A stretch of 64,000 nt of DNA. Source: Proteocatella sphenisci DSM 23131. GTDB taxonomy: Bacteria; Bacillota; Clostridia; Peptostreptococcales; Filifactoraceae. The stretch spans positions 1 through 64,000 of the forward strand of contig NZ_AUID01000003.1 of the NCBI RefSeq assembly GCF_000423525.1, written 5' to 3'. The notes beneath the pieces are model-generated. The model did not search any database. It had not been told where the DNA came from and saw nothing but the letters and a program-made list of their open reading frames with translations. Made by a program: the position numbers and the translations under genes. Of this stretch, positions 1 to 64,000 are shown piece after piece; the stretch's first letter is position 1, and each line of letters begins with the position of its first letter.

Positions 1-486
1 GTCTATATTCTTAGACTTTGCAAATTTGACCATATTCAGTTTTGGCAACTTTATATAGTTGTCTTTTACATCTATATTTCCATTAACCATTTTTGTAGTG
101 TATGATTGTAATGGATTTTTCTTGGATTTGAATTTTGGGTGCTTATTTTGTTTTTTATAGTACCTCGAATACCCATCGGCAAGGGTTTCAATACTTGCCT
201 GAAGTGCTATACTGTCCACTTCTTTCAAAAATTCATAGTGTTTTTTTAGTTCAGGAAGGTCTTTGATTGAATCATATTTATTGAAGAATTTACTTTTATA
301 TTTATTAAATAGAAGTTGACCGCTTTGGTACATTTCTTCCGCGAGATACCAAAGATCCTCTTCATTTTTTTGCTGTGAAAGTGAGAAATTAAACACAAAT
401 CGGCTACAACCTATAGTTTTGTTGATTAGAACAACCTGTTCTTGTGTAGGATATATTCTAAATTTGTATGCTTTGTGTTTCAACAT
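1..486 (-). CDS. tnpB: TnpB-type IS200/IS605 transposon nuclease, N-terminal part, cut by window edge
   Basis: An open frame runs from the ATG at 484-486 to the first base of the window (162 codons) without a stop, so only the N-terminus is visible. It begins MLKHKAYKFRIYPTQEQVVL and continues INKTIGCSRFVFNFSL. This is the helix-turn-helix start typical of TnpB/OrfB of IS200/IS605 elements, the RNA-guided nucleases related to Cas12. The RuvC-like catalytic centre and zinc finger would lie left of the window and cannot be judged. GAGGTGAGG lies just upstream of the ATG as ribosome binding site. The gene follows a truncated REP-type transposase, and a palindrome at 568-613 between them could be the element's left end. 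The family call is firm; intactness is unknown. Confidence 0.88.
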   Translation of the reverse strand, partial: MLKHKAYKFRIYPTQEQVVLINKTIGCSRFVFNFSLSQQKNEEDLWYLAEEMYQSGQLLFNKYKSKFFNKYDSIKDLPELKKHYEFLKEVDSIALQASIETLADGYSRYYKKQNKHPKFKSKKNPLQSYTTKMVNGNIDVKDNYIKLPKLNMVKFAKSKNID

Positions 487-567
487 TTTCTTCACCTCAC
501 CTCAATGTTAATATATTAATATTATACCCCTATTATCTATACTTGTAACACTTGCAACCATTCATCT

Positions 568-613
568 CCCGCCTTCATTCTCGCTAAAGCGAGCAAGGAG
601 ACTTAGAGGCGGG
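568..613. repeat. Nested palindrome, candidate left end of the TnpB element
   Basis: CCCGCCT (568-574) pairs with AGGCGGG (607-613), and inside it CTCGCT (580-585) pairs with AGCGAG (588-593). IS200/IS605 elements carry subterminal hairpins that are recognised as single strands. This one sits upstream of tnpB, exactly where the neighbouring transposase frame loses its family similarity. Assignment as the element's left end is inference. Confidence 0.45.
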
Positions 614-964
614 GTTATTCTCGGCACTACTGATAAAATCTATATTTACTATTCCATCTTTGTTATTTTGTCTATAATATTTATCACTGCTCCAAAAATA
701 ATCTTTAATATTCCTGCACATATTTGCACTCACTGGATTCTGGTGAACATACCTCAGTAACGAAAGCAAGTATTTGTCATCTACTACAAGTATACCTTTA
801 TATCTATTTTCAAAAACATGTCCTGTACGCTTATTTTTTCGATTATATTCTCTGCTAAACTGATTATTAATCCTGTGCATTATATCCTTGAGGGGAACGA
901 TTCCTAACCTGATTACCAAATGATAAATCCCACCAGGATATTCCAATCTAGGTTTTCTACTCAA
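584..964 (-). pseudogene. REP-associated tyrosine transposase (RAYT, Y1 family), internally deleted and 3'-truncated
   Basis: The protein starts SRKPRLEYPGGIYH and later reads IMHRINNQFSREYN, GHVFENRYKG and LLRYVHQNPV, all hallmarks of the Y1_Tnp REP-associated transposase family. About 60 residues that normally separate the first strand from the HUH motif are missing. GIYH runs straight into HLVIRLGIVPL, so the NHYH catalytic motif is lost, and the shared Tyr-His suggests a deletion at microhomology. The C-terminus also departs from the family after NIDFIS, near the palindrome at 568-613, as if the TnpB element landed there. AGGAGG at the right distance favours the TTG at 962-964 as start; a GTG at 973 is the alternative. 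Surely non-functional as a transposase. Confidence 0.8.
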
Positions 965-1053
965 CAAAAACACCTCCTGATTTCATATTATCAGAAGGCG
1001 TGAATTTTAGCAATATTCCAAAAATATATTTTTTAAATATTCTTTTAGAGTAG

Positions 1054-1072
1054 GTTAGTGACCGGCACCGAC
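1054..1072 (-). repeat. REP-like 19-bp repeat, copy A
   Basis: On the minus strand this reads GTCGGTGCCGGTCACTAAC, one base different from copy C at 2141-2159 and also related to copy B at 1618-1636, all in the same orientation. It lies just upstream of the RAYT remnant. RAYT enzymes are known to act on short REP sequences, so this may be their target family. The functional link is inference. Confidence 0.6.
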
Positions 1073-1156
1073 ACTGAATTCCATAAACAAGAGCATTAAC
1101 CAAAGCTGGTTTTGGTCTACAGACTTATGGGTATAAATTATAATGAAAGATATTCA

Positions 1157-1179
1157 GTTAATAAACTGGCACTGAATTA
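1157..1179 (-). repeat. Diverged relative of the REP-like repeat
   Basis: Minus-strand sequence AATTCAGTGCCAGTTTATT resembles the flank of copy A (AATTCAGTGTCGGTGCC) in the same orientation. It is weaker than copies A to C and may be chance or an old degenerate copy. Confidence 0.3.
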
Positions 1180-1211
1180 ATGCGCAAAGGTCATTTTCAT
1201 GTACACTCATG

Positions 1212-1246
1212 GCTCCAACATAAAAATATTTATTATGTCTTGGAGC
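1212..1246 (+). other. Hairpin in the leader of the small hydrophobic ORF
   Basis: GCTCCAA (1212-1218) pairs with TTGGAGC (1240-1246), extended by CATAA (1219-1223) with TTATG (1233-1237) across a two-base bulge. No T-tract follows, so it is not a normal terminator. It sits 56 bases upstream of the small ORF at 1302 and could be a 5'-UTR structure controlling it. Nothing else was recognised between 974 and 1301 except the repeats and a possible TATAAT at 1139-1144. Confidence 0.4.
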
Positions 1247-1301
1247 TACCTTGTAGAATGTGGATCTTTAGAAATTAATGATATAAAAGGGGGTACGAAT
1301 T

Positions 1302-1376
1302 ATGGGTTCAATTTTTTATATAGTTGGCGCGATCGTTGTTATTGGCTTTATACTAAAGGTTCTAGGAATATTATAA
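1302..1376 (+). CDS. Small hydrophobic peptide, 24 residues
   Basis: The frame encodes MGSIFYIVGAIVVIGFILKV followed by LGIL, an almost purely hydrophobic peptide long enough for one membrane helix, with a single lysine at residue 19. AAAAGGGGG lies 7 bases before the ATG, a very strong Shine-Dalgarno sequence. A structured leader (1212-1246) precedes it and a T-tract terminator (1424-1462) follows, so the stretch looks like a complete small transcription unit. It is one of few plus-strand genes here and stands among transposon scars. I do not recognise the family. A type I toxin-like membrane peptide is possible, but no antisense RNA has been shown. Confidence 0.55.
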   Translation: MGSIFYIVGAIVVIGFILKVLGIL

Positions 1377-1423
1377 AAAGAAAACAATTTATTGGAAAAT
1401 GACAATATTAATGAATGAGAATG

Positions 1424-1462
1424 CCCGCAGAACGGTCGAATGATAGCTCTGTGGGTTTTTTT
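1424..1462 (+). terminator. Rho-independent terminator after the small ORF
   Basis: CCCGCAGA (1424-1431) pairs with TCTGTGGG (1448-1455), with one G-T pair, followed by seven T. It ends the plus-strand unit containing the 24-residue ORF. Confidence 0.75.
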
Positions 1463-1500
1463 ATTTATCGTAAGATTCCTTCTCGATTCTCCATCTAAAG

Positions 1501-1608
1501 TTATTTGGATAAATATACGAGTTCATCAGGTGAATACATCTTAAGCTTATCCATCAGATTCTCTCTGTGCTTATGTTTATGATATTCTAAATATGGTTCT
1601 TTCCAAAG
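1501..1608 (-). pseudogene. C-terminal remnant of an unidentified protein
   Basis: A minus-strand frame of 35 codons ends at TAA 1501-1503 and encodes EYHKHKHRENLMDKLKMYS then PDELVYLSK. It has no start codon or ribosome binding site of its own. It begins right beside REP-like copy B. The highly charged, helical composition looks like a real protein tail, but I cannot assign a family. Probably a fragment left by rearrangement. Confidence 0.35.
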
Positions 1609-1617
1609 TTAATATAA

Positions 1618-1636
1618 GTTATTGACAGGCACCGGC
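1618..1636 (-). repeat. REP-like 19-bp repeat, copy B
   Basis: Minus-strand GCCGGTGCCTGTCAATAAC matches copies A and C with two or three changes. It forms the junction between the IS66 TnpA stub (1640-1735) and an unrelated protein tail (1501-1608), so it marks a rearrangement point. Confidence 0.6.
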
Positions 1637-1639
1637 ATT

Positions 1640-1735
1640 TTATTGCACCATGATCTTACCGTTTTCGCGGAAGGTCTTCACGATTGGAAACCACTGAGAA
1701 AGTCTGTATTCGCAAGTAGTGTTGCTTAAACTCAT
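1640..1735 (-). pseudogene. IS66-family accessory protein TnpA, N-terminal stub
   Basis: The frame starts with ATG after AGGAGG and encodes MSLSNTTCEYRLSQWFPIVK then TFRENGKIMVQ before a stop. This resembles the first 31 residues of clostridial IS66 OrfA/TnpA proteins, which continue with a WC motif and a helix-turn-helix. Here everything after that point is missing and the stop lies 4 bases from REP-like copy B. The rest of an IS66 element (TnpB, TnpC) is not present nearby. The good ribosome binding site and start are relics; the product would be inactive. Confidence 0.5.
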
Positions 1736-1928
1736 TGCATAATCCTCCTAAAGTTTTTAGAGTTAACTTTAAAAACTTTAAAAAATCGCAAATTAGAGTT
1801 TTTAAAGCTTGATCAAATTCAATAAGAATATCATCTCATATCCGGAAGATTATTTTAAAGTACGTATAATTCACCGTATACATACAAAGAAATGGGTTAT
1901 CAAGATTTAATCAGCTGCAAAAAAATAA

Positions 1929-1958
1929 GAGATACCTGGTTTAATATGCCAGGATCTC
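1929..1958 (-). terminator. Minus-strand terminator, candidate 3' end of the capsule operon
   Basis: Read on the minus strand, GAGATCCTGG pairs with CCAGGTATCTC (one bulged T) and is followed by TTATTTTTTT. It is the first good minus-strand terminator below the capsule genes ending at 3329 and the broken DUF262 gene ending at 2142. The stretch 1743-2140 otherwise shows nothing I can support; a cysteine-rich 67-codon frame across it has no family resemblance. Confidence 0.6.
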
Positions 1959-2140
1959 TGTTGTAAAAAAAAACAACATCTAACTATTCGTAAAACGCAC
2001 ATTTTTGGAATAGTTGGTTGTAAATACATGTTTTCAAATTGCATCCGTTTTTCATGAAACCAATGGAATTTATTTAATAAAAGCGGACATTTAATATTGT
2101 AATTTTTCACTTCTTCAGTAAGTTAATAAGTTAGTGATAA

Positions 2141-2159
2141 GTTAGTGACAGGCACCGAC
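2141..2159 (-). repeat. REP-like 19-bp repeat, copy C
   Basis: Minus-strand GTCGGTGCCTGTCACTAAC, in the same orientation as copies A and B, followed by a tandem of similar short units (CACTAACTTAT, TTAACTTAC) down to 2120. It supplies the final codons and the stop of the truncated DUF262 frame, which ends NNVGACH. The repeat therefore arrived after, or caused, the loss of that gene's 3' end. Confidence 0.65.
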
Positions 2160-3314
2160 ATTATTATCAATCCTATTACTAGTTTGTTGAGTAGCATTGA
2201 AAATAAAAAAGAAATTTCTTAGATTCAGGAAAGTATCATAATAAACTGTATCAGGAATAATATTTCTGCAATATAGTACACGTATTGCGGCAAGCATTGA
2301 CCTAACTTGCTGATTTCTTTTAATATTAAAATATTCTATAGTTGGGTCAGTAGAATTGGTATCTGTAATTGATGAGTATGCTTCAGAATACTCAAATAAA
2401 TCTTCCAGGAACTCTGCTAGTTCCTCTATAGCTACTTCCTCTTTAATGAGTTTATACACTGAATTAGCATTTTCTGCATTCTTCTATATGTAGCATTTCG
2501 TAAAATGGTTAATCAAATTATCAATATCACTTAAATGACTATTGTTTTCAATTATTTTAGTCCATTTTTCTTTCGCTTCATCTATAAAATCCTCTTGTCT
2601 AGGTTGGATATATTTCATTATGTGATTTTTTAACAATTCTATCTGCTTCAATTTTTGGCCTCGAGCATTTAAAACTTCAAAAATATTGTATATTTCTTCT
2701 TCTTGATCAGATATAATCTCGACAACATTAATTTCAAGTAAACGATTCAGAAACGTGTCCAAAGTACTAAAATCATAGGATTCAAACTCATCTGAAAAAT
2801 ACTTAAACAGATTATACATTTTATTGCTTCTGCTCAATGATTTTCCTTTTCTTGATGCATCAATAACCTCTTTGATATCATTATCTAACTCAGGATTATC
2901 AATCATTATAATTTGCTCAGAGTCTGCCGATAATGACACTATAAATGTACTGTATATATATTCTGCTCTTTTCTTTGAAACTTCAGAATCAATATTCTTG
3001 AATTGCTTATATAAGGCCAAAAGCATCAAATAAACTGTTGTAATCCTTTGCTGCCCATCAATAATTTCATAGTCAACAATGCCTTCAATTTTTTCGCTCT
3101 TTTTCTTTGCTGAGAAGCTATTTAAAACAATTGTACCTAAGAAGTGAGACCATTTCATTTTATCTTTTGCTTGCATTGTGAATTTAACATCAGTTAGTAA
3201 TTCGTGCCAGTTTGATTCTTTCCAAACATATTCCCTTTGATATCTTGGTATGACATATCTACATGGTCGTTGATATAAATCTGCAATCTTTCTGTTTTCA
3301 GTATTGAATGCCAC
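2142..3314 (-). pseudogene. DUF262 (GmrSD-like) protein, amber-interrupted and 3'-truncated
   Basis: The N-terminal part carries IPRYQREYVWKESNW and YEIIDGQQRITTVY, the signature of DUF262, the ParB-like NTPase domain found in GmrS-type modification-dependent restriction enzymes. After NHFTKCYI there is an in-frame TAG at 2484-2486. The same frame then continues KNAENANSVYKLIKEEVA and further DUF262-like sequence. The frame finally ends inside REP-like copy C, so the usual C-terminal DUF1524 nuclease domain is absent. GTG at 3312-3314 with AAGGAAGGTGAG is the start, 14 bases below galU, so it would be co-transcribed with the capsule operon. Probably a decayed defence or regulatory gene. Confidence 0.75.
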
Positions 3315-3328
3315 AATCTCACCTTCCT

Positions 3329-4261
3329 TTAATATAACAATAGATTCTTTTGTTCTACTTTCCCTGCAGCAACCTCAGCCAAAGATCCAACTTCCTTCTC
3401 AACAATTCCCAATAAGTACTGTAAGAAATCATCCCTCAAATCACTTCTTCTAAGAGCTGTCTCCACAGTTGCTTCTAGGAATCCTTGTTTGTTACCTACA
3501 TCGTATCTTTTGCCGATGAAGTCATAAGCGTACATATCTTCTTTAAGTGCCAGCTCTTTCAGTGCATCCGTCAGCTGAATCTCTCCACCTTTACCAGGCT
3601 TCGTTTTCGCTAAAATATCAAAGATACCTGGATTGATGATGTATCTTCCCAGAATTGCAACATTAGATGGTGCTTCATCTACCGCAGGTTTCTCAACTAG
3701 GCCCTTCACGGTGTAAACTCTATCCGATACACGCTCTCCATCAACTATCCCATATTTACACACATCTTCATCTTTAACGGTTTGAACACCTAACACGGAT
3801 GTCTGGTATTCATCATAAACATCAATCATCTGCTTAAGACATGGCGTGTCCTCATTATATACAACATCATCACCAAGCATAACTGCAAATGGTTCGTTGC
3901 CTACAAAGGTCTTTGCACAGTAAATAGCATGTCCTAACCCCTTGGCTTCCTTCTGTCTAATATAATGGATATCGACAAAATCTGTAATGTCTCTAACCAC
4001 CTTCAATAGTTCTTCATTGGCTTTTTTCTCAAGTTCTAGTTCCAATTCAACATTTCTATCGAAATGGTCCTCGATTGCTCTCTTGCTCTTGCCTGTAATT
4101 ATCAGAATCTCTTCAATTCCACTATCAATTGCTTCTTGTATAATATATTGAATTGTAGGTGTATCTACAATTGGTAACATTTCCTTTGGCATAGCTTTTG
4201 TAGCTGGTAAGAATCTCGTTCCAAGGCCAGCTGCTGGTATGACTGCTTTGCGTACTTTCAT
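3329..4261 (-). CDS. galU: UTP-glucose-1-phosphate uridylyltransferase (first copy)
   Basis: Makes UDP-glucose from UTP and glucose-1-phosphate in the cytoplasm. The nucleotidyltransferase signature VIPAAGLGTRFLPATKAMPKE opens the protein (quoted in part: AAGLGTRFLPATKA), and VEKPAVDEAPSN and GGEIQLTDAL follow as in all GalU proteins. I chose the ATG at 4259-4261, 10 bases after GGAGG; a TTG three codons upstream touches the binding site. It is the penultimate gene of the capsule operon, next to ugd, which uses its product. A second galU lies at 49479-50342. This copy carries an extra C-terminal tail of about 25 residues. Confidence 0.95.
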   Translation of the reverse strand: MKVRKAVIPAAGLGTRFLPATKAMPKEMLPIVDTPTIQYIIQEAIDSGIEEILIITGKSKRAIEDHFDRNVELELELEKKANEELLKVVRDITDFVDIHYIRQKEAKGLGHAIYCAKTFVGNEPFAVMLGDDVVYNEDTPCLKQMIDVYDEYQTSVLGVQTVKDEDVCKYGIVDGERVSDRVYTVKGLVEKPAVDEAPSNVAILGRYIINPGIFDILAKTKPGKGGEIQLTDALKELALKEDMYAYDFIGKRYDVGNKQGFLEATVETALRRSDLRDDFLQYLLGIVEKEVGSLAEVAAGKVEQKNLLLY

Positions 4262-4324
4262 CAGTATCAATCCTCCCCGTTTTTCAAATCTAGACTTAGT
4301 TTGATAGCCCTTCTATGTTGAAAC

Positions 4325-4346
4325 AGCCCTAAACGATGTTAGGGCT
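4325..4346. other. Hairpin between ugd and galU
   Basis: AGCCCTAA (4325-4332) pairs with TTAGGGCT (4339-4346). There is no T-tract on the minus strand, so it is more likely an RNA processing or stability element inside the operon than a terminator. Confidence 0.4.
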
Positions 4347-4352
4347 TGTCCA

Positions 4353-5519
4353 TTAATCTCTACTAAATAAGTCTCTAGTGTAGACCTTGTCCACAACATC
4401 TCTAATCTCATCGGACAATCTGTTTGCTACAATGACATCAGAGATTTTCTTAAACTCATCAAAGTCCTTGATTACTCTTGAATGGTAGAATTCATCTTCA
4501 TGAAGTGCAGGTTCAAACACCACAACCTCAATACCCTTGGCCTTGATACGTTTCATGACACCTTGGATAGCAGACTGACGGAAGTTATCTGAATCAGTTT
4601 TCATAGTCAGTCTATAGATACCGACAATTTTTGGTTGTCTTTTAATAATCATATCAGCTATATGGTCTTTTCTTGTGCGGTTAGCATCAACTATTGCAGA
4701 CATCACGTTTTGGGGCACGTCTGAGTAGTTTGCTAATAACTGCTTTGTATCCTTTGGTAAGCAGTATCCACCGTAGCCAAATGATGGGTTATTATAGTGA
4801 CTACCTATACGAGGATCTAATCCAACGCCTTCAATAATTTGTTGTGAATTAAGACCTCTCACCTCAGCATATGAATCTAGCTCATTAAAGTACGCTACTC
4901 TTAAAGCAAGGTAAGTATTGGCAAATAACTTAATAGCTTCTGCTTCTGTTGACTCAGTATAAAGAATATCAATATCCTCTTTAATGGCGCCTTGTGCTAG
5001 AAGCTCAGCAAATATCTTAGCTCTTTTAGACTGCTCTCCTACAACAATTCTTGATGGATAAAGATTATCATAAAGTGCTTTTCCTTCCCTCAAAAACTCT
5101 GGTGAAAATATAATGTTATCTGTTTCAAATTTCTCTTTTATTGATTCAGTATATCCAACCGGCACTGTAGATTTAATAATCATCACCGCTTCTGGATTAA
5201 TTGAAAGTACATTTGCTATAACTGCTTCTACTGTCCTCGTATTAAAATAGTTCTTTTCTGGATCGTAATTTGTTGGTGTAGAAATGATGACATATTCAGC
5301 ATCTTTGAATGCTTCAAAGTTATCAGTTGTTGCAGTTAAATTAAGGTCCTTAGTAGCTAAATACTCTTCAATTTCAGGATCTGCTATCGGTGACTTTTTG
5401 TTATTAATCATGTCAACTTTTTCTTTGATGATATCTAGTGCGATTACCTCGTTATGTTGCGCTAAAAGTATGGCATTGGACAGACCAACATAGCCTGTTC
5501 CAGCGATAGTTATTTTCAT
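4353..5519 (-). CDS. ugd: UDP-glucose 6-dehydrogenase
   Basis: Oxidises UDP-glucose to UDP-glucuronate with two NAD+. The NAD-binding [10 protein letters not shown] lies at residues 7-16, STVPVGYTE in the middle, and the catalytic cysteine is C253 in [14 protein letters not shown]. Length (388) fits the short bacterial Ugd type seen in capsule loci. It precedes galU by 91 bases with a hairpin between, so the two give a UDP-glucose to UDP-glucuronate route for the capsule. Such Ugd enzymes are often tyrosine-phosphorylated by CpsD-type kinases, and one is encoded at 26426-27112; that link is inference. Confidence 0.95.
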
Positions 5520-5566
5520 TGATTCTTACCCCCTTGTTTATTCTATTGATATTGATATATAAATTT

Positions 5567-6967
5567 CTAGTCAAACTTCCTTCTAATAATAATTGTGTTA
5601 ATTTCTTCTTTGTACTTTAGTAACACTATCGTTACTGAAGAGATCATAATAAACCATCTAATGATAATATTATTGATGAGAATGTAATAAAATACACTTC
5701 CAACAAGGAGAATCAATATTGGTTTCATAACTAAACCGAGTGGAAATAACTTAGGTTCAAGTTTTCGTGAATATTTATAGTGCAATCCAAAAGAAATAGT
5801 GTATGAAAATAAAGTTGTAACAGCCGCTGCAAAATATCCATATTCAGGTATAAAGATATAATTCAAAATTAAATTAACAAACGCAGCTACAATTGTGTTC
5901 AAAGCAATTCTTCTAGTTTTTAGGTGATAATGCTCTATGTTAACAAATAACGTGTATATGAATATTATATAACTTGAAATAACAACGAATGGTACTATTG
6001 TTTTCCCTTCCCAAAATTCGCTCGGCGCAAGAACTTTCAGCACTTCCGGGGCTACAAAAAGGATTGAAAACGTTGATAGAGTCATAATGTTTATTATGAT
6101 TTTAACTTTATTATTGATAGTTTCGTGTAGATCAGACTTTAATTTTTCAATAAACCAAGGCACCCATACACCATCAAGAGATAAGGAAATTACCATTGAT
6201 ATCATACTGAAATTGTATATTAGACTATATATTCCCGTTTGCGAAGAACTCGCAAGTGATGTAATCATTATTCTGTCTGACTGGCTTAAGACATTTAAAG
6301 CTAAGCCATGTGCAATTATTGGCACAGAAACCTTCAAGGCAAATAGCCAATACTCCTTAACTTTAATCACCTTACTCTTCATGAAGATTCTAATTACTAT
6401 TAGAATCGCAAATATCAATAATACCATAAAACTTGGAATAATTTTCCCAAGATACTTATTTTCATCTAATAAAAAATAGATTACACATACTGAGATAATT
6501 GTAGTGATTAAATTTGGCAATATTAATAGAAGTGTTCTCAGTTTATAGTTAAATTTCATCATCAAATACATACTATAGTTACCAATCATTGCAGAAGCAA
6601 AACCTTGCATTAAACAGATTATTGCAAGTATAATATTAACCTGACTATTTAATAATGTCATAATAGTAACAATCAATGTTGACAATGTTAAAGCGTATAA
6701 AATACTAAAGAATGTAATTGATGACATAAAGTCATCAATATCTTCTTCATACTTTGTGAAAGCCGCTCGTATGCCATTTGTAAAAGTCATACCTAAAACT
6801 ATAGATGCAATTGCAACAATAGATGAGTAAGTATTTATAATGCCATAATCCGCGGAACTCAATATTCTAGTATATATCGGTATAGTTAAAAAAGCGACGC
6901 CCTTATTGAATAAATTCCCAAACAAGTATAAGGAACCCGCTTTTATTATATTATCTTTTTTTCTCAA
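5567..6967 (-). CDS. wzx: Wzx-type polysaccharide flippase
   Basis: A 466-residue membrane protein with about 12-14 hydrophobic helices. The N-terminus reads IIKAGSLYLFGNLFNKGVAF and ILSSADYGIINTYSS, as in MOP-superfamily oligosaccharide flippases. It would move the undecaprenyl-linked repeat unit across the membrane for polymerisation by the Wzy encoded at 8767-9984. The gene is followed by ugd after 47 bases. Flippase sequences diverge strongly, so the substrate cannot be read from it. Confidence 0.88.
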   Translation of the reverse strand: MRKKDNIIKAGSLYLFGNLFNKGVAFLTIPIYTRILSSADYGIINTYSSIVAIASIVLGMTFTNGIRAAFTKYEEDIDDFMSSITFFSILYALTLSTLIVTIMTLLNSQVNIILAIICLMQGFASAMIGNYSMYLMMKFNYKLRTLLLILPNLITTIISVCVIYFLLDENKYLGKIIPSFMVLLIFAILIVIRIFMKSKVIKVKEYWLFALKVSVPIIAHGLALNVLSQSDRIMITSLASSSQTGIYSLIYNFSMISMVISLSLDGVWVPWFIEKLKSDLHETINNKVKIIINIMTLSTFSILFVAPEVLKVLAPSEFWEGKTIVPFVVISSYIIFIYTLFVNIEHYHLKTRRIALNTIVAAFVNLILNYIFIPEYGYFAAAVTTLFSYTISFGLHYKYSRKLEPKLFPLGLVMKPILILLVGSVFYYILINNIIIRWFIMISSVTIVLLKYKEEINTIIIRRKFD

Positions 6968-7011
6968 ATTGGTTCCCCTTTTCGAATTTTATGATTCTAC
7001 TGGATCTCTAA

Positions 7012-7839
7012 TTAAATTATCACATCAAAACTTACCCTCTTAAAAACCTCAAGTGATCCACCTCGAGTTGCATTCATTATTTTAATACCATTTTTGTCGG
7101 CATATTTTTTTGCTGCTTCATATCCAACAGTCATTCTATCTCCTGCAGTTTTATATCTTGAATCATAATGGCCCGATTCAACAAAGTGCTGCTTGCTCAT
7201 ATCATTTGAATAATTATTATCACACCCTAATAGATATATTTCATTAAATCCTAGATATATAGCTAGTTGAATCATTGAAAAGGTCACACTAAAACCATCA
7301 TAAACGACATCTTTACAATCATTGCTAAATTTCACAAAATACCTATTTCTGAATCTATATTCGAAAGCATTATAATACTTATTTAAAGGATATTTAGTCC
7401 ATTCTTTGTTAACATTAAATTTTTTTGCAATATTATCTGAGACAAAAACTCTAGACAACCCTAATTCTTTCAGTTTGCTTTCCACCTTAGAGTATACACC
7501 TTCATCTTGAATACCGTAATATGTGGGCCTCCACTCGGTATTATCTAAAGCAAGACATATTGAATTCATGCTTATTGTATATTCATCTTTCAATTTTTCT
7601 AAATCAGATATCGTTAAACTTGGACCTGTGCAAATGATGAAACACCTTTCTCCTTTATGTTTATTCTTGAAATTTTCTAATTGCCTATATTCGTTACTTG
7701 ATATGTTATACTTTCTAAGAAAAGCCTTTAACCTAAATATTATGTTAAAAAAATAATACTTAAATCTATAACCATTTATAAATAATTTGTATAGTTGATC
7801 ATTACTCTTTATCAATTTTTTAATTCCTTTTATATTCAT
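7012..7839 (-). CDS. DUF115/MptE-like glycan enzyme, possible glycosyltransferase
   Basis: The protein has CFIICTGPSLTISDLEKL near residue 60, then EIYLLGCDNNYS and a C-terminal KNGIKIMNATRGGSLEVF. This pattern belongs to the DUF115 (6-hydroxymethylpterin diphosphokinase MptE-like) family, which includes the Maf proteins that transfer CMP-activated nonulosonic acids to flagellin and resembles bacterial sialyltransferases. No signal peptide or membrane helix is seen. A related domain forms the C-terminus of the aldolase protein at 12213-13805 in the same operon. Since the operon also encodes a CMP-3-deoxysugar synthetase, transfer of that sugar is a reasonable guess, not shown. Confidence 0.65.
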   Translation of the reverse strand: MNIKGIKKLIKSNDQLYKLFINGYRFKYYFFNIIFRLKAFLRKYNISSNEYRQLENFKNKHKGERCFIICTGPSLTISDLEKLKDEYTISMNSICLALDNTEWRPTYYGIQDEGVYSKVESKLKELGLSRVFVSDNIAKKFNVNKEWTKYPLNKYYNAFEYRFRNRYFVKFSNDCKDVVYDGFSVTFSMIQLAIYLGFNEIYLLGCDNNYSNDMSKQHFVESGHYDSRYKTAGDRMTVGYEAAKKYADKNGIKIMNATRGGSLEVFKRVSFDVII

Positions 7840-7877
7840 TTCAATCTCTCCTGAACTTTAAACTAAATAGATATTAT

Positions 7878-8774
7878 TTATTCTTGACTCCATTTCATTG
7901 CAACTTCTGGATATCTATCTAAAACTGCTCTAATTTGTTTATCATTTAAATTCTGACCTACATTGACTTTTGTCAATGACACATCTCTGAATGCTATAAT
8001 ATCAACGTAAGTAATCGAGTTGCTATTAACTTTAACTGTTCTAACATTATTAATTGTAGCCATTGCTTTTAACCAAATATCATCAGCTAAAGGGCATAGT
8101 TCTTTTATCTGATTTTTGTCAAACAAATTTTCATTAAGTAAGTTAGGAGGATAAAGCACTCCTTGACAACCAATTGGCATAATATTGTGAGATGGTCCAA
8201 TTACTCCATCTGATCCAGATTTCCATTCAGAGTACTTATTAATTTTTCCATCTTTAAAAGTTATTGCATGGGCTAAGTTGCAGCATACAGACTCTGGGTA
8301 TTTTTTATGTGTCTCCAATAAATTTTCTAGTAATGACTCCGGATAAAAGGTATCATCATCCACAGTTACAATGATTTTTTCAGGATGGTGTAGCATCGAA
8401 TAATAATATTTTTTATGAGAGCGTAGATCATCACAAAATTTTATTTCTAAACCATATTTCTGAAGTGCTAATAATCTTTTGGGCAACTCATCTCTCGATT
8501 CAAATTGAGATTCAGCCAGCCATAATATGATTTTTTGCGGTCTAACAGTTTGTCGCATAAGCGATTCTATTGTTAACCACACTTTATTTATTCTAGCAGG
8601 AAATGTCGTTAACGATATTATTACGTTTTCATTTTTGCAATTATACTCTCTATTCGAGTATTTTGAATGTAGGGGATAATAGATATTAAGAATTAATTTT
8701 ACAATTCTGTAAATTATTAAATATCCTTTCTTTCCTTTCATTGAATACAACTTACTATAAATGAAATCAATCAC
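7878..8774 (-). CDS. GT-A type glycosyltransferase
   Basis: The sequence NVIISLTTFPARINKVWLT starts the fold at about residue 50, and TVDDDTFYPESLLENL carries a DDD motif of the kind that binds the metal and nucleotide sugar. IGCQGVLYPPNLL and PLADDIWLKAMA follow, the latter giving a likely catalytic acid. This pattern is common in capsule-locus transferases annotated as family 2-like. The gene overlaps the upstream wzy by 8 bases, showing translational coupling. Donor and acceptor are unknown. Confidence 0.72.
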   Translation of the reverse strand: MIDFIYSKLYSMKGKKGYLIIYRIVKLILNIYYPLHSKYSNREYNCKNENVIISLTTFPARINKVWLTIESLMRQTVRPQKIILWLAESQFESRDELPKRLLALQKYGLEIKFCDDLRSHKKYYYSMLHHPEKIIVTVDDDTFYPESLLENLLETHKKYPESVCCNLAHAITFKDGKINKYSEWKSGSDGVIGPSHNIMPIGCQGVLYPPNLLNENLFDKNQIKELCPLADDIWLKAMATINNVRTVKVNSNSITYVDIIAFRDVSLTKVNVGQNLNDKQIRAVLDRYPEVAMKWSQE

Positions 8775-9984
8775 TTCTCTTGCCTCCTTTTTTTGACAGT
8801 TTTACAAGCGCAAAAACTAATCCAAGTAGTATCCATATTGATTTTCTTTGCTCATTTGTAGAGGAAATCGACGAAAATATTGGAAATATTGATAAAATTG
8901 CGAAAGTAAAGTAGTTATAATTACATTTTTCGAAAAACAAATTCCTATACTTGAAAAGAATAAATAGTGAATAGACAATGATAAATAAGAACCCAGCAGT
9001 CCAAATAAAACCATAATCGGAAAAAATAAAAAGAATCATATTATGAGGTGCGGTAAAACTAACGTTGTAACTTGTCCCTAACCCAGCACCATGTAGAAAA
9101 TTATCTACTCCTGTATTAATTAACGAGCCATAAAGATTATCTCTAGCGCTATAATACATTTGCGAACTGTCTATTTTAAGAAATTCATCAATTATATCAT
9201 AAACATTGACCTCTAAAACTATTATAAAAATGGAAATAATACCTAATATAATGGGAATAGAGATTAATAATGAACGCATCTTAGAAGAGATTATATCCTT
9301 CATAAAGAATAAGAACAATACGATTAATGTCGATATCATTGCCAGTCTCGAACCAGTATTAGCTATTACAAAAAAAGTAGCTATTAATATTAAACTACCT
9401 TTTAGTATTTTTCTTTTTTGAAATAATGACATTATTACAAACGAGCCTCCAAAGATTAGAAATTGAGACAAGTCATTTGGATTTGTGAATGCAACCCCTG
9501 GATACCTTAATCCAAAATCAGTAATTCTATAAATAAATAACTCGTTGTTAAAAAAGAGATAATTGCCAGTGGCCATTTCATAACCCGCCATTCCAAGAAT
9601 GAATATCACAAAATATTTAATTCCCTTAGTGAAAACAATTACTTCATCTTTATTAAGTGAGGCTATATAAAGCATAGTAATTATACCAGTTATCAGTGAA
9701 GTTAATATTCTAATACCTTCTATATGATTAGAACTCCAGAGAAGAGAAGCTATAGAATAGAATATAAAAAAAATAAAATAAAACACTATATAGTTAATCC
9801 CTGCATAACTCTTCTTCAAAAATCTCTTCAGTACCAATACAAAAAGAATCACTGAATACACATTACTTAAACCTATAGATGATATCTTTATAAATGCACC
9901 AAAAAAACTAGCAAATGGTATCATCATAATTATGAATAATTCAAATCTGCTTAAGCTATCCTCTTTTCTTGTTTTTATATCCAT
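8767..9984 (-). CDS. wzy: O-antigen/capsule polymerase (Wzy family)
   Basis: A 405-residue protein with about 11 membrane helices and a large extracytoplasmic loop around residues 230-300. The Wzy_C-type signature appears as TAPHNMILFIFSDYGFIW, with NPNDLSQFLIFGGS upstream. It would polymerise lipid-linked repeats outside the membrane after flipping by the Wzx at 5567-6967. The C-terminus is lysine and arginine rich (KLSKKGGKRSD), and its end overlaps the next transferase gene by 8 bases. A second, larger polymerase-like protein sits at 33985-35892. Confidence 0.85.
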   Translation of the reverse strand: MDIKTRKEDSLSRFELFIIMMIPFASFFGAFIKISSIGLSNVYSVILFVLVLKRFLKKSYAGINYIVFYFIFFIFYSIASLLWSSNHIEGIRILTSLITGIITMLYIASLNKDEVIVFTKGIKYFVIFILGMAGYEMATGNYLFFNNELFIYRITDFGLRYPGVAFTNPNDLSQFLIFGGSFVIMSLFQKRKILKGSLILIATFFVIANTGSRLAMISTLIVLFLFFMKDIISSKMRSLLISIPIILGIISIFIIVLEVNVYDIIDEFLKIDSSQMYYSARDNLYGSLINTGVDNFLHGAGLGTSYNVSFTAPHNMILFIFSDYGFIWTAGFLFIIVYSLFILFKYRNLFFEKCNYNYFTFAILSIFPIFSSISSTNEQRKSIWILLGLVFALVKLSKKGGKRSD

Positions 9985-10009
9985 ACAATTCCCTTCTTAG
10001 CAATTCTAT

Positions 10010-11167
10010 TTATTTTAATGATTCTTTTGAAATATTGTAATAAGAAAACTTCTCACGCCCAAAACTTGATGCTACTTCTTTCATTTTATCCAAAGCATTT
10101 TTATTCTCAAATAAATAATTGATTTTATTTCTAATCTCTTCAACATTTTCATCATACAAAAACTCACAATTCCCTCCAATATCTATGTGAGTTGTGCCCT
10201 CCCAGTATTTTACGATCATAGGTTTTCCGAGTCCAGCCACTAATTCCCAATATACCGAGTGTCTCCCTGGAAAAACCACTAAATCTGCTGAAGCAAAAAG
10301 CTCATAACTTTGTTTCTCATTAGCCCAACCTATATACTGAATTTTTTCGCCATCACTCAATTGAGTAACTTTATCTTTTAATTCATCAACAATTGATCCA
10401 AAAACAAGTAATTTTACTTTCGGATTTTTGATTTCTTTAATAGCTTGCATTAGCAGAATAGTCTGCTTTTTTGCCAAATCTATCTTCCCGCCTGTAACAA
10501 TCAAAAAATCGTCTTCTTCAATACTGAACCTATTCCGTATTTTAATATTTACCTTGTCATCCAATGCTTCACTAACTTTTTCATCGTCGGCTCCCATAAC
10601 CAATAGTTCGATTTTTTCTGTAGGCAACCTATAAACACTATTCAAGAAATCTACCCTTGCTGGTAGAACTCCATAAAATTTGCGTGTGTAAGGTTCTATG
10701 CTTTTTGCACAAAATCTCCATATTACTCCATGAAGCACATTATTTGAAATCCAATTTGAAGCACTGTTAGAGAAATCTGTATGGCTATCAATATACAATT
10801 TTGTTATAGGATTCTTCTTAATATACTTTATGATTTTAAAAATATCCAAAAATTGAATATTGTGTAGAAATAAAATATCTGGTGATTCTTCTGATATTGT
10901 ATGATAAACTCCTTGATATCTTTTAAACCTAAATGATTGTTTGTGATTGTTCTTTATTGCTAATCTTAACATCTTACATCCGTTGACATCATAATACTCA
11001 CTGCGATTATCTATTCTAAGTCCACCCTTATCATCTCTAACCCATTGAGAAGTTATGATTGTGACTTCATGACCTAACCTTTTATGATATTTAGTTAATA
11101 AGTTTTCCTGATACGCCCATCCATCAGTAACACCAATACCAGCTAAACACACATGAACAATTTTCAT
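10010..11167 (-). CDS. GT-B glycosyltransferase, family 4-like
   Basis: The N-terminus MKIVHVCLAGIGVTDGWAYQ and LGHEVTIITSQWV form the first Rossmann fold. The C-terminal half has FLIVTGGKIDLAKKQTILL, IQYIGWANEKQSYELFASAD and LVVFPGRHSVYWELVAGLGK, the donor-binding domain of family 4 transferases. No membrane segment. The gene lies 23 bases below the PfkB kinase gene, inside the unusual sugar-acid block. The donor sugar cannot be told from sequence. Confidence 0.8.
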   Translation of the reverse strand: MKIVHVCLAGIGVTDGWAYQENLLTKYHKRLGHEVTIITSQWVRDDKGGLRIDNRSEYYDVNGCKMLRLAIKNNHKQSFRFKRYQGVYHTISEESPDILFLHNIQFLDIFKIIKYIKKNPITKLYIDSHTDFSNSASNWISNNVLHGVIWRFCAKSIEPYTRKFYGVLPARVDFLNSVYRLPTEKIELLVMGADDEKVSEALDDKVNIKIRNRFSIEEDDFLIVTGGKIDLAKKQTILLMQAIKEIKNPKVKLLVFGSIVDELKDKVTQLSDGEKIQYIGWANEKQSYELFASADLVVFPGRHSVYWELVAGLGKPMIVKYWEGTTHIDIGGNCEFLYDENVEEIRNKINYLFENKNALDKMKEVASSFGREKFSYYNISKESLK

Positions 11168-11190
11168 ATTTATAACTCCTCAACTTAATT

Positions 11191-12216
11191 TTATCTTTTT
11201 ACTCTTCCAGAACTATCCCCATCAACAAGAGCTTTTACATCATTTACAGAAACTCTGTTAAAATCCCCTTCTTGAGTATGTTTTAAGCAACTGGCAGCTA
11301 CTGCAAATTCAACTGCGTCCTGGGCTGTAGCTTTATTAAGTAATGAATATATAATCCCTGCTGCAAAACTATCTCCACTACCAACTCTATCTACTATATC
11401 AATCATATATTCTTTTGAAAGAGCATATTTATCTTCATTTGATGAATACAACATTCCAGCCCATTTATTTGATGATGCTGATAAGCTTGTTCTGAGTGTA
11501 ATAGCCACATACTTACATCCAAATTGATTGCTGATTTTCTTTGCAACTTCTTCGTAGCTTTTATGATCCACACTACCACTTAGAACATCTGTGTTGTTTG
11601 CTCTTATTCCAAATACATTGTCAGCATCCTCTTCATTACCGATACAGACATCTACATAGTTCATTAATCCGCTCATTGTTTCTTTTGCTTGATCTTTTGT
11701 CCATAACTTGCTTCTGTAGTTTAGGTCACAACTTATTGTGATGCCTTTATCCTTAGCAGCCTTGCATGCTTCTAAAGATATATTTGACATGCTTTCACTT
11801 AATGCAGGGTTTATACCTGAAAAGTGAAACCACTCTACATCATCAAATATCTGGTCCCAATCAAAATCTTTAGCAATTGAGTTAGCTATTGCTGAAGAAG
11901 CTCTATCATAAAGAACCTTTGAGGGTCTTTGACTAGCACCTTTTTCTAAATAGTATAGTCCTAAACGCTCTCCACCCTTAATCACTTTTGTAGTATCTAC
12001 GCCAAAGTATCTCAGTGAATTAATTGTAGCTTGTCCCACTTCATTATCTGGAACTTTTGTTACAAAGCAAGAATCAATCCCATAATTCGCAAGCGACACA
12101 GCTACATTAGCTTCTGCACCACAAAATGAAGTCTCAAATATATCATTTTGAAAAAGTTTTTTATGTCCTTGTGGAGCTAATCTTAATAGTATTTCACCAA
12201 AAGTAATTACTTTCAT
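11191..12216 (-). CDS. PfkB-family sugar kinase, 2-keto-3-deoxygluconate kinase-like
   Basis: The protein opens MKVITFGEILLRLAPQG and has the PfkB C-terminal signature DIVDRVGSGDSFAAGIIYSL with the catalytic base D282. FCGAEANVAVSLANYG near residue 31 is the sugar-binding entry typical of KdgK-type kinases. Known members phosphorylate 2-keto-3-deoxygluconate. No KDG catabolic partner (Entner-Doudoroff aldolase, uronate genes) is nearby. Instead it overlaps the aldolase gene by 4 bases (ATGA) and is in the same block as a CMP-Kdo-synthetase-like enzyme. It therefore may phosphorylate a precursor or intermediate of a capsule 3-deoxy sugar. Family is secure, substrate is inference. Confidence 0.85.
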   Translation of the reverse strand: MKVITFGEILLRLAPQGHKKLFQNDIFETSFCGAEANVAVSLANYGIDSCFVTKVPDNEVGQATINSLRYFGVDTTKVIKGGERLGLYYLEKGASQRPSKVLYDRASSAIANSIAKDFDWDQIFDDVEWFHFSGINPALSESMSNISLEACKAAKDKGITISCDLNYRSKLWTKDQAKETMSGLMNYVDVCIGNEEDADNVFGIRANNTDVLSGSVDHKSYEEVAKKISNQFGCKYVAITLRTSLSASSNKWAGMLYSSNEDKYALSKEYMIDIVDRVGSGDSFAAGIIYSLLNKATAQDAVEFAVAASCLKHTQEGDFNRVSVNDVKALVDGDSSGRVKR

Positions 12217-13805
12217 TGAGATTCTCCTAACCTAACAAATCTCGGTGTTGTAATAAACTCAATATCAATCACTTCTGCAAATCGATTTAACATCTTCTCC
12301 ATACCTGTATTCATTGCATCCATGACGGTAGCATTTTTAATAAACGCCATATCTTTTTTAGCAAAGTTATCATAAATGTCATGTGAATAACCATCTAATC
12401 CAGCAAGCTTAATTTTGTTTACTCCAATATCTATTAGAAGTTTAATTAGCATCATACCGGCATTGTCCTCAACAGCTTCTACATCATTCAGTAAATCTGA
12501 GTAATTAACTACAATCCCTTCAACATTACCATTCTTAATATTCGATGTTTTTATTAGCTTTAAATCATCATTATTCTTGAGGTCCTCATAACGCCTTAGA
12601 TTACTAACAAAAACATAATTACATTCAAACTTCTCTGGCTTAAAGTTGATAGCAATAGTATGATGATTTTCGTCAGATATCACATCAGAAATTTTTTCTT
12701 TTTCTTCGTTAATACTACTTCCGGGTGCAATAATGACAACAGTTTTATTCTTAATTTGGGATGCAAGCTGTTTTTTAGCCTTATCATCAGCAATTGCTCT
12801 ATTCTGATATTGCACATAAAGCTTTTCAATATAATCCTTATCAAAATTGTTTCTCTTAGACTCTTCAAGCCCTTCAAGAATTTCGTTAATGTTCTCAACC
12901 GTTAAAGTGCTTTTGTCATCTAAATAAGAAGCATAGTTAGGATGACAGTTATTCATAGCAGATACATAGTGAGGTAATGAGTATCCCCAGAAGTTGCTCG
13001 CGTAAATAGAACTTAAAACCTGATCAATTATCTTCAACAGCGGCTTAATTTTATACTTGCTGCCATTTAATTCGTTAAGATATTCGATAAATAACTCTGT
13101 ATTCAAATTCCCAGCACCACGTCCCATGCCAAATACACTTGAGTCAATTATCAGTTTTCTTTTCGTTTTAAGATCAACTAAGGCCTGCGCATTTGAGTAT
13201 GCCATTTGAATATTGTTATGAGAATGGTAACCAACGAAAATATCATTAAAGAGATTATGATCAACTAAATAGTATAATCTCATCAGGTCTTTTCTTTTCA
13301 TCACTCCAAAACTATCTACAATATAAAATGCATAAGGGTTTAACTCATTTGACCTATTTATTAAGTTAATAAACTCTTCATCGGTATATGATACTGATAC
13401 CATTGGTTGCATGAATAGCTTGTAGCCTTTGCTAATTATTGTTTCGCACATCTTTAATGCTTCATCTAGATCTTTTTTATGAAAGGCAACTCTTATACCA
13501 TCTATTGAGGTACCATCATATTGAGGTAAGTTCTCAACATCATATTCCCCATAATTAATCATACACACAGTCATGCTATCTTTTCTATGGATCGGAAGAT
13601 ATTGTGCAATTCTCTCAATACTATCAAACAATGATGAGTCTTGATTTCGCTCATTTTTTTCTGTTAAGAATCCACATTCGACTATATCAACTTTTGAGTC
13701 TATAAGACTGCTAATTATCTTTTTTATATTTTTTTCGCCAAACTGCCATTGGTTAATATATCCGCCATCGCGCAATGTGCAGTCAAGCACATTTATTTTA
13801 TTCAT
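12213..13805 (-). CDS. DRE-TIM aldolase fused to a DUF115-like domain
   Basis: Residues 1-290 form an HMGL-like aldolase: NVLDCTLRDGGYINQWQF with the catalytic Arg-Asp, and GYHSHNNIQMAYSNA with metal-binding H194 and H196. Relatives such as 4-hydroxy-2-oxovalerate aldolase join or split pyruvate and an aldehyde. From about residue 350 a second domain begins with KTVVIIAPGSSINEE and later KIKLAGLDGYSHD, matching in layout the GPSL and LLGCDNNYS motifs of the DUF115 protein at 7012-7839. Overlaps of 8 bases with the cytidylyltransferase gene and 4 bases with the kinase gene show tight coupling. I infer synthesis of a 4-hydroxy-2-keto acid that is later CMP-activated. The product is unknown. Confidence 0.75.
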   Translation of the reverse strand: MNKINVLDCTLRDGGYINQWQFGEKNIKKIISSLIDSKVDIVECGFLTEKNERNQDSSLFDSIERIAQYLPIHRKDSMTVCMINYGEYDVENLPQYDGTSIDGIRVAFHKKDLDEALKMCETIISKGYKLFMQPMVSVSYTDEEFINLINRSNELNPYAFYIVDSFGVMKRKDLMRLYYLVDHNLFNDIFVGYHSHNNIQMAYSNAQALVDLKTKRKLIIDSSVFGMGRGAGNLNTELFIEYLNELNGSKYKIKPLLKIIDQVLSSIYASNFWGYSLPHYVSAMNNCHPNYASYLDDKSTLTVENINEILEGLEESKRNNFDKDYIEKLYVQYQNRAIADDKAKKQLASQIKNKTVVIIAPGSSINEEKEKISDVISDENHHTIAINFKPEKFECNYVFVSNLRRYEDLKNNDDLKLIKTSNIKNGNVEGIVVNYSDLLNDVEAVEDNAGMMLIKLLIDIGVNKIKLAGLDGYSHDIYDNFAKKDMAFIKNATVMDAMNTGMEKMLNRFAEVIDIEFITTPRFVRLGESQ

Positions 13806-14544
13806 TTATATTCCCTCTTTTCGTTTCTTTCATTATTTTTCTTACCTTTTCCAAATCATTTGGAGTATCGACTGCTACGGTATCTGAATCGACTTCTATA
13901 AATTGAACTTTATAGCCACTTTCTATAAATCTTAATATTTCAATATCTTCAATACTTTCAACTTTTCCTCTTGGACTATTACAATAAAACTCTAGTGCCT
14001 CAGGCTTAAAACCATAAACACAAACTTGCTTATAGTAAGAGTAATCAATACTTCCTTTAGGATAAGGCGCAGCACTTCTTGTCAAATAAATTCCAATTCC
14101 ATCCTTATTCGTTATTACTTTTGGAACTGTAAAATTCACTACATCAACAGGATCCTTTATGATAGTCATTAGATTGGACACCTGAAGTTCTTTATTACCA
14201 TAAAATGGCTTGATTGCTTCAATGATTGTCTCCGGTTCAATCATTGGCTCGTCACCTTGGATATTTACATATAAGTCAGCTTCAATTTTTCTAGCGACTT
14301 CACCTATACGATCTGTACCTGTTTTATGTTCATCAGATGTCATTATTACGTTGACACCAAGTTCTTCACAGGCAATTTTAATTCTTTCATCTTCGGTGGC
14401 TACATAAACAGCTTCAAATTCTTTAACTTTAATGGCTTGTTGATAAACCCACCAAATCATTGGTTTTCCACAGATGTCCGCTAATGGTTTCCCTTCAAAT
14501 CTACTTGATTTATAACGTGCTGGTATTACTCCAATAATTTTCAT
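13798..14544 (-). CDS. CMP-3-deoxysugar synthetase, KdsB-like cytidylyltransferase
   Basis: The sequence GVIPARYKSSRFEGKPLADI at the start, YVNIQGDEPMIEPETI and VDTPNDLEKVRKI at the end are the signatures of 3-deoxy-manno-octulosonate cytidylyltransferase. KdsB transfers CMP from CTP to the anomeric hydroxyl of Kdo. Length (248) matches the family. GGAGG 9 bases upstream fixes the ATG. Kdo is usual in Gram-negative lipopolysaccharide, yet everything around this gene is Gram-positive in type. No kdsA, kdsC or kdsD is present in the window, so the sugar may not be Kdo. The fold and CTP-dependent activation are well supported, the exact sugar is not. Confidence 0.88.
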   Translation of the reverse strand: MKIIGVIPARYKSSRFEGKPLADICGKPMIWWVYQQAIKVKEFEAVYVATEDERIKIACEELGVNVIMTSDEHKTGTDRIGEVARKIEADLYVNIQGDEPMIEPETIIEAIKPFYGNKELQVSNLMTIIKDPVDVVNFTVPKVITNKDGIGIYLTRSAAPYPKGSIDYSYYKQVCVYGFKPEALEFYCNSPRGKVESIEDIEILRFIESGYKVQFIEVDSDTVAVDTPNDLEKVRKIMKETKRGNINE

Positions 14545-14562
14545 ATGGCTAAGCCTCCTAAT

Positions 14563-15948
14563 TTATTTTTTCTTTTCTAATATCCATTCAAATAATTTGT
14601 CCATCGAATTGAATGCCTTTATACTTTTGTCTTGTAATGACGGAAAAGTATTAAATATTACTTTATCCTTATTATTAATCAAAATCGCAGCAGCATCTGA
14701 ATTGTTGTAGACAGCTTCTAATAAAATTGTAGATTTCCTTGAGATGCATATATTCTTACTTATGGATGAATTAAAGTCTTCTACCAACTGTATATCTTTT
14801 GAATACTTATCATAATCTGATTTCTTGTCTTTTGGATGTAGCTTAACAAACAATTGGAGATTCTTGGAGTTGAGTAAAGGAATTAAACCTTCAATAATTT
14901 TAAAATTCACTTCAACTTCTCGAGGTTCTGTAAAGAAAACAATATCTCTTTCACTTTTCTTATTCTCATAATTCACTGAAAACATATTTTTAGCTATATC
15001 CTGCCTGTAAATGAACTTATTGGTATCGTACAATTGATTAAGATATAATGAAGCATTAAAGCTGGTTGTGTAGAACTCATCTCCAATAAAACAATATGGA
15101 AGTTTGAATCCATACTCTAATCCATGAGGTATGCAAAGAGTATGAATATTGTGCTTTTTGGCAGCTGCTTCTTCTATTAAAGCAAATCGATCCAAGTTAT
15201 TACCTGTGTAAAACTTCTTGCCTTCATTATTAGCTAAAAAAACATCTATAACTATTGAATATAAAATAGTGTGTACAACTCTTTTCCCATAGTATTTATA
15301 AGCATTCGCTGAGCTAAAAGGCCCAATGATATTTTGTATATATTTACTGTAATTTTTCATTTCTTTATAAGAAGTTATCCAGGATTTTGTAACCCAGTAA
15401 ATCCTTTTATGTTTACTAAAACAGTTGTAAATAGAATTTTTATCATTAAAATCTTCATATCTAAAATCAATATCATTTAAAAAACTAAGCTTCTTCTTAG
15501 ATGCAGGAGTTCGTATCAAAGATATTTTTTCTTTGTTAGAGCTGACTTCTGATTTATGAGGGATTTTTAGCATTTTTAAAATCAAATAAATCGAAGTTAG
15601 AATTAGATTAATTTGACCATAGAACACATTCTTTACCTTATAAAAATTTGAGCTCCCTTTTACTGTAATTCCTTTATTCTTTGCGAAATCTAAGACCAGT
15701 GGTAACAAGTTATTATCAGGATTTTCGAGTTCAATGCTTTCTATATCAAGACCAGACAGAAAGATTTCTATTGCTTTATATGGTTGTACACGATTTAAAA
15801 AAACTTCATTAACAACCCATATTTCACCAACGTATTTTTCAGCTATCTCGTTGCATTCTTCAAAAACATGATCACTAAACATATCATCTAGTTCATAAAT
15901 TGTATTATTATATTTAAATTTATTGCCCTGTATAAATAATGAGTTCAA
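14563..15948 (-). CDS. Capsule glycosyltransferase-like protein (GT-B, CMP-sugar type possible)
   Basis: A 461-residue soluble protein whose C-terminal half has TLCIPHGLEYGFKLPYCFIG, LQLFVKLHPKDKKSDYDK and SRKSTILLEAVYN. A His-Gly followed by a His-Pro motif and a late Ser/Thr-Glu element is the arrangement seen in CMP-sugar-using GT-B enzymes such as polysialyl- and Kdo-type capsule transferases. The start is TTG at 15946-15948, with GGGGGAG embedded in the last codons of wecB. It is directly followed by the KdsB-like gene (18 bases), which makes it the leading candidate user of the CMP-sugar. The role is inferred from motifs and position. Confidence 0.6.
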   Translation of the reverse strand: MNSLFIQGNKFKYNNTIYELDDMFSDHVFEECNEIAEKYVGEIWVVNEVFLNRVQPYKAIEIFLSGLDIESIELENPDNNLLPLVLDFAKNKGITVKGSSNFYKVKNVFYGQINLILTSIYLILKMLKIPHKSEVSSNKEKISLIRTPASKKKLSFLNDIDFRYEDFNDKNSIYNCFSKHKRIYWVTKSWITSYKEMKNYSKYIQNIIGPFSSANAYKYYGKRVVHTILYSIVIDVFLANNEGKKFYTGNNLDRFALIEEAAAKKHNIHTLCIPHGLEYGFKLPYCFIGDEFYTTSFNASLYLNQLYDTNKFIYRQDIAKNMFSVNYENKKSERDIVFFTEPREVEVNFKIIEGLIPLLNSKNLQLFVKLHPKDKKSDYDKYSKDIQLVEDFNSSISKNICISRKSTILLEAVYNNSDAAAILINNKDKVIFNTFPSLQDKSIKAFNSMDKLFEWILEKKK

Positions 15949-15951
15949 ATG

Positions 15952-17076
15952 CTATCTCCCCCAAACCACTCTATTTACATAATCTGTATATGATAAAATA
16001 ATTCTCAACACTTTATCTGACACATTTGGCATACTATAATCCGCAACCAACTTCAGTCTATCTCTCTCTTGTGTTTCTAACACTTCTAATCCTTGTAGAA
16101 TCCTTTCTTTCTTAAGTCCTACCATCATTACTGAAGCCTCTTCCATTGCTTCTGGTCTCTCATGTGCTTGTCTTATGTTTAGTGCCTTAAATCCGAGAAT
16201 TGATGACTCCTCACTTATTGTTCCACTATCACTCAAAACAGCTTTTGCATACTTCTGAAGTTTCACATAATCATTAAATCCAAGAGGCTTCATTATTTTC
16301 ACCAATGGATTAAACTCGATTCCTTTAGCTTCAATCATGTTTCTCGTTCTTGGATGTGCACTTAATATTAATGGCATCTGATATTTTTCAGCAATCTTAT
16401 TTAAGCTATCTACTAAATCCGTGAAATTCTGTTCAGAGCTGATATTTTCTTCTCTATGAGCTGATACAAGAAAGTACTTCTCTACTTCAAGTCCTAACCT
16501 TTCAAGTACATCTGACTTCTCAATGTCTTCTTTTCTAGAATTAAGAACTTCAAACATTGGGCTCCCAGTTTTTATAATTCTATCAGCTGGCAGGCCTTCT
16601 CTTAGAAGATACTCTCTAGCAATGTCGCTATATGTCAGGTTAATATCTGCTGTATGATCTACAATCTTTCTATTAGTTTCTTCCGGAACTCTCTGATCAA
16701 AACATCTGTTTCCTGCTTCCATATGGAAGATTGGAACGTGTCTTCTTTTGGCTGCAATTGCACAAAGGCAACTATTTGTATCGCCTAATACAAGAAATGC
16801 ATCTGGATTTACTTCCTCGAGAATTGGATCAATTTTAACAAGAATATTACCTATTGTTTCTACTGCACTGCCTGTCGCCGCATTTAAAAAATAGTCTGGT
16901 TTTTTTAATTTGAAGTCTTTAAAAAACACTTCATTAAGCTCATAATCATAGTTCTGTCCTGTATGAACTATTATATGGTCTATTGCTTCTGATTCTTCTA
17001 ATTTATTTATAACAGCTGACAGTCTAATAATCTCTGGTCTTGTACCAACAACTGTCATAACTTTTAATTTCTTCAT
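15952..17076 (-). CDS. capG: UDP-GlcNAc 2-epimerase type enzyme, last step to UDP-L-FucNAc
   Basis: Non-hydrolysing UDP-HexNAc 2-epimerase family: MTVVGTRPEIIRLSAVINKL at the start, VLGDTNSCLCAIAAKR, FHMEAGNRCFDQRVPEETNR, SAHREENIS and LSDSGTISEESSILGFKAL. Alone it would be called WecB, but it directly follows capE and capF, an order in which the third enzyme epimerises C2 to give UDP-N-acetyl-L-fucosamine (CapG/FnlC). The ATG at 17074-17076 has GGAGG 8 bases upstream, overlapping the end of capF. Confidence is high for family and good for pathway. Confidence 0.9.
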   Translation of the reverse strand: MKKLKVMTVVGTRPEIIRLSAVINKLEESEAIDHIIVHTGQNYDYELNEVFFKDFKLKKPDYFLNAATGSAVETIGNILVKIDPILEEVNPDAFLVLGDTNSCLCAIAAKRRHVPIFHMEAGNRCFDQRVPEETNRKIVDHTADINLTYSDIAREYLLREGLPADRIIKTGSPMFEVLNSRKEDIEKSDVLERLGLEVEKYFLVSAHREENISSEQNFTDLVDSLNKIAEKYQMPLILSAHPRTRNMIEAKGIEFNPLVKIMKPLGFNDYVKLQKYAKAVLSDSGTISEESSILGFKALNIRQAHERPEAMEEASVMMVGLKKERILQGLEVLETQERDRLKLVADYSMPNVSDKVLRIILSYTDYVNRVVWGR

Positions 17077-17079
17077 CAA

Positions 17080-18189
17080 TTATACCTCCAAAAAATAAGT
17101 GTCAGGTTTACTTGGGTCAAAGGCTTCATTGGCCCACATTATAGTAACCATATCTGTATCGCCAAGGTTTTCTATGTTATGAGTATAACCTGTTGGTATA
17201 TCCACAACTTCCATTTTATCCCCATTTACAAAATACTCGATTATTTCATTTGAACCTATTTTTCTGAAACGGATTACACCTTTACCGCTTACAACTAAAA
17301 ACTTCTCATTTTTGGTATGGTGCCAGTGGTTTCCCTTTGTGATTCCTGGTTTAGAAATATTTACTGAAACCTGACCCCTATCAGGAGTCTTTATAAACTC
17401 TGTAAAAGAACCCCTCTGGTCTATATTCATTTTAAGCTCATAACTGAATTTATCTTCTGGCAGATAACTTAAATATGTGCTGTATAGTTTCTTTGTAAAT
17501 GAATCAGACATATTTGGAACTGACTTGTCTTCTCTGCTTTTTTTAAATGAGTAAATCAAATCTACTATTTCACCAAGTGTTATAGTATGTACTGTTGAAA
17601 CTTCACAAAATGATTCTGCTTTATTTTCTTTTCCCTCAAGGGCATTGATGAGTTCTGCTACTAAATCATCTATATAGAGAAGGTTCATCACTGCACTTCT
17701 GTCATTTACCTGAATAGGCAAATCGTGTGCTATGTTATGACAAAAAGTTGCGATAGCGCTGTTATAATTTGGCTTGCACCACTTTCCAAATACATTAGGA
17801 AATCTGTAGACAAGAACCTTTGCTCCTGTCTCTTTACCATAATTAAACAGCAAATCTTCTCCTGCTTTTTTGCTTTCACCGTATGGATTTTTTAATCCAG
17901 CTTGAGTTGATGATGAAATCATAACTGGGCAAGTATTATTATGTTTTTTTAGAATATATAAGAAATCTGAAGTAAATCCAAAATTCCCTTCCATGAACTC
18001 TGATTGTTCTACTGGACGGTTTACTCCTGCAAGGTTGAATACAAAATCAGCTTGCTTGCAATAATCTTGAAGCAGTGAGACATCTGTGTCTCTGTTATAT
18101 TCATAAATATCGTTATAATTTCTATTTTTTAGCTCTGCTATCAGATTTTTACCAATAAAGCCATTCGATCCTGTTACTAATATTTTCAT
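17080..18189 (-). CDS. capF: Bifunctional UDP-sugar epimerase/reductase CapF
   Basis: The N-terminal two thirds is a short-chain dehydrogenase (MKILVTGSNGFIGKNLIAEL, PYGESKKAGEDLLF with Tyr and Lys). The C-terminal third is a cupin, GNHWHHTKNEKFLVVSGKG, where two or three histidines bind zinc. This two-domain layout is diagnostic of CapF/FnlB, where the cupin epimerises C3 and the SDR reduces C4 of the intermediate made by CapE. Length 369 matches known CapF. It shares one base with capE (18189) and abuts capG. Confidence 0.93.
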   Translation of the reverse strand: MKILVTGSNGFIGKNLIAELKNRNYNDIYEYNRDTDVSLLQDYCKQADFVFNLAGVNRPVEQSEFMEGNFGFTSDFLYILKKHNNTCPVMISSSTQAGLKNPYGESKKAGEDLLFNYGKETGAKVLVYRFPNVFGKWCKPNYNSAIATFCHNIAHDLPIQVNDRSAVMNLLYIDDLVAELINALEGKENKAESFCEVSTVHTITLGEIVDLIYSFKKSREDKSVPNMSDSFTKKLYSTYLSYLPEDKFSYELKMNIDQRGSFTEFIKTPDRGQVSVNISKPGITKGNHWHHTKNEKFLVVSGKGVIRFRKIGSNEIIEYFVNGDKMEVVDIPTGYTHNIENLGDTDMVTIMWANEAFDPSKPDTYFLEV

Positions 18190-19208
18190 TATCTATTCCA
18201 ACTTTCCAATTGCTCTCTTACAAAATCAAGCTGTAATAGTCTTTCTTTAATCTGCTCTATATTAAGGCGCTCTGTATTATGTGAATTATACTCATTTTCT
18301 GATGATAGCTTTTGATCTCCTTCTACAAAGTATTTATCATAATTAAGATCTCTCTTATCAGCAGGTACTTTATAAAAACCGCCCATGTCTTTTGATACTA
18401 CATGTTCTTCCTTTGTGAGAAGCGTCTCATACAATTTTTCACCGTGGCGTGTTCCAATCACTTTTATCTCATTGTCTGCATTAAAGAGTTCTTTAACCGC
18501 CTTAGCCAAATCTCCTACTGTAGATGCCGGTGATTTTTGAACCATTATATCTCCCGCTTCCGCATTTTGGAATGCAAATATAACAAGCTCTACTGCTTCT
18601 TCAAGGCTCATCAAGAATCTCGTCATATCTGGATCTGTAACTGTTAAGGTCTGCCCGCTCTTGATTTGTTCAATAAACAAAGGGATAACCGAGCCTCTAG
18701 AGGCCATTACATTTCCGTATCTGGTTCCACAAATTAGGGTTTTTTCAGGATCAACGGTCTTTGCTTTTGCAACAAATACCTTCTCCATCATAGCCTTAGA
18801 TATTCCCATAGCATTAATAGGGTAAGCCGCCTTGTCTGTTGAAAGACATATAACCTTTTTTACACCCATTTCAATAGCACCCGTAAGAACGTTGTCTGTA
18901 CCAAGTACATTGGTCTTTACTGCCTCTAAAGGGAAAAACTCACAAGAAGGTACCTGCTTAAGAGCTGCTGCATGAAAAATATAGTCTACTCCATGCATCG
19001 CATTTTTTACACTTGCAAGATCTCTTACATCTCCAATATAAAATTTAAGCTTATCATTTTTATATAGTTTCCTCATATCATCTTGTTTCTTCTCATCACG
19101 AGAGAAGATACGAATTTCTTTAATATCTGTATCTAAGAATCTTTGCATAACTGCATTTCCAAAAGATCCTGTGCCACCTGTGATTAATAAGGTTTTATTT
19201 TTAAACAT
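18189..19208 (-). CDS. capE: UDP-GlcNAc 4,6-dehydratase, inverting (CapE)
   Basis: Short soluble SDR of 339 residues with LLITGGTGSFGNAVMQRFLD and CLSTDKAAYPINAMGISKAM. The usual YxxxK tyrosine is replaced by Met and the active-site Asp-Lys-Tyr are in TDKAAYP, as in FlaA1/CapE. It converts UDP-GlcNAc to the 4-keto-6-deoxy intermediate with inversion at C5, the first step to UDP-L-FucNAc. Followed by capF with a one-base overlap and preceded one base away by the WbuB-like transferase gene. CapD-like retaining enzymes of another type lie at 23125 and 32085. Confidence 0.93.
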   Translation of the reverse strand: MFKNKTLLITGGTGSFGNAVMQRFLDTDIKEIRIFSRDEKKQDDMRKLYKNDKLKFYIGDVRDLASVKNAMHGVDYIFHAAALKQVPSCEFFPLEAVKTNVLGTDNVLTGAIEMGVKKVICLSTDKAAYPINAMGISKAMMEKVFVAKAKTVDPEKTLICGTRYGNVMASRGSVIPLFIEQIKSGQTLTVTDPDMTRFLMSLEEAVELVIFAFQNAEAGDIMVQKSPASTVGDLAKAVKELFNADNEIKVIGTRHGEKLYETLLTKEEHVVSKDMGGFYKVPADKRDLNYDKYFVEGDQKLSSENEYNSHNTERLNIEQIKERLLQLDFVREQLESWNR

Positions 19209-19209
19209 A

Positions 19210-20421
19210 CTACCGCCTCTTTTCTGTATTAAAATGTTCCTCTAATATTTGAACAGACTTTTTAATGTCGAATTTTTTTTCAATATAACTTCTGCCTTTT
19301 TTCCCCATATTTTTAAGTTCTGGGTTCTTAGCCATTCTTCTAATTGCTTCAACAATTTCTCCTTTATCACCAGACCAAACCCATTCACCGCATCCAGAAT
19401 CTTGAATTAAATTTCTTAAATCTGTAACTTTATCGGTTGCCGCAAGTACGGGTTTTGCATATTCCATATAGGATAATACTCTTGATGGATAATTCGGAAT
19501 TGTAAATCGCGGATCTAAAATTATAAGTCCGACATCACTTTCTTTAGTAATTTGTTCATATTCATCTCTTGGTAAATTCTCAATTACTTTTGCATTGTTA
19601 ATGGATTCAGATTTTATTGTATTTTCCAGTATATATCTTTCTGTACCTCGTCCTACAAAAAGAAAAAATATATCTTTATCGTTCTTACAATCTATAATTA
19701 CCTTACTTAGTAAATCGACATATTGTGGTTTTCCCATGTTTCCACCAAAAAGAAATACACACGCATCCTCCGGAATAGAATATTTTTGTCTCATTTCTAT
19801 TGCAACAGGCTCAATATAATTAGTTATTTTTTTTGTATTAGGAAATAATTCTATCTTACTCTCGTCTAACCAGGGATTGTGGTTAATAATGTATTTCTTG
19901 TTCGCTTCAGACATGCAACCAATAATATCTGCCGACTCATATAATTTTTTCTCTTTATATTTGAAAAACTTAAATATAGGGCTATTATTTTTCATTATCC
20001 CTATATCAATAGCATTCTGAGGGAATATATCTTTTAACATTAAATATGAAGGACACTGAAAATGCTTCTTAGCCCAACTCACCAAACTCGAATTCGTTAC
20101 TGGAGGTGCTTCATATAATATGAAGTCAAAGTTCATATCACTTAAATATTTAGAAATCCCTTTTTTCATTAAAGTTGGGATTCTTAAAGTTGTAATTCCT
20201 TTTTCTATAAGACCAACATCATAATAGTTCCCAGTTACAACTCTAAGAACACCAAATCCGCGTTCTTTTTTCATCTGCGTTTGGCTTGAATTTCTCGCCT
20301 GTTCTGAAACAGCCACTGTTATTTCATGTCCTGATTCACTGAGAGCTTCAGCCAAATCGGTATAGATTGTCGCGCCTTTATTGGGTTCTGGAAATGACGT
20401 TGCTATATATAAAATTCTCAT
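19210..20421 (-). CDS. WbuB-like glycosyltransferase, probable L-FucNAc transferase
   Basis: GT-B family 4 architecture: MRILYIATSFPEPNKGATIY at the N-terminus, CVFLFGGNMGKPQYVDLL in the hinge and DVGLIILDPRFTIPNYPSRV with YMEYAKPVLAATD at the donor site. This set is close to WbuB, which adds L-FucNAc second in O-antigens and capsules. It is one base from capE, so donor supply and transfer are co-transcribed. The PglC-like initiating transferase is two genes upstream, consistent with this being the second sugar. Substrate is inferred from context. Confidence 0.8.
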   Translation of the reverse strand: MRILYIATSFPEPNKGATIYTDLAEALSESGHEITVAVSEQARNSSQTQMKKERGFGVLRVVTGNYYDVGLIEKGITTLRIPTLMKKGISKYLSDMNFDFILYEAPPVTNSSLVSWAKKHFQCPSYLMLKDIFPQNAIDIGIMKNNSPIFKFFKYKEKKLYESADIIGCMSEANKKYIINHNPWLDESKIELFPNTKKITNYIEPVAIEMRQKYSIPEDACVFLFGGNMGKPQYVDLLSKVIIDCKNDKDIFFLFVGRGTERYILENTIKSESINNAKVIENLPRDEYEQITKESDVGLIILDPRFTIPNYPSRVLSYMEYAKPVLAATDKVTDLRNLIQDSGCGEWVWSGDKGEIVEAIRRMAKNPELKNMGKKGRSYIEKKFDIKKSVQILEEHFNTEKRR

Positions 20422-20422
20422 T

Positions 20423-21160
20423 TTACAATCTCCCTGCTATTTCCCACAAATGATACACACTACCACAACTCACATACTTAAATCCCATAGCAGTATAAAA
20501 CTGAGTAGCAGATATGTTATTCACTTGTGTTCCAACTTTTATTTTTTGTATTCCTTGATCTATAACAAATGATTCCATCGTGTGAATCAATGACTTTCCT
20601 ACTCGTTGTCCTTGATATTTTTCATCAACAGCAATTAGTTCAATTACACTGCTATCTTCATTAAGAGAAAAAAGTATATAACCTGCTACATTTCCTTCTC
20701 TTTCAGATATAACAAAGTATTTATTCTCCTGACCAAAAGCGCATTCAGTCCAGTGGAGATAGATATTCTTTGCTTGTTCTTGAGGTAACTTTGGATCATT
20801 AAAAAATCTAGAATAATTAAATGACTTTCTTGCAATATCAACTATCTGCTCATTTCTAGACAAGTTGTTTGTTACATTAGTTTTCTTATCTTGACAGTCT
20901 GGCTTATCCCCCAAAATCTTTAGAAACTGAATATTCATATCAGCAAGAAATGCAGCCGTTCTTTTGCCTATCCAATAATTGTTTTCTTTTATATTGTCTA
21001 GATTCGAGATTGTAACAAATTCATAGTTTTTACAAAACTCTATTATCTCATATTGACCTTTTTTATCTACAATTCCATTGAGATTCACTCTAGCAGAATT
21101 CACTCCAAAGTAATCTGTATCCCATTGTAGCAGCTTGCACTCATAATTTTTATTAGACAT
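20423..21160 (-). CDS. GNAT-family acetyltransferase, WecD-like
   Basis: The C-terminal half shows the acetyl-CoA site of GNAT enzymes: IELIAVDEKYQGQRVGKSLI with the Q-x-x-G-x-G/K loop, then NNISATQFYTAMGFKY. The N-terminus LLQWDTDYFGVNSARV resembles WecD, which acetylates the 4-amino group of a dTDP-sugar. It stands between the PglC-like and WbuB-like genes, with an aminotransferase (21792) and a retaining 4,6-dehydratase (23125) upstream. N-acetylation of a UDP-4-amino-4,6-dideoxy sugar (bacillosamine type) is therefore likely, replacing the PglD of other bacteria. A GTG at 21172 is an alternative start. Pathway assignment is inference. Confidence 0.75.
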   Translation of the reverse strand: MSNKNYECKLLQWDTDYFGVNSARVNLNGIVDKKGQYEIIEFCKNYEFVTISNLDNIKENNYWIGKRTAAFLADMNIQFLKILGDKPDCQDKKTNVTNNLSRNEQIVDIARKSFNYSRFFNDPKLPQEQAKNIYLHWTECAFGQENKYFVISEREGNVAGYILFSLNEDSSVIELIAVDEKYQGQRVGKSLIHTMESFVIDQGIQKIKVGTQVNNISATQFYTAMGFKYVSCGSVYHLWEIAGRL

Positions 21161-21185
21161 TAGCTTTCTCACTGTTCTTGTTACC

Positions 21186-21779
21186 TTATTTCTGATCTAC
21201 AAATACAGCTTCTCTTTTAAGTACTGAAACTGCAGTTTTAAAAAAGACTTTGATATCCATCCACATCGTTAAATTGTCAATGTAATAGATATCATTCTTG
21301 ATTCGTTCCTTCCAGGGAATTGTATTTCTAAAATATGCCTGGTTATACCCAGTAACGCCTGGTCTTATCTCAAGCTTTCGCGCTTCATTTCCTTCATATA
21401 GCTCCATATGCTCCGGAAGATCTGGCCTTGGACCAATAATACTCATATCACCCTTGATGATGTTAAGTAGTTGTGGGGTCTCATCAAGGCTTGTTTTTCT
21501 AATAAACTTACCTATCTGTGTTAATCTTGGATCATCTTCTGCATTAAAAGTAGAACCATCTTCATTTCTCAAATCAGGCGCATTTATCTTCATTGATCTG
21601 AACTTATACATTTTAAAGATTTTTCCATCTTTTCCTAATCTAGACGCATTATAGAAAATTGGGCCTTTGTCCTGAATGTAAATCATAGGACCGACTATAA
21701 CCAAAATTATAAACCAGAACGGAAGTGCTATAATTGCCAATACTAAATCAAATATACTCTTGAAAAAATTCCGATACAT
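21186..21779 (-). CDS. pglC: PglC-like initiating phosphoglycosyltransferase
   Basis: Short monotopic enzyme of 197 residues: one N-terminal re-entrant hydrophobic helix (IFDLVLAIIALPFWFIILVI), then KMYKFRSMK, the catalytic Asp-Glu in RKTSLDETPQLLNIIKGDMS and IGPRPDLPEHMELY. This is the minimal PglC type, which moves a phospho-sugar (often diNAcBac or QuiNAc) to undecaprenyl phosphate. It starts repeat-unit assembly on the inner membrane face. Flanked by the aminotransferase and acetyltransferase genes that would make its substrate. The C-terminal box is typical; the exact sugar is inferred. Confidence 0.9.
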   Translation of the reverse strand: MYRNFFKSIFDLVLAIIALPFWFIILVIVGPMIYIQDKGPIFYNASRLGKDGKIFKMYKFRSMKINAPDLRNEDGSTFNAEDDPRLTQIGKFIRKTSLDETPQLLNIIKGDMSIIGPRPDLPEHMELYEGNEARKLEIRPGVTGYNQAYFRNTIPWKERIKNDIYYIDNLTMWMDIKVFFKTAVSVLKREAVFVDQK

Positions 21780-21791
21780 CCCTTCACCCCA

Positions 21792-23006
21792 TTACCTAAG
21801 CTCATCAATAGCTTCTTTTAATTTACCCACCACATACTCAATATCCTCATCCGTCAATAAAGTATGCAGTGGCAATGTAATCTCATTTTTATACATATCA
21901 AATGCATTAGTATAATCTTCCATCTTAAACCCTAAATTCTTATAGGCTGAATGCATTGGAAGTGGTTTGTAATGAACATTAGTCGCTATTCCTTTTTCAG
22001 CCATCTTCGTAATCACATTATTTCTGAATTCTTCATCTTTCCCATTAAGTCTTAACAAGTAAAGGTGTCCGCTTGATGTAAACGTTTCGTCATAATGTTT
22101 GATTGGCGTTGCTTCTAATTCACTTAATAAAGAATCATACTTTTCTATGATTTCTTTTCTTCTTTTAAGAATCCCCGGATATCTCTTGAACTGCGCAAGT
22201 CCAAGTGAAGCCATGATATCAGTCATATTACATTTATAGTTTGGAGCGACGATATCATATTCCCATGCTCCAAGATTAGTTTTCGCAAGTGCATCCTTTG
22301 ATTGTCCGTGAAGTGAAAGAAGCATATATTCCTTGTAAATTTCTTCATTATCAATGCCTTCTATATCTCTCCAGGTAACCATTCCGCCTTCACCTGTTGT
22401 AAGATTTTTTACAGCATGAAAAGAAAAAGACGTAAAGTCTGCAGCTTCACCACTCATCTTTCCTTTATAAGTAGCTCCTATTGAATGAGCTGCATCTGCA
22501 ATAACAACTACTCTTCCAAATGCTTTTTGTAGTTCATTTTCAGGTTTGAATAGATTCTTTTTACTTTCAATAGCTTCAAAAATTTTATCGTAATCACACA
22601 TAACGCCTGCTATATCAACGGGAATTATGGCTTTGGTTTTTTCAGTAATTGCACCGGCAATAGCTTCATAATCAATGTGGAATGAATCTTTACCGGAGTC
22701 CACAAGGACTATTTTTGCGCCAACATGATGTATTACACTCGCTGATGCTGTATAAGTATACGCCGATGTGATAACTTCATCTCCAGGGCCAATCCCCAAA
22801 AGTCGTAAAGTTAACTCCATTGCAGCTGTTGCCGAATTCAGGGCTGCTGCTTTTGATGTATTACAATACTCAGCAATTTGTTTTTCGAATAGTTTGGTTT
22901 TTGGTCCAGTCGTAATCCAACCCGATTTCAATGTATCTACTACCTCATTGATTTCTTCGTCGGTTATATCCGGCGGTGAAAATGGAATCCTTCTAAATTC
23001 AGTCAT
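21792..23006 (-). CDS. pglE: DegT/DnrJ/EryC1 sugar aminotransferase, PglE-like
   Basis: PLP enzyme of 404 residues: IPFSPPDITDEEINEVVDTL at the start, VITSAYTYTASASVIHHVGA, ADAAHSIGATYKG and FTSFSFHAVKNLTTGEGG with the PLP lysine. It would aminate the 4-keto sugar made by the PglF at 23125-25053. It is the first gene of the long minus-strand operon below the terminator at 23067-23102. GAGAGGG lies about 9 bases before the ATG. Compared with PglE the family fit is good, but other 4-aminotransferases (for example for perosamine-like sugars) look alike. Confidence 0.88.
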   Translation of the reverse strand: MTEFRRIPFSPPDITDEEINEVVDTLKSGWITTGPKTKLFEKQIAEYCNTSKAAALNSATAAMELTLRLLGIGPGDEVITSAYTYTASASVIHHVGAKIVLVDSGKDSFHIDYEAIAGAITEKTKAIIPVDIAGVMCDYDKIFEAIESKKNLFKPENELQKAFGRVVVIADAAHSIGATYKGKMSGEAADFTSFSFHAVKNLTTGEGGMVTWRDIEGIDNEEIYKEYMLLSLHGQSKDALAKTNLGAWEYDIVAPNYKCNMTDIMASLGLAQFKRYPGILKRRKEIIEKYDSLLSELEATPIKHYDETFTSSGHLYLLRLNGKDEEFRNNVITKMAEKGIATNVHYKPLPMHSAYKNLGFKMEDYTNAFDMYKNEITLPLHTLLTDEDIEYVVGKLKEAIDELR

Positions 23007-23066
23007 CTGATTTACCCTCTCTAAATTGTTTATTTTTTTATGATGAATATATTATCCCCACCAAAA

Positions 23067-23102
23067 AACAGCCTTCATATCAAATTCCCCACGCAGGCTG
23101 TT
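23067..23102 (-). terminator. Terminator or attenuator between pglF and pglE
   Basis: Minus-strand AACAGCCT pairs with AGGCTGTT around a 20-base loop and is followed by TTTTTT. It separates the regulatory/pglF unit from the capsule operon. No clear promoter fits in the remaining 60 bases before pglE, so partial read-through is plausible. Confidence 0.7.
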
Positions 23103-23124
23103 CAATATTTTTGTTCAATGTTTC

Positions 23125-25053
23125 TTATCCTGCTATTTCATTTATTTCTTCTGGTGTTTTGAATGTGTCTACCAGTTCTTTGAGCTTTGATACGGTGATG
23201 GTGCTGTTGTAGTGCTTCATGTTATGTTCTACATCTTGTATCCATTCAAATATTTTATCTTCTCTTACTTCATTTGGTTTTCCTATAAATATCTTTGCGC
23301 TGTCTGTCTTTGTGATGCCTTCTTCTGCCATGAGTAGTTCTTCAAAGAGTTTTTCTCCTGGCCTCAGTCCTGTAAATTCTATGTTTATGTCTTTTCCTGC
23401 TGTTAGTCCTGCAAGTTTTATCATGTTATCTGCAAGGTCTGTTATCTTGACTGGATCTCCCATATCAAGCACGAATATTTCTCCGCCTTTTGCCATTCCT
23501 CCTGCGTTTAGAACGAGTGACACGGCTTCTGGTATGGTCATGAAATACCTTATTATATCTGGATGGGTAACGGTTACGGGGCCGCCTTTTTCTATCTGTT
23601 TTTTGAACAGTGGAATTACTGAGCCGTTGCTTCCGAGTACGTTTCCAAACCTTACTGCTGCGTATCTGGTATGTTTAGATTTTTTATTCATGGCCTGTAT
23701 TACCATCTCGCAGGCTCTTTTGGTCGCTCCCATTACGTTTGTAGGATTTACGGCCTTATCTGTGGAAACGAGTATCATCCTGCCTACACCGTATTTGTCA
23801 CACATGGTTGCTACGTTGTAGGTTCCCAGTATGTTGTTCATTACTGCCTGGTCTGGATTATGCTCCATGAGTGGTACGTGTTTGTGCGCTGCTGCGTGAA
23901 ACACTACATCTATTTTACCATATTTATCCTTGAAATTACAGAAGAACTTGTCGAGTGTATCTTTTTCTCTTACGGTTATGATTTCTACCTGTGGCACGTA
24001 GCCATAGTCGCGCTTGAGTTCTTGTTCTATATCGTATGCGTTATTTTCGTAGTTGTCGATAATGACGAGTCTTTTTGCTCCAAAGTTTACTGCCTGCCTG
24101 CATATCTCGGATCCTATTGAACCACCGCCGCCTGTGACAAGGATGTTCTTGCCTTTTATATATGATTCGATGTCTACTTCGTTTACTTTGATGCTGTCTC
24201 TTGAAAGAAGGTCTTCTACGTTTATGTTTCGCAGTCTTCCCATAAGCTCGGTCTTGTCGTCATGAGATTTTAGTACCAGCGGTATGCCTGGCAGTATTTT
24301 TACTTTGCATTTTGTATCTGAGCATTGTTCTACTATGCGTTTTTTGTCACTTGATTCTAGGCTTGGCATTGCGATTATTATTTTTTCAATCTTTTTACGC
24401 TTTACTATTTCCTGTATTTTGTCTGTCGGTCCGTATATAGGTATCCCCAGTATTGATCTTCCTGTCTTTTTAGGATTGTCGTCCACAAAGCACACTGGCT
24501 CATATTTAAGGTTTGGGTTGTTTTTTATTTCTTTTAGAAGCTGTACGCCCGCGTCTCCTGCTCCTATTATTGCCAGCCTTTTTTTTGCAACGTGTCCTGT
24601 TTGAGCTTCTGATTTATCGCTGTCAGAGAAGATACTGCTGATTAGTCTTTTTCTCTGCTGCAAGGCCGTCTTGTAGGTTATCCTGCTTGCTATAACTATT
24701 CCCATGACTATAAGTGGGGCTGCTATCTGTATTCTTACTGGAACGTTGTATGAAGCAAGCTCGCTCAGGACTATAAAAATTCCACCCGCAAAAATAGACG
24801 CCACTGAGCACAGCTGATATTCGTCTGCGTCTGCATAGCGCCACATCTGGCCATATATTCCCATAAAATAGTATACGATAAGATATATTACAATAAACAA
24901 AAAGAAGGTCTGCTTAAATAGAGGTATGTAGCTTATTACCTGCTCATTGTTAAGCGTCATTACGTATGCAAAGAAATAGCCTACCCCAGCTATTGCCATG
25001 TCTATCAGCATAAGAGTGCTTCTTCTGCTAAATATTTTTTGTCTTGTATTCAT
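23125..25053 (-). CDS. pglF: UDP-GlcNAc 4,6-dehydratase, membrane-bound retaining type (PglF/CapD-like), copy 1
   Basis: Four N-terminal membrane helices (residues about 12-130), a first Rossmann fold with LAIIGAGDAGVQLLKEIKN and a second SDR domain with ILVTGGGGSIGSEICRQAV, STDKAVNPTNVMGATKRACE and RFGNVLGSNGSVIPLF. Large enzymes of this form remove water from UDP-GlcNAc to give the 4-keto-6-deoxy sugar that PglE aminates. Residue 642 is close to family length. It lies 20 bases below the CpsB-like gene and ends just above a terminator. A close paralogue lies at 32085-33995, with the same motif set and the same length. Confidence 0.92.
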   Translation of the reverse strand: MNTRQKIFSRRSTLMLIDMAIAGVGYFFAYVMTLNNEQVISYIPLFKQTFFLFIVIYLIVYYFMGIYGQMWRYADADEYQLCSVASIFAGGIFIVLSELASYNVPVRIQIAAPLIVMGIVIASRITYKTALQQRKRLISSIFSDSDKSEAQTGHVAKKRLAIIGAGDAGVQLLKEIKNNPNLKYEPVCFVDDNPKKTGRSILGIPIYGPTDKIQEIVKRKKIEKIIIAMPSLESSDKKRIVEQCSDTKCKVKILPGIPLVLKSHDDKTELMGRLRNINVEDLLSRDSIKVNEVDIESYIKGKNILVTGGGGSIGSEICRQAVNFGAKRLVIIDNYENNAYDIEQELKRDYGYVPQVEIITVREKDTLDKFFCNFKDKYGKIDVVFHAAAHKHVPLMEHNPDQAVMNNILGTYNVATMCDKYGVGRMILVSTDKAVNPTNVMGATKRACEMVIQAMNKKSKHTRYAAVRFGNVLGSNGSVIPLFKKQIEKGGPVTVTHPDIIRYFMTIPEAVSLVLNAGGMAKGGEIFVLDMGDPVKITDLADNMIKLAGLTAGKDINIEFTGLRPGEKLFEELLMAEEGITKTDSAKIFIGKPNEVREDKIFEWIQDVEHNMKHYNSTITVSKLKELVDTFKTPEEINEIAG

Positions 25054-25073
25054 GATTCCCCCCGGAAATACCT

Positions 25074-26426
25074 TTATCCCAATTTGTTTATATATTCTTG
25101 CTGTTTTTTCATCTTTATGTCATTGTATTCGTCTCTGCAGGCCTGGACTTTGGAAACTTCAAAGTCATATTCTTCGAGTTCGTTTTGCATGTCATAAAGG
25201 GCTGCGTATACATTGTTATCACTTTGCGATTCTAGTGCAAATATCTCTTCTTTATATGCTTCGAGTGTGGTGGCAAGAAGTGCCTCGTCTGTTATGTTGT
25301 TTTTTGCATATCTCATATTTCCTACTATGCTCTCTAGCTCCCCTGTATAAGATCCCTCGAGTGACTTGAGTTTTTGATAGTATTTGCTCTCTATTGCCGC
25401 CTTTGCAGCTTCTGTGCCTGGCTCGCCTTGAGCTGATGGAGCTGCTTCCCCTGCGCCATCCGATTCTACGGCGTATGCTTCTGATATTTCTGTGGCTGAC
25501 TGGGTACTTTGATCATCTTGCTCGTTTTGATCCTGCTGAGTTGTTTTTTGCGAAGCTCCCTCAGCTTTTTCCATTAAAGCGCTCTGGCTGATTCTGGCTC
25601 CTGTCCCTATTATGAACAGTGTTGCTACTGCTATTGCCGTCATCATTGCCATCATCTTCTTTTTTGAGCTCGGACTGTTTTTGTTTCCTGTTTCTAATTT
25701 TTGAGTATAAATTTCGATTCCTGCTATAAGCATCTGCGGATTTTTTATGAATATCTTTTCTGCTTCTTTTTCGCCTTCAAGTTCTACTACTTTTTGATAT
25801 GAAGAACCCAGTAGTGGCTTTCGATGCTGATCTCCATGTGCGTCTGAGGCTACAAAATCTACACTGCTCTTTTTGAGGAGTGTCTCACAAAATGAGGCGA
25901 TTTTTTTACCTCTTTTTCCGTTTATGCTTGCTGATGTAAGCTGTATAAGGGCTCCCTGATTTCTCAGTTCACAAGCTTTGTCAGGTTTTTTTGTCAGATC
26001 TGGATACATCTCTGCATGGGCAATTATGGGCCTTAGTCCTTGTATCTTAAGCTCGTGGACTACTTCACTCATGCGCTCGTATTTGACTTCTCGATCAAAT
26101 TCTATAAGTATATACTTTGTAGAGTTTATGACAAGTTCTTCTCTGCTTTTTTTGACCACCTCAATATAATCATCTGTTATATAAAATTCAGCTCCAAGAT
26201 ACAAATCGAAATCAGGATAAAGATCCAGAACTGAGGCCTTGAGAAGCTGGAATGAATTCATTACTGAATCCTGAGGCCTGAAATCTATTGGATGATTTTT
26301 GTGGGGCGTTGCTATCATAGCTCTTACGCCGTCTTGGTATGCCATTTTTATCATGTTCAGGGATTCCTCGAGTGAAAAGGATCCATCATCTACCATTGGA
26401 AGTATATGACAGTGTGTATCAAACAT
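25074..26426 (-). CDS. cpsB: CpsB-like PHP tyrosine phosphatase with membrane-anchored C-terminal extension
   Basis: Residues 1-245 are a YwqE/CpsB phosphatase: FDTHCHILPMVDDGSFSLEE gives H5, H7 and D14, then H42 (ATPHKNH), E80 (LGAEF), H137 (IIAHAEM) and D195/H197 (SDAHGD) as metal ligands. It would dephosphorylate the CpsD kinase. Unlike usual CpsB (about 250 residues) this protein goes on for 200 more: a helix at 257-275 (MMAMMTAIAVATLFIIGTG), an acidic Gln/Ser/Glu-rich linker and a predicted coiled coil to residue 450. The fusion is in one uninterrupted frame, sharing one base with cpsD. Phosphatase is firm, extension function unknown. Confidence 0.88.
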   Translation of the reverse strand: MFDTHCHILPMVDDGSFSLEESLNMIKMAYQDGVRAMIATPHKNHPIDFRPQDSVMNSFQLLKASVLDLYPDFDLYLGAEFYITDDYIEVVKKSREELVINSTKYILIEFDREVKYERMSEVVHELKIQGLRPIIAHAEMYPDLTKKPDKACELRNQGALIQLTSASINGKRGKKIASFCETLLKKSSVDFVASDAHGDQHRKPLLGSSYQKVVELEGEKEAEKIFIKNPQMLIAGIEIYTQKLETGNKNSPSSKKKMMAMMTAIAVATLFIIGTGARISQSALMEKAEGASQKTTQQDQNEQDDQSTQSATEISEAYAVESDGAGEAAPSAQGEPGTEAAKAAIESKYYQKLKSLEGSYTGELESIVGNMRYAKNNITDEALLATTLEAYKEEIFALESQSDNNVYAALYDMQNELEEYDFEVSKVQACRDEYNDIKMKKQQEYINKLG

Positions 26427-27112
26427 TATTTATCTCCCTTTCCATCGTTTTGATGGTAGTAATAGTAGTATGCATATTTTTTTGAATCTACGGGTACTTT
26501 GTTAAGCACTACACCAAGGATGTTTGCGCCTACTTTGGTCAGCGATTCTCTGGTCTTTTTTGCCATTTCTATATTAAGGTCTCCTGATGCGCACACAAGG
26601 ATAACCCCGTCTATATAGGTGGACATTATAACTGAATCAGTAACCGGTACCACTGGTGGAGCATCTATCATTACGTAATCATAGTCATCTTTGAGCATCT
26701 CTATGAATTTTTTCATCTTTTCTGATGAAAGCAGTTCTGATGGATTTTTGGGAATGTTTCCCGCTGTTATTACCGATATGTTGTTATAGTCTATTTTGTG
26801 AACGAATTTCTTATAGTCCTGGCCTTTTAGAAGTATATCTGTAAGGCCAGCGGCATTGCTAAGTTCAAAGAATTTGTGAATTCTGGGTTTTCTAAGATCA
26901 CAGTCTAGTATGAGCACTTTGTTTCCGTTATCTGCCATTGCGGCTGCCACATTGCACAGTGTAGTCGTTTTTCCTTCTCCTGCAGTGGCACTGGTACAAA
27001 GTATTGTCTTGAAGTTTTTGTCTATATTTGCAAACTCCAGATTGGTCCTTATTCCTCTGTAAGCCTCGGAAATGGGAGATTTTGGTAATTTTTTGAGTAT
27101 CAGTTCTTTCAT
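26426..27112 (-). CDS. cpsD: CpsD-type bacterial tyrosine kinase (BY-kinase)
   Basis: Walker A SATAGEGKTTTLCNVA at about 41, Walker A' LILDCDLRKPR at 68-77, Walker B VMIDAPPV at 147-154 and a C-terminal tyrosine cluster (Y213, Y215-219 in KKYAYYYYYHQ). These are all hallmarks of Firmicute BY-kinases that autophosphorylate and control polymer length and export. It needs the membrane activator CpsC encoded just upstream (4-base overlap) and is reversed by the CpsB just downstream. The N-terminal EAYRGIRTNLEFAN is the oligomerisation motif. Confidence 0.95.
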   Translation of the reverse strand: MKELILKKLPKSPISEAYRGIRTNLEFANIDKNFKTILCTSATAGEGKTTTLCNVAAAMADNGNKVLILDCDLRKPRIHKFFELSNAAGLTDILLKGQDYKKFVHKIDYNNISVITAGNIPKNPSELLSSEKMKKFIEMLKDDYDYVMIDAPPVVPVTDSVIMSTYIDGVILVCASGDLNIEMAKKTRESLTKVGANILGVVLNKVPVDSKKYAYYYYYHQNDGKGDK

Positions 27113-27819
27113 TTTGGCTCCCCCTGTTCATTTAAAACCATTGCATGATCTGGTATAAGACCAAGTATTGGCAGATCAAGGTATTTTTGAACATCATTTT
27201 CTGTTTTTATTGTGTTATCCATATATTCAAGAATAAAGGCAATAAAAACTCCTGCCATCAGGCCAAGTATCATGGATATGGCAAGGTTGAGGGCTGTATT
27301 TATGTTTATCGGCTTATCTATAGCTATAGCCTTGTCTATGGTCTCTACGTTATTTACCTTAAGTATTCTCATTACTTCTTTTACAAAAACGCCTGATATT
27401 TTGTTTGCTATTATTGCTGCATTTTTGGGATCTTCATCCTCCACTGATATCTTGAGGATTTCTGTACCGCCTAATTGCTGGGCTGTGGTTTTTTGGAGCA
27501 ATTGCTCATAAGTCATGTCCAGTTTAAGGGTTTTTATAGTCTGCTCTAGTACTATCCTTGATTTGACTATTTCTCCATAAGTAACAACAAGCTTCTGGCT
27601 AAGGTTTATACTTCCCAGGTCAAGGCTTGAGGCTATGTCTGTCATGTTCTTTGCTCCATTTACCATCATAGTTGTCTCGGACTTGTATAATGGCGTTATC
27701 ATAAACACGCTGTATATCCCACCTGCCAGAGTACATACCACTGTCAGTATTATAATCAATAGCTTTCTTTTTAATAGAATCTCGAGGAGCTCCCGCAATT
27801 CTATGATTTCTTCATTCAT
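27109..27819 (-). CDS. cpsC: CpsC-type chain length determinant and kinase activator
   Basis: Wzz/YveK-family protein of 236 residues with two membrane helices (about 17-38 and 178-200) and an extracellular part between. The N-terminal IIELRELLEILLKRKLLIII and IDKPININTALNLAISMILG are typical. The C-terminal cytoplasmic tail activates the CpsD kinase. It begins the CpsC-D-B set. A longer second Wzz-like protein is encoded at 31045-32079. Confidence 0.92.
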   Translation of the reverse strand: MNEEIIELRELLEILLKRKLLIIILTVVCTLAGGIYSVFMITPLYKSETTMMVNGAKNMTDIASSLDLGSINLSQKLVVTYGEIVKSRIVLEQTIKTLKLDMTYEQLLQKTTAQQLGGTEILKISVEDEDPKNAAIIANKISGVFVKEVMRILKVNNVETIDKAIAIDKPININTALNLAISMILGLMAGVFIAFILEYMDNTIKTENDVQKYLDLPILGLIPDHAMVLNEQGEPK

Positions 27820-27846
27820 AATGCCTCCGGTTATGTCCTTAAATGA

Positions 27847-28881
27847 CTATTTTTTAAGATCAAAATATTTGTTGAGATTATCCAGGTCTTTGGCTGGAAT
27901 GTTTCCTGTTATTGCATTTTTGAATGCGTTGTATTCAGCTGTACTCATTTGAGATATTTTTGATTTTGCATTCTCAACGTCTGAGTCTATTGAATAGTTG
28001 TTATTGGCAATATATTTTGAAAGTGAAGATGAGATTGCCTCAGCTGTCTGTTTTTGAAGATTTGTAGTCAATTTTGGCTGTACCGAACTTTTAAGTTCCT
28101 CTACTACAGAGTTTAGGCTTTCTTTAACCTGCTGCGCTGATGGCAGCTTAGATCCTCCACCTCCTGATGATGAACCTCCGCCTGTTGATGAACTTGTGCC
28201 CGTTGAAGGCGTTCCTGTTGAAGGCGTTCCTGTTGAAGGTGTGCCGGCTGGATCAGTTTTTCCAGTTTCTTTGCCTGCTTCTTTTTGGATTCCTGAAACT
28301 ATCCTGTCCAGAATAACTATGCATTCTGCCCTTGTCACAGGTTTCTTTGGTCCAAAGGTTCCGTCCTCATACCCTCCCATGATGCCATTTGACACGACTC
28401 TCATTACTGAGTCTGCCGCCCATGGAGATACTTTGCTTAAATCTTTTATAGTAACGCTTTTTGCGCTGTTTTCAAGTTTATATATATTGTTAAGTATTGC
28501 TGCCGCCTGTTCTCTTGTTACAGGAAGGTTTGGACCAAATGTTCCATCTGGAAATCCGCCAATATAACCGGCTTTTGTGGCAGCCTTTATCTCACCGTAT
28601 GCCCAGTGTGAGCTGTTTAGATCTTTGAACTGTGAATCTTGTTGATCTGTAAATCCGTTTATTTTGTTTACTATAGCCACAAATTCTGCTCTTGAAATAT
28701 TTGAGGCCGGTTTGAATGTTCCGTCTGGAAATCCGCCAACATAGTTTTTTTCTGACATTCTACTTATAGATGCCGCCGCCCAGTTTGAATCCTTTACATC
28801 ATTGAATCCATTCGCATATATGCTTGATGTCCCCGTAAGCATAAGTGCCAAAGTTAACCCCAATACCCTCTTCTTGTACAT
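27847..28881 (-). CDS. SLH-domain cell-wall anchored protein, 344 residues
   Basis: Signal peptide MYKKRVLGLTLALMLTGTSS is followed by three S-layer homology modules at about 28-70, 88-130 and 150-195, each with the GGFPDGTFKP or GGYEDGTFGP motif. SLH modules bind pyruvylated cell-wall polymer. Next come a Thr/Pro/Ser/Gly linker containing GTPSTGTPST repeats and a Gly-Ser stretch, then an alpha-helical domain of about 95 residues with no recognised family. GGAGG 5 bases upstream sets the ATG. It is the first gene before cpsC, so exported anchor and polymer regulator may be co-expressed. Confidence 0.9.
   Translation of the reverse strand: MYKKRVLGLTLALMLTGTSSIYANGFNDVKDSNWAAASISRMSEKNYVGGFPDGTFKPASNISRAEFVAIVNKINGFTDQQDSQFKDLNSSHWAYGEIKAATKAGYIGGFPDGTFGPNLPVTREQAAAILNNIYKLENSAKSVTIKDLSKVSPWAADSVMRVVSNGIMGGYEDGTFGPKKPVTRAECIVILDRIVSGIQKEAGKETGKTDPAGTPSTGTPSTGTPSTGTSSSTGGGSSSGGGGSKLPSAQQVKESLNSVVEELKSSVQPKLTTNLQKQTAEAISSSLSKYIANNNYSIDSDVENAKSKISQMSTAEYNAFKNAITGNIPAKDLDNLNKYFDLKK
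28199..28243 (-). repeat. 15-bp tandem repeat in the SLH protein linker
   Basis: Three head-to-tail 15-base units (cccgttgaaggcgtt, cctgttgaaggcgtt, cctgttgaaggtgtg on the plus strand) encode repeated Gly-Thr-Pro-Ser-Thr. In-frame units of this size can gain or lose copies by slippage and so vary the linker length. Confidence 0.8.
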
Positions 28882-28901
28882 GCAGTCCTCCGCTTTAAAA
28901 T

Positions 28902-28928
28902 CCAGGAGCCTTTTTTCAAAGGCCCTGG
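28902..28928 (-). terminator. Terminator-like hairpin between the two SLH genes
   Basis: Minus-strand CCAGGGCCTTT pairs with AAAGGCTCCTGG (one bulged T) and is followed by ATTTT. It ends the upstream SLH gene, probably with read-through because no clear promoter fits before the next start at 28881. Confidence 0.6.
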
Positions 28929-28962
28929 TTATATGTTGATATAAATTTTATTGATATTCTTA

Positions 28963-30810
28963 TTATTTTACTATCTTTAGTGAAAGCGTAGTTTTTGAAC
29001 CAGTAAGCCCAATCTTTACTACTTCTTTTCCTGTAGCATCAGCAAATGTAACTTCTTTAAGTTTAGAATCTATAGTAGATACTGCACTTGCTATTGCTCT
29101 TTCAGCTACTGAAAGTTCAGTTCCCATTACACTCACGCTTATTTTCGCTGGTATAGCTTCACCTTGGAACAGAATTGCAAGGTCTGAAAGTATTGAATCA
29201 ATTCCTGCTTCAACAAGTTTTTTTGTAAGAAGATTCATGTTGTTTTCAACATTGTCTTTAGCCGCTATTTTTCCTACATAACCTGCAACAACACTATTTT
29301 TATTGAATACTTTTAGTGTAGTAGCACCTTTGTAATCTTGGATAGCAGAGTCTAGTACTTTTACATATTTGTCGCCTTTAGCATTTTCTAGATTAAGAAT
29401 GTCTTTTACTGTAGGCATCGCCTGATTGATAGAATCGTCGCTAACAGGTATTGCTTTGTAAACCTCGCTTACTACTGCAAAGCTCATTTTTGTATTCTCT
29501 TTGAAGTCTTTTTTCATTATGCTTATAGGAGTAGTTCCGCTTTTATCAGTTTTTGATACTACAAAGTTATATTTGTATGTGTTGTATGATGGAGCTGTCC
29601 CACCGCCGCTGCTGCTTCCGCCGCCACCGCCGCCTGCTATTGAATCTTTTTTGATGCCATCAGTCGTTACAGATCCTGATGTATTTCCTGCTACTGCTTG
29701 TTTGTTTATAACTGTACCTGTTACGTCTTTAGCTACTGTGAATTTTGTTCCTACGATGTTAAATGTTACACCGTCTGCTCCTATTGTAGCTTTTTCAACA
29801 GTTCCTTCTCCAGATATAACCGCTTGCTTAGCTTCTGGCTTTAATGTAAGAAGTGTTACATTTGAGCCTTTACCTACAGATATCTTTGCGTTTGGAACTC
29901 TGATCTCGATCTCTCCTATGAAAGATCCTGTCTCAGCAACTTTTGCTCTTTTTTCTTTCGCCTGAGGCTGAACAGTAGTTTTTATTTCTAATGATGTATT
30001 TTCACCCATTACTACTACTTTTTTTGCTCTAACGTTTTCAAGAGTGATAACGCCTTCGCCTTCAGTTGGAGCAACCCATAGAGTGTCTACAGTTTTTCCA
30101 CTGATTGTTTCGCCATGGCTCTTTACTAGAATATCATTTGCTCCAAGAACTATTCCACCGTTTTGAGATGCTTCTCTATCCTTGATAGTTCTGTTCGCAA
30201 CTGCCGCCATTGTAGCTCTTATAACATTTTCTGATGGTCTTATAGTTCCATCTTCGTATCCGCCAAAAAGCCCTTTTTCTACTGCTGCAGCCATATCAGA
30301 TTTTAATGAAGCTGATATTTTTGCATTGTCTTTGAATTTATCAAGCGCACTATTGTTTTTTGAATTAAGCTCCATTGCCTGAACAAGCATTGATGAAAGC
30401 TGCTCTCTTGTAGCTGATGCATTTGGATTTAATTTTTCTCCAGGTGCAACTTTTGCAAGATATCCGTTTTCAACAGCTATTGCTATCTCATTTGAGTACC
30501 ATGCATTCTTTTTAACGTCTGTGTATGTTATTGCTGATACATTTCCGTTTCCTTCAAGCTTGAGAGATTTGTTGATAAGCTTTATTGACTCAGCTATCGT
30601 AACTGACTGCTGTGGTCTCATAGTATTATCTGGGTATCCCCCCATTATGCCTTTCTCTGTCATGCTAGTCAAATCACTTACCGCCCAGTGACCCGATATA
30701 TCAGAGAATCGATCCAATACCTTGCTGTCTGCAAATGCAGGTGTAGCTGTGCTAAGTACTAATGCTGCAGATGCTACAAGAGCTACTGCTCTGTTAAAAT
30801 GTTTTTTCAT
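28963..30810 (-). CDS. SLH-domain surface protein with Gly-rich linker, 615 residues
   Basis: Signal peptide MKKHFNRAVALVASAALVLS ends near TPAFA. Three SLH-type modules follow, with GGYPDNTMRPQQSVTIAESI, TYTDVKKNAWYSNEIAIAV and GGYEDGTIRPSENV. A beta-rich central region (about 220-390), a GGGGGGSSSGGG spacer near residue 395 and a C-terminal domain of unknown family complete it. The ATG at 30808-30810 has AGGGGAACAA; an upstream TTG at 30825 overlaps that site and is rejected. Flanked by a terminator on each side, so it may form its own unit. Likely an S-layer or S-layer-associated protein. Confidence 0.9.
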   Translation of the reverse strand: MKKHFNRAVALVASAALVLSTATPAFADSKVLDRFSDISGHWAVSDLTSMTEKGIMGGYPDNTMRPQQSVTIAESIKLINKSLKLEGNGNVSAITYTDVKKNAWYSNEIAIAVENGYLAKVAPGEKLNPNASATREQLSSMLVQAMELNSKNNSALDKFKDNAKISASLKSDMAAAVEKGLFGGYEDGTIRPSENVIRATMAAVANRTIKDREASQNGGIVLGANDILVKSHGETISGKTVDTLWVAPTEGEGVITLENVRAKKVVVMGENTSLEIKTTVQPQAKEKRAKVAETGSFIGEIEIRVPNAKISVGKGSNVTLLTLKPEAKQAVISGEGTVEKATIGADGVTFNIVGTKFTVAKDVTGTVINKQAVAGNTSGSVTTDGIKKDSIAGGGGGGSSSGGGTAPSYNTYKYNFVVSKTDKSGTTPISIMKKDFKENTKMSFAVVSEVYKAIPVSDDSINQAMPTVKDILNLENAKGDKYVKVLDSAIQDYKGATTLKVFNKNSVVAGYVGKIAAKDNVENNMNLLTKKLVEAGIDSILSDLAILFQGEAIPAKISVSVMGTELSVAERAIASAVSTIDSKLKEVTFADATGKEVVKIGLTGSKTTLSLKIVK

Positions 30811-30851
30811 TTGTTCCCCTTCCAAATTTTAAGTTTTTTTGCCCCAAAATC

Positions 30852-30857
30852 ATTATA
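30852..30857 (-). promoter_or_regulatory. Possible -10 box upstream of the SLH gene
   Basis: TATAAT on the minus strand lies 42 bases above the start codon at 30810. No good -35 is at the right distance, so it is a weak proposal. The rest of 30860-30990 is very AT-rich and shows no other element I can support. Confidence 0.3.
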
Positions 30858-30983
30858 AATGAAATACCCCTCTATATGATTTTACGCAATATTACAATAT
30901 TATCACAAAAGTTTAGTTATTTCAATAAGTTTAGATAGTTTTTCATTAAATTAAATTATAAGTTTTTATTTATAAAGTAAATA

Positions 30984-31029
30984 AGCAAAAAGGCGGGATT
31001 AAAGAACTTTAACATTCTTCAATCCCGCC
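30984..31029 (-). terminator. Strong terminator after the second Wzz-like gene
   Basis: Minus-strand GGCGGGATTGAAGAA pairs with TTCTTTAATCCCGCC (15 pairs, one G-T) and is followed by TTTTTGCTTATTT. It lies 15 bases after the stop of the gene at 31045. Confidence 0.85.
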
Positions 31030-31044
31030 ACTATAAAACTGGGT

Positions 31045-32079
31045 TTAGTAACTATTTTTATTTTTGTGTTCCACAATATACTGTCTTAAAAATACATAAA
31101 ACACTCCCGCCATTAGGCCAAGTACAAGGCCTATAGCCAAATTCATCATAGTGTTGGGTCCTGATTTTGATAGCGGAAGTCTTGGATTTGAAAGCAGCTG
31201 GATATTTTGTGCCACAAAGTCGAAATTTTTGGACTCAAGTTTTGTCTCGTCTCCAGTTTCGTTGTATGCATCTATCTTTATATTCATATCCTCTATTTCT
31301 TCAAGATACTTTTCATAAAGTATATTATCTTCTAGAAGTTGATTTATCTGCTGTTCTTTTTCAATTACGGTTGTGCTGGCTCCTGCATATCCAAGTGCTT
31401 CTCCTAGTGCTACATAGTCTATTGCACCGTATTTATTGCTACTTTTTATACTAGAATTAATATTATCCGTTACTTTTTGTAGAGTTTTGCGGTCACTTTC
31501 AAGTGATTTTCCAAGGTTTGATATCTGATTCTGATTCTGTTCTATCTTTACATTGAATGTATTTTCAAAGGTTGATAGCGCCCTTGTCTTGAGTACTATA
31601 TCCAGATATTCATAGTAATTTTGATATGCCGTCTGAGCAAGTTTTACTGCTTCTTCCGGAGAATTTGCTGAAACTGATATATTCGCAATATTAGATTCTT
31701 TTGTAGGAAGTGTGAATTTAGATCTCATAGAACTAAGATTCACCCCTTCGTATCCCATGTCATCTGATGTTTTTTGCATTACAGTCTGCTCAGTAAAAAG
31801 ATTTATATACTCCAAATTGTTTTCAATAGGCATTGTAATATCGCCATATTTTGTATTCATTATTTCTGGCATATTTATTGATATATTAAGGTTTGTCTCA
31901 TAAACAGGTTTGATGATGAACACGGAAAGTAGCAGGGCAACAAGTCCAAATACGGCTGTAGTAACAATTATTGTCTTTTTGTTTTTCCATAATATCATCA
32001 TGAGCTCCCACAGCTCTATTTCGTCATCGTAGCGTGTTAAGTCTGTGTTTAAGTTTTGATCCATGAAATTATCCACCAT
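31045..32079 (-). CDS. Second Wzz/YveK-type chain length protein
   Basis: Two membrane helices (about 36-57 and 307-328) flank a long extracytoplasmic region with coiled-coil character (NQNQISNLGKSLESDRKTLQ). The N-terminus DDEIELWELMMILWKNKKTI is the classical Wzz entry. It is 344 residues, longer than the CpsC at 27109, and lies after the second pglF (5 bases). The start is uncertain: ATG at 32079 is only 2 bases from GGA; GTG at 32076 or ATG at 32064 (after GGTGG) fit better. Together with the polymerase at 33985 it suggests a second polymer system. Confidence 0.85.
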   Translation of the reverse strand: MVDNFMDQNLNTDLTRYDDEIELWELMMILWKNKKTIIVTTAVFGLVALLLSVFIIKPVYETNLNISINMPEIMNTKYGDITMPIENNLEYINLFTEQTVMQKTSDDMGYEGVNLSSMRSKFTLPTKESNIANISVSANSPEEAVKLAQTAYQNYYEYLDIVLKTRALSTFENTFNVKIEQNQNQISNLGKSLESDRKTLQKVTDNINSSIKSSNKYGAIDYVALGEALGYAGASTTVIEKEQQINQLLEDNILYEKYLEEIEDMNIKIDAYNETGDETKLESKNFDFVAQNIQLLSNPRLPLSKSGPNTMMNLAIGLVLGLMAGVFYVFLRQYIVEHKNKNSY

Positions 32080-32084
32080 TTCCT

Positions 32085-33995
32085 TTATTCTGAAGGTTTG
32101 AATGTGTCCACAAGCAATCTAAGCTGCTCTATTATATTACTACTGCTATAAGAATATCTATTCTTCTCCATGTTATCTATCCAGTCAAAGAGCTGTTCTT
32201 TGTCTATTGTTCCAGGTTTTCCGATAAATATTTTTTCACTTGATGTAAGTGAAAGCCCTTCTTCTGACATCAAAAGTTCTTCATAAAGCTTTTCTCCAGG
32301 CCTAAGACCTGTAAACTCTATATCTATATCTCTTCCCAGCATAAGTCCTGAAAGTCTTATTATATTCTTTGCAAGATCTACTATCTTTACGGGTTCTCCC
32401 ATATCAAGAACGAATATCTCGCCACCTTTTGCCATCCCTCCCGCATTTAGCACGAGTGACACTGCTTCGGGAATAGTCATAAAGTACCTTATTATGTCGG
32501 GATGAGTAACAGTAACCGGCCCACCTTTTTCTATCTGTTTTCTGAAAAGTGGTATAACCGATCCATTGCTCCCAAGCACATTTCCAAATCTTACCGCCGA
32601 ATAGACCGTATGGTCCGATATGTCATTCATGGCTTGAACTACCATTTCACAGACTCTCTTGGTTGCACCCATTACATTTGTAGGATTGACTGCCTTATCT
32701 GTGGAGACAAGTATCATTTTGTCAACTTTGTACTTGTTGCAAAGCTTGGCAACGTTGTATGTTCCTGATACATTGTTTGCTACCGCTTGATCTGGATTGT
32801 GTTCCATGAGTGGTACATGTTTGTGAGCCGCAGCATGAAACACTACGTCTATTTTACCATATTTATCAATAAAATTACAGAAAAACTTATCGAGTGAATC
32901 ATATTCCCTTACAGTAATTATCTCTACCTGAGGAGTAAATCCATAATCTCTCTTAAGCTCTTGCTCTATTTCGTATGCATTATTTTCATAATTATCTACT
33001 ATAACAAGTCTATTCGCTCCAAAAGTCACTACTTGCCTGCAGATTTCAGACCCAATGGATCCTCCTCCACCTGTTACAAGTATGTTCTTCCCAGAAATGT
33101 AAGACGCTATATCTACTTCACTTACTTTTATGCTGTCTCTTGCCAATAGATCTTCTATATCTATATTTCTTAGCCTTCCAATGAGTTCGATATTTCTTTC
33201 ATAATCTTCAGCTGCAAGCATTACCGGTATGCCTGGAAGTATCTTTATCTTACAGCTTGTATTGGAGCATTGCTCAACTATCCTCTTTTTGTCAGATGAG
33301 TTCATACTTGGGACAGCTATTATTATAGTCTCTATTGCAGATGTCTCCACAATATGTTCAATATCTGCAACTGGGCCTCTTATGTCCACTCCATAAATGG
33401 TCCTGCCGATTTTCTGGGGGTTGTCATCAACAAAACATACCGGATCATATCTTAGGCTCCTGTTGTTTCTTATCTCCCTTAGTAGCTGAACGCCTGCGTC
33501 CCCAGCCCCAACAATGGCAAGTCTGTTATTCTTGTTTTCCTTATTAATATCTGTTTTATTTCTTGAAATTTCAACATGGTTTTGATGTGCTTTTCGGCGT
33601 TCTTTTTGAATTACAATTTTATAGATAATCCTGCTTGCTATAACAAGTCCCATTATTATTACCGGAGCTACAATCTGTATCCTTATAGGGACATTATAAC
33701 CTGCTATTTCTCCAGCGACTACAAATATAGCTCCTGCCACCATCGAAGAAATTGCACACTTCTGATACTCTGAGGCATCCGCATATCGCCACATCTGTTC
33801 ATATATATGTGTGAAATAAAATGTCGCCGAATATATTACTGCAAGTATGAAGAAGCTCTGTTTAAAAGTATAGGTGTAGCTTGCGACTTGGTCCGCACTC
33901 AGTGTAATCAGAAATGCTGCAAAATAACCAATTACCGCAAGCAGTACATCTATAAGCATCAGTGTATTTCGTCTGTTGAAAATCTTATTTTTCAT
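32085..33995 (-). CDS. pglF2: UDP-GlcNAc 4,6-dehydratase, membrane-bound retaining type, copy 2
   Basis: Same architecture as the enzyme at 23125-25053: four N-terminal helices, LAIVGAGDAGVQLLREIRNN, ILVTGGGGSIGSEICRQVV and TDKAVNPTNVMGATKRVCEM. The two agree over almost all catalytic regions and differ mainly in the membrane part. I chose ATG 33993-33995 (MKNKIFNRRNTLM, matching MNTRQKIFSRRSTLM of the paralogue) with AGAGGA 8 bases upstream; an upstream ATG at 34028 is poor. Its start overlaps the end of the polymerase gene by 11 bases. No aminotransferase accompanies this copy, so it may feed the same PglE or another sugar. Confidence 0.9.
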   Translation of the reverse strand: MKNKIFNRRNTLMLIDVLLAVIGYFAAFLITLSADQVASYTYTFKQSFFILAVIYSATFYFTHIYEQMWRYADASEYQKCAISSMVAGAIFVVAGEIAGYNVPIRIQIVAPVIIMGLVIASRIIYKIVIQKERRKAHQNHVEISRNKTDINKENKNNRLAIVGAGDAGVQLLREIRNNRSLRYDPVCFVDDNPQKIGRTIYGVDIRGPVADIEHIVETSAIETIIIAVPSMNSSDKKRIVEQCSNTSCKIKILPGIPVMLAAEDYERNIELIGRLRNIDIEDLLARDSIKVSEVDIASYISGKNILVTGGGGSIGSEICRQVVTFGANRLVIVDNYENNAYEIEQELKRDYGFTPQVEIITVREYDSLDKFFCNFIDKYGKIDVVFHAAAHKHVPLMEHNPDQAVANNVSGTYNVAKLCNKYKVDKMILVSTDKAVNPTNVMGATKRVCEMVVQAMNDISDHTVYSAVRFGNVLGSNGSVIPLFRKQIEKGGPVTVTHPDIIRYFMTIPEAVSLVLNAGGMAKGGEIFVLDMGEPVKIVDLAKNIIRLSGLMLGRDIDIEFTGLRPGEKLYEELLMSEEGLSLTSSEKIFIGKPGTIDKEQLFDWIDNMEKNRYSYSSSNIIEQLRLLVDTFKPSE

Positions 33996-35892
33996 ATTTA
34001 AATTCCTCTGAAACTTCGGCATTTTCATGCTTATCTATATAGTTAAGCGCGTATCCAGCAGCAATAATTACCCAAAATACCGGCGTTATAACTGGTACAG
34101 AGTCATTAAATATACCAGTCGCAAGGTATGCTACTACTGCGCCAAAGCATGCCATTTTATAGTAATATGCTTTAGTTTTATTTTTAGATTTTATTATATT
34201 TTTAAATGAAGATACGACATAAGCAAACCACAGCACAAGTGCAGCCAAAAGACCTGTTAAACCACTGTTAACTGCATATAACAGATACATGTTATGCGGT
34301 TTGTCTGTTATCATACCTATATTTCCACCATACGCATGTATCTTTGCAAGCATATCATGCTGAGGAAAATCGAGAATAAAGGTGTCTGGTCCATAACCAA
34401 AAATAGGTTTGTTTAAAATAAGAGGAAGGGTCCGTGACCAGATATACCCTCTGTTAGAACCAATGCTTTCTTTCCCTTCGAATCCAATGTGTGGAGCTGG
34501 CCCCCATTCATATACATTGGATCTATGGTCTATCATTTCTATGCCTTCTCCTGCATACCATTCAAAAATAAAATAGATTTGACTATTGTAAGTGATTCCA
34601 GTTTGCACATGGTGTTCCTCTGAATCTTTGGAGACGTTAAAACCTATCAATTCAAAAGGTGCCTTAAGCATATATTTTTTAGACTCAGCATCATAGCTTG
34701 CAAGCATATCATTTCCATTTTCATCTCTTAACTCCAACATCCCTTGGCTATTGAAAGTCGTAGATATGGTTCCAAACTGAGTGTCAATTTCTGCTGTATC
34801 TTGAGAAAATTTAATATCCTTTATTGCAAAACCATAGGATGGGTCATGTACATAAGCAGAATCTCTGGTAAACAGGGATCTAGCATCATTGGCTGTATTT
34901 TTGATGTCATTCACAAAAGAACCTTGCGTTGCAATATTTACGGATAACGATATTATAATTACCGCCATTAAAACTGCAATCAGTGTTTTTGGGCTCTTTA
35001 TAATATTTTTGATATTCACCGCAGTAATCGCTAAAATGCCTGCTGCAACTCCAACCATGCCTGCCTGTGAGCCCGATTTCACTAACACAAAGATGGTAAC
35101 AAGCGCTATTATTATACTTGCTATTCTTATCTTTATGTCTTCCTTTTTTGAAGTTGCCAAGACAGTAAAAAACAATATTACCATACTTGCATAACTACCC
35201 ACATAATTTTGATTCATAAGCGTAAGATATACAGTTTTTCCTGTGTCGATTTTTTCAAGTGCATCGTATCTTGATGCTGGAATAATTAACCTTCTTACAA
35301 ACTCTGTATTGACAATGTTTTTACCTATAGCCTGGGACACCCCAATTATGGCCATTCCAGTAGCAAGAACTATCATTGCCCACTTTATATATTTAAAATC
35401 CTCCACCTTTCTTACAGAAAGATATGTGTATATAAATATAATCGCATAACAAATATGAATAATAAGACCTTCGTGCCTTTCGGGAGCTCCCCATATTGCA
35501 GTATCTTTATAATCTGAAAACAGCGTACTTATTAGAAGGCTTAACATTAGCGCTCCCATCGAGCTATATATCACCTTTGAAATTCCATCTTTTTTTATGG
35601 TATCTTTTTTGAATGTAAGATACATAATTACAAGCATTCCCAGCGATATAATCATTGTCGCAATGGTCTTTCCATATGTATAAAGATCAGACTCAACATT
35701 TGACGACCATACCTTGCCCATAGAATAATCGAGAGGATTTGACATCAGTCTTAGTATAAAAGGCACCATTGCTATAATTAGAATTATTGGCATCATTTCT
35801 ATTAAATTAAAATACTTGTTATTTTTCAAACTCACTATTACAGCCACGTCTTTATTTTTTGCTTTCTTTGCTATGTTCTTTTTTTTACTCAT
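33985..35892 (-). CDS. O-antigen ligase/polymerase family protein, 635 residues
   Basis: About 10-12 membrane helices with a large hydrophilic extracytoplasmic domain at roughly 325-480. The Wzy_C/WaaL signature is present as GYGPDTFILDFPQHD and TDKPHNMYLLYAVNSGLTGL. Lipid-linked glycan ligases and polymerases share this fold. The basic start (MSKKKNIAKKAKNKD) sits in the cytoplasm. It is first in the unit with pglF2 and the Wzz-like gene. Transfer of glycans to a surface protein, polymerisation of a second capsule, or both are possible. Confidence 0.85.
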   Translation of the reverse strand: MSKKKNIAKKAKNKDVAVIVSLKNNKYFNLIEMMPIILIIAMVPFILRLMSNPLDYSMGKVWSSNVESDLYTYGKTIATMIISLGMLVIMYLTFKKDTIKKDGISKVIYSSMGALMLSLLISTLFSDYKDTAIWGAPERHEGLIIHICYAIIFIYTYLSVRKVEDFKYIKWAMIVLATGMAIIGVSQAIGKNIVNTEFVRRLIIPASRYDALEKIDTGKTVYLTLMNQNYVGSYASMVILFFTVLATSKKEDIKIRIASIIIALVTIFVLVKSGSQAGMVGVAAGILAITAVNIKNIIKSPKTLIAVLMAVIIISLSVNIATQGSFVNDIKNTANDARSLFTRDSAYVHDPSYGFAIKDIKFSQDTAEIDTQFGTISTTFNSQGMLELRDENGNDMLASYDAESKKYMLKAPFELIGFNVSKDSEEHHVQTGITYNSQIYFIFEWYAGEGIEMIDHRSNVYEWGPAPHIGFEGKESIGSNRGYIWSRTLPLILNKPIFGYGPDTFILDFPQHDMLAKIHAYGGNIGMITDKPHNMYLLYAVNSGLTGLLAALVLWFAYVVSSFKNIIKSKNKTKAYYYKMACFGAVVAYLATGIFNDSVPVITPVFWVIIAAGYALNYIDKHENAEVSEEFKYEK

Positions 35893-35976
35893 TTAAACTC
35901 TCCCTATTTATATTTTACCTACCCAAATATTATATCTTATAATATATTTAGTGTCCAGTTTTAAGAGTATATATGT

Positions 35977-35999
35977 AAAAAAAGAAGCCCGAAGGCTTC
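35977..35999 (-). terminator. Terminator after the stalk-domain protein at 36030
   Basis: Minus-strand GAAGCC, loop TTCG, GGCTTC, then seven T. A stable UUCG tetraloop closes it. It isolates the upstream surface-protein gene from the polymerase unit. Confidence 0.88.
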
Positions 36000-36029
36000 C
36001 TTTCTTTAAGATTTATTATGTTTATATAA

Positions 36030-38234
36030 TTATCCTATTATTGTTACAGTTTTTGTAGCAGCATCCCACTGAAGCTCTACTCCGAATGCAGAAGCAAGAG
36101 ATCTAAGTTCTATAAAAGTAGAACCGTTTTTGATTTCAGCTTTAGCGTTTAGAGGAATTGGAGTACCGTTTACATACATAGTGCTAGCTCCCATTGTTAC
36201 TGAAGCAACTTTTGAATCGTTAGAGAATGTAGCAGTCTTAGTGTTTGAATTCCAATCAGCTGTTAATCCTAAAGATTCAGCAAGTGCTCTTACTGGTAAC
36301 ATAGTGTAACCTTTACCAGCTATAAATGGTGCTTCGTTAGCAGTCATCATTTCGCCGTTTACTGTGTAAGATTTTGATCCGATTACGAATACTGTTGTAG
36401 TAGCAGTAGCTCCGTACTCTTTAACAACATTTACATAGTCAACTGCATACTCAGCATCTGGCTCTGTTCTGTCTATAAATTCTACAGCGTCTTTCATTTT
36501 TGAAACATTTCCTGAGTATTGATCATTAGATCCATATGTGTAACTTCTATCTTCAACTACATATACATCAATAGTCTTAACTCCATCAACTGTAGCTCCA
36601 TCAACGTTAACTACTACATTTGATATAGTTATAACGCCAGCTTCTTTAACTGATGATGATTCGATTTCAACAACAAGAGTGCTAAGAGCATTTTTAGATC
36701 CGCCTTCTTCGTTGAATATGTCTTCATCAACTTTTAATCCATTTGTAGCTTCTACTTTGTAGTCAGATGCAAACGAAAGAGTTTCTCTATTTTTATCGTT
36801 AAGGTTAAGAACAATAAATTGATCTGAACCAAGTATTCCAGCCTTAGCTTCTTTTATTATTACATCAGCTGTTGCAAGACTTTCACCTTTTTTAATATCT
36901 GTTATTTTAGCTACTTCTACAGTGAATGCAGGAGTAACTTTTGCAATTTCGCACTCAAGTGTTCCGAAATCTCTTGACTCAGCTGTAAGAGTAACAGCTC
37001 CATTTTGTGCATAGTCAGCTGAAATTTCTAAGTTGAATTCAAGTTCGTCTTCGTTAGAACCATTTACATAGTAAGTGAACTCGCCATCGTCTTCATCAGT
37101 TACTATTCCGCCATCAAGCTTAGTAGCTGACCCACTTATAGATGAAGTAGTTATGTCAGCGCCTTTTACTGTAAAGTCTATAGCTCTGTTGTCAGAAAAA
37201 GTACCTTTAACACCTTTAATTGTAACTTTTATTGTAGCATCATCTCCACCATAGATAGAAGGTATTTCTTTTTTCCCTTTTTCTACTGCTGTCATTGCTG
37301 CTTCAAAGTCAACAAGTTGTCCAACAACTTCACTTGCAGTTTGTTTAGCTCCGCCTGTAGCAGTAACTTTAAGAGTTATATCGCCCATTGAAGAGTCTCT
37401 TCTGTCTACTTTTACTTCAGGTTGGAATAAAACTGAATCAGCATTTGTAAGGGATGAATCTGTAATACTAGCTTTTTCAAAATCACTTGGATTACGTGTT
37501 GCAGTTTTCATAGCACCGTCTACAGATACAGCGAATGTTGTATTTGCCCAAGAAAGGTAATCTGGAAGTTCAAATTCTAAAGTAGTTGTATTAGCATCAA
37601 AATCTTTAACTTCTACTTTAGAAAGCTGTCCGCCATCCATTCCAAGTTTTTTTTCTGAATCAGCAACTACTATTTTGAAGTCATCTGAAGTAGCTTCTTT
37701 GATTACAGCAACTTTTATAGGATCCGCAACACTAAGTTTAGAACTGTTCATTTCATCAACTGTAAGTGTAACATCTCCAGCATTTAACTCTTTGAAATTA
37801 GCTTCAAGTCTAAGAAGAATGTCCATTGCATCTTTTCCTACTTGAATATCATTATTAAGAGTAACATAAGCTATGTTTTTAAAAGCAGCGTCGATTGTAA
37901 CACTAACATCTGCAGCAGGTACTGCATTTGAATTTGTAGTCGATGCATATGTGATTGGATCACCACCAGCATTAAATATAACCGACTGTTGAGCATCTGT
38001 TGTGAATTCTGCATCATTGCTTAATGTAAGTTTAGCAACCTTACCTCCGCCTTTAATATCAGAGAATGCACCTTGTGTTAATTTTACACTAAAATCTTCT
38101 GCAGTAGCATTTTCGTCAGTGTCATCAAAGCTAAGAACTCCGCCTGTCATAGAACCAGACGCAGCGAATACAGACATTGGTACTAATGATAGAACCATCA
38201 TTAACACCATTAATAGAGATAATCTCTTTTTCAT
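36030..38234 (-). CDS. Large exported protein with C-terminal copper-amine-oxidase-like domain, S-layer candidate
   Basis: Signal peptide MKKRLSLLMVLMMVLSLVPM ends at VFAA. About 570 residues of Thr/Ser/Val/Asp-rich beta sequence follow with no SLH motif. The last 120 residues carry the copper amine oxidase N-domain fold seen in clostridial stalk proteins: TMLPVRALAESLGLTADWN, then IELRSLASAFGVELQWDAAT. This fold is usually a wall or protein contact module, not an enzyme. A paralogue is encoded directly upstream (38482). A consensus promoter (38331-38359) and a terminator right after the stop point to high, independent expression. Abundant surface protein is an inference. Confidence 0.82.
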   Translation of the reverse strand: MKKRLSLLMVLMMVLSLVPMSVFAASGSMTGGVLSFDDTDENATAEDFSVKLTQGAFSDIKGGGKVAKLTLSNDAEFTTDAQQSVIFNAGGDPITYASTTNSNAVPAADVSVTIDAAFKNIAYVTLNNDIQVGKDAMDILLRLEANFKELNAGDVTLTVDEMNSSKLSVADPIKVAVIKEATSDDFKIVVADSEKKLGMDGGQLSKVEVKDFDANTTTLEFELPDYLSWANTTFAVSVDGAMKTATRNPSDFEKASITDSSLTNADSVLFQPEVKVDRRDSSMGDITLKVTATGGAKQTASEVVGQLVDFEAAMTAVEKGKKEIPSIYGGDDATIKVTIKGVKGTFSDNRAIDFTVKGADITTSSISGSATKLDGGIVTDEDDGEFTYYVNGSNEDELEFNLEISADYAQNGAVTLTAESRDFGTLECEIAKVTPAFTVEVAKITDIKKGESLATADVIIKEAKAGILGSDQFIVLNLNDKNRETLSFASDYKVEATNGLKVDEDIFNEEGGSKNALSTLVVEIESSSVKEAGVITISNVVVNVDGATVDGVKTIDVYVVEDRSYTYGSNDQYSGNVSKMKDAVEFIDRTEPDAEYAVDYVNVVKEYGATATTTVFVIGSKSYTVNGEMMTANEAPFIAGKGYTMLPVRALAESLGLTADWNSNTKTATFSNDSKVASVTMGASTMYVNGTPIPLNAKAEIKNGSTFIELRSLASAFGVELQWDAATKTVTIIG

Positions 38235-38330
38235 TGTGTTTTTCCTCCTCGAAAATTTAATATATTTTTATTGAGAGTTAACAGGGTCTCTCTCCCCTAT
38301 CCAGTATAATTACTCGATATTACGTTTCCC

Positions 38331-38359
38331 ATTATACCAACACCCTCTTGTGATGTCAA
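38331..38359 (-). promoter_or_regulatory. Consensus sigma-70 type promoter
   Basis: Minus strand TTGACA (38354-38359), a 17-base spacer, and TATAAT (38331-38336): perfect -35 and -10 hexamers at ideal spacing. Transcription would start near 38324, giving a leader of about 90 bases before the gene at 36030-38234. It fits a very strongly expressed gene. Confidence 0.88.
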
Positions 38360-38481
38360 TTATAACAAGTTAAATGTAACAAAACTGTAATTTACAGGAT
38401 TTATAACTTAAGTATATTACTTAAATCATTATACCATATCATACTACATTTTTATGTTACAGGTCAATTACATTTTTTTGA

Positions 38482-40593
38482 TTAATTTGTTACAGTAGCG
38501 GTTTTTTGAATGTTATCCCATGATATATTAACTCCAAATATTGTTGCAAGTGATCTAAGTTCTATCATAGTTGCTCCATTTTTAATCTCTGCAGGTACTG
38601 CAAGTTTGTAAGAAACGCCGTTTACTATCATTTCCCCAGCTCCCAGTTTTACAGTTGCTACTCTTGTCTTGTCTGTAAATGTTGCTGTTTTAGTGTCATT
38701 ATTCCAGCTTGACGAAAGTCCCAGTGCTCCAGCGAGTGCTCTAACTGGAAGCATAGTGTAACCTTTGTTTATATATGGTGCCTCTGTCGCCTCTTTAGAT
38801 ACTCCTGCTTCTGTGTATGTTTTATTTCCAATTTTAAATACAGTTTCTGATTTTGTCATTCCCAGTATTGTTACATAAGGAGCATCAAATATTACATCAC
38901 TATTATGTTTTATTTCCATATTAGCAACTCCGCTTACTACCGTTTCAAGCGAATAGACCTTTACTCCTGAAAGTATTATTGTCGATGCTGAGCTCAGCCC
39001 GCCCTTGAGTACTCTTAGTTCAATATTTGAATTTGAATCAAGTTTTGGTTCAGAAAACTGTAGCCCGCCTGTAGCTGTTACTGCCAGGTTTTCTATATCG
39101 AATCCCATTTTTGTATTATCAAGCGAGAAGTACAATTTATCTCCTGTGCTTAATGTCCCAAGTTTAGATTCTCTTATTTTAATATCATTTGTTTTTGATG
39201 ATGTTCCTTTTTGACCGAAGGTAGTCATAGGTGCTTCTATAGAGAAGTTTGATGATATGTCTGCTATTTCAACTTTTTTCATGCTGAAATGATCTGCTGT
39301 TATTTCCATTGTCGCCTTGCCACTCTCCGCCGGGTCTGCACTTATATCCATCATAAGACTTATAGTCTCCACGCCTGAATTGAGTATTTTTATAGAAAAT
39401 TCTCCGTCTTTGTAAACTTCTTTTCCATTTATAAGGTTCTTGTCTTCTTTTCCGTTGGATTCTCCAAGTATCATAATTTGTCCTTTAGGTGCTTCTACTG
39501 TAACACCCTTGAATACAAGACCAACTCCATTTACATCAAAGTCTATATATTCGCCCTTTGGGAAAGTTTCTTCAATTCCTGAAAGAGTAAGCTCTACAGT
39601 TCTTGTCTGCGAACTCTGCATTGAAGGTATAGTTGATTTTCCCTGCTCTGTCACTTTGATATCAGGAGAATTGTCTGTAATTCTTCCTATTTGTGCTGTT
39701 TCTGAGTCTGTTATTTTATTTCTTACCTTATATTCTACTGTCACATTTACATTTTTGTATTCTATATCTTTGTCAAGGTCAATTTGTGGGATAACAGTTA
39801 TCGATCTGTTTGAACTGTTTACTCCGCTTATTCTCATTTCAGTTCTGTCTGTACTGTATGAAGGAGTTATTGCCTTGTTATCAAGTTCAACTTTTGTATT
39901 TCTTCCAAAGCTCATGTCATCAGTCAATCTGATCAAGACTTCATTATTTGAAGCAACTGAGTCAAGTCTGTCCATTGTCTCTATCATGAATGCAGAAAGC
40001 TCTCCACCATTTTTACCAATTCTCATCTTATCATCATTTACTCTGATGTTCATGTCTCTTTGCATGTCTCCAACTTGATATGCTATTGTCTCAACATGGT
40101 CCTTTACACCAGTCTGGTCTCTGTCTCTTATCTCAAGATTTATGTCTCCAAGTGATGACTCTCTAAAGTCCAGTTTCATCATCAGATATATCTTTATATT
40201 GTCTTTCGCCTTGTTTTCAAGGGTATTCCCGCTTACCTTCATTACGAATTCATTTTCGCCACCATCAAGAGGCTTTTGAAATACCGTCTCGAATCTGAGC
40301 GTTGTACCTTTTGTTATCTCTTTGCCGTCTTGGACTAATTTATAGCTTACAGGATTGCTTGCATTTGCAAGATAAGCATTTTTTAGCTTGAAGCTTACGT
40401 AACCTTCTCTTAGTGATACATAGTCTCCAAGTTCTACAACTACTGTTATTTCTTCATTGTCATAGTCTTGCGCTACTTTTGGGGCTCCGTCTGTAACATA
40501 AACATTCTCTGAATCCTCTGCCGCAAATGCCGAGAAAGGAAGCAGTGATGTTGTCATCATCATTACCATTAATAAAGATAGTTTCTTTTTCAT
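38482..40593 (-). CDS. Paralogous exported stalk-domain protein, S-layer candidate
   Basis: Signal peptide MKKKLSLLMVMMMTTSLLPF with cleavage after SAFAA. Mid-protein motifs such as GELSAFMIETMDRLDS parallel the neighbour at 36030, and the C-terminus has TMLPVRALAGALGLSSSWN and IELRSLATIFGVNISWDN, the same copper-amine-oxidase-like domain. The ATG at 40591-40593 follows AAGGAGGAG by 7 bases; an ATG 22 codons upstream lacks a binding site. Its own -10 region is at 40658. The two genes look like a tandem duplication that has diverged widely outside the signal and C-terminal parts. Confidence 0.82.
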   Translation of the reverse strand: MKKKLSLLMVMMMTTSLLPFSAFAAEDSENVYVTDGAPKVAQDYDNEEITVVVELGDYVSLREGYVSFKLKNAYLANASNPVSYKLVQDGKEITKGTTLRFETVFQKPLDGGENEFVMKVSGNTLENKAKDNIKIYLMMKLDFRESSLGDINLEIRDRDQTGVKDHVETIAYQVGDMQRDMNIRVNDDKMRIGKNGGELSAFMIETMDRLDSVASNNEVLIRLTDDMSFGRNTKVELDNKAITPSYSTDRTEMRISGVNSSNRSITVIPQIDLDKDIEYKNVNVTVEYKVRNKITDSETAQIGRITDNSPDIKVTEQGKSTIPSMQSSQTRTVELTLSGIEETFPKGEYIDFDVNGVGLVFKGVTVEAPKGQIMILGESNGKEDKNLINGKEVYKDGEFSIKILNSGVETISLMMDISADPAESGKATMEITADHFSMKKVEIADISSNFSIEAPMTTFGQKGTSSKTNDIKIRESKLGTLSTGDKLYFSLDNTKMGFDIENLAVTATGGLQFSEPKLDSNSNIELRVLKGGLSSASTIILSGVKVYSLETVVSGVANMEIKHNSDVIFDAPYVTILGMTKSETVFKIGNKTYTEAGVSKEATEAPYINKGYTMLPVRALAGALGLSSSWNNDTKTATFTDKTRVATVKLGAGEMIVNGVSYKLAVPAEIKNGATMIELRSLATIFGVNISWDNIQKTATVTN

Positions 40594-40657
40594 TTTTTCT
40601 CCTCCTTGTATAATTAAATGCCTGAAAATCTTTAAATCTACACTAGTCTTTGTACCC

Positions 40658-40666
40658 ATTGTAACA
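40658..40666 (-). promoter_or_regulatory. Extended -10 promoter of the second stalk protein
   Basis: Minus strand TGTTACAAT: TACAAT preceded by TG-N. No clear -35 at 17 bases. About 65 bases upstream of the start at 40593, facing away from the plus-strand promoter at 40747. Confidence 0.5.
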
Positions 40667-40746
40667 TATTTTATTCATTTTTGCACAGGAGTAACCCCCT
40701 TGTACAATCAACTTAACCGTTTTGTAATAAAAGAATGTAGTATTTC

Positions 40747-40755
40747 TGTTATAAT
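40747..40755 (+). promoter_or_regulatory. Extended -10 promoter of the divergent exported protein
   Basis: TGTTATAAT is a full extended -10 box, 41 bases before the ATG at 40796, which has GGGAGG at 40785-40790. The -35 region is poor, as common with extended -10 promoters. Confidence 0.6.
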
Positions 40756-40795
40756 ATATACAGTATTTAAGATTATTTATTAATGGGAGGTAATT

Positions 40796-41656
40796 ATGAA
40801 ATACAACAAAAAAATCGTTGCAGGAATACTCTCTGCATCACTATGTGCGGGTTCATTTGCTTTTGCGGCACCTGCAATGACAAGAAACATTGGCGTTAAC
40901 TACAACCTTAAATTAAAGGTTAATGGACAAGACTATACTGTGACCGATGAAAACCAAAGACCTTTTAAGACAAGTGACGGAAGATCTTATGTATCTGTAG
41001 CTTCTCTTAATAGTATGGGAATAGCTACGTCTACTTACGCGGACAATACTGTGACTATAAAAAATGTTGCATCTGGTCCAAGCTCAACTGAAGTTCAAAG
41101 CCAGCTCAATGCAGTCATAGCTCAAAATAACGGTCTTATGACTACAAACAATAATCTGATGACTGAGAATGCAAAACTAAAGGCTGAGTTAGAGACACTT
41201 AAGGGATCATCTAGTTCTTCGGATAATACTGGTGATGCATTTGAGGATCTTAGATCAAGTGACAAGAGAGAACTTGTAAGTGATATAGAATCTGACCTTA
41301 GGTCTATAAGAGCTGATTCTATATTCCAGAGAAGTCAAAGATTTATAGTAAGTGCTTCTATTGATGATGATTCCGTTTCGCTCGAGCTTACTCCTGATGT
41401 AGACTGGACAGCAGCAGAAATCAAGGACTGGAATGATATACTTGATGATAATAACGACTACGATGATCTAGAAGAAGACTTTGAAGACTTTGTTCAAGAT
41501 GTATTAGATGAACTCAAAGATACTCTAGATGACTACAAGGGATATGATGTAAAAATAGAAATACACTCTGATAAAGATGCTAAAAATCTAGTTGTGGACG
41601 CTGAATACAGATCTTCAAAAGATAAAATATATGTAGATTTTAATGATGCAAAATAA
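40796..41656 (+). CDS. Exported acidic coiled-coil protein with stalk-like N-domain
   Basis: Signal peptide MKYNKKIVAGILSASLCAGS ends near FAFAAP. Residues 30-90 resemble half a copper-amine-oxidase-like module (LKLKVNGQDYTV, RSYVSVASLNSMGI), linking it to the two stalk proteins divergently encoded next door. A coiled coil with Asn/Leu repeats (NNGLMTTNNNLMTENAKLKA) and a very acidic C-terminal domain (DDLEEDFEDFVQDVLDEL) follow. Not a known family. Divergent promoters put it in the same surface-protein cluster. Calcium binding by the acid-rich part is conceivable, not shown. Confidence 0.75.
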   Translation: MKYNKKIVAGILSASLCAGSFAFAAPAMTRNIGVNYNLKLKVNGQDYTVTDENQRPFKTSDGRSYVSVASLNSMGIATSTYADNTVTIKNVASGPSSTEVQSQLNAVIAQNNGLMTTNNNLMTENAKLKAELETLKGSSSSSDNTGDAFEDLRSSDKRELVSDIESDLRSIRADSIFQRSQRFIVSASIDDDSVSLELTPDVDWTAAEIKDWNDILDDNNDYDDLEEDFEDFVQDVLDELKDTLDDYKGYDVKIEIHSDKDAKNLVVDAEYRSSKDKIYVDFNDAK

Positions 41657-41687
41657 CATATTATAAATATATTTTATAACAAACAAA

Positions 41688-41727
41688 GGCCGTAAATATC
41701 ATTTTTAGCTGATATTTGCGGCCTTTT
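41688..41727 (+). terminator. Strong terminator after the acidic exported protein
   Basis: GGCCGTAAATATCA (41688-41701) pairs with TGATATTTGCGGCC (41710-41723), one G-T pair, then TTTT. It separates the gene from the small export protein 45 bases on. Confidence 0.85.
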
Positions 41728-41771
41728 ATGTTATAATTACATAATTACAACTTCGAAGGGAATAATTTTTT

Positions 41772-42221
41772 ATGAACATAATCAATCCATATCTAACTGT
41801 ATTTTTACTCGCTGCCACTCCTATAATAGAGCTGCGTGGGGCTATACCCGCAGGGGTAGCTCTGGGGCTTGATCCCTGGACTGTATATCTGCTTGCTGTT
41901 GCAGGCTCTAGTCTGCCAGCACCTTTTTTGATACTTTTTTTCAGAAAAATCCTTGATTTTTTGGAATATAAGGGCTGGTTTAAAGGCCTTACTGATTTTT
42001 TGCACAACCATGTTCAAAAAAAGGCCCACAAACTAAAAAAGGCCTCTGTATTAGGCCTTTTTCTTTTTGTTGCTATTCCTCTGCCATCTACTGGTGCTTA
42101 TACCGGATCTGTACTTGCATCTGTATTTGATATAAGGCTCAAATATTCTTTTACTGCTATCCTTGCAGGTAATTTTGCAGCTGGGTTTATAATGATGATG
42201 ATTTCGCATATTATCCTATAA
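41772..42221 (+). CDS. Small multidrug export family membrane protein
   Basis: 149-residue protein with four hydrophobic segments. PIIELRGAIPAGVALGLDPW and FLFVAIPLPSTGAYTGSVLA are the two conserved half-sites of the small multi-drug export (COG2426) family. The two halves have the internal repeat expected of this DedA-like fold. The family name reflects early reports; real substrate is uncertain. It converges with the amidase gene, whose stop is 19 bases away. Confidence 0.85.
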   Translation: MNIINPYLTVFLLAATPIIELRGAIPAGVALGLDPWTVYLLAVAGSSLPAPFLILFFRKILDFLEYKGWFKGLTDFLHNHVQKKAHKLKKASVLGLFLFVAIPLPSTGAYTGSVLASVFDIRLKYSFTAILAGNFAAGFIMMMISHIIL

Positions 42222-42240
42222 TTCACTCCCATTATCCTTT

Positions 42241-42792
42241 TTACTCTTCCTTATTCCCAAAATATCTCACTATCCCTCTGGCATATGCTTTTGCAATGAG
42301 CATACGTTTTTGAGGGGTATTTATTTTGTTTATGTCACCTGAGTCTATGAAGGCACACTCGAGTATGGCTCTGGGGCAGTTGACGCTCTTTAAGAATCCA
42401 AAGTAGTCGTATCCGCTGGCATTTTTGCGGGTCTTTATGCCCCGGCTCCTCTGGCCCGTCTTTTGTATTTCTTCTTCTATGAGCTTTGCCAGTCTGAGGG
42501 ATTGACAGGAGTCTCTATAGAGGGGAACGTATGCCTCAAACCCTGTACCGCCTCCTGCGTTGGTGTGGACATCTAGTGCAAGGTCTGATTTTGACATGTT
42601 TGCCACATTTATCTTCTGATAAAGGGCCTGGCTTGAATCTGATGTTCTTGAGACTATTGCCGTAACTCCATACTTTTCGAGCTCTGATTTTAGCATAAGG
42701 GCTATATCCAGGTTTATGTCTTTTTCTTTAAAGCCCTGGGATACTGCTCCTGGATCTCTTCCTCCGTGGCCAACTCCTATAAATACTCTCAT
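42241..42792 (-). CDS. N-acetylmuramoyl-L-alanine amidase (Amidase_3)
   Basis: Zinc amidase that cuts the bond between MurNAc and L-Ala. Zinc ligands appear as IGVGHGGRDPGA (H9), E23 in KEKDINLDIAL, and LDVHTNAGGGTG, with catalytic Glu in AILECAFIDSGD. The 183 residues are the bare catalytic domain with no signal peptide and no wall-binding repeat. It could be exported non-classically, work as an endolysin relic, or act in spore formation. It stands alone, 71 bases after the TOPRIM-like gene. Confidence 0.88.
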   Translation of the reverse strand: MRVFIGVGHGGRDPGAVSQGFKEKDINLDIALMLKSELEKYGVTAIVSRTSDSSQALYQKINVANMSKSDLALDVHTNAGGGTGFEAYVPLYRDSCQSLRLAKLIEEEIQKTGQRSRGIKTRKNASGYDYFGFLKSVNCPRAILECAFIDSGDINKINTPQKRMLIAKAYARGIVRYFGNKEE

Positions 42793-42863
42793 TTTTTCTC
42801 CTTTCCATTATATAGAGGTGCAGCGTTTTACTGCTTATACTAATATATATGGAAGAAGTTTCT

Positions 42864-43544
42864 TTATTTGGCATCAAAAAAAAGATGAAAATTGCTATAC
42901 CTGTTTAGGGAATTGCGGTCCTGCTTTACGAAGTCCCAGGTTTGCTGGTAGTTTCCTTTGACTGCGAACTCGGGATTATTTATAAATTCTATAAATTCTT
43001 GTTCTCTTTTGTAAAACATGTCTGCAAATTCTTCGGCCTGTATCCTTTTTTTGCGATCTGGCATGTCTATATCGCCGTGGAGGACGTGCTCGAGATTGCA
43101 GGAGAAATAATATACATTATATTTTATGCCCAGTATGGTTGGCTGGTCGCAAAGTACGTCTAGTATCTCTCGTTTTTTTTCGTTGCGCTCTTGTACAAAT
43201 TTTACGCTTTTGGCGTATATATGTTTTGTGGTATATTTGAGGCCACCGGCTTTGACTCTTTCTATGTGTTTATCGTCTATATAGGCTCCGTCTGAGTCTA
43301 CCAGGTGGACTATCTGTGATATGTCTGTTCTTTTTAGAAAGTTGTTTTTGCAGTACCTGCTTATTCTTGAGGCCATCTTGTCTACGGCGTTTTTCTGGTT
43401 TGTAGCGCCATCGCTGGTCACGTCTCCGTTTATTATATAAAATCTTACTTCCTGATTTTTTATTAGCTTGCTGATTATTTCTCCCAGTGAAATCTTGTCG
43501 GTGATGCCTTCTACTATAAAAAGCATTACTTTTTTAGTCTTCAT
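42864..43544 (-). CDS. TOPRIM-like partner of the neighbouring ATPase, defence candidate
   Basis: 226 residues. KKVMLFIVEGITDKISLGEI puts a TOPRIM-type glutamate at E12 with D16. HLVDSDGAYIDDKHI places D83 and D85, the DxD that with the glutamate would bind Mg2+ in TOPRIM or OLD-like nucleases. The C-terminus is helical and charged. It overlaps the ATPase gene by 11 bases, so the two are made together. The pairing of an ABC-type ATPase with a small TOPRIM protein resembles OLD-family and AriA/AriB-type (PARIS) anti-phage systems. I do not recognise a named family for this protein; TOPRIM is my reading of the motifs. Confidence 0.6.
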   Translation of the reverse strand: MKTKKVMLFIVEGITDKISLGEIISKLIKNQEVRFYIINGDVTSDGATNQKNAVDKMASRISRYCKNNFLKRTDISQIVHLVDSDGAYIDDKHIERVKAGGLKYTTKHIYAKSVKFVQERNEKKREILDVLCDQPTILGIKYNVYYFSCNLEHVLHGDIDMPDRKKRIQAEEFADMFYKREQEFIEFINNPEFAVKGNYQQTWDFVKQDRNSLNRYSNFHLFFDAK

Positions 43545-44847
43545 GGTTCATTCTCCCTGCTCTTCTGAAGGCTCTTGCAATCTCAAAGTGGTCTGTCTGT
43601 TCGTAGAGGTTTTCTTTTTGGCCTCCCAGGCTTATGCACCTGTAGTATTTGCTTCTCAGGCTTTCTTTTTCGTTTCCGCCCCTCAACCTGTAGTACCTGT
43701 TTTTGGGGTTGGTGGTAGTAAATATTAGAGAGTCTGCGCTGAGTTTTTCGAGTGGTCTGAGGTTGTGGGAAGTAAATATGAGCTGGCCTCTTGCGTTTTG
43801 GGTAAGGATTTCGAGGAGTTCGCCAAGCAGGTATTCAAATATGCCGGAGTCTAGTTCGTCAACTACAAGGCACACTGAGGGATCATTATACATCTTTATC
43901 ATAGACCCCAGCATGTATATGATTTTTTTTATTCCGCCCGATTCGTATCTTAGAGGGATTTCCAAATCTTGCCTTTTTGACACCATCTCTATTCGCACTC
44001 CACTGGTCCCATCTGGACTCAGCTGGGGTCCATAGTTTTTTATGTCTACTTCCAGCCCTGGTATTATTGCGCTTATGACTATATTGACCTGGGCCAGAGT
44101 TTTTTTCATAGTTTCAAAGGCCTCAAGACTAACCAGCATAGGTTTCATGGCTGGCATGTCTTCTTCTTGAATTTTATAATCGTGGTCCATTATAAAAAGC
44201 TTTTGTCTGGCATATTGTCTGAGGGCAAATATTATATCTCTATACTCTACAAAGTCATATGAATTTTTGAGGATTTCTCGGGTTTCGTCGCTGAATATGA
44301 ATGAGGTCCTGTTTTTTTGTGACATTTTTTTTGAAACGAGGAGATCTACATTGTTTTCAGGACTTTTGTGATTGAGCCTGTTGAGGTTTTTGATCGGCCT
44401 AAATGCGTAGCCTTTTTCATCTGCATCAAAGTCTATTATGGTCTCTTTTTGCCTTGGTTCATGAGCTTGTTTTATCTTGTATGAGAGTTTTTCTTTATTT
44501 ATTGTCAAATCCCCATTTTCTGTTCTTGTAAGCTGGGCCTGATAATACAGTGTGCTCTCATGCTGGTGGAGCTGGAGGTCAAATTCAAAGCTCAGCTCTG
44601 AACTGACTGCTGATTTATGGATTTTATCTGCTGCGTTTTGGGGAAGGGGATTCCCGCTGAGTATGTGTTTTAGTATAGCCAGGGCTTCTACTACAGCGGT
44701 TTTCCCAGACCCATTTTGACCGTATATTCCTATTATCTCGGATTCCATATCTTGGCTGAGCTCTGAATGCGACCCAGGAAGATTTATGGTTCCGTTTTCG
44801 ACATTTTTGAAGTTACTTAGTCCTATCTTGCGGATTCTTATTATTAT
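43534..44847 (-). CDS. AAA/ABC-type ATPase, RecF/OLD-like, defence candidate
   Basis: Starts RIRKIGLSNFKNVENGTINL and has Walker A IIGIYGQNGSGKTAVVEALA. Near the end come an ABC-like Walker B CLVVDELDSGIFEYLL and the switch LIFTSHNLRPLEKL, the layout of AAA_15/AAA_21 ATPases of OLD-type and similar systems. The start is a puzzle: the only ATG in frame (44926-44928) lies inside hydA with no binding site. GGGAG at 44855-44859 sits 7 bases before AUA codons at 44847, 44844 and 44841, so an AUA start is my best guess. It is fused in transcription to the TOPRIM-like gene downstream and follows hydA directly. Confidence 0.75.
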   Translation of the reverse strand: MIIRIRKIGLSNFKNVENGTINLPGSHSELSQDMESEIIGIYGQNGSGKTAVVEALAILKHILSGNPLPQNAADKIHKSAVSSELSFEFDLQLHQHESTLYYQAQLTRTENGDLTINKEKLSYKIKQAHEPRQKETIIDFDADEKGYAFRPIKNLNRLNHKSPENNVDLLVSKKMSQKNRTSFIFSDETREILKNSYDFVEYRDIIFALRQYARQKLFIMDHDYKIQEEDMPAMKPMLVSLEAFETMKKTLAQVNIVISAIIPGLEVDIKNYGPQLSPDGTSGVRIEMVSKRQDLEIPLRYESGGIKKIIYMLGSMIKMYNDPSVCLVVDELDSGIFEYLLGELLEILTQNARGQLIFTSHNLRPLEKLSADSLIFTTTNPKNRYYRLRGGNEKESLRSKYYRCISLGGQKENLYEQTDHFEIARAFRRAGRMNHED

Positions 44848-44848
44848 T

Positions 44849-46588
44849 TTAATACTCCCTTTCTTTATATGTTGTATGAAGGATTTTGTGGGCCTTGTGG
44901 CTGCCTGGCTCCCCAAAATATTCCTCATAAAGGGTCTTTATTACCGGGCTCTCATGAGATTTTCTAAGGGGAAGGTTTTTGTCTTCTTCGTAGAGGGCTT
45001 TTGCTCTTTCGGTTTTTAAATCTACAAAGTTTCTTACTGACGCGGGTTGTACTGGCTGTCCTCCGCCGTTGATGCAGCCTCCCGGGCATCCCATTATCTC
45101 TATAAAGTGGTAGGTTTTCTTGCCTTCTCTTATCTCGTTTAAAAGTTGTCTGGCGTTTGCAAGGCCGCTCGTTACTGCCACGTTTACTTCGAGATCGCCT
45201 ACTTTATATGTTGCTTCTTTGATTTCTTTGGTTCCCCTTACTTCTGTAAAGTCCAGATTTGTCAGCTCTTGTCCTGTAAGTTTTTCTACTGCGGTCCTAA
45301 GGGCTGCCTCCATTACTCCGCCTGTTGCTCCAAATATGGCTCCTGCTCCTGTTGATACTCCAAGGGGATCATCAAAGTCGGTGTCTGCAAGTTTTTTGAA
45401 CTGGATTCCTGCTCTTTTTATCATTCTTGCAAGTTCTCTTGTAGTTATCGCTATGTCTATGTCATAAACTCCGGCTGCGGACTGATTGTCTCTTCTGGCC
45501 TCGAATTTTTTGGCAGTACATGGCATTACTGAAACTACTACTATATCATGCGGATCGAGGTTGTTTTTTTCTGCGTACCAGGTCTTTACTACTGCTCCAA
45601 ACATCTGCTGTGGTGACTTGCAGCTTGAAAGGTTTGGTATAAAGTCATGGAAGTTATGCTCGCAGAATTTTATCCAGCCTGGGGAACATGAGGTAATGAG
45701 TGGAAGCGGGCCTCCGTTTTGGATTCTGGTAATTAGTTCTTGTGATTCTTCTATTATGGTAAGGTCTGCGGCTATGTCTGTGTCATACACTCCTGCAAAT
45801 CCAAGGTGCTTGAGGGCTGTTACCATCTTGCCTTTTACGTTGGTTCCTACTGGCATTCCAAATGCTTCTCCAAGGGTAACTCTTATGGATGGAGCCGTAG
45901 CTACTATAACGTGTTTGCTCTCGTCTGCAAGTGCTGCCCATACTTTGTCGGTATCGTCTTTTTCGGCGATTGCTCCTGTTGGACATACTACTATGCACTG
46001 GCCGCATGATACGCAGTCGGTTTTTCCAAGGTCTTCTTCGAATGCGCATCCTATATGAGTCTTGAATCCTCTTTCATTAACTCCTATAACTCCTACACTT
46101 TGAAGTTTGCTGCAGGCTGCCACGCATCTTCTGCACAGTATACACTTGTTGTCGTCTCTGTACATATGAATCGCTGAGTCGTCTGTCTTGTATACCTGAT
46201 TGTGGCCGTCATATTTGGCTTCATCGTCTACCTTGAAGTCATGACAGAGCTTTTGGAGCTCGCAGTTGTCACTTCTTATACAGGAAAGGCAGCTACGGTC
46301 ATGTGTTGAAAGTATAAGCTCAAGGGTTATTTTTCTGGCCTTAAGCACTTTTTCTGAATGGGTTAATATATCCATGCCTTCTGAAAGCGGATGTACGCAT
46401 GATGCTACAAGGTTTTTTGCTCCCTTTACTTCTACTACGCATATTCTGCAGGCGCCTATTTCGTTTATTTCTTTGAGATAACAAAGGGTTGGCACCTCTA
46501 TGTTTATCTGATTGCAGGCCTGCAGTATGGTAAGTCCCTTGGGAAATTGATATGATATATTATTTATTTTAACGTTTACGGTACTCAT
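44849..46588 (-). CDS. hydA: [FeFe] hydrogenase catalytic subunit HydA, trimeric bifurcating type
   Basis: 579 residues: [2Fe-2S] domain (C36, C47, C50, C64), His-Cys [4Fe-4S] site (H96, C100, C103, C109), two [4Fe-4S] motifs (149-159, 192-202), then the H-cluster motifs TSCSPGWIKFCEH (C301), VSVMPCTAKKFEARR (C357) and EIMGCPGGCINGGGQP (C501, C505) and the small-subunit-like tail. The Ser in TSCSP is a known natural variant of this subgroup. With HydB and HydC it uses NADH and reduced ferredoxin together to form H2. The gene is 26 bases below hydB. Its last codons hold the binding site of the ATPase gene. Confidence 0.96.
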   Translation of the reverse strand: MSTVNVKINNISYQFPKGLTILQACNQINIEVPTLCYLKEINEIGACRICVVEVKGAKNLVASCVHPLSEGMDILTHSEKVLKARKITLELILSTHDRSCLSCIRSDNCELQKLCHDFKVDDEAKYDGHNQVYKTDDSAIHMYRDDNKCILCRRCVAACSKLQSVGVIGVNERGFKTHIGCAFEEDLGKTDCVSCGQCIVVCPTGAIAEKDDTDKVWAALADESKHVIVATAPSIRVTLGEAFGMPVGTNVKGKMVTALKHLGFAGVYDTDIAADLTIIEESQELITRIQNGGPLPLITSCSPGWIKFCEHNFHDFIPNLSSCKSPQQMFGAVVKTWYAEKNNLDPHDIVVVSVMPCTAKKFEARRDNQSAAGVYDIDIAITTRELARMIKRAGIQFKKLADTDFDDPLGVSTGAGAIFGATGGVMEAALRTAVEKLTGQELTNLDFTEVRGTKEIKEATYKVGDLEVNVAVTSGLANARQLLNEIREGKKTYHFIEIMGCPGGCINGGGQPVQPASVRNFVDLKTERAKALYEEDKNLPLRKSHESPVIKTLYEEYFGEPGSHKAHKILHTTYKEREY

Positions 46589-46614
46589 CGTTTCCTCCTG
46601 ACTGTTTCAATAGA

Positions 46615-48402
46615 CTATTTTTTTATTATAGCGCCGAATTTACATTTTTCTATGCAGGCTCCACATTTGATACATTTTTCAAGATCTATCTTGTGAACCT
46701 TTTTCACTGCTCCTGTTATCGCATCTGCCGGACATACTCTTGCACAAGCGGTGCATCCTACGCATTTATCTTCTATAATATAGTAGCTTAGAAGGCTGCG
46801 ACATACTCTTGAAGGGCAGGTCTTGTCTTTTATATGAGCTATATACTCATCTTTGAAATAGTTTATTGTTGAAAGCACTGGGTTTGGAGCTGTCTGTCCG
46901 AGTCCGCACAGTGAGTTTTGTTTTATATGGTTGCTCAGCTCTACAAGCTTGTCCAGATCTTCCATCTCGCCCTGGCCTTTGGTTATTCTCTCAAGGATTT
47001 CAAGGAGCCTTTTGGTTCCTATTCGGCAAGGTGAGCATTTTCCGCAGCTCTCATCCACAGTGAACTCAAGGAAGAATTTTGCTATGTCTACCATGCAGTT
47101 ATCTTCGTCCATTACTATAAGTCCGCCTGAACCCATCATAGATCCTATGGCTATAAGGTTATCGTAATCTATAGGGGTGTCTATAAGGTGGGCTGGTATA
47201 CAGCCTCCTGATGGTCCACCTGTCTGAGCTGATTTGAATTTTTTGCCGTTTGGAATTCCTCCTCCGATTTCTTCTACTATCTCTCTTAAGGTGGTTCCCA
47301 TAGGTACTTCTACAAGTCCTGTGTGATTTATTTTTCCGCCCAGTGCAAATACCTTGGTGCCTTTGGATTTTTCGGTTCCCATGGATGCAAACCAAGGCGC
47401 TCCGTTTTGGATTATTCTTGGTATGTTTGCGTAAGTTTCAACGTTGTTAAGGACTGTAGGTTTTCCAAAGAGCCCTTTTTGCGCTGGGAATGGCGGTCTT
47501 GGACGTGGTTCTCCTCTTTTTCCTTCGATGGAAGTCATGAGGGCAGTTTCTTCGCCACATACGAATGCTCCTGCTCCAAGTCTTATCTCGAGGTCAAATT
47601 CAAAGCCTGTGCCAAGTATGTCTGTTCCGAGCATTCCTCTTTCTTTGGCCTGGTCTATGGCTATCTGGAGTCTGTGAACCGCTATTGGATACTCTGCTCT
47701 TACGTATACAAAGCCTTTTGTAGCCCCTATTGCATATCCTGCTATTGCCATTGCCTCTATTAGTACGTGTGGATCGCCTTCTAGTATACTCCTGTCCATG
47801 AATGCTCCAGGGTCACCTTCGTCGGCGTTGCAGCATACGTATTTCTGGTCGTCGTCGTTGGCCTTTGCCAGTGCCCATTTGATGCCTGTAGGGAATCCCC
47901 CGCCGCCTCTTCCTCTAAGGCCTGAGGCTTTGATTGTGTCTATTACCTGGTCTGGCGTCATGGTTGTAAGTACTTTTGCTATTGCCTGGTAGCCATCTGT
48001 TGCAAGATATTCGTTGATGTTTTCAGGGTCTATTACTCCGCAGTTTCTAAGGGCTACCCGCTTTTGCTTTCTGTAGAAGTCTGTATGTGTAAGGGGCTCT
48101 ATCTTGCCGTCTTTTATAGTTTCCTGATAGAGGAGATGCTTTACTACTCTTCCTTTTTCTATGTGTTCTGATACTATTTCTTTTATATTTTCTGGCTCTA
48201 CTCTTGAGTAGAACGCGCCTTCTGGATAGACTATCATTATTGGGCCAAGTGCACATAGTCCAAAGCAGCCTGTCTTTATTACTTTGGCTTCGTCCTCCAG
48301 GCCTTTTAGTTTTATTTCTTCTTCAAGAAGCTGTATTATTCTTTCGCTGCTTGATGAGGTACAGCCGGTTCCTCCGCAAACTAGTATATGTGAACGGTAC
48401 AT
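46615..48402 (-). CDS. hydB: Hydrogenase subunit HydB (NuoF-like, FMN and NADH)
   Basis: 595 residues: N-terminal thioredoxin-like [2Fe-2S] part (HILVCGGTGCTSSSSERI), then the NuoF core with the FMN/NADH site GLRGRGGGGFPTGIKWAL and NADEGDPGAFMDRSIL, a [4Fe-4S] site in DESCGKCSPCRIGTKRLL and two C-terminal ferredoxin clusters (DKCVGCTACARVCPADAI and EKCIKCGACIEKCKFGAI). It oxidises NADH and splits electrons. It lies 12 bases after the small ferredoxin gene and before hydA. Confidence 0.96.
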   Translation of the reverse strand: MYRSHILVCGGTGCTSSSSERIIQLLEEEIKLKGLEDEAKVIKTGCFGLCALGPIMIVYPEGAFYSRVEPENIKEIVSEHIEKGRVVKHLLYQETIKDGKIEPLTHTDFYRKQKRVALRNCGVIDPENINEYLATDGYQAIAKVLTTMTPDQVIDTIKASGLRGRGGGGFPTGIKWALAKANDDDQKYVCCNADEGDPGAFMDRSILEGDPHVLIEAMAIAGYAIGATKGFVYVRAEYPIAVHRLQIAIDQAKERGMLGTDILGTGFEFDLEIRLGAGAFVCGEETALMTSIEGKRGEPRPRPPFPAQKGLFGKPTVLNNVETYANIPRIIQNGAPWFASMGTEKSKGTKVFALGGKINHTGLVEVPMGTTLREIVEEIGGGIPNGKKFKSAQTGGPSGGCIPAHLIDTPIDYDNLIAIGSMMGSGGLIVMDEDNCMVDIAKFFLEFTVDESCGKCSPCRIGTKRLLEILERITKGQGEMEDLDKLVELSNHIKQNSLCGLGQTAPNPVLSTINYFKDEYIAHIKDKTCPSRVCRSLLSYYIIEDKCVGCTACARVCPADAITGAVKKVHKIDLEKCIKCGACIEKCKFGAIIKK

Positions 48403-48414
48403 AATTACCTCCTC

Positions 48415-48774
48415 CTATGCCTTGGTATATTCAGTAACTACCTGATTGCCTGATATGTGTTTTTCTATTATATCTCTCATTTTTTGTGGGGTAAGGTTGA
48501 GATATGTCGTCTTTTTTCCATTTTTATCTATAACTTCTGCGGTAGGCTCGTAATTGCACATGCCCATGCAGTCTGTCTGCACCAGTGCTATATCGTGAAG
48601 GTCAAGTTTTTCGAGTTCTTCCATTGCTGTATGTACTATTCCTTTTGCGCCTTTTTCGATTCCACAGTCGTCCATTGCTATATTTATTCTGTACCTCCAG
48701 GTATCAGCTTCTCTTATTCCAAGCTGTTTTTTTGCCTCTGCTGCTGCCTGATTGAGTTCTTGTACGTTTTTCAT
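48415..48774 (-). CDS. Thioredoxin-like [2Fe-2S] ferredoxin domain protein of the hyd operon
   Basis: 119 residues. INIAMDDCGIEKGAKGIVHT and ALVQTDCMGMCNYEPTAEVI supply three cysteines in the pattern of the thioredoxin-like ferredoxin fold also found at the start of HydB. A fourth ligand is not obvious. Proteins like this are regularly encoded between hydC and hydB in Clostridia and are thought to be accessory electron carriers or assembly factors. The role is inference from position and family. Confidence 0.85.
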   Translation of the reverse strand: MKNVQELNQAAAEAKKQLGIREADTWRYRINIAMDDCGIEKGAKGIVHTAMEELEKLDLHDIALVQTDCMGMCNYEPTAEVIDKNGKKTTYLNLTPQKMRDIIEKHISGNQVVTEYTKA

Positions 48775-48806
48775 ATTTTCCTCCTCATTTTTAGGATAGG
48801 TGTATC

Positions 48807-49310
48807 TTAGCCTTTTGCCTTGTATGTGGCTATTATCTTTTCTACGTCACCAACTGTCAGCCTTCCATGTACGTCTTCGTTTACGGTTATAACCGGTGCG
48901 AGTCCGCATGCCCCTATGCAGCGGCAGGCCTCGAGAGAAAACATTCCGTCTTCGGTGCAGGCTCCGTCTTTTACGCCGAGTTCTCTTACGAATTTTTCGT
49001 AGATATCACCTGAACCTTTTACATAGCAAGCAGTTCCCAGACATACTGAGACCTTGTATTTTCCTTTTGGAGCCAGTGAAAACTGTGAGTAAAAGGTCAC
49101 TACGCCGTACACTTCTTCAAGTGGTATCTCCAGTCCTTTTGCTATCATTTTTTGAACTTCTATGGGAAGATAGCCATAGAGGTCCTGGGCCTTTTGAAGT
49201 ATGGGCATGAGAGCTCCCTGCATTTGTTTGTACTCTTCTATTATGGCCTTTAGTTTTTCTTCTTGTTCTACGGTGCCTGCAAATTTGACACCTTGTTTAC
49301 AATCACACAT
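48807..49310 (-). CDS. hydC: Hydrogenase subunit HydC (NuoE-like)
   Basis: 167 residues with the NuoE fold: ALMPILQKAQDLYGYLPIEV, EVYGVVTFYSQFSLAPKGKY and the [2Fe-2S] ligands in VCLGTACYVKGSGD and SLEACRCIGACGLAPVITVN. It is the first gene of the hydC-hydB-hydA unit and has its own promoter at 49359-49387. It bridges electrons to HydB in the NADH/ferredoxin bifurcating enzyme. Confidence 0.95.
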   Translation of the reverse strand: MCDCKQGVKFAGTVEQEEKLKAIIEEYKQMQGALMPILQKAQDLYGYLPIEVQKMIAKGLEIPLEEVYGVVTFYSQFSLAPKGKYKVSVCLGTACYVKGSGDIYEKFVRELGVKDGACTEDGMFSLEACRCIGACGLAPVITVNEDVHGRLTVGDVEKIIATYKAKG

Positions 49311-49358
49311 GTCCCCTCCTGTAATGCTACAAAGTTTAAATGGTTAAATTTCCTCTTT

Positions 49359-49387
49359 ATTGTACTACGTTTTCAGTTTATTTACAA
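49359..49387 (-). promoter_or_regulatory. hyd operon promoter with overlapping inverted repeat
   Basis: Minus strand TTGTAA (49382-49387), 17-base spacer, TACAAT (49359-49364). An inverted repeat GTTTATT/AATAAAC (49376-49401, 12-base gap) overlaps the -35, suggesting an operator. Rex, the NADH sensor of hydrogenase genes, prefers TTGTTAA-type half sites, and this is only a partial fit. Confidence 0.65.
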
Positions 49388-49418
49388 TATTATGAATAAA
49401 CAAATATGTTTTCAGGGT

Positions 49419-49464
49419 AAAAAAAAGCAGGGGCCTACTCCGATATAAAGAGATATGGCCCCTG
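49419..49464 (-). terminator. Terminator after the second galU
   Basis: Minus-strand CAGGGGCC pairs with GGCCCCTG around a 21-base loop and is followed by eight residues of T after one C. It stops the exopolysaccharide unit before the hyd promoter. Confidence 0.82.
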
Positions 49465-49478
49465 TCTTGCGAATTGAT

Positions 49479-50342
49479 CTAATTGAGAAGGTCTTTGAGA
49501 TATTTTTTAAACTTGTCTCCCAATTCCTCTTTTTTGAAGGCAAATTCTACGGTTGCTTCAAGAAATCCAAGTTTATCACCTACGTCATATCTTCTGCCTT
49601 CAAATTCGTAGGCCAGGACTTGGTCTTTTGATGCGAGTTCTCTGAGGGCATCGGTGAGCTGGATTTCGCCACCTGCTCCTGGCTGGGTGTTTTTAAGTAT
49701 TTCAAATATTGCGGGACTTATGATGTATCTCCCAAGTATAGCTATGTTTGATGGGGCTTTGTCTACTGGTGGCTTTTCAACAAGGTTTTTTACCTGGTAT
49801 ATTCTGTCTTCTATCTGGTCTCCATCTACTATACCGTATTTGTTTACTTCACTTTCGCTTACTTTTTGTACTCCCAGTACTGAGGATGAGTATTTGTCAT
49901 AGACCTCCATGAGCTGGGACAGACAAGGTTTTTCTGAGTCTACTATATCGTCTCCAAGGAGGACTGCAAATGGTTCGTTTCCTACAAAGCTCTTTGCGCA
50001 AAGTATGGCGTGACCCAGGCCTTTGGGCATATGCTGCCTTACGTACTGGATGTTGACCATATCTGATATTGCCCTTACTTCTTGGAGGACATCTAATTTG
50101 CCCTTGGACTCAAGTTCCAGCTCCAGCTCTATGGATCTGTCAAAGTGGTCTTCGATTGCTCTCTTGTTTCTGCCTGTTATTATCAGTATGTCTGTTATGC
50201 CGCTTTTTACAGCTTCTTCTATAATATATTGTATGGTCGGCTTGTCTACTATAGGCAGCATTTCTTTGGGTTGGGCTTTTGTGGCAGGTAGAAATCTGGT
50301 CCCCAGACCTGCTGCTGGAATAACTGCTTTTGTAATTTTCAT
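49479..50342 (-). CDS. galU2: UTP-glucose-1-phosphate uridylyltransferase (second copy)
   Basis: 287 residues of standard GalU: AAGLGTRFLPATKAQPKE, EPFAVLLGDDIVDSE, VEKPPVDKAPSNIAILG and GGEIQLTDALRELASK. Clearly homologous to the copy at 3329 but divergent in many positions and without its C-terminal tail, so this is an old duplication and not a recent one. It is 2 bases below the GT2 synthase gene, so it probably supplies UDP-glucose for that enzyme. Confidence 0.95.
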   Translation of the reverse strand: MKITKAVIPAAGLGTRFLPATKAQPKEMLPIVDKPTIQYIIEEAVKSGITDILIITGRNKRAIEDHFDRSIELELELESKGKLDVLQEVRAISDMVNIQYVRQHMPKGLGHAILCAKSFVGNEPFAVLLGDDIVDSEKPCLSQLMEVYDKYSSSVLGVQKVSESEVNKYGIVDGDQIEDRIYQVKNLVEKPPVDKAPSNIAILGRYIISPAIFEILKNTQPGAGGEIQLTDALRELASKDQVLAYEFEGRRYDVGDKLGFLEATVEFAFKKEELGDKFKKYLKDLLN

Positions 50343-50344
50343 AT

Positions 50345-51628
50345 TTAATTCCTCTCTTCTGATTCGATTTCGTCTATATTCACTGAAATAGTATGGTCAA
50401 TTTGATGCCACACGGTCTCTTTTTTTATCATACATGCTATGTTTATAGGAATCCAGCTGAATACAAAGACCCAGAAGTAGCTTATGCCTTTTCTCATCTT
50501 GTATGGCCTTTTGTGAGCCATGATGACCGCAATTGTGCTCATCATTATACAAAATATATATGAGAGGACAAAGGCTCCTGACAGGCGATAGAGTATATAC
50601 ATGGGGGTCATAAGGCCTGAGTTTACCAGTTCATAGTCTACAACTGCGGTAAGAAGTATGGCCACTATATATAGAATCTGTCCTAAAAGCGCTGACATAA
50701 ACATTATGACGTCAAAACTCTTTAGACTGCCCTCTTTGAGGGTTTTTTTGATGAGTGGCCACAGATACAGCTCTGTGACTTGTATAAGTCCTGTCGTCCA
50801 TCTTTTTCTTTGTATCCATGACTGCTCAAAGGCAAGGGGCTGCTCGTCATATATTTTTGCATCTGGTACCCAGTAGACCCTGCAGTCCATGAGTACGCAT
50901 TTTGCAGTGAGCTCTATATCTTCTGTCATGGTCTTTGTGTTCCAGCCACCCATCTTGCGGACAAGCTCGTGACTTATCATAAATCCACTCCCACTTATGA
51001 GGGCTGAGAGTCCTATGTGGCTTCGTGCATGGTTAAAGAATCTGTTGGCTGCGTAATAATATATGGCATAGCTTCCTGAAACTGGGCTGTCATAAGGATT
51101 TTTGCTGTCCCTGTAGCCCTGAGCCGAGTATGCCCCTGATTCAAATGCCCTGTTCATGGAGTCTATAAAATCCTCGTCCACCAGATTGTCTGCATCAAAT
51201 ATACAATAGGCATCATAGGCCTCTCCCTGGTCTTCTTGTGACATCATATGGTCAAAAAACTCTGAGAGTACTTCTCCTTTGGATTTGATATTTCGCTTGC
51301 ATTTGAATATTTTTGCCCCGCTCTTGAGTGCTTCTTGCTCTGTATTGTCTGTACAGTTGTTAGGTATGACTATTATATCGTAGAGGTCCTTGGGATAATT
51401 CTGTTTTTTAAGGCTCTGGACGAGATTGGCAATGACTTCTTCTTCATTTCTGGCGGCTATTACGGCTGCAAACCTGTTTTTCTTTGTCGTTTGTGGATAC
51501 TTTGGGTCTGGGCTGAATGAAAACAGGCATATTATAAGGAAATACATGGAATATAAAAACAGTCCCACTGTTAACGATACCCTTATTATTTTTATAGTTT
51601 CCATAATGTTAATGTTAAAGATTTCCAT
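50345..51628 (-). CDS. Processive family 2 glycosyltransferase, membrane-bound
   Basis: Membrane helix at about 15-35, catalytic domain with FAAVIAARNEEEVIANLVQS, DAYCIFDADNLVDEDF (DxD), TKTMTEDIELTAKC (TED) and the QRKRWTTGLIQ (QxxRW) motif of processive synthases, then three or more C-terminal helices. Related to poly-GlcNAc, cellulose and hyaluronan synthases. The start is uncertain: ATG at 51628 (overlap of 14 bases with the GGDEF gene) or a second at 51604. A UDP-glucose enzyme downstream hints at a glucan or a related polymer; no c-di-GMP-binding PilZ domain is seen in it. Confidence 0.85.
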   Translation of the reverse strand: MEIFNINIMETIKIIRVSLTVGLFLYSMYFLIICLFSFSPDPKYPQTTKKNRFAAVIAARNEEEVIANLVQSLKKQNYPKDLYDIIVIPNNCTDNTEQEALKSGAKIFKCKRNIKSKGEVLSEFFDHMMSQEDQGEAYDAYCIFDADNLVDEDFIDSMNRAFESGAYSAQGYRDSKNPYDSPVSGSYAIYYYAANRFFNHARSHIGLSALISGSGFMISHELVRKMGGWNTKTMTEDIELTAKCVLMDCRVYWVPDAKIYDEQPLAFEQSWIQRKRWTTGLIQVTELYLWPLIKKTLKEGSLKSFDVIMFMSALLGQILYIVAILLTAVVDYELVNSGLMTPMYILYRLSGAFVLSYIFCIMMSTIAVIMAHKRPYKMRKGISYFWVFVFSWIPINIACMIKKETVWHQIDHTISVNIDEIESEERN

Positions 51629-53558
51629 AGTAATCTACACGGTTCCTTCCATTTTGCTTGGCTCTATAGAGCATACTGTCCACTTTTCTTATACCCTCAT
51701 CAAGGTTAGAAATATCTGGCGTAAATTCAAAGACTCCAAAGCTTGCTGTAAATCTTATCTGTCTTTTGTCCTCAGAGCTTACGTATGAGTCCTGTATGGC
51801 CTGCCTGGCTTTTTCTGTAAGCTCTACAGCTTCTGCAAGCGGCAGATCTGGAAGCACCACCAAAAACTCTTCGCCTCCATACCTGGAGCTGAATGTCTTT
51901 TCCCCAAACTTTTCTTTAAGTATCTTTGCTGATTCTACTATAACAGCATCGCCATTTGAATGGCCGTAGCTGTCGTTTATCTTTTTAAAGTGGTCTATAT
52001 CTGCCATGGCTATGCAAAGTCTCCTGGAGCCGGGACTCATTAAAAATTCTGAGCAGGCAGTCTGTCCTATATTCATTATTTTTTCTCTTGTAAAGAGACC
52101 TGTGAGGTAATCATAATCGGCCGCGTATCTGGCAGATTCTATAAATTTGGAGTTTTCTATAGCTATGCCCATATATGATGCTATTATTCTTAGCTTTTTG
52201 TATTCAGATGAACCAAAGGCTTTTTCTTTACTGCTTTTTACACGGAGCATGCCCAGGTATTTTTCTCCCGCAAGGACTCTTTCGCTCATCACGGATTTGT
52301 GGATCATTGTTCTCTTTAAAGGAAGTTGCTCTTTATTTTCATCAAATTCGACTTCCAGATCGTCTGCTACAAGATATTTACAGAGCTCATGGGTTACGGT
52401 TCTTACAATGTCTTCTCTGCTTATGCCCGTCATTACTACCTTTCCTATCTCGGCAAGTTCTTTTATTTCTCTGGTCTGGTTTTTTACAAAACGGGTGTGT
52501 CTTTCTGTCTGTTTTATCTTCATGCCTGCGATGTATATGTGACTGTTTTTTTGAATTAAACTGTCTGAAAACTCCTGTGCGAGTTTGAAGTACTCCAGTG
52601 ACTGCCTGTAGTTATTCTGATTTTTTTCTGCTTTTGCAAGGCCTGTATAGATTTTAAGAAGCTTGCCTTCTGATAATCTGCCAGACAGGGCTTGTTTTGC
52701 GGCAAAGAATTTGTCTTTTGCCTCTTCATATCTGTATTTTTTTATATAGAGCTCACCCCACTGTATATATATATCTGAAATGAACGATAAGTTTCCTGTT
52801 CTGTGAGATTCTTCTATAGCCCTTTTGAATGCCTCTTCCGCCAGATAATACTGACATCTTTTTAGATATATGCAACCTTTTATAAATATCATCTCTGGCA
52901 GATCCCAGTTATGGTCTTCTTTTTCTGCTATCTTATAGCATTTTTCAAGGAGCCTTTCTACTTCTTTGGTATTATTAAGAGATGCTTCGTTGTGCGCCCG
53001 GTTTATATAAAGTCCCAGTTTATGAATTTGTTTGGCTTCTGATTCAAGAGACTCAAGCCGTTTGTACATTTCACTCGCTTCTGTGTATTCCCCCAGCTTT
53101 TCGTATGCAAAAGCCAGATTGATACCTGCCATAAAAGAATGTTTATATTCCTGATTTTTTTCACATATCTCCATAGTGAAGTTGCCCCAGTGTATGGCGT
53201 CTATATATTTTTCTATCATTAAATGTGCAAGCATTATCTCATTACATATTTCTATTAATGCAATGGTATTGTCGGTTTTTATAAAATATTCATAGGCCTC
53301 TTTTGCATACTGAATGGACTTTTCATATTCCATTTTTTCGGTGAAGTATATGCTGCTCAGGTATTTTGCACGGGCCCCTGCCATATGCATCTTGTTCTTT
53401 GATGTGATACTTAGCAGCTTATCTATTATCTCTCCTGCTTTGTCAATATCTCTTAATATGTTATCTTTCAAATTTTCTACTATTTCTTCGATATGATTTT
53501 CATTTTGTGCCAGTAACTCAAAGTCTCTTTCAAATTCGAAATCCACTGTACTGTTCAT
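51615..53558 (-). CDS. TPR-GAF-like-GGDEF diguanylate cyclase, no I-site
   Basis: N-terminal half with tetratricopeptide-like helical repeats (YEEAKDKFFAAKQALSGRLS and similar), then a GAF-like sensor segment near residues 380-480 and a GGDEF domain: DYDYLTGLFTREKIM, IDHFKKINDSYGHSNGDAVI and SSRYGGEEFLVVLPD. GGEEF is a functional active-site form. An RxxD inhibitory site five residues before it is not present. The ATG at 53556-53558 follows GGGGGA; a TTG at 53570 overlaps that site. It lies 26 bases below a second GGDEF gene. Confidence 0.86.
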   Translation of the reverse strand: MNSTVDFEFERDFELLAQNENHIEEIVENLKDNILRDIDKAGEIIDKLLSITSKNKMHMAGARAKYLSSIYFTEKMEYEKSIQYAKEAYEYFIKTDNTIALIEICNEIMLAHLMIEKYIDAIHWGNFTMEICEKNQEYKHSFMAGINLAFAYEKLGEYTEASEMYKRLESLESEAKQIHKLGLYINRAHNEASLNNTKEVERLLEKCYKIAEKEDHNWDLPEMIFIKGCIYLKRCQYYLAEEAFKRAIEESHRTGNLSFISDIYIQWGELYIKKYRYEEAKDKFFAAKQALSGRLSEGKLLKIYTGLAKAEKNQNNYRQSLEYFKLAQEFSDSLIQKNSHIYIAGMKIKQTERHTRFVKNQTREIKELAEIGKVVMTGISREDIVRTVTHELCKYLVADDLEVEFDENKEQLPLKRTMIHKSVMSERVLAGEKYLGMLRVKSSKEKAFGSSEYKKLRIIASYMGIAIENSKFIESARYAADYDYLTGLFTREKIMNIGQTACSEFLMSPGSRRLCIAMADIDHFKKINDSYGHSNGDAVIVESAKILKEKFGEKTFSSRYGGEEFLVVLPDLPLAEAVELTEKARQAIQDSYVSSEDKRQIRFTASFGVFEFTPDISNLDEGIRKVDSMLYRAKQNGRNRVDYYGNL

Positions 53559-53584
53559 ATTATCCCCCAATTAATACCCTTTTT

Positions 53585-55432
53585 TTATGATCTTACTTGC
53601 GAAGTCCGGTTTCTGCCGCTTCGTTTTGCTTCATAAAGAGCCTCGTCCGCGACTCTTAGTCCATATTCGAATTCTTGTATCTCAGATGCATCATATTGAT
53701 ATACTCCAAAGCTTGCTGTAAAGGAAATCTTCTGCCCGCAGTCTGTTAATACAAGGCCTTTTTCAAACTGTTCTCTTATTCTTTCGGCAACCTTTATGGC
53801 CCCTTCAAGATCTGTATCTGGAAGCAAAAGTATAAATTCTTCCCCTCCGTATCTTGCACTTATGTCGCCTGTGCGTGAATTGATTTTTATTATATCTGAA
53901 ACCTCTATGAGAAGCTGATCTCCCGCCTTGTGACCGTATATGTCATTTATCTTTTTGAGATGGTCTATGTCTGTCATAATTATCGAAAAATTGCCGCCTG
54001 TCCTCATGCATTCGTAATACTTTTTCCTGCCTTTTACAAATAGTTCCTTGCGACTCGAAAGCCCCGTAAGAAAGTCGTGGCTGGATGAATACTCGATTTT
54101 GTGATAAAGCGCTGAGTTTTCAAGTGCTACGGAAAGATATGCTGCTAATGTTTCCAGTTTATAAATGTCTTCTTTTTTATATTCATTTTTTCTGTAGCTC
54201 TGTATACTTATGTAGCCTGTCAAGCTCTCTCCTACGAAAAGAGGGCTGTACAGTAGCGACTGCGGATAGGGTCTGCCTGCTATTAGATTTGTCTTTTCGG
54301 GATTGGTATATTTGTTATATTCAAGGTCTCTGTCATTTATAAGTATACTCTTTTTTCTGGTCAGTGCATATTCTCCGATGGTAGTGCCTTCTCCCGTGGC
54401 AAAGCCATGGACATATTTTTTATGACCGTCTTCCATGTATACTGCCCTGTTTATGCGAGATGTTTCCTGGTCATATTCGGCAAGCAGGAGGATATCCAGA
54501 TTGAAGATTTTTCCAGCTTCAGCGTAAAGCATCTCTACTATTTCGTCATATTCAAGCTTGGAATTTATTTTTTGACATATGGTGTATATTTTATCAATAT
54601 CTGCGTACTGTTTTTCATATGTACGCGTTTTTTTCCTTATCTTGCTGTATCTTTTCTGTACAAGTGCCATGAGGCTCTGGTATTTAATCAGATTCTTTTT
54701 GTGATATGACATGCTTTCAAGATGTTTCAGTGCATTTTTGTAGTCCTGCTTTGTTTCGTATATAAATGAGAGCTCTTTGTTTATCTCAATTTGATATTGG
54801 TCGCTTCTCATTTCCCGTGCGTATGCCTGAGCGTTTTCAAGATGCATCAGTGCCTCATCATACTCCTCTTCTGTAATCAGCATTTTTGCAATCGCATAAT
54901 TTATCCGGGAATGGCATCCCAGTGTATATGTTCGGTCAGTTCCCTTTGCTTCAGAGCTTATATGATCCGAATTTAGCTCATATTCTACCTTAGTAAGATG
55001 CAAGGAGACGTCTTTGTAATTATTTTCTCTTATATGTTTTTCTGCTGTCAGCAGGTGTATCCTTGCTGATTCGAGTGCAGAAAAAACCACCTCGAATTCT
55101 TGAAGCTCCTGTATTCTTTTTTCAAATTCTGTAGTGCAAAACAGATTGTTGTTATTGCTGGCATTGCAAATACTGCTGAATATCTCAAGCAGCTGCAGCC
55201 TCAGCTGGGGTATAAAGTCATTTATTTCATTTATCGCACATTCTTTAAGCCCTCTTTTTACCCAGTCGGCTGCATATTCGTACATGCTGAAGTGACTGAA
55301 CACACATGCAAGTTTTGAGCAGTATGCTATCTGAGCTCTTATGTCCCCGGCGGCTTTGCTTTTTTCATATTTTTCTATATATCTTTCGGCCTGGTCTTTG
55401 CGAATCAGCGCTGCCACCCCCTTTTTTATCAA
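53585..55432 (-). CDS. TPR-GAF-GGDEF diguanylate cyclase with I-site
   Basis: TPR-like helical N-terminus, GAF domain at about 270-440 (IYTICQKINSKLEYDEIVEM; LLYSPLFVGESLTGYISIQS), then GGDEF: SSSHDFLTGLSSRKEL, IDHLKKINDIYGHKAGDQLL and SARYGGEEFILLLPD. RTGD five residues before GGEEF fits the RxxD product-inhibition site that the sister protein lacks. The start is uncertain: TTG at 55432, or a GTG closer to AAAAAAGGGG. Paired in one unit with the synthase and galU2. Confidence 0.86.
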   Translation of the reverse strand: MIKKGVAALIRKDQAERYIEKYEKSKAAGDIRAQIAYCSKLACVFSHFSMYEYAADWVKRGLKECAINEINDFIPQLRLQLLEIFSSICNASNNNNLFCTTEFEKRIQELQEFEVVFSALESARIHLLTAEKHIRENNYKDVSLHLTKVEYELNSDHISSEAKGTDRTYTLGCHSRINYAIAKMLITEEEYDEALMHLENAQAYAREMRSDQYQIEINKELSFIYETKQDYKNALKHLESMSYHKKNLIKYQSLMALVQKRYSKIRKKTRTYEKQYADIDKIYTICQKINSKLEYDEIVEMLYAEAGKIFNLDILLLAEYDQETSRINRAVYMEDGHKKYVHGFATGEGTTIGEYALTRKKSILINDRDLEYNKYTNPEKTNLIAGRPYPQSLLYSPLFVGESLTGYISIQSYRKNEYKKEDIYKLETLAAYLSVALENSALYHKIEYSSSHDFLTGLSSRKELFVKGRKKYYECMRTGGNFSIIMTDIDHLKKINDIYGHKAGDQLLIEVSDIIKINSRTGDISARYGGEEFILLLPDTDLEGAIKVAERIREQFEKGLVLTDCGQKISFTASFGVYQYDASEIQEFEYGLRVADEALYEAKRSGRNRTSQVRS

Positions 55433-55482
55433 TTATAACATGCTTTTGAGGCAAACTGAACATTTAAACAAGATTTTGTTGG

Positions 55483-55503
55483 AAAAACCCCGCTTCTGCG
55501 GGG
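55483..55503 (-). terminator. Terminator after the histidine kinase gene
   Basis: Minus-strand CCCCGC, loop AGAA, GCGGGG, then TTTTT, two bases past the stop of the kinase gene. Confidence 0.9.
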
Positions 55504-55504
55504 C

Positions 55505-56971
55505 TCATGGTATTTCAATCCAAAATGTGCTGCCTTCTGATTCGTCTGATATGGCTCCGCAGCTTCCACCGTGAAGCTCTGTTATCGATTTTACTATGGA
55601 AAGCCCGAGTCCGCTGCCTTTTACGGCCCGGTTGTGCGATTTGTCTGACTTGTAGTACCTCTCCCAGATATGAGGAATGTCCTCCTGCGATATTCCCCTG
55701 CCTGTGTCTGAGACCTCTATGCGGACTGTCTCCGGCTGAATTATCTGCCTTACTCTCACTTTTTTGTCGCTTCCTGTATAATTGACTGCATTTATCAGGA
55801 TATTGTAAAATGCCTGTGATATCATTTTTTCGTCTGCCCTGACCGTGACATTTGCATCATGCTCGAATGTGATGTCGTAGCCTTCCAGCCTCAGAAGTTC
55901 TGCGGTAGTGGAGATTATTGAGCTGAGCATCTCTGTGATGTCAAACTCACTGCAGTCTGCCTGCTGTGCGCCTGACTGAAGCTTGCTTATCTCAAGAATA
56001 TCATTTACAAATTCTGAAAGGCGCCTGGTCTCGTCTATTATGATCTGGGCGTTCTCTGAATTATTCTCTCCCGGGAGGTCTCTCATCGCCTCGGCATATC
56101 CGCCTATGAGGGTGAGCGGGGTGCGAAGGTCGTGGGATACATTTGCGAGGATTTCTCTTCTGTAGCCCTCTGCCTTGCCCAGCTCACGCGCCGCTATGTT
56201 AAGGGTGTCTGAGAGCTCCCTGATTTCGAGGTAGCCTGAAGCGCTGAAGTTGACATCGTAGTTTCCTGTGGAAAGGACTTTTGCACTGCGGTTTATGTTC
56301 TCTATGGGCTTTGATACCCTGCCTGACATTATGAATGCAAGTATTACTGAGGCCATTATCATCAGCGCGGTTATGAAGTACAGCTGAGTGCGGAGCGTGT
56401 CCGTGGTGGCATCAAGCGGCACTATGCGGGTGCTGGCCATGACCATGAAGGAGCTCCCGGCTTCTGCGCTGAGGATCTCGCAGTAGATTATGTTGTCCAC
56501 AAAGGGTGGCTTGCCTTCCTGGAGGGGGAATACGTCATGTCTTCCAAGATATCCTGTAAGAGCGCCTCCGCTTTGCAGCGCCTGAAGATATATTCCGTAC
56601 TTTTCTGAGGCTGATATCCGGCTGAGCAGGGGATCTCTGGTACCCTGCGAGGAGTAGAGCGTGTTTCCGCTGCTGTCTGTGATCTCGATATCGAGGTCTC
56701 TCGCCCGGGTCAGGTCCTGCATGTCTTCGAGTTCCTCTAAAGCTGGCAGCTGAGCCGCTTTGTTCGAATAGTCCGCTGTCATTTTCTCTGTCACTTCAGA
56801 AACTGTCTTTCTGAGCTCTGAGGTCCTTATGGCCTTGTAGAACTCATCCAGGAATGCAATCTGAAACAGCCACAATATGATGAGGAGTATGGCACTGAAG
56901 CTGAGAAGGTACATGAACAGCTTCCATTTGAGGCTTATTTCTTTTTTTTTGCTTATATTTCTTTTTTCCAT
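55505..56971 (-). CDS. Sensor histidine kinase
   Basis: Two membrane helices (about 17-39 and 197-218) around a 150-residue sensing domain, HAMP at about 218-270 (KPIENINRSAKVLSTGN), H-box ILANVSHDLRTPLTLIGGYA with phospho-acceptor H280, and the ATPase domain with ISQAFYNILINAVNYT, IEVSDTGRGISQEDIPHIWE and GSGLGLSIVKSITELHGG. Standard orthodox kinase. It is two bases below its response regulator gene and last in the ABC exporter operon. Confidence 0.95.
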   Translation of the reverse strand: MEKRNISKKKEISLKWKLFMYLLSFSAILLIILWLFQIAFLDEFYKAIRTSELRKTVSEVTEKMTADYSNKAAQLPALEELEDMQDLTRARDLDIEITDSSGNTLYSSQGTRDPLLSRISASEKYGIYLQALQSGGALTGYLGRHDVFPLQEGKPPFVDNIIYCEILSAEAGSSFMVMASTRIVPLDATTDTLRTQLYFITALMIMASVILAFIMSGRVSKPIENINRSAKVLSTGNYDVNFSASGYLEIRELSDTLNIAARELGKAEGYRREILANVSHDLRTPLTLIGGYAEAMRDLPGENNSENAQIIIDETRRLSEFVNDILEISKLQSGAQQADCSEFDITEMLSSIISTTAELLRLEGYDITFEHDANVTVRADEKMISQAFYNILINAVNYTGSDKKVRVRQIIQPETVRIEVSDTGRGISQEDIPHIWERYYKSDKSHNRAVKGSGLGLSIVKSITELHGGSCGAISDESEGSTFWIEIP

Positions 56972-56972
56972 G

Positions 56973-57650
56973 CTAACCCTCGAATCTGTATCCCACGCCT
57001 CTGAGCGTGGTTATCCGGTCGCTGTAATCCCCAAGGGATTTTCTGAGCTTCTTGATATGGGTGTCGAGCGTCCTGTCGTCACCAAAGAAGTCATAGCCCC
57101 ATACATTGGTTATAAGGTTTTCTCTTGAAAGTGCTATACCTCGGTTTTTTATCATATAAAATATAAGGTCGTATTCTTTGGGTGTCAGGTCTATGTCGAT
57201 TCCGTCTATAGTCAGTTTTCTTGCTGTAAAGTCGGCTACGAGTTCCTGGCTCTCATATGTTTCGTGGGCCCGGGTTTCTCCGTTCGGCTTTTTCACGCGC
57301 TTCATTATGGCGTCTATCCTCATCATGAGCTCTTTGGAGGAGAAGGGTTTTACCACGTAGTCATCGATTCCTGTCTCAAAGCCATGGATACGGTCGTATT
57401 CTTCACCCCTTGCCGAGAGCATTATTATGGGGGTATTGCTGTGCTTTCTGATTTCTTTTACGGCGCTGAAGCCATCGAGGTCAGGCATCATTATGTCCAT
57501 TATGATTATGTCAAATTTTTCGCGGCGGCAGAGCGCTAATGCTTCCATGCCGGTGCCTGCCTCTGTTACGCTGTGGCCTTCGAAGATCGCATATTTTTTG
57601 ATCAGCGCTCTTATTTTTTCTTCATCGTCTGTTACTAATATTCTATACAT
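56973..57650 (-). CDS. OmpR/PhoB-family response regulator
   Basis: Receiver domain with ILVTDDEEKIRALIKK, phospho-acceptor D52 in IIIMDIMMPDLDGFSA and K101 in DYVVKPFSSKELMMR, then a winged helix DNA-binding domain (ELVADFTARKLTIDGIDIDL; ITTLRGVGYRFEG). 225 residues, full length. It overlaps the ABC ATPase gene by 16 bases, so the regulator and the transporter are made together, as in antibiotic-sensing exporter operons. Confidence 0.95.
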   Translation of the reverse strand: MYRILVTDDEEKIRALIKKYAIFEGHSVTEAGTGMEALALCRREKFDIIIMDIMMPDLDGFSAVKEIRKHSNTPIIMLSARGEEYDRIHGFETGIDDYVVKPFSSKELMMRIDAIMKRVKKPNGETRAHETYESQELVADFTARKLTIDGIDIDLTPKEYDLIFYMIKNRGIALSRENLITNVWGYDFFGDDRTLDTHIKKLRKSLGDYSDRITTLRGVGYRFEG

Positions 57651-58381
57651 TCATCTACACCTGTTCTGCAGTCCTTTTCTATAAGGCCGTCCTTCATCTT
57701 TATTATGCGGTCGGATTTTCTTGCAAGTTCGCTGTCGTGGGTCACTATGAGCATTGTGGTATGAAGCTCATGGTTGATCTTCCGAAAAAGCTCGTATGCC
57801 TGCGCAGTGCTCTCGGTGTCAAGGTTTCCGGTCGGCTCGTCTGCAAGTATTATCTGGGGCGAGTTTATGAGGGCCCTTGCTATGGCAACCCTCTGCTGCT
57901 GCCCTCCTGAAAGGTCGGTGGATTTTTTGTTCATATATTCCTTCAGGCCTACTGTCTCAAGAAGATACTCAGCGTGTTCTTTGTGCTTCATGCCTGATCT
58001 TTTGTCTTTTATCCAGGTCGGGATCAGTACGTTCTCTATTGCTGTGAACTCCGGAAGAAGGTGGTGGAACTGGAATATAAATCCGAGATTCTGATTTCTA
58101 AATGCTGCCAGTTCATCTGGTTTCATGGCAGTCAGGTTTTTGCCCTCGAAAATTATTTCTCCTGAAGTTGCGTTGTCGAGGGTTCCCAGGATGTTTAGAA
58201 GCGTGGTCTTGCCGCAACCAGAAGGGCCTATTATGCTTACGAATTCTTTTTTTTCAATAATAAGGTCCACGCCATGGAGCACCTGTGTCTTTATTTTTTC
58301 ACCGTATACTTTGGTTATCTGCCTGGTTTCAAGCAGCGGTATGGCTTTTTCGGATATTATGCCGTCTTTTTTATCATCCAT
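57635..58381 (-). CDS. MacB/LolD-type ABC transporter ATP-binding protein
   Basis: Walker A IIGPSGCGKTTLLNILGTLD, signature KKSTDLSGGQQQRVAIARAL, Walker B IILADEPTGNLDTEST and switch MLIVTHDSELARKSDRI. 248 residues. Belongs to the type VII (MacB-like) group that uses an FtsX-type permease. Overlaps the permease gene by 8 bases. Confidence 0.95.
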   Translation of the reverse strand: MDDKKDGIISEKAIPLLETRQITKVYGEKIKTQVLHGVDLIIEKKEFVSIIGPSGCGKTTLLNILGTLDNATSGEIIFEGKNLTAMKPDELAAFRNQNLGFIFQFHHLLPEFTAIENVLIPTWIKDKRSGMKHKEHAEYLLETVGLKEYMNKKSTDLSGGQQQRVAIARALINSPQIILADEPTGNLDTESTAQAYELFRKINHELHTTMLIVTHDSELARKSDRIIKMKDGLIEKDCRTGVDECIEY

Positions 58382-59528
58382 TTCTTATGACCTCCATAGG
58401 GTTGAGCTTTTCTGAATTCCTTGCCGGCACGAATGAAGCTGCCATTCCTGCAAAAGTTGCAACTGCAAGCACTATGATTATGTTAACCGGTTTTATGGTC
58501 AGCGCAAAGCCGAGCCCTCCGCCTCCTGAGGTACCTATTCGGAATGCCTCGAGAAGGAGTGCTCCAAGCCCTATGCCTGCTACTGCTCCTGCAAATCCAA
58601 GCAAGGTGCCTTGAATTATGAATATTTTACTTGCTGATTTTCCGGTTACTCCCATGGCCTTGAGTATGCCTATCTGCTTGGATTTTTGGACCACAGAAAC
58701 TGCGAGCACACTCGAGATTCCAAGCGCTATGGCAATCAGCACGAACACCTGTATGGTGTATGATGAGCTCGACTGGCTGCTAAGAGCTGAAAGCAGCTGT
58801 GCATTTTGCCCTTTCCAGTTTTCTACTTTGAGATCCGGAAACGCCCTTCCAAGCTGCTGGGCTTTGATGTCTGCTTCAAATGGCGTTGTTATCTGCATCT
58901 CTATCCGGCTTGCGTATCCGCTGAGATTGTAGAGCTTTTGAGCTCTGGTTATATCCATGAATATCCAGCTGCCGTTTATGCCTGCGGATTCGAGGTCGAA
59001 TATGCCCCCCACTATAAAGCTCTGTATGGAGCCTCCTGCCAAGGTCAGGTTTATTGCTTCTCCTGATTCTATATCATACTCACTGGCAAGGTCCTTACCT
59101 ATGAGTACTTGATTTGCGCTTATCTGTGCGTTTCCTGAAACCATTCTGTCCTTTATCTGATATATGCTGTCCGCTCTTTCAAGCTCTATTCCTTTTACTA
59201 TAAGGGAGGTGTCTTTTTCTGCTCTCTTGAGGAATGCATTTCCATCGACTGAAGCTGAGGCCGTTATTATATCGGGGTCTATGTCCAGTCTCTCGAGCAC
59301 CTTAGTATATTCTCCTATACGATTTCTGGAATCGCTATCACTGCTCAGTACGGTTATGTGAGAGCTGGTCCCTATGGTGTTATCCAGAAGATTTTCCTGA
59401 ACACCGGTGATTATGGAGTTTAGAAATATCTGAACTGCTACCCCCACAGCTATCCCAAGAAGTATGAAAAAGGTCTGGGCCTTGCCGTCAGTGAGGAATC
59501 TCATTGCTATCTTCCATTCATATGGCAT
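58374..59528 (-). CDS. FtsX/MacB-type ABC permease
   Basis: 384 residues: N-terminal helix with KIAMRFLTDGKAQTFFILLG, a large extracellular MacB-type domain, then three C-terminal helices (ALGISSVLAVSVVQKSKQIG with the GILKAMG element, and MAASFVPARNSEKLNPMEVI at the end). One base below the adaptor gene. It works mechanotransmissively, pushing substrates through the adaptor and not by classic transport. Confidence 0.92.
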   Translation of the reverse strand: MPYEWKIAMRFLTDGKAQTFFILLGIAVGVAVQIFLNSIITGVQENLLDNTIGTSSHITVLSSDSDSRNRIGEYTKVLERLDIDPDIITASASVDGNAFLKRAEKDTSLIVKGIELERADSIYQIKDRMVSGNAQISANQVLIGKDLASEYDIESGEAINLTLAGGSIQSFIVGGIFDLESAGINGSWIFMDITRAQKLYNLSGYASRIEMQITTPFEADIKAQQLGRAFPDLKVENWKGQNAQLLSALSSQSSSSYTIQVFVLIAIALGISSVLAVSVVQKSKQIGILKAMGVTGKSASKIFIIQGTLLGFAGAVAGIGLGALLLEAFRIGTSGGGGLGFALTIKPVNIIIVLAVATFAGMAASFVPARNSEKLNPMEVIRNG

Positions 59529-59529
59529 A

Positions 59530-60777
59530 TTAATTTCCTCCGGTTTCCACTGTTGCTACCTTGTCTCCCGCTTTTAGTTTTTCAGGATAAAGCAAGATGC
59601 TTTCCTGCGAAATTACTGTATCAGAAGCCGGTGAAGAAGTATCGCCTGAGCTTGGCGCCGCTGCCTTTTGCGATATCATTACGTAAGCGCCTTCGCCTTC
59701 TACTATAACAGGTATTTGCTCTGCTCTGTCTGCATTTTTTACAAATATATAGCTTGAGGTATCATCGCTCATTATATAAGTTGCATCTACAACGAGCGCT
59801 TGCGGAAATTCCTTGGTTACAAGCTCTGCTGTCACTGTCATAGAAAGCAGAAACTCTGATTTTGAGGCCTCGGGTATTTCGATTTTTACAAGTATTGTGC
59901 CTGAAGTTTTGTCTACGACCGGTGATATCCAGCTTACCTTGGATTCTACCTTTTTTTCAGGGTTTGAAGATGGATATACATATGCTTTTTGTCCTTTTTT
60001 TACATAGACTGCATTTTTTTCATCAACTTTTATTTCTGCATATTTTTTTCCTGATTTTGCTATTTCCGCTATCGGAGCCCCATTTTGTATAATTTCTCCC
60101 TGGCTTATGAATTTTTGAACTATGACTCCTGCAAATGGCGATTTTATACTGTATTTGCTTATGTCGCTTCGGCTGGAATTAAGATTTGTACGTGCCTGTT
60201 CTATCGCTGATCCTTGTTTTCTCGCTTCGCTGCCACCTGGGGCATATGATTTCATCCTTATTTCTGATGCTTTAAGATCTGTCTCGAGCTTTGATATAGT
60301 GTCTTTGAATGTCTGCAGCTGAGCCTGCGATATTCCTCCCGATTCAAAAAGAGAGAGATTTTTTTGATACTCACGTTTTTGAATCTCAAGCTCCTGTGTG
60401 AGTTTTTTTACTTCCTGGGCTGCTATGTCATAATTGGTGGTAATTACTGCATTATAATTGCTCTGAGCCGCTGAAAGGGCTGCAGTCTTTTCGTTTATGG
60501 TGTTTTGAAGACTCTGTGATTCTATTTTTGCCATTTCCTGAAAAGCCTGAATCTGGCCGCCTTCTGAAAAAATCACGTCTGTTACTTTTCCTGCTGCTTC
60601 TGAAATTACGGTTACGGATTCATCTGCCGCTATTTCTCCGCTTGCAAGTACGCTCTGTACATAGGTCTGCCTTACAGGAAGAGTATAAGCCACCTTTGTC
60701 GGCCTTGTTGTAATGTACGCCGCAGCTGATACCGCTACTGCTGCTATTATGATTATTGTTATGATCTTTTTCTTCAT
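59530..60777 (-). CDS. HlyD/MacA-type membrane fusion adaptor
   Basis: N-terminal membrane anchor (IITIIIIAAVAVSAAAYITT), biotinyl-lipoyl-like halves (VISEAAGKVTDVIFSEGGQI and SPFAGVIVQKFISQGEIIQN) around a long coiled-coil hairpin, then beta-barrel. 415 residues. In Gram-positive bacteria such adaptors pair with MacB-type permeases (YknX type) without an outer membrane channel. First gene of the adaptor-permease-ATPase-regulator-kinase operon. Confidence 0.92.
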   Translation of the reverse strand: MKKKIITIIIIAAVAVSAAAYITTRPTKVAYTLPVRQTYVQSVLASGEIAADESVTVISEAAGKVTDVIFSEGGQIQAFQEMAKIESQSLQNTINEKTAALSAAQSNYNAVITTNYDIAAQEVKKLTQELEIQKREYQKNLSLFESGGISQAQLQTFKDTISKLETDLKASEIRMKSYAPGGSEARKQGSAIEQARTNLNSSRSDISKYSIKSPFAGVIVQKFISQGEIIQNGAPIAEIAKSGKKYAEIKVDEKNAVYVKKGQKAYVYPSSNPEKKVESKVSWISPVVDKTSGTILVKIEIPEASKSEFLLSMTVTAELVTKEFPQALVVDATYIMSDDTSSYIFVKNADRAEQIPVIVEGEGAYVMISQKAAAPSSGDTSSPASDTVISQESILLYPEKLKAGDKVATVETGGN

Positions 60778-60799
60778 ATTATCTCCTATATTATTATGG

Positions 60800-60832
60800 A
60801 AAAAAATCCCCGAGGAGACGGACTCTTCGGGG
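60800..60832 (-). terminator. Terminator after ferritin
   Basis: Minus-strand CCCCGAAGAG pairs with CTCCTCGGGG (one G-T), followed by A and seven T. Sits between ferritin and the adaptor gene. No clear promoter for the exporter operon was found in the 85-base gap. Confidence 0.85.
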
Positions 60833-60863
60833 TAATTTATCTGCTTTATGCATAGTGCCTTTT

Positions 60864-61376
60864 TTACAGAACGAGTGATGGTGGTGAATACACTCTTGCT
60901 GCAAGCTCTGTGTCAATAAGGTATAGACCTCTTGAATCAGCTCCAAACAGCTCCATTTTCTTAACAAGACCATCTGCCGTTGCTTCTTCTTCTCCCTGTT
61001 CTTTTACGAACCAGTCAAGGAACTGAATTGTTCTGTAGTCCTTAACTTTTGCAGCCTGTCCGTAGATATTGTGAACGAGATTTGTAACAAATACTTCGTG
61101 CTCAAATGCTACTTCAATCGGCATCTTAAATCCTTCGTATACCTTGTCAGGTTTTGCGATTGCTTCAAGCGTAACTATGTCTCCATTGTTTTGAAGATAT
61201 TCCATGAAAAGCATTGCATGGTCTCTTTCTTCTTGAGCCTGGATCTTGTACCAGTTTGCAAAACCGTCAAGGCCATTGTGTTTATAGTAATTTGAGATGT
61301 CCAGGTAAAGATATGCTGAGTAAAGCTCGTGATTAATTTGCTCATTCAATAATTTTGATACTTTTTCGTTTAACAT
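60864..61376 (-). CDS. ftnA: Ferritin
   Basis: 170 residues of four-helix ferritin. Diiron ligands can be placed as E17 (QINHELYSAYLYL), E50/H53 (QAQEERDHAMLF), E94 (VAFEHEVFVTN) and Q/E near 127-130 (VKEQGEEEATADG). It oxidises and stores iron as a 24-mer. The promoter region has an extended -10 and a short palindrome that could bind an iron or redox regulator. Own terminator at 60800. Confidence 0.95.
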   Translation of the reverse strand: MLNEKVSKLLNEQINHELYSAYLYLDISNYYKHNGLDGFANWYKIQAQEERDHAMLFMEYLQNNGDIVTLEAIAKPDKVYEGFKMPIEVAFEHEVFVTNLVHNIYGQAAKVKDYRTIQFLDWFVKEQGEEEATADGLVKKMELFGADSRGLYLIDTELAARVYSPPSLVL

Positions 61377-61414
61377 ATTATCCCCTCTCTTATTCTTTTA
61401 TTTTTTGATTAAAT

Positions 61415-61443
61415 AGTCATTTTGACTTATACCCATTATAGCA
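61415..61443 (-). promoter_or_regulatory. Ferritin promoter with palindromic operator candidate
   Basis: Minus-strand TGCTATAAT (61435-61443) is an extended -10. Directly after the expected start of transcription lies AGTCAAAATGACT (61415-61427), a 5-3-5 palindrome well placed for a repressor. It does not match Fur or PerR consensus boxes. Confidence 0.55.
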
Positions 61444-61492
61444 CACATTAAACGAATTTTGTCACTCATTATTTTAATATCCGGCCGGTATT

Positions 61493-62761
61493 TTAAGGTT
61501 CTGCCGTTGTGCCTTCCGTAGGTGCTCCCGCCGGAATTTCTCCCGCAGGTGGCTCACCGTCTGGTGATGGTGGCTTTGTTCCATCTGGAAGAAGAGGCCT
61601 GTTGCCGCCGCCCTTGCCAGGATTTCCGCCAAAGCCGCCTTTGCCTCCCATTCCGGTGCTTCCTCCCTGGCTGACTACCATTGCTCCGACTGCTACAGTC
61701 TCTCTTTCTTTATCTGCTACTTTTACGGTAAGTGTCTCTCCCTGTGTGATATCCGGCGAGCTGAATATCAGGGTGCTGAAGGACCTTGATGCTGTGAACG
61801 ACATCAGCTCCCCTGATTCGTCGCTTATGCTTATTTTTTCACCTTCGCTTGCGCCGCTCAGGATTACTGAGGGCTGAGTTGAGGAGTCTGCGGTAGGCAT
61901 GCTCGTGCTTCCTGCAGCTCCTATTATTGTTCCTCCTGTTATTATGAGGTTATTTCCGTCACAGTCTATTGAGGCTTCTGGCATGTCTGCTCCTACTGCT
62001 ATGGTATTTCCGCCGTTTATGTGTATGGTCCCGTTTGAGTCTATGGCATCGCCTTTTGATGCGTTTGCGTAGACTTCTCCTGCGTTTATGGTTATGTCGT
62101 TTGTGGCATTGAGGCTGTCATCGCTAGAGTTTACCGTGACGCTTCCTCCGTTTATTATTATGTCATTCTTGCTCTCTATTCCTTCTTCGGAGCTCTCTAC
62201 GTTTATGTTCCCTCCATTTACGGTGATATTGTCTGTGGCATGGAGGGCGTCATTCACCGCGTTTATGATTATGTCTGCTCCGTTTATGATTATGTCGTCA
62301 TCTGATTCTACGCCGTGCTCGTTGTTGCCGTTTATCCTGAGCTCGCCCTTTCCTTCAAATATAAGGGTGTCATTGCTGAAGAAGGCTGCATTGATTTCGT
62401 CGCTGCCTCCGTCCGAAAGCTCGTTCTTTGCGCCTTCGCTGACTGTTACGGTCACCTGTTTCGCATTGTCTACCTGGATCGCCGGTCCTTTGGAGTTGTT
62501 TATGGTAACTCCGTCAAGCTGCAGGTTAACTTCCTGGTCTGTGTCTATGACAAGCTTTGCGTCGCTGAGGCTGCCACTGAGGGCGTAGGTTCCTCCTGTG
62601 GTTATCTTCTGGTCGGTGCTCCCTGAAAGTACCATCTTATTTGCGTATGGATCCTGGGCTGCCGATGAGTCTGAGCCCGCTGGTGCCTGGGCGCTGCATC
62701 CTGCTGAGGCTATAATTACTGATGAAGCCAGCATAAACGCTGTTATGATTTTTCTTTTCAT
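61493..62761 (-). CDS. DUF4353 carbohydrate-binding-domain lipoprotein
   Basis: Lipoprotein signal MKRKIITAFMLASSVIIASA with lipobox ending at C22. The middle is a repetitive right-handed beta-helix with INGADIIINAVNDALHATDN, INGGNINVESSEEGIESKND and INGGSVTVNSSDDSLNATND, the pattern of DUF4353 carbohydrate-binding proteins. The C-terminus is Gly/Pro-rich (GGKGGFGGNPGKGGGNRP). It stands 4 bases below a DUF4956 gene and a VTC-domain gene, a combination known from many Firmicutes, often with CotH-type kinases. Actual ligand unknown. Confidence 0.88.
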   Translation of the reverse strand: MKRKIITAFMLASSVIIASAGCSAQAPAGSDSSAAQDPYANKMVLSGSTDQKITTGGTYALSGSLSDAKLVIDTDQEVNLQLDGVTINNSKGPAIQVDNAKQVTVTVSEGAKNELSDGGSDEINAAFFSNDTLIFEGKGELRINGNNEHGVESDDDIIINGADIIINAVNDALHATDNITVNGGNINVESSEEGIESKNDIIINGGSVTVNSSDDSLNATNDITINAGEVYANASKGDAIDSNGTIHINGGNTIAVGADMPEASIDCDGNNLIITGGTIIGAAGSTSMPTADSSTQPSVILSGASEGEKISISDESGELMSFTASRSFSTLIFSSPDITQGETLTVKVADKERETVAVGAMVVSQGGSTGMGGKGGFGGNPGKGGGNRPLLPDGTKPPSPDGEPPAGEIPAGAPTEGTTAEP

Positions 62762-62765
62762 TATT

Positions 62766-63449
62766 TTACCAACTTTCTGTATGTTTGAGACTTAGGGTAA
62801 TATTGAGGTTGCCATTCCTGGCCCTGAGGCTGTCTATGAATTCTTTCTGATCTGTGTCATCAGGCACCATAACTGCATAATGGAGCTCAAAAAGCGCCCC
62901 AAAATCTGCGGTCTTTATTCGCTCTAGCCTGAAACTGCTCGTATAGCTGCTGAATATGTCATCAAAGAGGTGCTGAAAATCCGTATCTTCTGGAATCATT
63001 ATCTTAAGCTGCATACTGCCCGATTTTTTCTGCGCATATCCGGTCTGGGTGAGTATTACCATCGCCGCGCACAGTATTGCTGCAAATATTGCTCCGTAGA
63101 GGATATACCCCATTCCGCAGGCCAGTCCGACTCCGAGGGTGAAGAATATATATCCTATGTCCTTGGGATCTCCGGGGGCGCTCCGAAACCTTATGATGCT
63201 GAAGGCTCCAGCAAGGCTGAGGGCTCTGGCTGCGTTGTTTCCTACCAGAAGTATTATCATGGCTATTATGGATGGCAGCATTATGAGAGTTACTGCAAAT
63301 GAGGCTGAGGCTCCCCTTTCTCTTTCTGTGAATCTGTAGATCAGGCTGATGAAGAGCCCAAGTGCCAGAGATGATAGTATTATGGTTATCGTCCCGCTCA
63401 GGGTGATGGTATCTGCTGCTGATGATGTTGAAAGCAGTGAGTCTAACAT
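62766..63449 (-). CDS. DUF4956 membrane protein
   Basis: 227 residues with about four membrane helices in the first 140 residues and a soluble C-terminal domain of ferredoxin-like size. The conserved DUF4956 motif is IIRFRSAPGDPKDIGYIFF. No enzymatic function is known for the family. Overlaps the VTC gene by 7 bases, indicating joint synthesis. Confidence 0.88.
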   Translation of the reverse strand: MLDSLLSTSSAADTITLSGTITIILSSLALGLFISLIYRFTERERGASASFAVTLIMLPSIIAMIILLVGNNAARALSLAGAFSIIRFRSAPGDPKDIGYIFFTLGVGLACGMGYILYGAIFAAILCAAMVILTQTGYAQKKSGSMQLKIMIPEDTDFQHLFDDIFSSYTSSFRLERIKTADFGALFELHYAVMVPDDTDQKEFIDSLRARNGNLNITLSLKHTESW

Positions 63450-64000
63450 ATTATCTTTCCTTCTTTCCTTTTGTATAGTTCTTTCCTTTTATATTCGGTT
63501 CCGTATTTTGAAAAGCTCTGCGACCTTATGCCAAGCCGTGAGAATTCTGCTGTAAGCCAAAGCGGCAGCGCGCCTGAGGTTTTTACTTCCATAAGATAGG
63601 TACCTTCCTTTAAAAGTAGCTGGCCTGATGCTCCACTGGTGAGCTGAGGGCTGGTCCGCCTTGTCCTTATACTGCTGTCGAAGGTTATCCTGAAGCTGCT
63701 GTCTTCTCTGTCAAAGTAGGCGTTTCTCCTGTATCCTATGAATACCTTGGGGGATACCCGGTGATTCTTTAGAAAAAACTCTATCTCGCCCGTGACCTGG
63801 CGGCTGATGTAGTCCTGATACTGGGGCCGGATGCCTTTTTCGACAAAGGCTTCGGCCTCGCTGCAGGTCATTGCTACCCGCCTCTTGCTGACTATCCCTC
63901 CGATTTTCTTCTTGAGCTCGAGGTATACTTTGTCATCTCCACTTTTGGGGATTTCGTAGCTCCTCATCCTCAGCTTTTCCTTGTAGTACGGCTTTGAGAG
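63443..64000 (-). CDS. VTC-domain (polyphosphate polymerase-like) protein, cut by window edge
   Basis: The frame runs in from the right edge without a stop; the ATG at 63967 is internal, because the 11 codons above it (LSKPYYKEKLR) continue the conserved VTC motif KEKLRMRSY. Further hallmarks are VYLELKKKIGGIVSKRR, KVFIGYRRNAYFDRE, RITFDSSIRTRR and YLMEVKTSGALPLW, giving the basic tunnel and acid ligands of VTC enzymes, which make polyphosphate from ATP. About the first third to a quarter of the protein is outside the window. In bacteria this family usually sits with DUF4956 as here. Confidence 0.85.
   Translation of the reverse strand, partial: LSKPYYKEKLRMRSYEIPKSGDDKVYLELKKKIGGIVSKRRVAMTCSEAEAFVEKGIRPQYQDYISRQVTGEIEFFLKNHRVSPKVFIGYRRNAYFDREDSSFRITFDSSIRTRRTSPQLTSGASGQLLLKEGTYLMEVKTSGALPLWLTAEFSRLGIRSQSFSKYGTEYKRKELYKRKEGKIIC

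Follow-up and report, generated by a model that had tools for sequence, protein, structure and literature searches.

The window, a 64,000-nucleotide stretch of Proteocatella sphenisci DSM 23131 (contig NZ_AUID01000003.1, positions 1 to 64,000), carries two overlapping genes on its minus strand. The upstream gene encodes a Rad50/RecF/AbiLi-type ABC ATPase, a predicted sensor and restrainer, and is taken here as 43534..44847, the conserved part of an open frame with its stop at 43534; the second, an ATG-start ORF of 226 aa at 42864..43544, encodes a small TOPRIM-like protein, a predicted nuclease effector. By their ORF coordinates, the 3' end of the ATPase gene and the 5' end of the small gene share 11 bases (43534..43544, minus strand), exactly the two-gene arrangement described in the first-pass annotation, and this overlap likely reflects translational coupling of the two genes. 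The pair is flanked downstream by an amidase gene and upstream by hydA (44849..46588, minus strand), an ORF for an Fe-only hydrogenase subunit that is a host neighbour outside the module. The hydA junction (44840..44862, minus strand) holds the TAA stop of hydA at 44849-44851 and an AGGGAG purine run, followed by ATT and ATA codons at the N-terminus of the ATPase. When ATG, GTG or TTG was sought near the conserved ATPase N-terminus (44847), none was found there; the nearest in-frame starts, an ATG at 44928 and a TTG at 44916, both lie within hydA. Judging from the sequence, the ATT/ATA codons are a possible non-canonical start of the ATPase.

Numbered from 44847, the ATPase has a Walker A motif (GIYGQNGSGKT, G40-T50), a signature-like motif (ESGGIKK, residues 302-308), a Walker B motif (VDELD, residues 329-333) and a His switch (TSHN, residues 359-362), all four of which were kept across 42 homologues. 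Pfam placed the protein with AAA_21 (3.8e-13) and AAA_15 (7.4e-10), with SMC_N also matched, while its best PADLOC match was AbiLi (1.4e-28, PDLC02335) and the next AriA (7e-17); all 42 aligned homologues matched both of these PADLOC models. AbiLi and AriA are the sensors of the AbiL and PARIS systems. An AlphaFold2 model of the ATPase (pLDDT 85.1) matched Rad50 and the retron/Septu protein PtuA in the PDB, Rad50 being closest, and the profile libraries placed the ATPase closer to AbiLi and AriA than to RecF. At the N-terminus (window 44840-44930), the ATPase of one homologue, L027, has Met at the position of the window's ATA codon (M-I-R-I-K vs I-I-R-I-R).

We analyzed how consistently the two genes occur together by scanning 84,980 species genomes, in which 293 relatives of the small protein were found and 80 kept. 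An ATPase gene lay directly upstream on the same strand at 79 of these 80 genome loci, the only exception being L099, whose locus begins at the end of a contig. The association of the two genes, which are kept together through about 290 homologues, is thus beyond chance. Furthermore, the distance matrices of the two proteins correlated with r=0.84 (0/2000 permutations), a correlation that owes something to shared inheritance. Within the same order, AbiLi–RloB pairs formed a separate set, and there was no swapping of partners between the two sets in the loci scanned.

No family name could be given to the small protein: for the window protein, Pfam, NCBIfam and PADLOC returned only noise and PHROGs no match, in keeping with the earlier remark that this partner could not be named. 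Across 65 homologues, E12, G13, D41, D83, D85, K166 and N218 are invariant. They include the two motifs of the small protein that had been noted alongside those of the ATPase, V11-E12-G13 and D83-x-D85, and E12, D83 and D85 are putative TOPRIM catalytic positions. To place the family, we compared its profile by hhalign with a profile of 13 RloB proteins gathered within the window's order. The two matched at E 1.2e-6 (probability 90.7, score 48.5), with the VEG and DxD motifs in register, such that E12, D83 and D85 aligned to RloB E33, D102 and D104; the reversed RloB profile scored 19.6, and the best of 30 column shuffles 18.8, vs 48.5 for the real comparison. Below threshold, individual members of the 65 matched DUF4276 (24/65, best 7.5e-5), Toprim (18/65, best 2.2e-4) and OLD-like_TOPRIM (10/65, best 4.1e-3). 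An AlphaFold2 model of the small protein (pLDDT 92.6, pTM 0.89) had an RloB-like viral protein as its top match in a BFVD structure search (E 0.027, probability 0.87). In the PDB, a fold search gave a mixture of assorted alpha/beta folds, all with E > 0.01 and among them the PARIS complex 8ux9 (E 0.06), and a sequence profile search gave integrin I-domain noise only (E > 0.03). No relatives were found in a scan of viral contigs with the single small protein as query. The small-protein profile gave no signal against five heterogeneous DUF4435 loci, and RloB failed there too; since these were only five heterogeneous loci, one of them wrongly an ATPase ORF, that comparison was uninformative. Of the families named earlier as checks for this protein (TOPRIM, DUF4435 and RloB), RloB was recovered by profile comparison, a match to DUF4435 was absent and the PDB fold search was weak. 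Taken together, the controlled RloB profile match, the recurrent weak family matches and the RloB-like top match in BFVD bear out the TOPRIM-like reading, and it is well supported, though not proven by structure, that the small protein has an RloB-branch TOPRIM domain.

We next compared the pair with known systems that join an ATPase to a TOPRIM protein. AbiL of Lactococcus lactis (AbiLi ATPase and AbiLii/RloB) likewise consists of two genes, the ATPase first and a TOPRIM-type partner second; the ATPase of the pair has its best match in the AbiLi model, and the small protein is a remote relative of RloB. However, the AbiLi model gives true AbiLi-RloB pairs about 230-320 bits and the present family 95-105, about one third, and conversely the ATPase profile of the pair gives AbiLi about 40-57 bits and its own members 500-690. 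Searched at a max_evalue of 10, PF13707 (RloB) was not listed for the window small protein, and the AbiLii model was reached by only one of the 65 members (E 0.018). PARIS (AriA and AriB/DUF4435) shares with the pair the separate ATPase and TOPRIM genes, the match to the AriA model and the presence of the AriB complex among the weak fold matches, whereas the small protein has 226 aa vs about 300, the mutual relationship is remote, and DUF4435 was again not listed for the window small protein at a max_evalue of 10. OLD classes 1-3, including Gabija GajA, combine a Rad50/RecF-type ATPase with TOPRIM chemistry as well, yet GajA is a fused ATPase-TOPRIM protein where the window pair is split in two genes; neither a GajB helicase nor a reverse transcriptase was found beside the pair. 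The PADLOC candidate HEC-01 (ATPase and HEC-01B) is matched by the ATPase through HEC-01A (1e-10) and weakly by a few small-protein members through HEC-01B (best 2e-4), but the window small protein has no HEC-01B match and the scores are far below family level. Of the resemblance to PARIS or to split OLD systems suggested at first, the separate genes hold, the AriA match is weaker than that to AbiLi, and the family tests for PARIS and AbiL fail, in the former case on DUF4435. On the best reading, which is one of analogy, the pair would work like AbiL and PARIS but belong to neither, as the RloB and DUF4435 models both fail on the window protein.

The distribution of the pair was patchy. It was found in 13 of 148 related genomes at E 1e-3, two of the 13 by short weak matches only. 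Plasmid copies were present in Ruminococcus, Lysinibacillus, Paenibacillus and Cetobacterium, that of Lysinibacillus adjoining conjugation genes and that of Cetobacterium an IS256 transposase, and one copy lay on a Clostridioides phage record. The P. sphenisci genome itself has a second, diverged copy, 36% identical, on contig 5 (G000:C5:2298-4390, L103). The genes flanking the pair were mixed across loci, and many copies, including the window copy and L103, lay outside defence islands. As to the place after hydA, four family relatives have polyphosphate kinase, S-layer-type or two-component genes there (names read from translations) and no pair, and only two other carriers have a hydrogenase-like match nearby, a distant one (25–26%). 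A housekeeping partnership with hydA is rejected on these grounds, and because the four relatives lack the pair at this site, the window copy is best seen as having been inserted after hydA and not as an operon partner, in line with the insertion downstream of the hydrogenase operon that had been proposed from the window. The L103 copy has a cobalamin-type gene cluster on one side and a gene for a pyridoxal enzyme on the other. A stable chromosomal copy beside PNPase was seen at 10 Lacrimispora/Hungatella-type loci (L061, L066, L073, L075, L077, L079-L082 and L085), which suggests long-term retention of the PNPase-adjoining copy in that lineage.

In the closest group, about 51% identical to the window copy, the pair sits in a conjugative element, flanked by a conserved 213-aa gene on one side and a VirB4/TraG-type transfer ATPase gene on the other. 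We examined this slot in genomes of the window's order (L210-L215 and L188-L209). Carriers of the pair at this site include Fusibacter, Petromonas, Alkaliphilus, Sporosalibacterium and others, and the downstream flank gene is 86–97% identical between genera. In five loci (L198, L199, L200, L206 and L207) the slot is empty and the two flank genes are adjacent. Where other genes fill it, six fillers were examined, outside of which stand those of L216 and L217, and all six had PADLOC matches: SIR2/PDC-S25 (2.7e-86), Tmn (8.8e-70), IetA and IetS (1.1e-96 and 5.3e-118), KwaB and KwaA of Kiwa (7.4e-16 and 2.6e-13), DruE of Druantia (6e-175, in a slot whose far edge was not reached) and SduA of Shedu (1.2e-12). 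The slot thus serves as a site for interchangeable defence genes in this family of conjugative elements, and its sharing is the strongest functional evidence for a defence role of the pair. A literature search for a slot between the 213-aa gene and the VirB4-type gene found no paper describing it. Beside the known defence genes in the slot are genes with no Pfam match at L214:5188-7089 (-), L215:3668-4951 (+) and L216:6254-7360 (+), of which those of L214 and L215 also have no PADLOC match and that of L216 was scanned in Pfam only; these are candidates for further defence components.

The conservation of the pair, its covariation, the TOPRIM relationship, its mobility and the sharing of the defence slot are all computed results. 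Because this slot is shared with other anti-virus systems, the pair probably serves bacteria as a defence system similar in kind to AbiL and PARIS. The pair is not fixed beside hydA, as a housekeeping neighbour would be, and its association with defence extends from the slot, with its six known or candidate anti-phage systems, to copies on plasmids and on a phage; the candidacy as an anti-phage system put forward at the outset is supported by this association, and we infer the protection itself. We consider it probable that the two genes form a defence module of the abortive-infection type, carried on mobile elements. Its parts are assigned by analogy with PARIS, in which the TOPRIM tRNase AriB is sequestered by an AriA hexamer until a phage trigger frees it (PMC12409363), and with the C. 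algidicarnis and S. agalactiae AAA:TOPRIM pairs, which neutralise toxicity in E. coli (PMC10440598). By this analogy, the ABC ATPase would be a sensor and restrainer that assembles on ATP, keeps its TOPRIM partner inactive and switches state when it meets an infection cue. The small protein would be a metal-dependent nuclease with E12 and D83/D85 as metal ligands, which, once released, would cleave nucleic acid (tRNA, other RNA or DNA) and stop the growth of the infected cell. Restraint, the trigger for release, nuclease activity, the target and protection against phage are all inferred in this way. Whether the pair also constitutes a distinct ATPase–TOPRIM type of defence, with an effector family all its own, mainly clostridial spread on conjugative elements whose transfer cluster holds a dedicated, interchangeable slot for defence genes, and a trigger and target unlike those of AbiL and PARIS, we regard as evenly balanced.

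Carriage on plasmids and conjugative elements, together with obligatory pairing, would also be expected of a toxin-antitoxin or plasmid-addiction pair, in which the ATPase neutralises a TOPRIM toxin and stabilises the carrier element, phage defence being secondary or absent; AAA:TOPRIM pairs do act as toxin-antitoxin systems in E. coli (PMC10440598). However, the slot alternates with Kiwa, Druantia, Iet, Tmn, SIR2 and Shedu, which are classed as defence and not addiction, and stable chromosomal solo copies exist, so that we hold this reading to be unlikely. That the pair sits among the transfer genes of a conjugative element, and on conjugative plasmids, could instead mean that the cargo lets the element exclude rivals, defending against competing plasmids and conjugative elements rather than phages. 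This is improbable given the phage-borne copy and the other slot occupants, which are mostly known for anti-phage activity.

A role in DNA repair or recombination, with the ATPase binding DNA ends and the TOPRIM protein processing them as in RecF-RecR or Rad50-Mre11, would suit an ATPase model whose nearest PDB match is Rad50, and RecR also has a TOPRIM domain. Such a role is very improbable for a pair that is patchily present, carried by mobile elements and housed in a slot common to defence systems, and whose ATPase is nearer AbiLi and AriA than RecF in the profile libraries.

The abortive-infection-type defence module favored here is uncatalogued in PADLOC v2, Pfam and NCBIfam. Since the pair goes unnamed in these resources through about 290 relatives, it seems that a part of clostridial immunity has been overlooked. 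With this pair the ATPase–TOPRIM group, to which the PARIS tRNase AriB belongs, gains a separate branch of effectors; this permits the direct question of whether different TOPRIM effectors act on different nucleic acids, and the slot in the transfer cluster offers a place to seek further defence systems. Elsewhere in the window, a long polysaccharide/glycosyltransferase-type block spans 3332-27819 with a G+C of 0.28-0.41, lower than that of the hydrogenase region (0.40-0.45), and UDP-glucose pyrophosphorylase-like genes occur twice, at 3332 and 49482.
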